IMG/VR virus record: IMGVR_UViG_3300030099_000229
Location: 1 to 30,013 of that record
Length of the DNA stretch: 30,013 nucleotides
Reading direction: 5' to 3' (one strand)
Origin: a virus
Shown here: positions 1 to 30,013 of the stretch, piece by piece
Layout of the letters: each line of letters starts with the position of its first letter
Position numbering within the stretch: the stretch's first letter is position 1
The notes under the pieces: model-generated
What the model was told of the DNA's origin: nothing
Database searches by the model: none
The model's input: the letters and a program-made list of their open reading frames with translations, nothing else
Translations under genes and position numbers: made by a program

Positions 1-4
1 GTGC

Positions 5-268
5 ATGAGTTTACGTAAATGGGTTGGTGAGAAGTGGGTTGATATTGGTGCTCCAAAGAAGAATGGTAAATATCAACCTTGTGGTAGAAGTAAAGGTTCA
101 AAACGTAAGTATCCAAAGTGTGTGCCAATAGCCAAAGCAAGAAAGATGACTAAATCACAAATACGTTCAGCAGTAAAAAGAAAACGAAGTGTTAAACAAG
201 GAGTAGGTGGTAAACCAACAAACGTAGCAACATTTAAAAGGAGAAAGAAAAATGGCAAAAGGAGTTAA
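5..268 (+). CDS. Small basic phage protein (DUF5872-like)
   Basis: An 87-aa, Lys/Arg-rich protein without a membrane segment or signal peptide. The N-terminus reads MSLRKWVGEKWVDIG, followed by PCGRSKGSKRKYPKCVP and a basic tail. This pattern (W-x-x-EKWV, PCGR, KYPxCxP) matches small proteins seen in many marine phages and giant viruses that I associate with the DUF5872 family; the family name is from memory. Two conserved-looking cysteines flank the basic patch. It heads a run of five tiny overlapping genes that leads into the terminase, so a role in DNA handling or packaging is possible but unproven. The ATG lies only 4 bases from the window edge, so its ribosome binding site cannot be judged and an upstream start cannot be excluded. 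Its last 17 bases overlap the next gene. Confidence 0.75.
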   Translation: MSLRKWVGEKWVDIGAPKKNGKYQPCGRSKGSKRKYPKCVPIAKARKMTKSQIRSAVKRKRSVKQGVGGKPTNVATFKRRKKNGKRS

Positions 269-428
269 ACATTATTTTAGAGATGGTAAAGTCCATACTG
301 GTGCTATGCATAAAATGCCAAATGGCAAACTGCATACAGGTAAGTCGCATACCAAAACCAGTAAACCACTATTTCATTTTAAAGATTTATCAATGACAGC
401 TAAGAAGAAAGCAAAAGCAAGTGGCTAA
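252..428 (+). CDS. 58-aa histidine-rich basic microprotein
   Basis: A 58-aa ORF starting MAKGVKHYFRDGKVHTG and ending KKKAKASG. It holds six histidines and two near-copies of an 11-residue unit: DGKVHTGAMHK at residues 11-21 and NGKLHTGKSHT at 24-34. The C-terminal third is Lys-rich. The start overlaps the end of the preceding gene by 17 bases, where AAAGGAGAAAG supplies the ribosome binding site, and its end overlaps the next gene by 8 bases. I recall near-identical proteins from uncultured marine podoviruses, always uncharacterised. The His-repeat suggests metal or nucleic acid binding, which is speculation. Overlapping tiling with flanking genes and the good Shine-Dalgarno make it very probably real. 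Confidence 0.8.
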   Translation: MAKGVKHYFRDGKVHTGAMHKMPNGKLHTGKSHTKTSKPLFHFKDLSMTAKKKAKASG

Positions 429-687
429 ATCACCAGCATGGCAACGCAAGGAAGGTAAGAATCCTAGTGGTGGATTGAATGCAAAAGGTCGTGCTAGTTA
501 TAATAAAGGTCGTACCAAAACTGGTAAGAAAAGAAATCTAAAAGCACCATCAAAAAAAGTTGGTAATAAAAGACGAGCAAGTTTTTGTGCAAGGATGAAA
601 GGTATGAAGAAAAAACTAACTGGTGCAAAGAAGCGTAATGATCCTAATTCAAGAATCAATAAAGCACTACGTGCCTGGAACTGTTAA
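421..687 (+). CDS. Small basic phage protein (DUF6321-like)
   Basis: An 88-aa protein with a GTG start inside the end of the preceding gene. Sequence marks are AWQRKEGKNPSGGLNAKGR near the N-terminus, SFCARMKGMKKKLTG in the middle and DPNSRINKALRAWNC at the C-terminus. This layout matches a family widespread in marine phages and large eukaryotic viruses that I know as DUF6321 (name from memory). The protein is rich in Lys and Arg, with one Cys in the middle and one at the very C-terminus, and has no membrane segment. Function is unknown; basic charge and the location just ahead of the terminase suggest nucleic acid binding. GTG is the only start near the first conserved residues. The stop overlaps the next start as TAATG, so translation is probably coupled. 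Confidence 0.8.
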   Translation: MAKSPAWQRKEGKNPSGGLNAKGRASYNKGRTKTGKKRNLKAPSKKVGNKRRASFCARMKGMKKKLTGAKKRNDPNSRINKALRAWNC

Positions 688-851
688 TGTATATAATTAA
701 TTACAAAATGTATTTTAGTAAAAGACCAGCAAAAACAGATGTAAAGAATAAATTATTTAATTTGTTGCGTGATGATTTTACTTTGCGTACTGCTGAAGAA
801 GAAGATGATTATGCTAAAAGAAAAGATATACAGGAGAAAAAATGTTCATAA
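687..851 (+). CDS. 54-aa hypothetical protein
   Basis: A 54-aa ORF beginning MYIINYKMYFSKRPAKTD and ending KRKDIQEKKCS. It starts in a TAATG overlap with the preceding stop and runs 10 bases into the following gene, so it exactly fills what would otherwise be a 154-base gap. The middle (residues about 18-48) is charged and probably helical, with an acidic EEEDD stretch. An internal ATG at 708 is an alternative start. No family is recognised. Support comes from the tiling alone; the coding call is moderately secure and no function can be given. Confidence 0.6.
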   Translation: MYIINYKMYFSKRPAKTDVKNKLFNLLRDDFTLRTAEEEDDYAKRKDIQEKKCS

Positions 852-1027
852 GAGAATTATCCTTTCAAGATTTATTAAAATTACGAAAAATTGTACGAAA
901 CACACATTTAAAATTTTATCCACAAGCAGACTTAACTGATAAAGAAGTTGATAAATTTATTAACACACTTGGTCCAGATGTTGCTGGTAAAATGATTAAG
1001 TATGCTGTAGATAATAACCAAGTATGA
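842..1027 (+). CDS. 61-aa hypothetical protein before terminase
   Basis: A 61-aa protein, MFIRELSFQDLLKLRKIV at the N-terminus, with a predicted all-helical character and no cysteine. The start has a strong GGAGAAAAA leader (TACAGGAGAAAAAATG). The stop overlaps the terminase start as ATGA, which implies coupled translation with the large subunit. In T7-like phages the gene before terL is usually the small terminase subunit. No separate small subunit was recognised in this window, so this protein is one candidate for a very reduced TerS, but its length is far below the usual family size. That role is a guess from position. Confidence 0.65.
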   Translation: MFIRELSFQDLLKLRKIVRNTHLKFYPQADLTDKEVDKFINTLGPDVAGKMIKYAVDNNQV

Positions 1028-2556
1028 AATTTAAATACAAGCCAGATGGTGAGATCCTCAAAAATTTTATGAAAGATAATAGTTTCTTTAGAGGAATACG
1101 TGGACCAGTTGGTTCTGGTAAATCTGTTGCTTGTTGTATAGAAATATTCAGACGTGCCTTAGCACAAAAAAAATCTCCAGATGGTATAAGAAAAAGTCGT
1201 GTTGCTGTGGTGCGAAATACTAATCCTCAGTTACGAACAACCACAATGAAAACGTGGCTTGATTGGTTTCCAGAAAAAGAGTTTGGTAAAATGAATTGGT
1301 CGCCACCATACACACATAGAATCAAAGTAGGTGATATAGACCTTGAAGTTATTTTTCTAGCTTTAGATAGACCAGAAGATGTTAAAAAATTACTTTCCCT
1401 AGAATTAACTTTTTTATTCTTTAATGAAAGTAGAGAAATAGCTAAACCAATTATAGATGCTGGCACTATGCGTGTAGGAAGATATCCTTCTATGAAAGAT
1501 GGTGGACCAAGTTGGTATGGTGTCATAGCAGATACCAATGCACCAGATGAAGATCATTGGTGGTCTGTTATGAGTGGAGATGCACCACCACCAGAACACC
1601 TATCAAGAGAAGAAGTAATGATGTTAGTAAAACCTGATAACTGGAAATTTTTTACACAACCTTCTGGTATGGTAGAAAAAAAAAATAATAATGCCGAAGT
1701 AGAAGCCTATGAAATAAATCCAGAAGCAGAAAATAAAATGAATCTTATGTCAGACTATTACACTTCTATCATAAGAGGTAAAACTAAATCATGGATTGAT
1801 GTTTATGTTATGAATAGATTAGGATCTATTGAAGATGGTAAACCAGTTTACAAACAATTTTCATCAGATATACATATTGCAAAAGAACCAATTATACCAG
1901 CAGAAGTACCATACTATGTCGGTATTGACTTTGGTCTTACACCAGCGTGTGTGTTTGCACAACAAGTCCGAGGAAGATGGATAATCTTACATGAAATCGT
2001 AGCAAAAGATATGGGAATGGTACGTTTTGGAGAACTGCTTAGACAAGAAATGCAATCCAAGTTTAGAGAAATTCCAGTAGCACGAATATTTGGAGATCCA
2101 GCAGGAGATTATAGAGCACAAACAGATGAGTCTACTCCATTCCAAATACTACGTGGTGCTGGTATTCGTGCCATTCCAGCACCATCCAATGATGTATCGT
2201 TGCGTATAGAATCTGTTACAGCACCATTGACTAGATTATTAGAAGGTAAGTCAGGATTGTTGATAGATAAAAGCTGTAAACATTTAATCAAAGGTTTTGA
2301 GGGTGGGTATCAGTATAAACGTATGCAAGTATCTGGTGAAAGATATACCGATAAACCAGATAAAAATCATTATTCTCACGTGCATGATGCGTTACAATAT
2401 CTGATGTTGGGTGCTGGTGAAGGACAAAACATAACCAAGTCCATAAATCCAGCAAAAGTGGTGCAAGCAAAAACTGATTTTGATGTCTTTACAAAACAAC
2501 CAAAAAAGACTATAAGGAAGAAATGGAATATCTTTGATATTCGTTCAAGATTATAG
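1024..2556 (+). CDS. terL: Terminase large subunit
   Basis: A 510-aa packaging motor: an ATPase that pumps DNA into the prohead and a nuclease that cuts the concatemer. The N-terminal ATPase has Walker A GPVGSGKS at residues 27-34 and a Walker B-type segment LTFLFFNE at 128-135, with E135 as the likely catalytic carboxylate. The C-terminal RNase H-like nuclease shows VGIDFG around D302, FGDPAG around D358 and HVHDALQYL around D455, which give the expected three acidic metal ligands. Length fits the podovirus TerL family. It is translationally coupled to the preceding small gene (ATGA) and followed 12 bases later by the next gene. The N-terminus before the Walker A motif is short, but this is common in phages of this type. 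Confidence 0.93.
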   Translation: MKFKYKPDGEILKNFMKDNSFFRGIRGPVGSGKSVACCIEIFRRALAQKKSPDGIRKSRVAVVRNTNPQLRTTTMKTWLDWFPEKEFGKMNWSPPYTHRIKVGDIDLEVIFLALDRPEDVKKLLSLELTFLFFNESREIAKPIIDAGTMRVGRYPSMKDGGPSWYGVIADTNAPDEDHWWSVMSGDAPPPEHLSREEVMMLVKPDNWKFFTQPSGMVEKKNNNAEVEAYEINPEAENKMNLMSDYYTSIIRGKTKSWIDVYVMNRLGSIEDGKPVYKQFSSDIHIAKEPIIPAEVPYYVGIDFGLTPACVFAQQVRGRWIILHEIVAKDMGMVRFGELLRQEMQSKFREIPVARIFGDPAGDYRAQTDESTPFQILRGAGIRAIPAPSNDVSLRIESVTAPLTRLLEGKSGLLIDKSCKHLIKGFEGGYQYKRMQVSGERYTDKPDKNHYSHVHDALQYLMLGAGEGQNITKSINPAKVVQAKTDFDVFTKQPKKTIRKKWNIFDIRSRL

Positions 2557-2568
2557 AAAGGAAAAATT

Positions 2569-2814
2569 ATGTGTATAGGTGGAATGTTTAAATCAAAAGC
2601 ACCTCCAGTATATATACCACCACCTCCTTCACCAGATCCTAGTATAGCGGCTCGTGAAACTCAGCAAAGAGAAACTGGTTTACAAAATCAACAAGAAGCA
2701 ACAAGAGCTAGAAAAAAACAAATACAAGAAGGTTTTGGTAGAAGAACTTTATTAACAACAAGTGGTGGAGGATATTTATCTAACACTTCTTCTGGTGGCA
2801 ATACATTAGGATAG
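2569..2814 (+). CDS. Proline-rich small virion or assembly protein (gp7.3-like)
   Basis: An 81-aa protein preceded by a clear AAAGGAAAA site. The N-terminal third holds a polyproline stretch (PPVYIPPPPSPDPS), the middle is Gln/Arg-rich and helical, and the C-terminus reads GRRTLLTTSGGGYL followed by Gly/Ser. The ending resembles the C-terminus of T7 gp7.3 (a basic segment, then SxARSSGGG), a small virion-associated protein encoded just before the portal, which is also the position here. The resemblance is short and from memory, so the assignment is tentative. Many marine podoviruses carry a similar small protein between terminase and portal. Confidence 0.7.
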   Translation: MCIGGMFKSKAPPVYIPPPPSPDPSIAARETQQRETGLQNQQEATRARKKQIQEGFGRRTLLTTSGGGYLSNTSSGGNTLG

Positions 2815-2815
2815 T

Positions 2816-4408
2816 ATGGTAGCTTTAGTTCCAAATCCTATTTTAAAAGAAATGGATGGTATTGAAAATATGTTAGCACGTTACAAACGTGCTCAAAGCA
2901 TAAAAGAATTATGGCGACCTACCTTCGAAGAATGTTATGAATATAGTATGCCAGCAAGAGAAAGTTTTTATCCTACAACTGCTGGTCAAACAAAGACAGA
3001 TAAAATATTTGATGAAACTGCTGTTGTTGGTGTGCAAGAGTTTGCATCACGTTTAGTAGCTGGTATTGTTCCAAACTATGCAAGATGGGCAGAGATGGTT
3101 GCTGGATCTGAAGTACCAGCAGAAGAACGTACACAAGTAAATGAATCACTTGATGGAGTAACAAGTTATGTATTTGAAATATTACAGAATAGTAATTTTG
3201 CTCAAGAAGTACACGAATCATTCTTAGATCTTGCAGTAGGAACTGGTGCATTACTAATAGAAGAAGGAGATGCAATAAGACCTATAAGATTTACAGCAGT
3301 TCCTTTATCAAGATTATGTTTAGATACTGGACCGAATGATGTTGTAGATACTATCTATAGAACAAGAAAAGTAAAAGCATCAAATATAAAATTAGTTTAT
3401 CCACAAGCAACACTTGCACCAGAAACAGAAAGACATTTATCTGGTGGTAAAGATACGTTTATAGATTTAATAGAATGTGTTTCAAGAAACTATACAAAGC
3501 CAAATGTTGAGATGTATGACTTTACTGTTTTTAGTTCAAATCCACAACATATATATTTGCAAAAACAATTTATGGGTGAAGGTGCAAATCCATATGTAGT
3601 ATTTCGTTGGAGTAAAGCCGCTGGTGAAGTATATGGTCGTGGACCACTTCTTAATTCTATGCCAGCAATCAAAACTTGTAACTTAGTTATAGAAATGATT
3701 TTAGAAAATGCACAGATGGCAATATCTGGTATGTATCAAATGGAAGATGATGGTATTATAAATGTAGATACAATACAACTACTTCCAGGAACTATTATAC
3801 CAAGAAGTCCATCATCAAGAGGATTAGAACCAATAGCAAATGCTGGTAATTTTAATGTTGCTGATTTGGTGTTAAAAGATATGCGTACAAATATTAAACG
3901 TGCATTGTATAATGAAATGCTTGGTGATCCTAATAGAACACCAATGTCAGCTACAGAAGTAGCAGAACGTATGGCAGATCTATCAAGACAGATAGGATCA
4001 TCATTTGGTAGATTACAAGCAGAGATGGTGCAACCTGTTTTACAAAGAGTAATTCATATATTAAAGAAACAAGGAAGAATAAATATACCTACAGTAAATG
4101 GTAGAGAAATAAAAATACAATCTACATCTCCACTTGCACAAGCACAAGCTAATCAAGACATAAATGGATTTAATAGATTCTTAGAGTTAGTCGGTTCAAG
4201 ATTCGGACCACAACTTATAAATTTGCTTGTTGATAGTAATGAAGCAACTAAATACCTTGCAGAGAAGTTTGGTATACCAGAAAGATTAACAAGATCACCA
4301 GAAGAAATGCAAAATGCTATGATGCAAATGCAACAAGCGATGCAACAACAACAACAACTTCAAGGAATGGCACAACCAGATGGACAAGAAAATACACCCC
4401 CAAGTTAG
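2816..4408 (+). CDS. Head-tail connector (portal) protein
   Basis: A 530-aa T7 gp8-type portal that forms the dodecameric ring through which DNA enters and leaves the capsid. Length and the overall pattern fit the T7 connector family: N-terminal ARYKRAQSIKELWRPTFEE, a central VVFRWSKAAGEVYGRGP motif that is typical of these portals, and NRTPMSATEVAERM before the C-terminal helices. The last 50 residues are Met/Gln-rich (runs of MQQAMQQQQQ) and probably disordered. It starts 1 base after the preceding stop and its final 29 bases overlap the next gene. The N-terminal start is supported by family length; no strong Shine-Dalgarno is present, so translation is probably coupled. Confidence 0.92.
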   Translation: MVALVPNPILKEMDGIENMLARYKRAQSIKELWRPTFEECYEYSMPARESFYPTTAGQTKTDKIFDETAVVGVQEFASRLVAGIVPNYARWAEMVAGSEVPAEERTQVNESLDGVTSYVFEILQNSNFAQEVHESFLDLAVGTGALLIEEGDAIRPIRFTAVPLSRLCLDTGPNDVVDTIYRTRKVKASNIKLVYPQATLAPETERHLSGGKDTFIDLIECVSRNYTKPNVEMYDFTVFSSNPQHIYLQKQFMGEGANPYVVFRWSKAAGEVYGRGPLLNSMPAIKTCNLVIEMILENAQMAISGMYQMEDDGIINVDTIQLLPGTIIPRSPSSRGLEPIANAGNFNVADLVLKDMRTNIKRALYNEMLGDPNRTPMSATEVAERMADLSRQIGSSFGRLQAEMVQPVLQRVIHILKKQGRINIPTVNGREIKIQSTSPLAQAQANQDINGFNRFLELVGSRFGPQLINLLVDSNEATKYLAEKFGIPERLTRSPEEMQNAMMQMQQAMQQQQQLQGMAQPDGQENTPPS

Positions 4409-4673
4409 TATAGACGGATATAAAAGATCGCAAGTAAATGAAGATAAGTTAAATACAACACTTTTAGCTTGTTTTCTTACAGATGCTGGAGTAGAAACAC
4501 TTAAATACTTACGTAGTATTACAATAGAAAGTGTAGCTGGATTTAACATATCAGATCAAGAACTAAGACAAAGAGAAGGTATGAGATTTCTAGTTGGTAT
4601 TATTGAACAACGAATAAAGGAAGGTAAAAATGTCAGAGCAAGAGAGTCTAATAAACGCAGAACAAGAAACTAA
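4380..4673 (+). CDS. Small head-region protein (Bbp19-like?)
   Basis: A 97-aa protein between portal and scaffold, overlapping both (29 bases with the portal end, 44 bases with the scaffold start). Its core, LLACFLTDAGVETLKYLRS followed later by RQREGMRFLVGIIEQRI, follows the pattern 'F-x-x-x-x-G-x-x-x-L-x-x-L ... EG-x-R-x-L-x-x-x-I' of small phage head proteins I know as the Bbp19 type. No catalytic residues are apparent. The C-terminus is Arg/Lys-rich (ARESNKRRTRN), partly because of the overlap with the scaffold gene. An exact role in head assembly is unknown; family assignment is tentative. Confidence 0.65.
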   Translation: MDKKIHPQVSIDGYKRSQVNEDKLNTTLLACFLTDAGVETLKYLRSITIESVAGFNISDQELRQREGMRFLVGIIEQRIKEGKNVRARESNKRRTRN

Positions 4674-5352
4674 AGACGAAGTAGGAGAGGTAGCTGAAAG
4701 ACCAGAATGGTTGCCAGAAAAATTTTTTAAAGATGGTGTAGCAGATTATGAAGGATTAGCAAAGTCTTATACTGAAGCTGAATCTTATATTGGTAAAAAG
4801 AAAGAAGATCTTACTGCTGAAATAAAAACACAGATGGAAGCAGATCTTACTAAGTCTTTACCAGAAGCACCAGATAAATATACATTACCAGAGATACCAG
4901 AACAGTATGATACTGATACACCTTTAATGGATGGTTGGAAAAAATACTGTCATGAAAATAAATTAGGACAAGAAGCATTTAATAAAGGTATTGATTTGTT
5001 TATACAATCACAACCACAAGTAGATATAGAAGCAGAAAAACAAAAACTTGGAGAAAATGCTAATCAAAGATTAGAAGCTGTATCATTATGGGTTAATAAA
5101 AACTTTGATCAAACACAGAAACCTATGCTTGAGATGATGTGTAGTACAGCTGGTGGCGTTGAAGCTGTAGAAAAAATAATGAGTATGTTGCAAAACAGTA
5201 TGGCTCAAGCACCTGATTCTACTATTCCACAAGGTAAAACAAGAGAAGATTTACAAGAGATGATGAAAGATAGAAGATACTGGTCACCTACAAGTAGAGA
5301 TGAAAACTTTGTAAAACAAATAGATTCGGCTTTCGAAAAACTTTATAAATGA
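4630..5352 (+). CDS. Capsid assembly scaffold protein
   Basis: A 240-aa acidic, helix-rich protein in the canonical scaffold position between portal and capsid (T7 gp9 slot). The N-terminal EQESLINAEQETKDEVGEV is acidic; then comes PEWLPEKFFKDGVADYEGL, a motif common in podovirus scaffolds ('P-E-x-(F/L)-P-x-K-F'). The C-terminal 40 residues contain a basic patch (KDRRYWSPTSRD) of the type that binds coat protein. Scaffolds guide shell assembly and leave before or during DNA packaging. The ATG is preceded by AAGGAAGGTAAAA. The stop overlaps the next start as ATGA. Assignment rests on position, composition and the N-terminal motif. Confidence 0.87.
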   Translation: MSEQESLINAEQETKDEVGEVAERPEWLPEKFFKDGVADYEGLAKSYTEAESYIGKKKEDLTAEIKTQMEADLTKSLPEAPDKYTLPEIPEQYDTDTPLMDGWKKYCHENKLGQEAFNKGIDLFIQSQPQVDIEAEKQKLGENANQRLEAVSLWVNKNFDQTQKPMLEMMCSTAGGVEAVEKIMSMLQNSMAQAPDSTIPQGKTREDLQEMMKDRRYWSPTSRDENFVKQIDSAFEKLYK

Positions 5353-5813
5353 TTAGTATACAACCTTCAACTGAGAAGGATGCAATATTACTTGCTAGAA
5401 ATATGAGAAAGCAAGATTTAATGGAAGTAGAAGCATGTGATACAGATCCAGTAACAGCATTGTTAACTCCTTTACATGCAGAAAATGCTCAAACATTTAC
5501 TCTTTTTTATGGTAAAGAGCCTGTTTTAATGGGTGGAACTGTAGGAGAAAGCATAGGATTAGCTAGAGTTTGGCTACTTGCTAGTGATAAAGCATTTACA
5601 AAACCTATGAAAATAGCACTTTTAAGCAGAAGATGGGTAGATTTAATACATAAACCATACGAAATATTATACAATTATGTGTGGATTGATAACAAAAAAG
5701 CAGTAAAATTACTCAAACATTTAGATTGTCGCTTTGATCATGAAGTAGTAAAAAGAAAAAATCTTGACTTTGTAAAATTTTCTCGTTGCAAAAATAAAAA
5801 TTTATCGTTATAG
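5349..5813 (+). CDS. T7 gp13-like protein (GNAT fold, DUF2833)
   Basis: A 154-aa protein with the pattern of T7 gp13 / DUF2833: an N-terminal helix with ARNMRKQDLMEVEA, a central GGTVG-(x)-GLARVWLLAS strand pair, and the C-terminal NYVWIDNKKAVKLLKHLDCRF, which has the layout of the GNAT acetyltransferase 'N-x-x-(A/S)-x-x-x-L-x-x-x-GF' helix. T7 gp13 is needed for virion morphogenesis; whether such proteins acetylate anything is not known to me. Here it lies between scaffold and capsid, whereas in T7 it follows gp12. Its ATG overlaps the scaffold stop by 4 bases. It ends 107 bases before the capsid gene. Confidence 0.8.
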   Translation: MISIQPSTEKDAILLARNMRKQDLMEVEACDTDPVTALLTPLHAENAQTFTLFYGKEPVLMGGTVGESIGLARVWLLASDKAFTKPMKIALLSRRWVDLIHKPYEILYNYVWIDNKKAVKLLKHLDCRFDHEVVKRKNLDFVKFSRCKNKNLSL

Positions 5814-5909
5814 ATGTATTAGTAGTCCTAGAATATTAGAGTATTGCCCATCTGGATAACTATACAAAGATAAGCTAGATAAACTCGGTGAAACTTTTTT
5901 TAACTTTAT

Positions 5910-5916
5910 AAGGAGG
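5910..5916 (+). promoter_or_regulatory. Strong Shine-Dalgarno before the capsid gene
   Basis: AAGGAGG lies 4 bases before the capsid ATG and is a perfect match to the core anti-Shine-Dalgarno complement, the best on the plus strand of this window. It suits the most abundant virion protein. The gap in front (5814-5909) is the longest gene-free stretch of the late block. It contains a T7 tract and AT-rich DNA, so a promoter is plausible, but I could not find a convincing -35/-10 pair or a hairpin. Confidence 0.8.
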
Positions 5917-5920
5917 ACTT

Positions 5921-6742
5921 ATGTCTGTAGGAATAAGCACTGCTTTTATAAAACAGTTTGAGAGTGATGTTCACATGGCTTATCAGCGAATGGGATCTAA
6001 ACTCAAGGACACCATTAGACAGAAGCCAAGTGTCAATGGTAATCAAACAGTTTTTCAAAAAGTAGGAAAAGGCTCTGCTGTCCAAAAATCTCGTCATGGA
6101 CAAGTGCCTATAATGAATATTGATCATAGTAATGTAACAGTAACTTTACAAGATTACTTTAGTGCTGACTATGTAGATAGACTTGACGAATTAAAAACCA
6201 ACATTGATGAAAGAATGGTAGTAGCACAAAGTAGTGCTGGTGCATTAGGAAGAAAAACTGACGAACTAATCACTACTGCTCTTGATGGTACATCAAATCT
6301 TTCAGGTAACTCTGACTCAGATGGTTTAACACAAGCAAAGATTGAAGCTGTGTTTGCTCAAATGGGTGAGAATGATATACCTGATGATGGTGATAGATAC
6401 TTTGTAGTATCACCTGATGGTTGGGTTGATCTGTTACAGATAGCGGCATTTACAGATGCTGACTTTATCGGACCAGATGAACTTCCATTCAAAGGTGGAA
6501 TGGTAGCAAAAAGGTGGCTCGGTTTTATGTGGATGATACATAGTGGTTTACCAGCAACAGGTGGTAGACGACAATGTTTTGCATATCATAGAACTGGTTT
6601 AGGTGTAGCTATGGGTGCTGATGTAACAACAGAAATCAACTACATTCCAGAAAGAGTGTCTAATTTAATAACTGCATATATGAGCTTGGGTGTCGCCTTA
6701 ATTGACGATAACGCAGTCTTTGAAGTGCAAATAACTGAATAG
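5921..6742 (+). CDS. Major capsid protein
   Basis: A 273-aa shell protein in the capsid slot after scaffold. It is compatible with the HK97 fold: a helical N-terminal arm (STAFIKQFESDVHMAYQRMG), a region with GKGSAVQKSRHGQVP typical of an E-loop, then a spine helix and A-domain strands (DRYFVVSPDGWVDLLQ), ending in a conserved-looking VSLGVALIDD segment. The pattern matches the coat proteins of pelagiphages and other small marine podoviruses rather than T7 gp10 itself. It is preceded by a very strong Shine-Dalgarno and a 107-base gap, and followed 8 bases later by the decoration-type protein. No protease gene is seen nearby. Confidence 0.9.
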   Translation: MSVGISTAFIKQFESDVHMAYQRMGSKLKDTIRQKPSVNGNQTVFQKVGKGSAVQKSRHGQVPIMNIDHSNVTVTLQDYFSADYVDRLDELKTNIDERMVVAQSSAGALGRKTDELITTALDGTSNLSGNSDSDGLTQAKIEAVFAQMGENDIPDDGDRYFVVSPDGWVDLLQIAAFTDADFIGPDELPFKGGMVAKRWLGFMWMIHSGLPATGGRRQCFAYHRTGLGVAMGADVTTEINYIPERVSNLITAYMSLGVALIDDNAVFEVQITE

Positions 6743-6750
6743 GGGTAAAC

Positions 6751-6996
6751 ATGGCTTATACAGCAACTTCATTGTTTAAAGTCGGTGGTGCTAACCCTGG
6801 ACTTTGGATATACAAATCTGCTGATGCTATTTCAAGTATAATAGCTAGTGGATATTTTAATGATGCAACTAATGAACTAAAAGAACATGATGTTATTATA
6901 GTCGTAGGTGCAACTGGTGGTTCTGAAACAGTAGATGTCATTGTCGTTACAAGTGCGACAGGTGCGGCAACTGTTACAACAGTTAACGGAACTTAA
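6751..6996 (+). CDS. Putative head decoration or stabilisation protein
   Basis: An 81-aa protein directly after the capsid gene with an AGGGGTAAAC site. It is rich in Gly, Thr, Ala and Val and beta-strand prone: WIYKSADAISSIIASGYF, then HDVIIVVGATGG, and the ending SATGAATVTTVNGT. Its length, composition and location fit the small beta-rich decoration proteins found next to capsid genes in pelagiphages. There are no Cys, signal peptide or membrane segment. The role is inferred mainly from position. The stop TAA is followed by a two-codon ORF (ATG GAG TAG) and a strong hairpin. Confidence 0.72.
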   Translation: MAYTATSLFKVGGANPGLWIYKSADAISSIIASGYFNDATNELKEHDVIIVVGATGGSETVDVIVVTSATGAATVTTVNGT

Positions 6997-7001
6997 TGGA
7001 G

Positions 7002-7023
7002 TAGGGGGAGGTAACTCCCCCTA
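7002..7023 (+). promoter_or_regulatory. GC-rich hairpin with GTAA tetraloop between head and tail genes
   Basis: TAGGGGGAG (7002-7010), loop GTAA, CTCCCCCTA (7015-7023): a perfect 9-bp stem closed by a GNRA-type tetraloop, striking in such AT-rich DNA. No U tract follows (AACATTATATGG), so it is not a classical terminator. It lies between the capsid/decoration genes and tail tubular protein A, the place where T7 has its late terminator Tphi. It also contains GGGGGAGG, the only Shine-Dalgarno-like stretch before the ATG at 7031, and would hide it when folded. Possible jobs are mRNA 3'-end stabilisation, partial termination or translational damping. Confidence 0.75.
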
Positions 7024-7030
7024 ACATTAT

Positions 7031-7654
7031 ATGGCAACAACAAAAATAGATATATGTGCGAGAGCACTTGTAATGATAGGAGCAAGTCCTATTACATCTT
7101 TTACAGACGGAACGACAGAAAGTACAGTAGCTAGTAATCTTTATGAAGATACTATAAAGAATATGTTATCTAGTTATCGCTGGAGATTTGCTAGTAAACA
7201 AGCACAACTATCAAGATTAACAGATGCACCAGATCACAAATGGGATGCCGCTTATCAACTACCACCAGAATTAGTAGGTTTGCATGGTGTATTTGTAAAT
7301 GATATGCCAATTAAGTTTGAAAGATATGGTGATATGGTTTATAATGATGCAGTATCTACTGATAAAGTATATGTTGATTACACATATTATGATACAACAG
7401 CTTCTAATCCAGAAGAATTTTTTCCAGCATATTTTATATTTACTGCTGAACTATCATTAGCTTCTATATTTGCATTTGCAGTTGCACAAAATACTGCACT
7501 ATCTGATTCTTTAGAAACTAAAGCACAAAGACAATTAGCTATAGCTAAAAATTTAGATTCACAACAAAGAACATCTAGTAGACTTCGAGTTACTAGATTT
7601 AATAATACTCGTAATTCTACAGGAGCTTCTAACATAGAAGGGATTGTAGAGTAG
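7031..7654 (+). CDS. Tail tubular protein A (gp11-like)
   Basis: A 207-aa T7 gp11-type adaptor that forms the ring between portal and nozzle. The N-terminus KIDICARALVMIGASPITSF and the segment YRWRFASKQAQLSRL, followed by WDAAYQLPPELVGLHGV, are characteristic of this family. The C-terminus (RLRVTRFNNTRNSTG) is basic. Position after the capsid module and before gp12 is canonical. The ATG lies 7 bases after a strong hairpin that contains the only Shine-Dalgarno-like bases, so initiation may be regulated by that structure. It is followed immediately by the gp12 homologue. Confidence 0.88.
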   Translation: MATTKIDICARALVMIGASPITSFTDGTTESTVASNLYEDTIKNMLSSYRWRFASKQAQLSRLTDAPDHKWDAAYQLPPELVGLHGVFVNDMPIKFERYGDMVYNDAVSTDKVYVDYTYYDTTASNPEEFFPAYFIFTAELSLASIFAFAVAQNTALSDSLETKAQRQLAIAKNLDSQQRTSSRLRVTRFNNTRNSTGASNIEGIVE

Positions 7655-7655
7655 A

Positions 7656-9842
7656 GTGGCAAAAACAAGATCAATACTAAGACAACTAAAAACAACATTT
7701 CAAGCTGGTGAATTAGATCCACTAATGAATTTGCGAAGTGATGTTAATGCTTATGCAAATGGTGCAAAACAAATGCAGAATGTAGCATTATTTTCACAAG
7801 GTGGTTTTAAAAGACGTAATGGTACAAAAAGGTATGCAAGTTTGTCTGGTAATGCTAGATTGGTTGGTTTTGATTTTGATGATAATGAACAATACATAAT
7901 GGCATTTGGTAATCAAAGAGTAGATATATATTATTTAGAAACAAATGCACTAGCACAATCCATAACAAGTTGTCCTTGGACAACAAGTATTTTATTTGAA
8001 ATGCAGTTTAGTCAAGCTGGTGATACTATGATAATAACACATCCTACTATGCCTATACAAAAAATATTAAGAACAGGTTTAACGAGTTTTACTAGATCAA
8101 ACTTTGCATTTGATGAAGATGCAGAAAACGTTTATCAACCTTATTACAAATTTGCAGCCGCTGGTGTTACTTTAACTGCTAGTGGTTCTACTGGTAGTGT
8201 TACAGTAACATCAAGTGCTGATCATTTTAATGCTAATTATGTAGGAGCATATATTCGTATAGAAGATACAACTTTAGAAATAACTAATTTTATTAGTGCT
8301 ACACAGGTAACAGCTACTATAGAAGGTACACTTAGAAAACAATTAATTACAGATCCATTTAGAACAGAAAATGGTACAAGAACTATTACAGTAAGTGATC
8401 CTCTACATGGATTAGCAAATGGTTCATCTGTTACATTTAGTGGTTCAAATAGTATAGAAGGAATAACTGCTGGTAATATAAATGGTAGTAGAACTATTAC
8501 AGTTTTAAATGAAGATACATATACATTTTCTGCTGGTGGTAGTACAAATGCAAACAATACTGCCGCTGGTGGTGGAACTGGTGTTTTTATTACCAGTAGT
8601 GGGCAAGCTAATAGTAGATGGGAAGAACAAGTATATAGTGCAGTTAGAGGTTATCCAGCATCATCAACATTTCATGATGGTAGATTATGGTTTGGTGGAT
8701 CATCAAGTTTACCAGATTGGGTGTGGGCATCTAAAGTAGATGAGTATTTTAATTTTGATGTAGGTAATGCAGAAGATAGTGATAGTATACAATCTAGCAT
8801 TGGAGCATCACAAGTTGCTGATATAAGACATTTATCATCTAATAGGCATCTCCTTATATTTACAGCAAACGGAGAGTTTTTCTGTCCACAAGCAAACTCA
8901 GCAGTATTAACACCAGCAAACTTTACAGCAAGACGACAAACAACACATGGATGTAGCCACGTAAATGTAAAATCTTTAGAAGGTGGTGTTTTATTTGTAC
9001 AAAAACATGGGCGAGCAGTAAGAGAATTATTATTTACAGATTTAGAATTATCATACTCTGCTACAAATATAAGTGTATTAGCCAGTCATTTAATTAATAC
9101 ACCAGTAGATATGACAATATTGCAAGGTACATCTGAACGACCAGAATCATATGCTATATTTATTAACTCAGATGGTACTGCTGGTATATTTCATGCAGTT
9201 AGAGCAGAGAAACTTGCTGGTTGGACAGAATGGAAAACAACAAGTGGTGCATCTTTTAAAAGTGTAGAAGCAGTAGGTAGTAGATTATTCTTTACAGTAT
9301 ATAGAGATAGTTCATATTATATAGAAGAAATGGGTACTGAAGAAAATACACTTGATCATTCAACAACTTTTACTATTGGTAGTGCTGGTACTACATTTAC
9401 AGGTTTATCAAACTATGCTAGTAAAACAGTAAAGGTAAGAAGTGGTGATTTTTATATGGGTGAGTTTGCAGTATCAAGTGGTGGTGTTTTAGAATTATCA
9501 ACTGGTTTTGATACAACTACAATTACTGTTGGATTTGATTATGAAGTCAATGTAGAAACTATGCCAGTAGAAACAACTATGCCATCAGGAACAATGCAAG
9601 GTAAACCTAAAAGAATAAGCAAAGTAGTATTAGGTTTAAACTCTGCTTTATCTACAAGTGTATCAGGCAATAGATTAGTTTTACGACAAGTTACTGATGA
9701 TCTGTCTTTATCACCTACAGCAGTAACAGGTAAAAGAGATTTTTATTTATTAGGTTATAACAAAGATGCAACTGTTACTATTACACAATCAGATCCATTA
9801 CCAGTAAGAGTAACAGGATTAATTATGGAGTATATGTTTTAA
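7656..9842 (+). CDS. Tail tubular protein B (gp12-like nozzle)
   Basis: A 728-aa T7 gp12-type nozzle protein. Family marks include TTFQAGELDPLMNLRSDVNAY and QNVALFSQGGFKRRNGTKRY at the N-terminus, the central HDGRLWFGGSSSLPDWVWAS, and VQKHGRAVRELLFTD in the second half. An inserted Gly/Ser/Thr-rich region around residues 165-310 is beta-rich and may decorate the nozzle. It starts with GTG right after the gp11 stop, with no strong Shine-Dalgarno, so coupled translation is likely. Its stop overlaps the next start as TAATG. Length is close to T7 gp12. Confidence 0.9.
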   Translation: MAKTRSILRQLKTTFQAGELDPLMNLRSDVNAYANGAKQMQNVALFSQGGFKRRNGTKRYASLSGNARLVGFDFDDNEQYIMAFGNQRVDIYYLETNALAQSITSCPWTTSILFEMQFSQAGDTMIITHPTMPIQKILRTGLTSFTRSNFAFDEDAENVYQPYYKFAAAGVTLTASGSTGSVTVTSSADHFNANYVGAYIRIEDTTLEITNFISATQVTATIEGTLRKQLITDPFRTENGTRTITVSDPLHGLANGSSVTFSGSNSIEGITAGNINGSRTITVLNEDTYTFSAGGSTNANNTAAGGGTGVFITSSGQANSRWEEQVYSAVRGYPASSTFHDGRLWFGGSSSLPDWVWASKVDEYFNFDVGNAEDSDSIQSSIGASQVADIRHLSSNRHLLIFTANGEFFCPQANSAVLTPANFTARRQTTHGCSHVNVKSLEGGVLFVQKHGRAVRELLFTDLELSYSATNISVLASHLINTPVDMTILQGTSERPESYAIFINSDGTAGIFHAVRAEKLAGWTEWKTTSGASFKSVEAVGSRLFFTVYRDSSYYIEEMGTEENTLDHSTTFTIGSAGTTFTGLSNYASKTVKVRSGDFYMGEFAVSSGGVLELSTGFDTTTITVGFDYEVNVETMPVETTMPSGTMQGKPKRISKVVLGLNSALSTSVSGNRLVLRQVTDDLSLSPTAVTGKRDFYLLGYNKDATVTITQSDPLPVRVTGLIMEYMF

Positions 9843-10444
9843 TGTGTGATGCCGCAACAGCAATATTAGTAGCAACAGCAGTAAGTGCTGGTGCTCAATA
9901 TCAACAAGGTCGTATGCAAGCAAGTATTGCACGACGCAATAATGAATTGATGAAAGCAGAAATTGCTAATCAAAATGCTCAGTTAGAAGAAGAAAAGAAA
10001 ATAGCAAAGATAAATGCTTTTGAAGAAGAAGAACAACGTAAAGATTTATTACGTAAAACAGTAGCTACACAAAGAGCATACAATAGAGGATTAGAAAACA
10101 AATCATTCTTAGCATTAGTAGATTATGAAAAAGAAGCATTAGCAAAAGATATAGCAAATATTAGATTAGGAACAGGAGTTGAAACTAGCAGACTAGCAAA
10201 CGCAATATCAGTAAATAACATAAGAGCACAAACTCCAGATTTAAGTTCTTTCTATACAAAATCTGGAACACTTGCCGCAGTTGGTACTGCCGTTACTGGT
10301 TATGCAAATTACTCTATGGTAAAATCAGGAAACCCTGGTGGTAATAATACAGCTACAACATCAACAACAAATAGTTCTTATACTAAAAGTTATAATACAT
10401 CTAGTGGTCCAGTATCTGCTCCTAATTATTATGGAGGTATATAA
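9842..10444 (+). CDS. Internal virion protein (gp14-like)
   Basis: A 200-aa ejection protein of the T7 gp14 type. It starts MCDAATAILVATAVSAGAQY, an alanine-rich hydrophobic helix, then a long Glu/Lys/Gln helical region up to about residue 110. A second alanine/glycine hydrophobic segment follows (LAAVGTAVTGYANYSMV, about 140-160), then a Ser/Thr/Asn-rich tail. The two apolar helices fit a protein that inserts into the host outer membrane during DNA ejection. It is linked by TAATG overlaps to both the gp12 homologue and the next core protein. Assignment is by order and pattern; identity to T7 gp14 is low by eye. Confidence 0.78.
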   Translation: MCDAATAILVATAVSAGAQYQQGRMQASIARRNNELMKAEIANQNAQLEEEKKIAKINAFEEEEQRKDLLRKTVATQRAYNRGLENKSFLALVDYEKEALAKDIANIRLGTGVETSRLANAISVNNIRAQTPDLSSFYTKSGTLAAVGTAVTGYANYSMVKSGNPGGNNTATTSTTNSSYTKSYNTSSGPVSAPNYYGGI

Positions 10445-13400
10445 TGGTAAAAAGATATTCTGATATATCAAGAACACTAATAAAAAGAACAGGTGTTAAT
10501 AATCCAAATATGGGAAGAATAGATCCTAGACCAGCTACCCAGTTTTTTAATACATTGTCAAAAGTTGCAGAGCAAGCACAAAGCACATACACAACACTTG
10601 CAAAAAATAAAGCAGTACAAGATGGTGTAAAAGATGGTAAAACTTTTGGAGTTACTTTTGATGAGAATGGTGTACCAGTATACAATCCACCAGAAGTAGG
10701 AGGTATGTATTATCAAAATGCTTTTGAAGAAGCTGCGACTATTGAATACAAAGAATCAATACAAGATAGTATAGCAAAAAAAGTAGATGATGGTTATAGA
10801 GCTTGGTTAGATAATCCAGATAATATAAATGATATGGAAGCATTACAAAGTAGTATGACTGGTGGTGTAGAAGGAATACTTGAATCAGTACCAGATCAAT
10901 TTAAAAACTTTGCTGGATCTAAAGCTAATGATCGTATTTCTAGTAATTTAAATAATGAATATAAAAAATTAGCTAGTAGAAAATATAATAAATTATCAGA
11001 TAATTTGAATATTCGTATTGGTAATATAATAGATGATATGGCAAATACTACGTTTGATTCAGCAGAAAGAATACCACTTACACAAAGATTTGAAGAAGCT
11101 ATGGAAGCATTAGTAAAATTAAATTTTGGTGATACTGATGTGGCTATGAAAGCTACTAAAGAGTTTCAAGAAGCTGGTAATATTAATGCTTTTATAAGTG
11201 ATATATTTCACGCTAATAAAGATGGAGAATATATAAACTTAAAAAAGTTAGAAGCAATTAAAGATGTGTTAAATGGATCAGCAGAAACAGTTACTATTAC
11301 ACAAAAAAATGGTCAAGATCTTGTAGTAAATAGAGAATTTGTTTTAAATAAATTTAATAGTGATGCTACTAGAAATAGATTAATTGAAAGAATAGGTAAA
11401 GCAAGAGCAATTACTAATGAAAAATTAAATAATACTTTAAGTGCAACTTCTAAATTACAAGATAGTAGTTTTGCATTACAAGATGTTTTAACACTTGCTG
11501 TTAGAAATAATAATCTTACTTATGATTTTGTTGATGAAGAAATGAAAAAGTTTGATACAACATTTAATACAATAATGGAAGAAACAAATATTGATTCTGA
11601 TTCAACAAACTTTAAAAAATTAGTTATAGAAAAAAATAAAATTAAAGAAAACTTTAAAAGACAAGCATATGATAGATTATATAATATTGAAGATGAGCAA
11701 TCAAAAGCAATTTTAAAAATAGATCGTACTAATATATTAAAAGATATAAATGATAGTTCTAAAGAAATAGAAACTATACATAAAGACATAAAAAGATTAA
11801 AAAAACAAAATCCAACAGATGATACATTAAATCTTTTAGACAATATAATAACTTCAGATCCTGATAGAATAAATACTATAAGAAGTTTGATACCTTCTAC
11901 AGATTCTCCTTTATGGAATGGACAATATTTGACAGGATTAAAGAATGCTATAGATACTGGAAGTGCATCTACTGATGGTATGAGTTATACTATAGGAACT
12001 AAAAGTTATACTGCTGATGATATACATAGATTATTTAGTGGATTAGAACCTGTAAAAGCTCAATTAGTAAATCAATTACAAAACGAAATAGTAAAATTTA
12101 ATACTAATGTAAAAAAACAAAATATAAATTTAGATATAGCAAATGTATTAACTGACAAAGCTGATTACGCACCTAATGCAAAACCAGCAGATTTAAATAA
12201 TTTTTTTGTAGATATAACTTTAAAAGAAAATAATATAGATGCAAAAAATCTTGATGCTTTTTTTAATGAACCTGATCCTACTATTAGAAAAAATAATATT
12301 GATAAATTTGTAACATTGGCACATCAACATATGACAAAACTAAATCATATACCATCTGCTATAAATGCTTACTTAGATAGACCAGCACCTACATTTGAAA
12401 AATTTAAAGCAAAAGTAGAACTTTTTTCACATTTGAAAAAAAATGAAGTAGCAGAAACTTTATTAGATACAAAAAAATATGCTAAACTAGAAGCGGCACT
12501 ATCATTACCAGCAGATAATGAACATTACCAAGCCTATTACACTAACTTAAAAACATTGTTTTCTTTAACTAATGATAATTATTTAGGAGCAGAAAACCAA
12601 TTTTTTAGAGATGCTGGTATGGAATCTCCAGAGAATGCTACTAAAAATGCTAAAAAACAATTTATAAAAACACATATGTTTAAAGAGTTTAGTGATAAAA
12701 AAAATGACATAGAAATGCAAAATGTGTTTGATACTTTAGATGATGGTTTAATTGCTATAGGTACAATAGCAACTTATAATCAAAGTATTATAGGAGATGG
12801 ATCACAAAATATAATGGATCTTTTAACAAATACATTTAAAGCACGATTAAATACAATAGAGCCTGTAAAAAATAGATTTATTATAGGAGCAAAATATAAA
12901 ACAGATAGTAATGTAACAGCAATATCAGATGCAAAAGATTTATATCAACCTAATACTATTGCTGGTGATTTATATGCACAAGTTTCAAAGGTAATAAATG
13001 GCACAGGTGGTAATTCTAATTATACACAAGCTACTATAGCAATAATAAATTTATTTAAAGAAGAAAAAGGTAATATTCTATTTGATATTGGTGAAGGATT
13101 TGAAGTAAATGATATAGGAAAACTTTTTGAAAAAGAAGCAACAGGTAGAGTAATGCAAAAATATGGGCAACCTTATATAGATCCAGAACAAAGTTATTTA
13201 CAAACAACAAAGTTAAGATCAAATGCTTATCCAATTACAGATAACTTTCCTTCTGGAGTTGATATGAGTGTAAAAGATTTTTTTACAGTTACAGATAATG
13301 ATGGAGATCAAATACAATTAATTCCTGGAAAAACTTTTAGATTAGAACCTGTTATTAGTAATGGTGTTACTGAAGGATATAAAATAGTTTTAATAGGTAG

Positions 13401-14700
13401 TCAAACAGGAGCATTAGATGCAAATGCTTCTGATTATATACAACATAGTTATGTGCAAAATGCAGAAGGAGAACATTTAGTTATACCTTTAAATGAATTA
13501 TTACACGACAATAATAAATTTATAGAACAATCAAATACAAAACAATTATTATTAGAACAAGAAAGTTTAGAAAGTAGAATAAGAACTGAAGGACCACCAC
13601 CAGATTTATCAGTAGGTACAGGTGGTAGTTCTATAGCACCTTTTGTACCTAAGTTTAGTAAATTTACTCCAATACAATTAGGAGAAAATAAATTAAAAAC
13701 AAATGAAGTAGTAAATATAAATCAACAAGAATTAAAATATATTAATTTACATAGAATGATTTTAGGTACACACAATGGTATATTAAATACAGATGGAACA
13801 TTATCTACTGCACGTGGTATGATTATAGATACAACAAGTACAGTAGACTCATATGGAGCTAAACCAAGAAAACAATATCATTTAGTACCATCTGTAATTG
13901 CATATACAGATACAAATAACAATAGAAAATATAGATTAATACAACCTGGAGAACAAAATTTACTTGAAGAATATATAGCTTCTGTAGGAGGATTAAATAA
14001 ATTTCCTGTATACAACTCTTTAAACGAAGCAGAAAAAGAAGAAAGAAAACTTAAAAAAATTATTGCTGAGGATTACAGAACTTATAAAGGTATAGACCAA
14101 CCTGATTTTTCATTTACTGTAAATAAATCTACAGGCAGAGATATGGTTGTTGAAGGTGTTAATTACATATTAAATATTACTGCAAATAATAATGAAGCTA
14201 ATAGAAGGCATATGATTGCTACTATAGGAACAGAAAGTGAGTTTGGAGAAAATGAACTTACCTATAAAGAAGGTAGAGTAAGTTCTGGTATTGCACAGTT
14301 TGATAAAATATATACAAATAAAAAAGGTAAAGAAGTTGTAGGTATTTTTGATGATCTTAAACGTAGACATGCAAAAGAACTAAAAGCAAATAGTTATGGT
14401 ATGGCAGGCACAGGGTTACCACCTATATTTGGTAGAACAGTAAAAAAAATAGAAGATGCAATTAATAGAGATTTTCCAGATTTATTAAATGGTAGAAAGT
14501 TTAAATTAGATAATTTAAATTATAATGATTTAAATAATCCTTTAGTATCTATAGCTATGTTAAGATTATGGATGGCAACACAAGGTGCTACAAGTACATA
14601 CGATACAGCAACAGAATCATACTGGTTATATAAAAATATATATAATACAAATTTAAAATTAGATACACAAAAAAAATACGAGAAATTCTGGAATGAGTGA
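10444..14700 (+). CDS. Internal core protein with C-terminal transglycosylase domain
   Basis: A 1418-aa protein in the T7 gp15 slot but nearly twice that length. Most of it is charged, helical and repeat-free. The C-terminal part (about residues 1240-1418) looks like a soluble lytic transglycosylase: MIATIGTESEFGENELTYK with E1264 in the position of the catalytic Glu of the E-S-x-F motif, SSGIAQF at 1280-1286 in place of the usual G-L-M-Q, and LWMATQGATSTYDTA later. Such a domain opens the peptidoglycan during DNA ejection; in T7 it sits at the N-terminus of gp16. The last 8 bases overlap the next gene (ATGAGTGA). Core-protein identity is by order; enzyme assignment is by motif. Confidence 0.83.
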   Translation: MVKRYSDISRTLIKRTGVNNPNMGRIDPRPATQFFNTLSKVAEQAQSTYTTLAKNKAVQDGVKDGKTFGVTFDENGVPVYNPPEVGGMYYQNAFEEAATIEYKESIQDSIAKKVDDGYRAWLDNPDNINDMEALQSSMTGGVEGILESVPDQFKNFAGSKANDRISSNLNNEYKKLASRKYNKLSDNLNIRIGNIIDDMANTTFDSAERIPLTQRFEEAMEALVKLNFGDTDVAMKATKEFQEAGNINAFISDIFHANKDGEYINLKKLEAIKDVLNGSAETVTITQKNGQDLVVNREFVLNKFNSDATRNRLIERIGKARAITNEKLNNTLSATSKLQDSSFALQDVLTLAVRNNNLTYDFVDEEMKKFDTTFNTIMEETNIDSDSTNFKKLVIEKNKIKENFKRQAYDRLYNIEDEQSKAILKIDRTNILKDINDSSKEIETIHKDIKRLKKQNPTDDTLNLLDNIITSDPDRINTIRSLIPSTDSPLWNGQYLTGLKNAIDTGSASTDGMSYTIGTKSYTADDIHRLFSGLEPVKAQLVNQLQNEIVKFNTNVKKQNINLDIANVLTDKADYAPNAKPADLNNFFVDITLKENNIDAKNLDAFFNEPDPTIRKNNIDKFVTLAHQHMTKLNHIPSAINAYLDRPAPTFEKFKAKVELFSHLKKNEVAETLLDTKKYAKLEAALSLPADNEHYQAYYTNLKTLFSLTNDNYLGAENQFFRDAGMESPENATKNAKKQFIKTHMFKEFSDKKNDIEMQNVFDTLDDGLIAIGTIATYNQSIIGDGSQNIMDLLTNTFKARLNTIEPVKNRFIIGAKYKTDSNVTAISDAKDLYQPNTIAGDLYAQVSKVINGTGGNSNYTQATIAIINLFKEEKGNILFDIGEGFEVNDIGKLFEKEATGRVMQKYGQPYIDPEQSYLQTTKLRSNAYPITDNFPSGVDMSVKDFFTVTDNDGDQIQLIPGKTFRLEPVISNGVTEGYKIVLIGSQTGALDANASDYIQHSYVQNAEGEHLVIPLNELLHDNNKFIEQSNTKQLLLEQESLESRIRTEGPPPDLSVGTGGSSIAPFVPKFSKFTPIQLGENKLKTNEVVNINQQELKYINLHRMILGTHNGILNTDGTLSTARGMIIDTTSTVDSYGAKPRKQYHLVPSVIAYTDTNNNRKYRLIQPGEQNLLEEYIASVGGLNKFPVYNSLNEAEKEERKLKKIIAEDYRTYKGIDQPDFSFTVNKSTGRDMVVEGVNYILNITANNNEANRRHMIATIGTESEFGENELTYKEGRVSSGIAQFDKIYTNKKGKEVVGIFDDLKRRHAKELKANSYGMAGTGLPPIFGRTVKKIEDAINRDFPDLLNGRKFKLDNLNYNDLNNPLVSIAMLRLWMATQGATSTYDTATESYWLYKNIYNTNLKLDTQKKYEKFWNE

Positions 14701-17700
14701 TAAATACGATTTACGTTTTAATCCAAATCCAGCACCTACAAGAACAAGATCGTTTTGGCAAGATGTAGGTGATAATTATAAATTTATATATAAGCCAGGT
14801 GTAGAAAGAATAGCACAAGGTAGATTGTTTTCAGGATTTCAAGAAGATCCTGATTTTGAAGTTACCTCTGATATGTTACAAGGTTTACCATTTGATTTAC
14901 AAGAAGATTTAGTAGAATCAAAATCACAAAAAGAATATGATTATAGAACAAATATCTGGAATGAAATGGATCAGATAAGAAAAAATTTAGCAATAAACAA
15001 ATCATTAGGTGCTGGTTTGTTTGCTGGTGTATTTGATCCTATAAATTTAATACCAATACCTACAGTATGGGGTTTAGGTTTTTGGAGAGGTGCAAGAAGA
15101 TTAGCAACTGCTGGTGCAACTTTAACTGCTGGTCAAGAAGTAGTTCGAGGTTACAATGATCCATTATACCAACCAATAGAAAGTGTATTAGCAATAGGTG
15201 GTAGTACAGTTATGAGTGGTTTGTTAGGTGGTGCTATTGGTGGACTATCAAAAAAATTTGGCGGCAACTATTTTAAAGCAACATATGCTGATGACAATGC
15301 AGATGAAGTAAGACAAATTACTTATGATGGTGATTATGTAGATGCAGAGTTTACTCCACTTACTTTTGATGATAGTCCAAAACAAGGATCTAATCCTAGT
15401 TTACTTACTTACGAACCTAAATTAGCTTTTGATGGTAGATATGGAAAGAAACAACCAATACCAAAACCAACTACTATAAAAGTAGATAACGAAGGTAATG
15501 CAAATATAAGTAATGTAATTATACCTCCTATGCCAGAAGGTTATAAAATACAGTTTGTTAGTACAAATAAAATAAAAAATGAAGCTGGTAAGATGAGAAT
15601 TATTAGTGCTTATACTGATAATAAAAATAAAATAATTTATATAAATCCTAAATATATAATGGGTGAATTATATAATAAAAAAGCGTGGACAGATCCTAAA
15701 CTATCAGGAGTAAAAGCTATGCCAGAAGATGCTTTTTCTAGTCCTCAAGACTGGTTAGATTTTGTTATAATGCACGAAGTAATGCACACAAGAAATGCAC
15801 CAGAGTCATTAGGTTTTGTTAAAAGAACTGATCCTAATTATAAACAAAGATTAGCTGATTATGAAAACAGTATTAATGATTTGGCTATGCAAGAAATAAA
15901 AAGACAAAGACAAAATACTAAATACAATGGTAAGATAGATGGTTCAATAAATAGAATATTAGTAAAACCAAAACCACAAACAAAGTTTGATAAAATAGAT
16001 GACAGTTTAGTCGTAATAAATCCAAAAGATATAGAAGTATCAGAAGAAGAACTATTAAAAAAAGGTTTTAATAAAGAACCATCTGATTATCAAAAGTATC
16101 TTAAAAGTAATTTTGCAGATAGAAGTTTAAGTAAATTAAAACAAAAAGACGCACTACCAGAAAAAGCATTTGGTGCAGAATTTTTTATGAAAGCAAGTGT
16201 GTATGGACAAGCAGTAACAAGATACCAATCATTACCTATGCGACAGTTTTTAGAAAGAGTATTAGGTGATAGAAATGTAATGTATAGAGATGCAAAAAAA
16301 GGTGTAGAACCTACTGGTGATGGTAATGTATATGGTGGATCTGTTAAGTTAAATGCTGGTAGATGGGAGTTGTGGACATTACAAGATTTTATAAAGTTTG
16401 CTAGAGATGAATATCAATCAATGTTTACTGGTGTTAAAGAAACTAGAGAATTTCTTACTATGGACACAAGATATTACAGTACATCTCTTAAAGCATTTCT
16501 TGCAAATCGTAAAGATAAAAAAGTTATGACACCAGCTATGTTTAATCAAGAAGTAGGTAAACTTATTATGAATGCCAGTAGACCAGAGTCATTTGGTAAA
16601 CTAGATCATCCTATACCTCAAGTAAAAAACGTTGCTAAAAAATTTAATGAAATAATGGAGTTAGTAAAAAAAGAAGGTGATAGTGTTAAGTTTTTTAATA
16701 CAAGAGATAGCTTACAATTTAGATTTAATAATGCTTATAGACAACTAGGTGAAGTTATAGATGACTTACAAAGATATGAAAAATTGTTAAAGTCAGATAA
16801 TCCACCTGTATCAAGACAAGTTTTAGAAGCATTACATAAGAATGCACAGTTTTATGCTGGCAGACATTTAGATGCAGTAAGAGGTATGGAAAAAGAATTA
16901 TTTGCTAGAGATATTATATCACAAAATGCTAGTGGCAGAATGGAAGAATTACTGGATTCTGTTAAAACACAAAGAGAAAATGCAAGAGATATATTTAGCA
17001 ATATTTTAAAAACTATCAAAGAGAAAAATTATAGTAAAAGATATAATATGCAAGCTGATGAAGTTTTATTTTTTAAAAATTATTTAAAAAACAATTATGA
17101 AGAAGATGCAAGAATATTGAAAGCTATACTAGAAGATTCAATAAAAAATCCTATGTCACCTGAAACAAGAAACTATGCAACTGTTCTTATATCAAGATTA
17201 CAATCAGCAGATGTTTTTAAAAAAACTAACTTAGATGTATTTAAATTTAAGGATGGAGAGTTTGTAGGTACTACAGCACAAGTATCAGCATTAAATAGAT
17301 TGCTTAAAAAAATGAAAGATCCTATGACTATTAATCAAAAGGCATATTATGCTAGTTTAAAAAGAGGGATGCTTACATTAGGTAAACAAGATACAAGAAA
17401 AAAAGTAAGAGATAAAGAAGCATTTTATATTCATAGAAATTTTATGGTGCCAGCTATAATGGATCATAGAGAAGAATTTACTAGATTTTTAATGCAAAAG
17501 TTTTTAGAAAATCCTAAAGCACAATTAAGAACTGTAGCACAATTTATTAAAATGGGTGCTACTAGATACAAATATAAAGGTGTATATTATCCAGCAAATG
17601 AAGGATTATTACAAATGGTAGCTAGAGATAAAGCTACAAAAACAATAAACACCATTATTAGAGATTCAGAAAATTTAAACATAGATAATATACACGCAAG

Positions 17701-19336
17701 AGGAACAAATGCTTTTGTAAAAATTAGAAGCATAGACATACCAAATTATATGTTTTTAAAAGATTATAATGGTATTGCAGACTTTGTAGATACAGATGTT
17801 GTAGCAATACAAAGAATATATTTAAGACAAGCTGGTGTTAATTTAGAAATGGCAAGAGCATTTGATGGTGATAGATTTGCTACACACGAATTATATCGAG
17901 TACACGAAGATGTTATTATGAGATATGGTGATGAGTTTACAAAAAATCCTATAGATGAAAATAAAAAACTAGCTATGCACAGAGATAATGTAGATGATAT
18001 TATTAATATTACATTAGGTAGAATAAATCATAATACAGATATGGGATCTAAAGGTAATCAATTAGCTCAAGGTCTTATGAATCTTACACAAACACTAATG
18101 ATGGGTAGTGCAACTGTAGCTGGTATGGCAGATCCTATGAAAATAGTTTTAGCAAAAGGTATTAAAGATACTTTTGGTAGAGAAATAACAGATTGGCAAA
18201 GTAATTTATTAGCACACGAAGCACGACTAAGAGCTGGCAAAGCAACTCTTATGAGTGGGGAAGGATTTGATACAAGACTAAACACTGCTGGTCAAAGAGT
18301 AGCTGACCAAGCAGATCAATCTAGTAACGCATATTCAAGAGCATTTGGTAAAATAGGAGATAAAATATTAGAAGGCTTAGGTAAAATAAATACTGGGTTT
18401 TATACAGCTAATATACTTAATCAATGGACATCAATATGGAAAAGACAAGTAGCTTGGATAGCAAATGATAATATTTATAGATTAGCAGAAGCAGTAGCAA
18501 CAGGTAAAAAGTATGATGGATTTGATGCTGATTTAAAAATATATACAAGTTATGGATTTGGTGAAAACAAGTTAAAAAGATTATATAAACTTTGGGTAAA
18601 ATATGATGGTCCGAAAAAGTATAAAGGTAAAAACACTTATTATACTAATATAGATAAATGGATGGATGAAGATCCTATACTAGCTAGAGATATGTTAGCT
18701 ACTATTAGAGCAGAACAGAATAGTACAATAGTTACACCATCAGATGCAGACAAAACATATTTACATTATGGTAAAGCTAAGTTTAGTCATTGGTCAGAAG
18801 ATATGAAAGATCGTCATCATAATGCTTTTAAGATACCTTTACAGTTTATGTCTTGGGCATTTGCTTCTATGAATAGAATAGTAATTAGTACATTACAAGG
18901 TAGACATAAAGGTGTTATGTCTGGTGTTATGGCTATGTTTGCCGCTGGTATGTTAAGTGATTATATTAGAAATCCTGGGTGGTGGGCATACAAAAGTGAA
19001 GAAGAAAGATTATTAAAAGCAATAGAATACTCAGGACTTACTGCATATTTCTTAGATATAAATAATATACTAGAAGTTATGTCTAATAATAATTTTGGTA
19101 TAAGACCTATGATGGGTACAAAGAATCCATTTACAGGTGAAGCTGAAGATATTATATCAGAACCTTTTGGACCAGTTGGAGGATTAGGTGCAGACTTATA
19201 TAAACTATTTCAAAGTGATACTACACTTGATAGAAGGGCATCATTAGTAAGAAGAATGATACCATTTAATAATGTATTTTATCTTAAATGGTTATTTAAC
19301 AGTGCTCAAAAAAGTGTTGTCGATACTTTAGAATAA
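14693..19336 (+). CDS. Giant internal core protein (gp16-like) with HExxH motif
   Basis: A 1547-aa protein in the T7 gp16 slot. An N-terminal part (about 95-190) contains glycine-rich apolar stretches (LGAGLFAGVFDPINLIPIP, STVMSGLLGGAIGG) that could insert in a membrane. Around residue 361 it has VIMHEVMHTRN, a zincin-type H-E-x-x-H (H361, E362, H365), with acidic residues downstream that could be the third ligand. The C-terminus (about 1380-1547), including LQFMSWAFASMNRIV and AMFAAGMLSDYIRNP, has the pattern of the gp16 C-terminal region of T7-like phages. Together with the 200-aa and 1418-aa proteins it would build the ejectosome. A role for the metalloprotease-like segment is not known; the motif alone is not proof of activity. 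Confidence 0.82.
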   Translation: MSDKYDLRFNPNPAPTRTRSFWQDVGDNYKFIYKPGVERIAQGRLFSGFQEDPDFEVTSDMLQGLPFDLQEDLVESKSQKEYDYRTNIWNEMDQIRKNLAINKSLGAGLFAGVFDPINLIPIPTVWGLGFWRGARRLATAGATLTAGQEVVRGYNDPLYQPIESVLAIGGSTVMSGLLGGAIGGLSKKFGGNYFKATYADDNADEVRQITYDGDYVDAEFTPLTFDDSPKQGSNPSLLTYEPKLAFDGRYGKKQPIPKPTTIKVDNEGNANISNVIIPPMPEGYKIQFVSTNKIKNEAGKMRIISAYTDNKNKIIYINPKYIMGELYNKKAWTDPKLSGVKAMPEDAFSSPQDWLDFVIMHEVMHTRNAPESLGFVKRTDPNYKQRLADYENSINDLAMQEIKRQRQNTKYNGKIDGSINRILVKPKPQTKFDKIDDSLVVINPKDIEVSEEELLKKGFNKEPSDYQKYLKSNFADRSLSKLKQKDALPEKAFGAEFFMKASVYGQAVTRYQSLPMRQFLERVLGDRNVMYRDAKKGVEPTGDGNVYGGSVKLNAGRWELWTLQDFIKFARDEYQSMFTGVKETREFLTMDTRYYSTSLKAFLANRKDKKVMTPAMFNQEVGKLIMNASRPESFGKLDHPIPQVKNVAKKFNEIMELVKKEGDSVKFFNTRDSLQFRFNNAYRQLGEVIDDLQRYEKLLKSDNPPVSRQVLEALHKNAQFYAGRHLDAVRGMEKELFARDIISQNASGRMEELLDSVKTQRENARDIFSNILKTIKEKNYSKRYNMQADEVLFFKNYLKNNYEEDARILKAILEDSIKNPMSPETRNYATVLISRLQSADVFKKTNLDVFKFKDGEFVGTTAQVSALNRLLKKMKDPMTINQKAYYASLKRGMLTLGKQDTRKKVRDKEAFYIHRNFMVPAIMDHREEFTRFLMQKFLENPKAQLRTVAQFIKMGATRYKYKGVYYPANEGLLQMVARDKATKTINTIIRDSENLNIDNIHARGTNAFVKIRSIDIPNYMFLKDYNGIADFVDTDVVAIQRIYLRQAGVNLEMARAFDGDRFATHELYRVHEDVIMRYGDEFTKNPIDENKKLAMHRDNVDDIINITLGRINHNTDMGSKGNQLAQGLMNLTQTLMMGSATVAGMADPMKIVLAKGIKDTFGREITDWQSNLLAHEARLRAGKATLMSGEGFDTRLNTAGQRVADQADQSSNAYSRAFGKIGDKILEGLGKINTGFYTANILNQWTSIWKRQVAWIANDNIYRLAEAVATGKKYDGFDADLKIYTSYGFGENKLKRLYKLWVKYDGPKKYKGKNTYYTNIDKWMDEDPILARDMLATIRAEQNSTIVTPSDADKTYLHYGKAKFSHWSEDMKDRHHNAFKIPLQFMSWAFASMNRIVISTLQGRHKGVMSGVMAMFAAGMLSDYIRNPGWWAYKSEEERLLKAIEYSGLTAYFLDINNILEVMSNNNFGIRPMMGTKNPFTGEAEDIISEPFGPVGGLGADLYKLFQSDTTLDRRASLVRRMIPFNNVFYLKWLFNSAQKSVVDTLE

Positions 19337-19347
19337 TGCTACAAGGA
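19333..19347 (+). repeat. 15-bp leader repeat, copy 1 (before tail fibre)
   Basis: ATAATGCTACAAGGA spans the stop codon of the gp16-like gene and the Shine-Dalgarno of the tail fibre. The same 15 bases occur at 22123-22137. The match resumes after 2 bases (3 in the other copy) with ATGATAT, where here the final AT begins the tail-fibre ATG. Confidence 0.85.
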
Positions 19348-19354
19348 TAATGAT

Positions 19355-21430
19355 ATGGCTATAGTCGTAAATGATACAACACCAAGAAACCAATACACAG
19401 CTACGTCTGCACAGACTACGTTTACTTACTCCTTTGAAATATTTGAAGTTACTGATATTAAAGTATTTCAAGGTTCTACACTCCTAACATATGCAAGTAG
19501 TCCTTCGGACAAAACTGAGTATAGGGTTACTGGTGCTGGTACGTCAGGTGGTGGCACTATCGTATTAGGTGGTGGTGCTACTGCTAGTGATATATATACA
19601 CTGGTAAGAGATATACCTGTTGCAAGAACAACAGATTTTCCTACATCTGGTCCGTTTGTAATAGATAGTTTAAATACTGATCTTGATAAAATGGTTGCTA
19701 TGATGGGTGAAAGAGAAGATGAGATAGCAAGGTCAATAAGACTTACTGATGATGATGCTTCTGCAACATTAACATTACCACTCAAGGCAAGTAGAGCAAA
19801 TAAAGTATTAACATTTGGTAGTACAGGTAATGTAGAAACTTCAATTACTGCTGTAGATGTAACTACAGTTGCTGGCATTTCAAGTAATATAACAACATTA
19901 AGTGGTATAGCTAGTAATGTAACAACAGTAGCTGGCATAAGTAGTAACGTAACTACTGTTGCTGGTAAATCATCAGAGATAACTTCTGTTGCGGCAGTTG
20001 CTAGTTTAATAACTTCAGACTTTGTATCGGATCTGAATACTTTAGCAGTAACAGACGTAGTAAATGATATTAATACATTGGCTACTTCTGATATTGTAAG
20101 TGATCTTAATACACTAGCAACATCAGATATAGTTAGTGATTTAAATACCTTAGCAACAAGTGATATTGTTTCTGATATAAATACTCTTGCTACAAGTGAT
20201 ATAGTAAGTGATTTAAATACACTTGCTACTAGTGATTTTGTATCAGATTTAAATACTATAGCTACCTCTACAAATGTAACTAATATTGCTACAGTTGCTG
20301 GTAATAACTCAAACATAAATACAGTTGCTGGTATAAATGCAAATATTACTACTGTAGCTGGTATATCAAGTAATGTTACAACAGTTGCTGGTATCACAAG
20401 CAATATAGGTACAGTTGCTGGCATAGCATCAGATATAACTACAGTTGCTGGCAACAATACAAATATAACTACTTTAGCTGGTATTAGTTCAGATGTTACT
20501 TCTCTTGTAAGTGCTCTTGCATCTACTACAAATTATGCAGTTACAGTAGCAAGTGGTACACTATATGGTGGTGGTTCTGGTAATGTATTTTATTTAGATG
20601 GAACAGGTAACCCAGCTATTACTTTAATAAGAGGTAATACTTATGTATTTGATCAAAGTGATTCTAGTAATGCTACACATCCAATAGCATTTAGAACAAG
20701 TGCAGATGCTAGTTATACAACAGGTGTAACTTCTACTGGTACTCCTGGAAATGCTGGAGCAAAAACTACGTTTGTAGTTCCTTCAGATGCACCAGCTTCA
20801 TTAAAGTATTATTGTACTTCACATGGTAATGGCATGGGTAATGTGATTACAGTAGAAACTTCTAACATTAATGTGGTTGCTAGTAATATAGGTGAAGTAA
20901 ATAGTTTTGCACAAAGGTATAGAGTAGCTAGTAGTGATCCTACTGCATCATTGGACGAAGGCGATCTTGTATATAACAGCACAGCAAATGTATTAAAATA
21001 TTATAATGGTTCAGCTTGGGTAACTATTGTTGCTGGTTCATTAACTGATATTGTTCAGGATGGAAGTCCACAATTAGGAGGAAACCTTGACGTACAAACT
21101 AATTCAATAGTTTCTACTTCTAATAGAGATATTAATATAACACCTGATGGTTCAGGAAAAGTAGTATTAGATGGATTAAGTTATCCAGTATCAGATGGTA
21201 CAGCAAATCAAGCTATAACAACAGATGGTTCTGGTACTCTTACTTTTTCTACAATTCAAGCAAGTGAGTTGACAACTGTTGGAAATTTGTTTAGTAATTA
21301 TAATAGTGTAAGTAGTAATACTACTTCTACAACAGCCAGTACAAAAAATGCGTTTCTTTTTGGACCGATAACTGTAAGTGGTTCTGCTACTTGGACAATA
21401 GATGGAAATGGTACATTAGCAATTTTATAG
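19355..21430 (+). CDS. Tail fibre with T7 gp17-type N-terminus and cupredoxin-like domain
   Basis: A 691-aa adhesin. Residues 1-130 (TPRNQYTATSAQTTFTYSF, later IDSLNTDLDKMVAMMGERED) match the T7 tail-fibre attachment domain. Residues about 171-382 are tandem repeats: four 10-residue TVAGISSNVT-type units, seven 12-residue TSDIVSDLNTLA-type units, then seven more of the first type, probably a trimeric shaft. Residues about 395-508 look like a cupredoxin beta-sandwich, with H442 (ATHPIAF) and the C-T-S-H-G-N-G-M cluster C487, H490, M494 placed like type I copper ligands. The rest is beta-rich, with a typical YYNGSAWVTI segment. The start ATGGCTATAG has AAGGA 7 bases upstream. Copper binding is inferred from residue pattern only. 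Confidence 0.9.
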   Translation: MAIVVNDTTPRNQYTATSAQTTFTYSFEIFEVTDIKVFQGSTLLTYASSPSDKTEYRVTGAGTSGGGTIVLGGGATASDIYTLVRDIPVARTTDFPTSGPFVIDSLNTDLDKMVAMMGEREDEIARSIRLTDDDASATLTLPLKASRANKVLTFGSTGNVETSITAVDVTTVAGISSNITTLSGIASNVTTVAGISSNVTTVAGKSSEITSVAAVASLITSDFVSDLNTLAVTDVVNDINTLATSDIVSDLNTLATSDIVSDLNTLATSDIVSDINTLATSDIVSDLNTLATSDFVSDLNTIATSTNVTNIATVAGNNSNINTVAGINANITTVAGISSNVTTVAGITSNIGTVAGIASDITTVAGNNTNITTLAGISSDVTSLVSALASTTNYAVTVASGTLYGGGSGNVFYLDGTGNPAITLIRGNTYVFDQSDSSNATHPIAFRTSADASYTTGVTSTGTPGNAGAKTTFVVPSDAPASLKYYCTSHGNGMGNVITVETSNINVVASNIGEVNSFAQRYRVASSDPTASLDEGDLVYNSTANVLKYYNGSAWVTIVAGSLTDIVQDGSPQLGGNLDVQTNSIVSTSNRDINITPDGSGKVVLDGLSYPVSDGTANQAITTDGSGTLTFSTIQASELTTVGNLFSNYNSVSSNTTSTTASTKNAFLFGPITVSGSATWTIDGNGTLAIL
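19865..19984 (+). repeat. Four 30-base units coding TVAGISSNVT-type repeats
   Basis: Four in-frame 10-residue units in the tail fibre (T-V-A-G-x-S-S-N-x-T pattern). Same family as the block at 20291-20500. They are protein repeats; the DNA copies differ at third positions. Confidence 0.85.
20012..20263 (+). repeat. Seven 36-base units coding TSDIVSDLNTLA-type repeats
   Basis: Seven consecutive 12-residue units begin at 20012, 20048, 20084, 20120, 20156, 20192 and 20228. Protein copies are nearly identical (TSDIVSDLNTLA and close variants), but the codons differ a great deal, for example ACT TCT GAT, ACA TCA GAT and ACA AGT GAT for the same T-S-D. They probably form a fibrous shaft. Confidence 0.9.
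20291..20500 (+). repeat. Seven 30-base units coding TVAGxxSNIT-type repeats
   Basis: Seven consecutive 10-residue units start at 20291 and every 30 bases to 20471, as T-(V/L)-A-G-x-x-(S/A/T)-(N/D)-(I/V)-(T/N/G). They continue the repeat family seen at 19865-19984 after the 12-residue block, so the shaft alternates two repeat types. Confidence 0.88.
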
Positions 21431-21439
21431 GAGTAAAAC

Positions 21440-22117
21440 ATGGCAAGTACAGTAGCAGTAGATAAAATACAAGGATCAAGTGGTACAACAGTTACAATAC
21501 CAACTGGTCATACATTAACAGTAACAGATGGTATAGGTATATCAAACCTACCAACTATTACTACAGCAAAAGGTGGCACAGGTCTTACATCATTAGGTTC
21601 AGCTAACTTACCTTTAAAAGTAAATAGTGGTGCAAGTGCATTAGAGTTTGCAACATTAGGTGTAGCTGGTGGAGGAACAGGAGCTACTACAGCAAGTGCG
21701 GCAAGGACTGCTTTAGGAGTAGCAATCGGAAGTGATGTTCAAGCATTTGATGCAGATATTGTAGCTAAAGATACAAACAATACATTTACAAAAGCACAAA
21801 GAGGAGCAACTTCTACAGCAAGTATTACAGGTAGCACAGTTTTAGACTTTGATTCTTTTCAACATTTCGTCTTAACTTTTACAGGAAATGTTACATTAGC
21901 TAATCCAAGCACAGAAGCTATAGGACAATCTGGTATTATCATGGTGATTCAAGATGGCACAGGTTCAAGAACTATTGGTCTAGGTACAGACTACGAAACT
22001 GCTGGTGGTGCTGGTTTAACTATTTCAACAGGTGCTAATAGCGTAGACATATTTGCATACTTCGTTCAATCAGCAGATAATATTTTACTATCTGCTCCAC
22101 AACTAGCGTTTGCATAA
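21440..22117 (+). CDS. Second tail-fibre/adhesin-type protein
   Basis: A 225-aa beta-rich protein with a good GGAGTAAAAC leader. It begins ASTVAVDKIQGSSGTTVTIP and contains GGTGLTSLGSANLPL and GGGTGATTASAARTALGV, the Gly/Thr/Ala motif typical of phage tail fibres and of the distal parts of marine podovirus fibres. The second half (NVTLANPSTEAIGQSGIIMV) is predicted beta sandwich. No enzyme motifs are seen. It probably adds to the host-recognition apparatus together with its neighbours. Assignment as a virion adhesin is by composition and place. Confidence 0.78.
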   Translation: MASTVAVDKIQGSSGTTVTIPTGHTLTVTDGIGISNLPTITTAKGGTGLTSLGSANLPLKVNSGASALEFATLGVAGGGTGATTASAARTALGVAIGSDVQAFDADIVAKDTNNTFTKAQRGATSTASITGSTVLDFDSFQHFVLTFTGNVTLANPSTEAIGQSGIIMVIQDGTGSRTIGLGTDYETAGGAGLTISTGANSVDIFAYFVQSADNILLSAPQLAFA

Positions 22118-22122
22118 GAGAT

Positions 22123-22137
22123 ATAATGCTACAAGGA
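22123..22137 (+). repeat. 15-bp leader repeat, copy 2 (before 256-aa adhesin)
   Basis: ATAATGCTACAAGGA, identical to 19333-19347. In this copy the first ATG of the repeat is the annotated start of the 256-aa gene, and the Shine-Dalgarno AAGGAG falls inside the coding frame. This makes the exact start uncertain. Confidence 0.85.
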
Positions 22138-22896
22138 GATATGATATATAGTGCAGTAGGAGGAGGAAACCCTACTGATTTAAGCCAAAGTGATTTTGAA
22201 TCTGCTTTTACTACAAGGTCAGGTGCATCAACTTTTACATATGATGATTCTACTTATGGAAACTATCTTACATTAGTATCTCCAGGTGGTAATACTTTTT
22301 ATAGAAACAATTCTCATTATTCAGGAGGTTTTGGAGCAAATACTTATATTCAATGGAATATAGGTGGTTATGGTTTTTCTGGTTTTTATATTTATGAAGA
22401 TGGAGATGCTACAAATAATACTCATTTAGAAGGAACAGGTAGTGTTTCTTATAATGTTATAAGTAGTACATCAGTTAGGGAATTTACTGGGGGTAATGCT
22501 TATTCCACTGGTGGTGCCAACTCAACTTCTGGTGATATAATGTTCCATCCCTATCATGGGGGAACAGGTGGATCATCTGGTCAAAGTTTAGGAAGTGGAT
22601 TTAAATATTGGGGTGATTCAAATCCAACATTTTATAGAACTGGACTAGATGAAGATGCTAATTGGTATATTGAAGCATATACTGGTGGAGGTACAACATC
22701 TCCTCCCCATGATGGAACAGGGTTTACTAAAAGTTCAAGATATTATATGGTTGCATCTACTGCTGCTCCAACAACAGACAAAACTGCATCTGGAATAGTA
22801 AACTATGGAACAAACACATTTCAATTTGCGTGGGGAAACTATGATGGAGGTACAGTAGAAACTATGAGAAGAATAGTCGTAAGAACTCCTCAATAA
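22126..22896 (+). CDS. Putative receptor-binding or tail-tip protein
   Basis: A 256-aa, Gly/Ser/Thr/Tyr-rich, beta-prone protein with no recognised family. Segments such as YSGGFGANTYIQWNIGGYG and FHPYHGGTGGSSGQSLGSG are glycine-rich and look surface-exposed. The ending TVETMRRIVVRTPQ is basic. It lies among adhesin and fibre-assembly genes, so a role in host recognition is likely. Base use is a little different from its neighbours, with more GGG and CCC runs, which may point to recent exchange. The ATG at 22126 has only a weak AAGAG leader; an ATG at 22141 follows AAGGAG by 2 bases, too close to be ideal, so the start remains open. Confidence 0.62.
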   Translation: MLQGDMIYSAVGGGNPTDLSQSDFESAFTTRSGASTFTYDDSTYGNYLTLVSPGGNTFYRNNSHYSGGFGANTYIQWNIGGYGFSGFYIYEDGDATNNTHLEGTGSVSYNVISSTSVREFTGGNAYSTGGANSTSGDIMFHPYHGGTGGSSGQSLGSGFKYWGDSNPTFYRTGLDEDANWYIEAYTGGGTTSPPHDGTGFTKSSRYYMVASTAAPTTDKTASGIVNYGTNTFQFAWGNYDGGTVETMRRIVVRTPQ

Positions 22897-22918
22897 TATA
22901 ATATAGAAAGGAAAAAAA

Positions 22919-23485
22919 ATGTATGGATATATAAAAGATGATAAAATAGTAGAAACGTTTAGCAGTCCAAAAGCTATGGTAGTAGATGATATAACTTATT
23001 CAGCACAAATATTTACTGCATGGTCTGAAGCCGAATTAAATGCTATAGGTATCTATAAGGTAAATGCTGGTGCTATGGGAGATGAAAGATTTGAAACGAC
23101 TTCTTCTCCTTCATATACTTGGGATAGTACAAAAAAAGAAATTAATACTACCTATACTAAAAGTGATAAGACTTTATCAGACTTAAAAGCACAAGCTATT
23201 ATTGATACAAATATGACTGCTAATACTTTAATAAGTAGAGTAAGCTGGTTAGTAGAAAGAAGTATATATGATAGTTCAAAAGCAATACCAGATGATGTAA
23301 AAACTTATGTTGCGGCAATAAGAAAAGATGCTGATGATATTAAAACAGCAATTACAAATGCTGGAGATATGTCAGCTTATAAAGCAATCTTTGCAGATGA
23401 AATGAATAGTGACGGATCTGTAAAAACTATAAATAGATTTAATAGGTGGACAAGTGAGAGCAGTATTACAGAATATCTTAGATAA
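22919..23485 (+). CDS. Tail fibre assembly / DUF4376-like protein
   Basis: A 188-aa protein with an AAAGGAAAAAAA leader. The N-terminal half (GYIKDDKIVETF, WSEAELNAIGIYKVN) has the pattern of phage proteins that follow fibre genes ('W-x-x-x-E-L-x-x-x-G-I-Y'). The C-terminal half (LSDLKAQAIIDTNMTANTL, SWLVERSIYDSSKAIPDDV) is helical and resembles DUF4376 or tail-fibre assembly proteins. Such proteins usually act as fibre chaperones or tip components. Its last 32 bases overlap the AT-hook microgene. The assignment is by pattern and place. Confidence 0.68.
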   Translation: MYGYIKDDKIVETFSSPKAMVVDDITYSAQIFTAWSEAELNAIGIYKVNAGAMGDERFETTSSPSYTWDSTKKEINTTYTKSDKTLSDLKAQAIIDTNMTANTLISRVSWLVERSIYDSSKAIPDDVKTYVAAIRKDADDIKTAITNAGDMSAYKAIFADEMNSDGSVKTINRFNRWTSESSITEYLR

Positions 23486-23549
23486 AATAAAGTCTATCTT
23501 TAAAAAAAAAAGTAAAAGAGGTAGACCTCCAAAGACAAGAGCATTTTAA
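23454..23549 (+). CDS. 31-aa AT-hook microprotein
   Basis: A GTG-started ORF in the +1 frame at the end of the preceding gene. The N-terminal part, RAVLQNILDKIKSIF, is an amphipathic helix, and the C-terminal part is KKKSKRGRPPKTRAF, which contains the R-G-R-P core of an AT-hook flanked by basic residues. AGGTGGACAA upstream is a fair Shine-Dalgarno. The stop overlaps the next ATG as TAATG, the same coupling seen at many other junctions here, which argues that it is translated. It would bind the minor groove of AT-rich DNA, such as this phage's own. A run of ten A bases (23502-23511) sits in the middle. Function is inferred from the motif only. Confidence 0.6.
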   Translation: MRAVLQNILDKIKSIFKKKSKRGRPPKTRAF

Positions 23550-23788
23550 TGACTATAGATCCTTTTCTAGTTTGGAATATAGTTCTGTCTTTTATAGTTG
23601 TTCCTTTTGGTTGGGCATTTGGTAAATTATTTTCAGAGGTAAAAAGATTACAGCTTCATTTAAATGTTACACGTGAAACATACGCTACCAAATCTGAGTT
23701 AAATAACGAAGCAAGAGAAACAAAAGAAGCTATAATAAGACTTGAACAAAAACTAGATAGGATTGCAGATAGATGGTCGAGCCAGTAA
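23549..23788 (+). CDS. Small membrane protein with coiled coil
   Basis: A 79-aa protein with one N-terminal membrane segment (WNIVLSFIVVPFGWAFGKLF, about residues 9-28) followed by a charged helical, coiled-coil-like stretch to the end (ETKEAIIRLEQKLDRIADRW). This shape is common to proteins encoded near phage lysis genes, such as inner-membrane spanin subunits, although no outer-membrane partner with a lipobox was seen here. The ATG is in a TAATG overlap with the AT-hook gene and its last 16 bases overlap the next gene. Lysis or virion role is a guess from place and topology. Confidence 0.65.
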   Translation: MTIDPFLVWNIVLSFIVVPFGWAFGKLFSEVKRLQLHLNVTRETYATKSELNNEARETKEAIIRLEQKLDRIADRWSSQ

Positions 23789-24435
23789 CAGCAGTTCTTA
23801 CTGGCATAGCACTAGTAAAACAAGCAACTTCATTTATAAAAGATAATATTAATACAGTACAAGATATTTCTGGTATAGCAAAACAAGTAGATCAAATGTT
23901 TGCTGGTCAACAAGAGATCAATAAAGAAAGAAATAAAATAGCAAATAGTACAGCAAATGAGTTAGGTTTATCTAATGTTACTCAAAGTATCATTGATGCT
24001 AAATTAGCTAATGAGCAAATGCAAGAAGTTAAAAATATGATTAACCTCCGCTTCGGACCGAATACATGGGATGAGATACTAATGGAACGTAAACGTAGAA
24101 TAGAAGAAGTTAAACAGCGTAAATTATTAGCAAAGAAACAGAAAATGATTAAACAAAAAGAGATGATGGATGTAGCAAAACAGGCAACCATTGGTATAGG
24201 TATAGTATTTACTATCGTTGTATTATGTATTATTACTTACGTAGCTTTTGCAGAAGAAATAGATACAGCAGAGTGTATGGTTTTTAAACCAAAGTATTAT
24301 ATGATCTGTATGAATGAAGGACATGAGTATGCTTTAATAGAACAACAGTTAGATATACTTGAATATAAAAAAACTCACATAATAATTAAGGAGAATTCAA
24401 ATGGCATTAACAGCATTAATCGGACCTGCGACTAA
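23773..24435 (+). CDS. Conserved phage protein with one C-terminal membrane segment
   Basis: A 220-aa protein. The N-terminus (MVEPVTAVLTGIALVKQAT) and the motif INLRFGPNTWDEILMERKR around residues 91-109 are, from memory, conserved in cyanophage and pelagiphage podoviruses. After a basic helical stretch (EVKQRKLLAKKQKMIKQK) comes a strong membrane segment (ATIGIGIVFTIVVLCIITYV, about 139-158), then a mostly polar tail with three cysteines. The family is uncharacterised to my knowledge. The gene overlaps the preceding stop by 16 bases and the holin start by 35 bases. Positioning suggests a late membrane role. Confidence 0.7.
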   Translation: MVEPVTAVLTGIALVKQATSFIKDNINTVQDISGIAKQVDQMFAGQQEINKERNKIANSTANELGLSNVTQSIIDAKLANEQMQEVKNMINLRFGPNTWDEILMERKRRIEEVKQRKLLAKKQKMIKQKEMMDVAKQATIGIGIVFTIVVLCIITYVAFAEEIDTAECMVFKPKYYMICMNEGHEYALIEQQLDILEYKKTHIIIKENSNGINSINRTCD

Positions 24436-24790
24436 ACTAATTGGTAAGTTTGTTAGAGATAAAGATAAACAGGCACAACTTGCACACGAGATTTCAACTA
24501 TGGCAGAGAAGCATAGCCAACAACTTATGATGCAACAACTAGAAGTAAACAAAGCTGAAGCTAAAGGTAATTGGTTTCAATCGTCTTGGCGACCACTTGT
24601 TGGTTGGATCTGTGCAATATCGCTAGGAATAAATTTCATGGTTTCGCCAATTTGTGCTGGATTTGGTATAACAATACCTCAAGCAGACATGAGTGTGATG
24701 ATGCCATTACTTTTGGGTATGCTTGGACTTGGTGGTTTACGATCCTTTGACAAGTTAAAGAAAACTGATACTAAGAATTTAAAAAAGTAG
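24401..24790 (+). CDS. Three-TM holin
   Basis: A 129-aa protein of the three-transmembrane holin family found in gene transfer agents and marine phages (Pfam GTA_holin_3TM, from memory). The helical N-terminal part (DKDKQAQLAHEISTMAEKH) is followed by NWFQSSWRPLVGWICAISL, the family's hallmark, then membrane stretches around residues 65-85 and 92-115. The end is Lys-rich (KLKKTDTKNLKK). Holins form the membrane lesions that let endolysin reach the wall. The AAGGAG leader lies 7 bases before the ATG. This is the last late gene; the matching endolysin lies on the opposite strand just beyond. Confidence 0.88.
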   Translation: MALTALIGPATKLIGKFVRDKDKQAQLAHEISTMAEKHSQQLMMQQLEVNKAEAKGNWFQSSWRPLVGWICAISLGINFMVSPICAGFGITIPQADMSVMMPLLLGMLGLGGLRSFDKLKKTDTKNLKK

Positions 24791-24815
24791 GTACAATCAT
24801 AAGCAAAACTTTTTT
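24781..24815 (+). terminator. Possible late-block terminator
   Basis: AAAAAAGT (24781-24788) can pair with ACTTTTTT (24808-24815) to give a weak, A-T-rich 8-bp stem with a 19-base loop ending in a T6 run. It overlaps the holin stop and lies before the convergent junction. The stem is poor in G-C, so termination may be inefficient. Confidence 0.35.
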
Positions 24816-24845
24816 ACCTATACTCAGTGCTCATTTAAATGGTTC

Positions 24846-24869
24846 GAAAAATCCCTGATTTCTGGGATT
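24846..24869 (-). terminator. Terminator of the early (minus) block
   Basis: On the minus strand, AATCCC, loop AGAAATCA, GGGATT is followed by TTTCGAA, giving a 6-bp stem and a T5 tract that partly belongs to the stem. It overlaps the endolysin stop codon and lies just before the convergent late genes, as expected for the end of the leftward transcript. On the plus strand there is no T tract after the stem. Confidence 0.6.
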
Positions 24870-25311
24870 ATGTAAAATGTTTATTAGAACATTCACTTAT
24901 TGTTTTTACTATACGTTCTGCTCTTGCACCTACCTGATTATACCATTGACTGTCTTGTGCTTCTTTACCAGCAGTAACATAATCACCAACTTCGAGAGCT
25001 GCAATCATTTTTCTAAACTTACTTAATCTTGTTATTCCTAAATTAAAAGCCATGTTATAGAAACACAGCTTTATTGGTAATGGAGAATTTTGTATGAATG
25101 GATAATTATTATCCACTTCTTTTATAACATCTAAAGCTCTTTGTCGCAACAACATTTTTGCTTCATCTTCTGATAAACCATGTTGTTCTATTTCAATTCC
25201 ATAACCAATAGTATACTTACCAGCTGGACATTTATAAACTATATGTCTATCATTATCATTCTTTACTGTACCTTCATCTTCTGCTAATTGATTTATTAGT
25301 TCTTCTATCAT
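24868..25311 (-). CDS. Endolysin, GH24 lysozyme
   Basis: A 147-aa muramidase that cuts peptidoglycan at lysis. The N-terminal LAEDEGTVKND holds the catalytic Glu (E13), and KCPAGKYTIGYGIE holds the second and third positions of the GH24 triad: C28 where many relatives have Asp, and T34. The C-to-T distance (5 residues) is standard; the distance from E13 to C28 (14 residues between) is longer than in T4 or P22 lysozyme. The downstream FNLGITRLSKFRKM segment and the Gly-x-x-x-R ending (GARAERIVKT) are typical. There is no signal peptide or SAR anchor, so it depends on the holin. AGGTGAT before the ATG overlaps the previous gene's stop. It is the last gene of the early block. Confidence 0.88.
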   Translation of the reverse strand: MIEELINQLAEDEGTVKNDNDRHIVYKCPAGKYTIGYGIEIEQHGLSEDEAKMLLRQRALDVIKEVDNNYPFIQNSPLPIKLCFYNMAFNLGITRLSKFRKMIAALEVGDYVTAGKEAQDSQWYNQVGARAERIVKTISECSNKHFT

Positions 25312-25312
25312 A

Positions 25313-25570
25313 TCACCTCACTACTTTATATTTATCAACTGTTATCTTTCTTGTTTTTTTTCTACTAACCTTAACTTTAGAATTTTCAGATCCCCCTTTT
25401 TTTTGTGGAGGGGGTTCCGAAAATTCTAATTTCATTCCTTTTACAACTGCTTTATCATAGCAATCCCTACAATAAAATGTACCACCTTTCCATTTTACTG
25501 CGTTTTTAGTGCAATACTTACACTTTTTTTTCATACATGCTTTTCTCCAAGCATCATCAAATATACCCAC
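25313..25570 (-). CDS. Zinc-ribbon protein
   Basis: An 85-aa protein with two Cys-x-x-Cys pairs, CKYC and CRDC (C17, C20, C34, C37), that would form a four-Cys zinc ribbon. The C-terminal half is disordered and basic (PPPQKKGG, then RKKTRKITVDKYKVV). The GTG start is chosen because TAGGAGG lies 5 bases upstream. The gene ends 1 base before the endolysin start codon, and its stop overlaps the endolysin Shine-Dalgarno. A 20-bp hairpin (25377-25429) lies within the coding sequence. Small zinc ribbons of this kind occur in many phages; DNA, RNA or protein binding is possible and no exact family is recognised. Confidence 0.75.
   Translation of the reverse strand: MGIFDDAWRKACMKKKCKYCTKNAVKWKGGTFYCRDCYDKAVVKGMKLEFSEPPPQKKGGSENSKVKVSRKKTRKITVDKYKVVR
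25377..25429 (-). repeat. 20-bp imperfect hairpin inside the zinc-ribbon gene
   Basis: Arms 25377-25396 and 25410-25429 pair over 20 positions with one A-A mismatch and one G-U pair on the minus-strand RNA, around a 13-base loop with eight A bases. The stem ends in a G5/C5 block next to the loop. In AT-rich coding DNA such pairing is very unlikely to be chance. It encodes about residues FSEPPPQKKGGSEN. Possible roles are an RNA regulatory element upstream of the endolysin, or the remains of an inserted palindrome. Confidence 0.85.
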
Positions 25571-25579
25571 CTATACCTC

Positions 25580-25807
25580 CTACAAGTATACTACATTACC
25601 TTTAGTATTCTGTGCAAGATTTACTTTTATCCCATAACATTTTGATAGCAGTTTAATTGTTCTGGGACTAGGTATAGTTCTTTCAGAGTTTACAATAGTT
25701 GATATAGACAAGCCAGTTTCGTTGCTCGCATCTAAATAAGTATACGAGCAATTTATTCTGGCTTTACGGAGAATCTTACAAATGTTAGAATGGTGGTGCG
25801 TCGTCAT
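25580..25807 (-). CDS. XRE-type helix-turn-helix protein
   Basis: A 75-aa Cro/CI-type DNA-binding protein. ICKILRKARINCSYTYLDA and ETGLSISTIVNSERTIPSP have the five-helix XRE layout, with the recognition helix at about STIVNSERTI, followed by RTIKLLSKCYGIKVNL. It has no oligomerisation domain. Its start overlaps the SSB end by 23 bases, and it ends 9 bases before the zinc-ribbon start. It may act as a repressor of early genes or simply as a small accessory regulator. No strong Shine-Dalgarno is visible at the ATG, which fits coupling to SSB. Confidence 0.78.
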   Translation of the reverse strand: MTTHHHSNICKILRKARINCSYTYLDASNETGLSISTIVNSERTIPSPRTIKLLSKCYGIKVNLAQNTKGNVVYL

Positions 25808-26135
25808 CTTTTACACCAGCACTATCTTTCTTCTCACATAATTCTATTCTGCTATCAAACCTACCACATACAACACTTGTGTAGTAAGATCCATCTTCTA
25901 GTTTAGAATATTGTAACTCACCTTCAATATAAACAATCATACCTTTCTTAATGTAATCCATTACAAACTTACTTTTGTATGGATCAAATACACTTATCTT
26001 GTGATGATGTGCTTTACGATTTTCTTTACTACCGGAGTTGTGAGTAACAACAAGTTTGCAATACTCATCATTCTTCATAGGCTCCGGATCTACTGCACAA
26101 TGTCCTAGTATAGTTACTTTAGCTAATGTCTGCAT
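25785..26135 (-). CDS. ssb: Single-stranded DNA-binding protein
   Basis: A 116-aa OB-fold SSB. MQTLAKVTILGHCAVDPEP starts the fold, HKISVFDPYKSKFVMDYIKKG and VYIEGELQYSKLEDG follow the usual strand order ('G-x-x-V-x-V-E-G-x-L-x-x-x-x-W/Y'), and the C-terminus ends DDDAPPF, the acidic tip that recruits other replication proteins. The leader AAGGAAAG lies upstream of the ATG. It follows the ERF gene with a 17-base overlap, which fits a recombination set. Length is typical for a phage SSB. Confidence 0.9.
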   Translation of the reverse strand: MQTLAKVTILGHCAVDPEPMKNDEYCKLVVTHNSGSKENRKAHHHKISVFDPYKSKFVMDYIKKGMIVYIEGELQYSKLEDGSYYTSVVCGRFDSRIELCEKKDSAGVKDDDAPPF

Positions 26136-26742
26136 TTTTTTCTTTCCTTTCTTTCATTAATTTAATTTGATTTTTGTAAGCATCATGAAACCATTTCTTT
26201 TCTTCTTTATCTAATTCATTGATTTCATCTTTGTATGTAAGATACAATTCATCAAGCATAGTTTTGTCTACTGATTCTTGTATCTCACGATAGTAATCTT
26301 TCTTCAATCTTTCTAATGCTTTAGGCGAAGTATCTGGTTTACTAGATAAATTACCATCATCATCATCATCACCTACAATACCAAGTAATGCACACATACC
26401 ATATCGTCTAGCATATGTAATAGATCCACCAAGTTTCTGTGGATCATTAGCATCTTTAGATACTAGAGGTATGCCACCATCACAAACTACCTTACCAGAT
26501 ATATGTATAAGATTAGTCTGCAATATAGATCCACCAGCTTCTAGTTGTTTTACTACTTGCTGTAATGCAAAGTTATTAGATTGCAAAGCTGGTTTGACTG
26601 TTTTCAAACAACTACCTAATCCAGCAAACTTACTATTAAAGTGAGGATTCTTATCACTATTAAATGGATTTTTTACTTCGTGCAATAGGTTGAATAGATC
26701 TCTATCAAAGTCTGGTTTATTCTTTGTCTTTTGCTCTGGCAT
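26119..26742 (-). CDS. erf: ERF-family single-strand annealing protein
   Basis: A 207-aa recombinase of the P22 Erf type. Marks are VKNPFNSDKNPHFNSKFAGL near residue 21, LKTVKPALQSNNFALQQVV, and GGSITYARRYGMCALLGIVG near residue 103, the family's strongest motif (the 'Y-A-R-R-Y' helix). A run DDDDD follows, and the C-terminal part is charged and helical. It anneals complementary strands after resection by the YqaJ exonuclease encoded upstream. The start at 26742 is preferred because GGAG lies 7 bases before it, while the ATG at 26748 is only 1 base from it. It overlaps the small gene upstream and SSB downstream. Confidence 0.9.
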   Translation of the reverse strand: MPEQKTKNKPDFDRDLFNLLHEVKNPFNSDKNPHFNSKFAGLGSCLKTVKPALQSNNFALQQVVKQLEAGGSILQTNLIHISGKVVCDGGIPLVSKDANDPQKLGGSITYARRYGMCALLGIVGDDDDDGNLSSKPDTSPKALERLKKDYYREIQESVDKTMLDELYLTYKDEINELDKEEKKWFHDAYKNQIKLMKERKEKNADIS

Positions 26743-26851
26743 TGTCATACTCCAATATTAAATTGTTAATAAAACCTGAATACTTATCACACATATTTTC
26801 ACCATATGTTTTATTCCACATAAGTATTATTTCTTTTAGTGTAAACTTCAT
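26717..26851 (-). CDS. 44-aa hypothetical protein between exonuclease and ERF
   Basis: A 44-aa ORF, MKFTLKEIILMWNKTYGENM at the start and DNARAKDKE at the end. AAAAGGAG lies 7 bases before the ATG at 26851, and an in-frame ATG 6 bases earlier overlaps the exonuclease stop. The stop lies within the ERF start region (26-base overlap). The layout (coupled on both sides with a good Shine-Dalgarno) supports translation. The sequence is amphipathic, with no Cys pair, signal or membrane segment. No family is recognised; by place it could be an accessory of the recombination pair. Confidence 0.6.
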   Translation of the reverse strand: MKFTLKEIILMWNKTYGENMCDKYSGFINNLILEYDNARAKDKE

Positions 26852-26853
26852 CT

Positions 26854-27669
26854 TCATTCTCCTTTTGTTTTGACAACAAGTGTACCTTTCTTGTTGCGTG
26901 TTATTACATAGTTACTGTTAGGAAACTCACATCTTCTAGCATCCTTAGGTACAAGTAACTTCATCTTCTTCTTCGTTTCTTCGAAGCTGGTAACAGCACC
27001 TTGATACTGATTCATCATACCATCAAGGCTTCTGTATAATTCATTATCAAACTCAAGATAGTCTTTCATACCATCTACAAGTACATGTTCTTCTGCCAAA
27101 GTTTCAATAGCACTTTTGCCACTTGATTCTGGTGGTTGCTTGTCATTCTTTACGAACAACCAAAACCTTTTCATCTTTGCAAATAGTCTGTCATAAAATT
27201 CTTGATTCCAATCTACTCTAACGACTTTGGGATCATCATTACCAAGTATGACAGATAGGTAGCAATAGTCTTGACAATATACTTGCATATAATGATGTAG
27301 TTGTGGTGCGTAATATCTAGCTTTTTGTTCAACAGTTGCTCTAGCATTACTGTGTTTACATTCTAGTATTACACCATCTACTTTAGCATCAAGATGAGCA
27401 AACAATGGTACATCTCTAAATGTAAATTGTTTTACTTCTTTTCCTGGTGTAGGTCTAGTTACAATACTACCAGCAAACTCTGTTTTAGCTAACCATTCAA
27501 TATGAAATGATTCAGTATGTACTCCAAGTTGCACACGAAATACATCAGATAAATCTTCTTCTATATCTCTTTTAGTTTTTACTTTCCATAGTTGTACTAG
27601 GTTTTGGTTGTGCCATATTCTATTGGCATCACTACCACCTAGTCCGGTTGTTCTGTCTATTACAAACAT
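26854..27669 (-). CDS. YqaJ-type recombination exonuclease
   Basis: A 271-aa PD-(D/E)xK nuclease of the YqaJ/lambda-exonuclease class. Motifs are TTGLGGSDANRIW at the N-terminus (the family's 'G-G-S-D/E' substrate motif), QLGVHTESFHIEWL, and LFAHLDAKVDGVILECKHSN with D94 and E103-x-K105 as metal ligands. QLHHYMQVYCQDYCYLSV follows as the usual Q-x-x-H/Q-x-x-x-Y helix. It resects DNA ends and hands strands to ERF. I prefer the start at 27669, 7 bases after GGAG, over upstream Met codons, because the promoter and leader found at 27676-27722 lie in the longer reading. It begins the second transcription unit of the early block. Confidence 0.88.
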   Translation of the reverse strand: MFVIDRTTGLGGSDANRIWHNQNLVQLWKVKTKRDIEEDLSDVFRVQLGVHTESFHIEWLAKTEFAGSIVTRPTPGKEVKQFTFRDVPLFAHLDAKVDGVILECKHSNARATVEQKARYYAPQLHHYMQVYCQDYCYLSVILGNDDPKVVRVDWNQEFYDRLFAKMKRFWLFVKNDKQPPESSGKSAIETLAEEHVLVDGMKDYLEFDNELYRSLDGMMNQYQGAVTSFEETKKKMKLLVPKDARRCEFPNSNYVITRNKKGTLVVKTKGE

Positions 27670-27693
27670 ATTCATTCTCCTTTTGCTAATAAA

Positions 27694-27722
27694 ATTATAA
27701 TGCATTTCTGCATTGTAATCAA
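27694..27722 (-). promoter_or_regulatory. Sigma70-type promoter of the recombination genes
   Basis: On the minus strand, TTGATT (27722-27717), a 17-base spacer, then TATAAT (27699-27694, a perfect -10). The predicted start falls near 27687, so the leader to the ATG at 27669 is short and holds AAAAGGAG. The terminator just upstream makes an independent promoter necessary here. It is the best promoter match in the window. Confidence 0.8.
27699..27714 (-). promoter_or_regulatory. Palindromic operator candidate in promoter spacer
   Basis: AATGCA-TTTC-TGCATT is a perfect 6-bp inverted repeat that overlaps the -10 by one base and fills the spacer. The size and symmetry suit a dimeric Cro/CI-type repressor, and two such proteins are encoded close by. 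Binding is inferred, not shown. Confidence 0.5.
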
Positions 27723-27726
27723 GCAT

Positions 27727-27760
27727 AAAAAAAGCCTTGCAAAATAAATCACAAGGCTTA
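27727..27760 (-). terminator. Intrinsic terminator after the primosome genes
   Basis: On the minus strand AAGCCTTG (27759-27752), a 12-base loop, CAAGGCTT (27739-27732), then a run of T (total T7 at 27733-27727). The perfect 8-bp stem with a T tract is a classical rho-independent terminator, 20 bases after the stop at 27780. It separates the upstream replication genes from the recombination genes. Confidence 0.85.
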
Positions 27761-27779
27761 GAACAAATTGAAGAATGAA

Positions 27780-28211
27780 CTAGGTGAATGTTGTGAGTCT
27801 GTGTAAGACAGACCTACACCATCCAAGAAAACTTTGACAGAAATTTATCTTGTTGTCAACAGGTTCTCGTATTGTAGCTGGTAATGGAAACGTATTATAC
27901 TTGTGTGTTTTCATTACAGATACAATAGCATCTTTCAAGAATACAGCTGGTATATCTTTGATTGCTTCAATGTAATACTTTAAACCTTCACGTTGTGGTA
28001 GTTCAGTTTGAAATGTATTGCCTAGCACTTGCAAACTTTTTACAATAGTTTCGTTCGGAGCCGGTTGCATTTGTATTTCAAGATTATGAATTACACTATC
28101 AAGTTTCTTCTTGAGTGGTGCTAAATCTTTATGATCCTTTAGTTCTAGTAATGCTTCTGATGTTGCTCTCGCTATTGTATCTATCAAGATAATCTCCGAC
28201 TGCGTCAGCAT
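27780..28211 (-). CDS. Helicase-loader-like replication protein
   Basis: About 143 aa, helical. The C-terminal half (KYYIEAIKDIPAVFLKDAI, then HKYNTFPLPATIREPV) follows the pattern of phage helicase loaders and related replication proteins ('L-x-x-I-P-x-x-x-L-x-x-A-V ... F-P-x-P-x-E-I-R'), with Thr where Glu is usual. The open frame runs up to 28370, but that would overlap the DnaT-like gene by 242 bases, so I place the start at ATG 28211. A TTG at 28187 with GGAG 6 bases ahead is a serious alternative. The assigned role, loading a host DnaB helicase, is inferred from pattern and from the neighbour; confidence in function is low. Confidence 0.6.
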   Translation of the reverse strand: MLTQSEIILIDTIARATSEALLELKDHKDLAPLKKKLDSVIHNLEIQMQPAPNETIVKSLQVLGNTFQTELPQREGLKYYIEAIKDIPAVFLKDAIVSVMKTHKYNTFPLPATIREPVDNKINFCQSFLGWCRSVLHRLTTFT

Positions 28212-28482
28212 TACTGGCAGAAACTCTGGTTGGCTTAGAATTGTTCCAGACTTTTTGTGTTTTGTTACCCAACTTGAAAGAGCACCGACACCAAAATCTG
28301 AAGGCGGCTTCCCAGTTATTTTTTCTGTTACCTTTTGCGAGGTAGTAGTCGACAAATTGTTCGTGTTCATAGTTCAAATCCTCCATTGTTGCATGCTTAA
28401 ATTTATCAAAGAACCAAGACTGCAACGTTGTACTTGGTTCCCAATCTTCTGCTATTGGTTTAGAGGTATAATCTCTTTCCAT
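28129..28482 (-). CDS. DnaT-like primosomal DNA-binding protein
   Basis: A 117-aa protein resembling the ssDNA-binding domain of DnaT and of phage replication initiators. DWEPSTTLQSWFFDKFKH at about 13-30 is followed by EQFVDYYLAKGNRKNNWEA and AFRFWCR (residues 41-66), matching 'F-x-x-Y-W-x-x-x-x-x-K-x-x-x-W-x-x-x-F-x-x-W-x-R'. The C-terminal part is polar. AAAGGAG lies 7 bases before the ATG, and the start overlaps the DUF1064-like gene's stop by 31 bases. Its last 83 bases overlap the helicase-loader-like gene. A role in primosome assembly is inferred from this pattern and the next gene. Confidence 0.72.
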   Translation of the reverse strand: MERDYTSKPIAEDWEPSTTLQSWFFDKFKHATMEDLNYEHEQFVDYYLAKGNRKNNWEAAFRFWCRCSFKLGNKTQKVWNNSKPTRVSASNADAVGDYLDRYNSESNIRSITRTKGS

Positions 28483-28853
28483 TCTTCAATCTCCTTTGCT
28501 GGTATTGTATGAATCTTAATACCATATGTTACTTCAGCTAATCTTTTCTTCAGCTTGTACGTGTCTGTCGTTACACCAATAACAGATTCTATTACAACAT
28601 ATCCTCTGTGATCATTAGGCTCAAGAGTAACATACCTAAAGTCTGCAATATAATCTGTTATACGCACATTGTTTACTACAACAGGTAGCTGTGGATTGAG
28701 TTCAAGATCAGTTATAAGTTTATCACGACCAAACTGGACTAACTGTAAGTATCTTTCTGCTTTGGCAGTAGAGTTGAAGTATACCATATTACCCTGGTAT
28801 GCTTCGTATCTACCACTAGATTTCTTTACGGATTTTTTCGTAATAGGTTTCAT
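28452..28853 (-). CDS. DUF1064-like nuclease with altered active site
   Basis: A 133-aa protein with the overall layout of the DUF1064 (phage endonuclease) family: VYFNSTAKAERYLQLVQFG, ITDLELNPQLPVVVNN, ITDYIADFRYV with D71, and TDTYKLKKRLAEVTYGIKI after the core. Relatives usually read E-D-V-K-G at the active-site strand, but here it is E89-S-V-I-G, so the Asp and Lys of the PD-(D/E)xK motif are replaced. The protein may have lost nuclease action or use different residues. The start at 28853 has GGA 9 bases before it; the longer reading (28904) would overlap the HTH gene by 89 bases. Family call from memory of the pattern. Confidence 0.75.
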   Translation of the reverse strand: MKPITKKSVKKSSGRYEAYQGNMVYFNSTAKAERYLQLVQFGRDKLITDLELNPQLPVVVNNVRITDYIADFRYVTLEPNDHRGYVVIESVIGVTTDTYKLKKRLAEVTYGIKIHTIPAKEIEEWKEIIPLNQ

Positions 28854-29028
28854 ATATATAATTCCATACTGTTTGTGCAGTTGATTCTCGTAAACAAAAC
28901 TCACCTGTCTTTATTCTATGATAGGTACTATCTTGAATACCAGACTTACGAAATGCTTCACGTAGATTGATACCTTTTTTGTCAGCTAATTTTTGTAACT
29001 GATTCATATAAGTATTAAGTTTATTCAT
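28816..29028 (-). CDS. Small helix-turn-helix regulator
   Basis: A 70-aa Cro-like protein. LQKLADKKGINLREAFRKSG and IQDSTYHRIKTGEFCLREST form the helix-turn-helix, with the recognition helix near DSTYHRIKTG. No Shine-Dalgarno is visible before the ATG, and the start codon lies between the arms of an 8-bp inverted repeat (29008-29041). It is the first gene after the long structured non-coding stretch. Its end overlaps the nuclease start by 38 bases. It may regulate itself or the divergence between early transcripts, but this is inferred. Confidence 0.75.
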   Translation of the reverse strand: MNKLNTYMNQLQKLADKKGINLREAFRKSGIQDSTYHRIKTGEFCLRESTAQTVWNYIYETYYEKIRKEI

Positions 29029-29041
29029 AATATATACTTAT
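29008..29041 (-). promoter_or_regulatory. Inverted repeat around the HTH start codon
   Basis: ATAAGTAT (29008-29015) and ATACTTAT (29034-29041) are perfect complements separated by 18 bases that include the start codon at 29026-29028. This could be an operator for the HTH protein itself or an RNA stem that presents or hides the start. No Shine-Dalgarno is seen in the loop. Confidence 0.5.
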
Positions 29042-29054
29042 CATAGTTAATGCA

Positions 29055-29111
29055 TAAGTGCAAGTGCTATGGTACTAGAAATTTTGTATACGCCATAGCA
29101 TCATGCACTTA
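29055..29111. ncRNA. Large hairpin 1 in the non-coding stretch 29029-29251
   Basis: TAAGTGCA (29055-29062) pairs with TGCACTTA (29104-29111), and TGCTATGG (29065-29072) with CCATAGCA (29093-29100): 16 bp in two perfect blocks, with a 2/3-base internal loop and a 20-base end loop. No T tract follows on either strand. It is not coding on either strand. With hairpin 2 it fills most of the only gene-free stretch over 200 bases in the window. Strand of transcription, if any, is unknown. Confidence 0.55.
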
Positions 29112-29116
29112 ACAAA

Positions 29117-29181
29117 TGCAATCCTTGAGAAAAGGTCTTGTACTAACTAACGATCAAATCAGTACAAGCACAAGGACTGCA
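29117..29181. ncRNA. Large hairpin 2 in the non-coding stretch 29029-29251
   Basis: CTTGTACT (29137-29144) pairs with AGTACAAG (29161-29168), TCCTTG (29122-29127) with CAAGGA (29171-29176), and TGCA (29117-29120) with TGCA (29178-29181): 18 bp in three perfect blocks, around a 16-base end loop and a lopsided 9/2-base bulge. It lies 5 bases from hairpin 1. The rest of the gap (29182-29251) shows nothing clear. Candidates are an untranslated regulatory RNA, an attenuator before the HTH gene, or a replication origin. Confidence 0.55.
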
Positions 29182-29251
29182 CTACATAGTAGCTTTCCCT
29201 AGTATCGGTTCTTTATATTGTTCTAGGTCTATCTATTACTCACTACTAATT

Positions 29252-29515
29252 CTATACGTTGGCTTCAGCTTCTAGTTCTAGTTCTTCTAACTTGTATTTT
29301 GCATCATACCAGTTATCGAATACCCAGTACTGTTTCTCTTGTAGCCAACCTTTATTCAAACAATTAATCATCTGATAGTAGTCTTTACCTACAAGATTAA
29401 AACCAGCACTGGTTTCTTCTACAATCCAGAATATATCTTTGCCACTCAATATTTTTTCTTTTGTACTTGAACAAGTTCTGTTTAACATCTTCTCTCTTAC
29501 TGTACCTATATACAT
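29252..29515 (-). CDS. 87-aa hypothetical protein
   Basis: An 87-aa protein with no recognised family. KDIFWIVEETSAGFNLVGKD and WLQEKQYWVFDNWYDAKYK are aromatic-rich, and the C-terminus is acidic (KLEELELEAEANV). It looks soluble and compact, possibly a small beta-alpha fold. Its ATG overlaps the preceding gene's stop as TAATG. The small size and early position are typical of phage host-takeover proteins, but nothing in the sequence shows a target. Confidence 0.65.
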   Translation of the reverse strand: MYIGTVREKMLNRTCSSTKEKILSGKDIFWIVEETSAGFNLVGKDYYQMINCLNKGWLQEKQYWVFDNWYDAKYKLEELELEAEANV

Positions 29516-29850
29516 TACTTACTCTCCTTTATTTTAAGATATAATACTTTACCTTTTTCTGTTGCAAACCAAACTCTTTGGTACTTGCCATGCTTTGATT
29601 TGCGTTGACCTACTGCACCAATGTAGTGTTGTCTTTCCAACCACACTCTAGCAGTACGATACTTGCTAGTAATCACACCATCGTGGAAAGATATTTCTTC
29701 ATCAGTCATACCAGATGTACCACCAATATCTATGATGATCTCTAGCACTCTGTCTTTTGCTTGTCTTGTTCTTTGTACTTCTTGTTTAGCGGCAGTCTTA
29801 CTAGTTTCAGGATCTGTTCGCCTTACCATATTGTACCATTCTTCATTCAT
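29515..29850 (-). CDS. Winged-helix DNA-binding protein
   Basis: A 111-aa protein with the phage motif RRTDPETSKTAAKQEV followed by a winged helix: RVLEIIIDIGGTSGMTDEEIS, then SKYRTARVWLERQHYIGAVG and the wing (QRKSKHGKYQRVWFATEKG). This layout is common in phage and prophage early genes and in related MarR-type folds. AGGAG lies 7 bases before the ATG, overlapping the stop of the 23-aa ORF. It ends in TAATG coupling with the next gene. A transcription-regulator or DNA-binding role is likely; targets are unknown. Confidence 0.78.
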   Translation of the reverse strand: MNEEWYNMVRRTDPETSKTAAKQEVQRTRQAKDRVLEIIIDIGGTSGMTDEEISFHDGVITSKYRTARVWLERQHYIGAVGQRKSKHGKYQRVWFATEKGKVLYLKIKESK

Positions 29851-29860
29851 AATTATTCTC

Positions 29861-29932
29861 CTATAATGTTAATAAATAAAAGTATGCCCATAGTATAACA
29901 TTGATTGTTGTTATTATGTATACTGCAATCAT
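29861..29932 (-). CDS. 23-aa single-pass membrane peptide
   Basis: A 23-residue ORF, MIAVYIITTINVILWAYFYL plus LTL, almost wholly apolar and long enough for one membrane helix. The ATG overlaps the stop of the partial upstream gene as ATGA, and its TAG stop overlaps the Shine-Dalgarno of the winged-helix gene. Such tight tiling, seen elsewhere here, favours translation. It is too short for any family call; AT-rich DNA gives apolar codons by chance, which limits confidence. Confidence 0.4.
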   Translation of the reverse strand: MIAVYIITTINVILWAYFYLLTL

Positions 29933-30013
29933 ACACCACCTACTGCTTTATCACTAGCAATCACTTCTGCTTTGTTACGCACAAAGAAGAAGGATTGACT
30001 AGCATACTTACAA
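29929..30013 (-). CDS. 3' end of a gene cut by the window edge
   Basis: The last bases, read on the minus strand, stay open from the edge to TGA at 29931-29929 and give 27 residues ending IASDKAVGGV. The reading is balanced in composition and ends in an ATGA overlap with the next small ORF, so it is probably the C-terminus of a gene that continues outside. No family can be named from so little. Confidence 0.4.
   Translation of the reverse strand, partial: CKYASQSFFFVRNKAEVIASDKAVGGV

Follow-up and report, generated by a model that had tools for sequence, protein, structure and literature searches.

The window analyzed here, a stretch of 30,013 nucleotides spanning the IMG/VR virus record IMGVR_UViG_3300030099_000229, contains two minus-strand genes, p87 and HTH70, separated by the longest ORF-free stretch of the whole sequence (positions 29029-29251); the only ORFs overlapping this gap, of 20 and 28 aa, are both on the plus strand. 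Two inverted repeats had been placed in the gap by a sequence-only reading, and both are present there. The corresponding hairpins, H1 and H2, are real, but the count of two was incomplete, as a third, weaker hairpin (H3) precedes H2 (Table 1). A DnaT-like gene is located near the hairpin block. By terminase, the nearest isolate is Pelagibacter phage Hodr (63.8%), which infects Pelagibacter HTCC1062, making a SAR11 host likely, though not firm. Among the early proteins of Hodr, only the DnaT-like and RecE-like ones yielded significant matches, and searches of phage isolates with the window DNA, the HTH protein, and the p111 protein returned no match. Elsewhere in the window, positions 19355-21430 (plus strand) encode a tail-fibre-like protein in which short, almost identical repeats (DIVSDLNTLATS, ITTVAGISSNVTTVAG) occur many times.

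Table 1. Features of the hairpin locus and of the P3 junction
Feature	Position	Strand	Description	Evidence or remark
P3, before RecE	27694..27759	-	Canonical terminator (27759-27732), then TTGATT-17-TATAAT; dyad TGCA-GAAA-TGCA (27701-27712)	
HTH70	28816..29028	-	Small DNA-binding protein resembling Cro/CI (XRE); gene without Shine-Dalgarno; likely autoregulator	
P2, HTH promoter	29029..29063	-	TTGCAC (29063-29058), 17 nt, TAAGTA (29040-29035), 6 nt, ATG; probably leaderless	
Operator-like dyad at P2	29051..29062	-	TGCA-CTTA-TGCA	
H1	29055..29111	-	3′ arm (UGCACUUA) overlaps -35 and operator of the HTH promoter	Inverted repeat; comparison with relatives
H2	29116..29182	-	Two 12-bp stems, outer and inner, on either side of an asymmetric internal loop; 8-nt loop	11 contigs, 7 distinct sequences
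Terminator-like element in H2	29127..29168	-	Inner stem of H2 (29168-29137) and ACCUUUUCUC; weak, nested in H2	1 found, 0.3 expected
H3	29187..29248	-	Weaker hairpin preceding H2; other hairpins in its place in L018, L020, L004, L041	70/70 identical in L019
p87	29252..29515	-	Early gene upstream of the block	Stop codon adjoins P2 in hairpin-free relatives

The hairpins had been proposed to form a leader controlling the HTH gene. This leader or riboswitch reading fails because the promoter of that gene, P2, lies directly 3′ of the hairpins, with its -35 element inside the 3′ arm of H1, although RNA reading through from upstream would still contain them. The P2 pattern occurs once per relative. 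In all 13 genotypes, the distance from the -10 element to the ATG is 6-7 nt and a Shine-Dalgarno sequence is absent at the HTH start codon, unlike at many other genes in the window; from this short gap and the missing ribosome-binding motif, we infer that the HTH mRNA transcribed from P2 is probably leaderless. Structure prediction, made with good confidence (pLDDT 88.6), gives HTH70 an all-helical Cro/CI-like fold; its best structural matches, which are statistically weak, are controller proteins of restriction-modification systems and other XRE regulators.

The TGCA-N4-TGCA dyad of P2 remains complete in the absence of hairpins and is common to P3 and to the first early promoter, P1, the latter being represented in relatives with more upstream sequence. 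HTH70 would be the protein that binds this operator and is likely an autoregulator. A canonical terminator precedes P3 in most relatives; the segment carrying the P3 terminator and promoter (27653-27875) has the strongest fold of 260 controls (z about -9), and this junction is conserved in relatives. In a distant relative (L130; DnaT-like protein 44% identical), two large tandem hairpins, unrelated and without a U tract, are located directly before P3 (L130:3090-3233). Furthermore, a gene for a protein of ~125 aa (MGRYYHGDIEGKFWFG...) is found before P2 in L016 and L091, and after P3, before RecE, in L002, L004, and L019. Hairpin variation at P3 together with this roaming gene suggests that junctions combining hairpins with an operator-bearing promoter are swapping points, and the appearance of the gene at either junction can be taken as a sign of cassette shuffling.

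The perfectly paired arms of H1 (29055-62/29104-11 and 29065-72/29093-100) and H2 (29117-27/29171-81 and 29137-44/29161-68) are extended on the minus strand by G·U pairs, which bring H2 to 12 + 12 pairs around an internal loop of 2 nt/9 nt with the invariant CCUUUUCUC. The predicted folding energy of H2 is -29.7 kcal/mol on the minus strand versus -17.3 kcal/mol for the complement, and that of the whole gap is -63.7 kcal/mol (z = -4.64) versus -50.0 kcal/mol (z = -2.87) on the plus strand. It should be noted that 3 of the 260 control segments (223 nt, same window) also reach z ≤ -4.6, that re-scoring of the gap with 60 shuffles gave z = -3.84, and that the hairpin site did not stand out in a 70-nt z-scan; thus, fold energy alone is neither decisive nor taken as proof, and it is the comparative data that settle the reality of the hairpins. 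Homologous gaps of relatives fold with z-scores of -8.1 (L004), -8.3 (L018), -6.2 (L020), and -5.6 (L021), and the sense direction folds better than the antisense in every hairpin-bearing genotype. A search for tRNA and tmRNA genes yielded nothing. Two further folds were observed in the window: the second strongest minus-strand control segment (25423-25645, z about -5.4), which overlaps the beginning of a small early gene whose product is cysteine-rich, and a hairpin of 9 perfect, G/C-rich base pairs closed by a GTAA (GNRA-type) loop and lacking a U tract (7002-7023, plus strand), situated in the interval that separates two late genes (stop codon of one at 6996, ATG of the next at 7031).

Across the seven distinct H2 sequences, 98.2% of cells are paired, compared to 32-45% when the partners are slid by 1-3 columns. 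Nine of the 24 pairs vary. Six alternate between Watson-Crick and G·U only, the terminal one being also broken in L021; one runs through C-G, U-G, and U-A in different phages, a compensatory series and the sole true double change; and two deviate only as non-pairs (C-U in L021 and a position at the loop boundary in L041). A·C combinations are found in the stems of none of the seven sequences. Such a one-sided wobble pattern argues for selection on a single-stranded minus-sense sequence, most simply RNA, and supports the earlier suggestion of a structured RNA, with H2 folding in the minus sense and its pairing being kept through base changes. Classical covariation is suggestive but not proven: a column-shuffle control was not exceeded (144/500 for most measures), owing to the small number of sequences and the single double change. 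Convincing matches to a covariance model of H2 were confined to the copies at this site, which scored 75-99 bits in sense orientation against 13-25 bits in antisense, a result that is partly circular because the model was built from those copies. A peptide-coding role for H2 was considered and rejected, given an indel in the loop of L041 and no conserved ORF.

Sequences upstream of the HTH gene were compared in 25 viral contigs encoding HTH70 relatives. H2 is present in 11 contigs (7 sequences, the window included), always at a single site, and two pattern scans of IMG/VR detected no H2 outside this slot. Matches to the 5′-arm pattern in ~28 unrelated contigs had no H2 hairpin and were taken as chance occurrences in coding sequence, as was a match in L034; two 20-mer matches in Bacteroidota genomes were no more than expected by chance for that collection. 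The content of the slot is highly variable: H3-H2-H1 in the window, L001, and L019; a different first hairpin followed by H2-H1 in L018; H2-H1 in L021 and L022; a small hairpin and then H2 in L020; another large hairpin and a variant H2 in L041-L043; three other large hairpins and then H2 in L004; and a single unrelated hairpin, its 3′ arm again coinciding with the promoter element, in L006-L013. The slot is empty in L002, L003, L005, L014, and L015, where the p87 stop codon adjoins the promoter, and L016/L017 and L091/L092 have another preceding gene and no hairpin. Measured against the refuting condition set by the sequence-only reading, the outcome is split: hairpins are missing from some relatives that share the flanking genes, but where hairpins do occur, base changes preserve them.

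Conservation of the hairpins is uncoupled from that of their surroundings. Compared with L005, flanks of 93-95% DNA identity surround an empty slot. Conversely, H1 (57/57) and H3 (70/70) are identical in L019, in which p87 and HTH DNA are 86% and 76% identical, respectively; H1 is also identical in L021 and nearly so in L018 (56/57). In L041, H2 matches at 61 of 63 aligned bases (97%), whereas p87 is 67% identical in DNA and 38% in protein, and p111 is 53% identical in protein. On a DnaT + p196 tree, the presence of H2 implies 5 changes; well-supported branches force at least 3 of these, and the total is no lower than with shuffled labels (mean 4.6). Absence of the block from near-identical relatives, combined with identity of H1 and H3 amid diverged flanks, argues that the block is an exchangeable, dispensable cassette and not an essential origin. 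Judging from these genomes, the role of the hairpins is optional, and phages without them are evidently viable.

Collectively, these observations make it likely that the block is an interchangeable RNA control point rather than the replication origin that had also been considered. The specific reading that we favor, with confidence somewhat short of even, is that of a modular intercistronic hairpin array at an early operon junction, which separates early read-through RNA from an autoregulated promoter. Transcription from P1 would read through p87 into the array, and the nascent RNA would fold into one to four tandem hairpins (here H3-H2-H1). By processing, stabilization, or attenuation, these would generate the 3′ end of the upstream mRNA or shield it; most probably they would act as a double-stranded site for processing like those of RNase III in T7 (or for processing of another type), with cutting or recognition probably taking place at the asymmetric internal loop of H2. 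In this way, the array may keep the upstream message separate from the following unit, which would start at P2 and yield the leaderless mRNA of the Cro-like HTH protein. The hairpins themselves are gained, lost, and exchanged among phages as cassettes. A bolder proposal, which we regard as unlikely, is that H2 and its companions exemplify a class of swappable phage RNA modules that has yet to be described, built of tandem hairpins, in which a host or phage protein would bind the invariant internal loop CCUUUUCUC and lineage-specific combinations upstream of the leaderless Cro-like regulator would set early-gene timing or evade host RNA degradation.

It is possible, although we consider it rather unlikely, that the array is instead a conditional terminator or attenuator, with the inner stem of H2 and the adjacent ACCUUUUCU halting some early transcripts before P2, subject to modulation by the outer stem or a protein. 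The sequence-only reading had noted no T tract on either side of the hairpins; this holds for H1, but the U-rich ACCUUUUCU follows the inner stem of H2, within the apparent internal loop, and is invariant in all seven H2 sequences. Furthermore, the canonical terminator of P3 occupies the same place relative to its promoter. An intrinsic terminator, however, combines a GC-rich stem with an immediate U tract, whereas the inner stem of H2 contains only three G-C pairs and is followed by ACCUUUUCUC, with an interrupted U4 after ACC, as opposed to U7 at P3. The hairpins of L018, L004, and L006, like H1, lack a U tract altogether. The inner stem may nevertheless act as a weak attenuator.

Two further explanations appear improbable to a similar degree. 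The first is a separate trans-acting phage small RNA or decoy, of which H2 would be the functional domain and CCUUUUCUC the binding site. Consistent with this, the letters of the H2 loop and internal loop are as conserved as its stems, and dispensability and horizontal exchange would be expected of an accessory factor. Yet no promoter-like site was found directly upstream of the array, the window contains no complement of the internal loop within one mismatch other than the loop itself, and searches of Rfam 15, at the gathering threshold and at E ≤ 5, returned no family; moreover, the array always adjoins or just precedes P2, a position needless for action in trans. The second is a recombination cassette without an RNA role, in which short TGCACTT repeats of the promoter element would let hairpins and small genes swap at early junctions. 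Indeed, AAGTGCA/TGCACTT is repeated at the hairpin ends, L004 has an extra 63-aa ORF between H2 and P2, and the ~125-aa gene changes junctions as described above, but the wobble-preserving changes on one strand of the stems would be left unexplained. A DNA-level element, whether accessory operator sites or a single-strand initiation site or origin for the DnaT-like replication protein encoded nearby, is very improbable: TGCAC half-sites do recur at the hairpin ends and G·T wobbles are tolerated in single-stranded DNA too, but close relatives lack the whole block and retain their replication genes, the P2 dyad needs no hairpin for completeness, and the reversal of GC skew lies near 25 kb, following gene direction, with no local change at the hairpins.

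To our knowledge, gene regulation is almost undescribed in the compact genomes of phages that probably infect SAR11. At this concrete control point, hairpin modules swapped between close relatives come together with a Cro-like regulator, probably leaderless, whose likely operator is found at three early promoters, and the natural hairpin-plus and hairpin-minus phages with near-identical flanks constitute a ready-made comparison.

Among known systems, the nearest structural model for H2 is T7 R1.1, a hairpin of 60 nt that lies between early genes and contains an asymmetric internal loop of 4/5 nt (PMC6121014). Both are hairpins of ~60 nt between early genes of one operon, with two stems, an asymmetric internal loop, and no need for a U tract (PMC6121014), and H2, with its 12 + 12 bp and 2/9 loop between minus-strand early genes, has the shape of an RNase III processing hairpin. 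The H2 loop is, however, more asymmetric than the 4/5 loop of R1.1, and the hairpins described here are tandem, optional, exchanged, and joined to an operator-bearing promoter, their cleavage being only predicted. In behavior, the array resembles the promoter early stem-loop (PeSL) cassettes found at gene junctions of T4-type phages, where small genes and hairpins are swapped; in both cases, a stem-loop and a promoter at a gene junction are exchanged between relatives. The array is set apart by its tandem hairpins, as many as four, by the operator-like dyad located within the promoter, by a probably leaderless regulator, and by its occurrence in a different kind of phage. The put antiterminator RNAs of HK022 likewise consist of two adjacent hairpins in an early transcript and are, in arrangement, similar cis-acting candidates; those hairpins are located just downstream of early promoters, whereas the array is found in mid-operon, with p87 before it and another promoter immediately downstream. 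At the P3 junction of the same phage, too, a hairpin immediately precedes a promoter that carries the TGCA-N4-TGCA dyad, but that hairpin is short and followed by U7, whereas those at P2 are long, arranged in tandem, and have no proper U tract. A search of the pelagiphage literature for hairpins or noncoding RNA found no relevant paper. What sets the array apart from the T7 hairpins and the T4 cassettes is the fusion of tandem, exchangeable hairpins to an operator-bearing, probably leaderless promoter.
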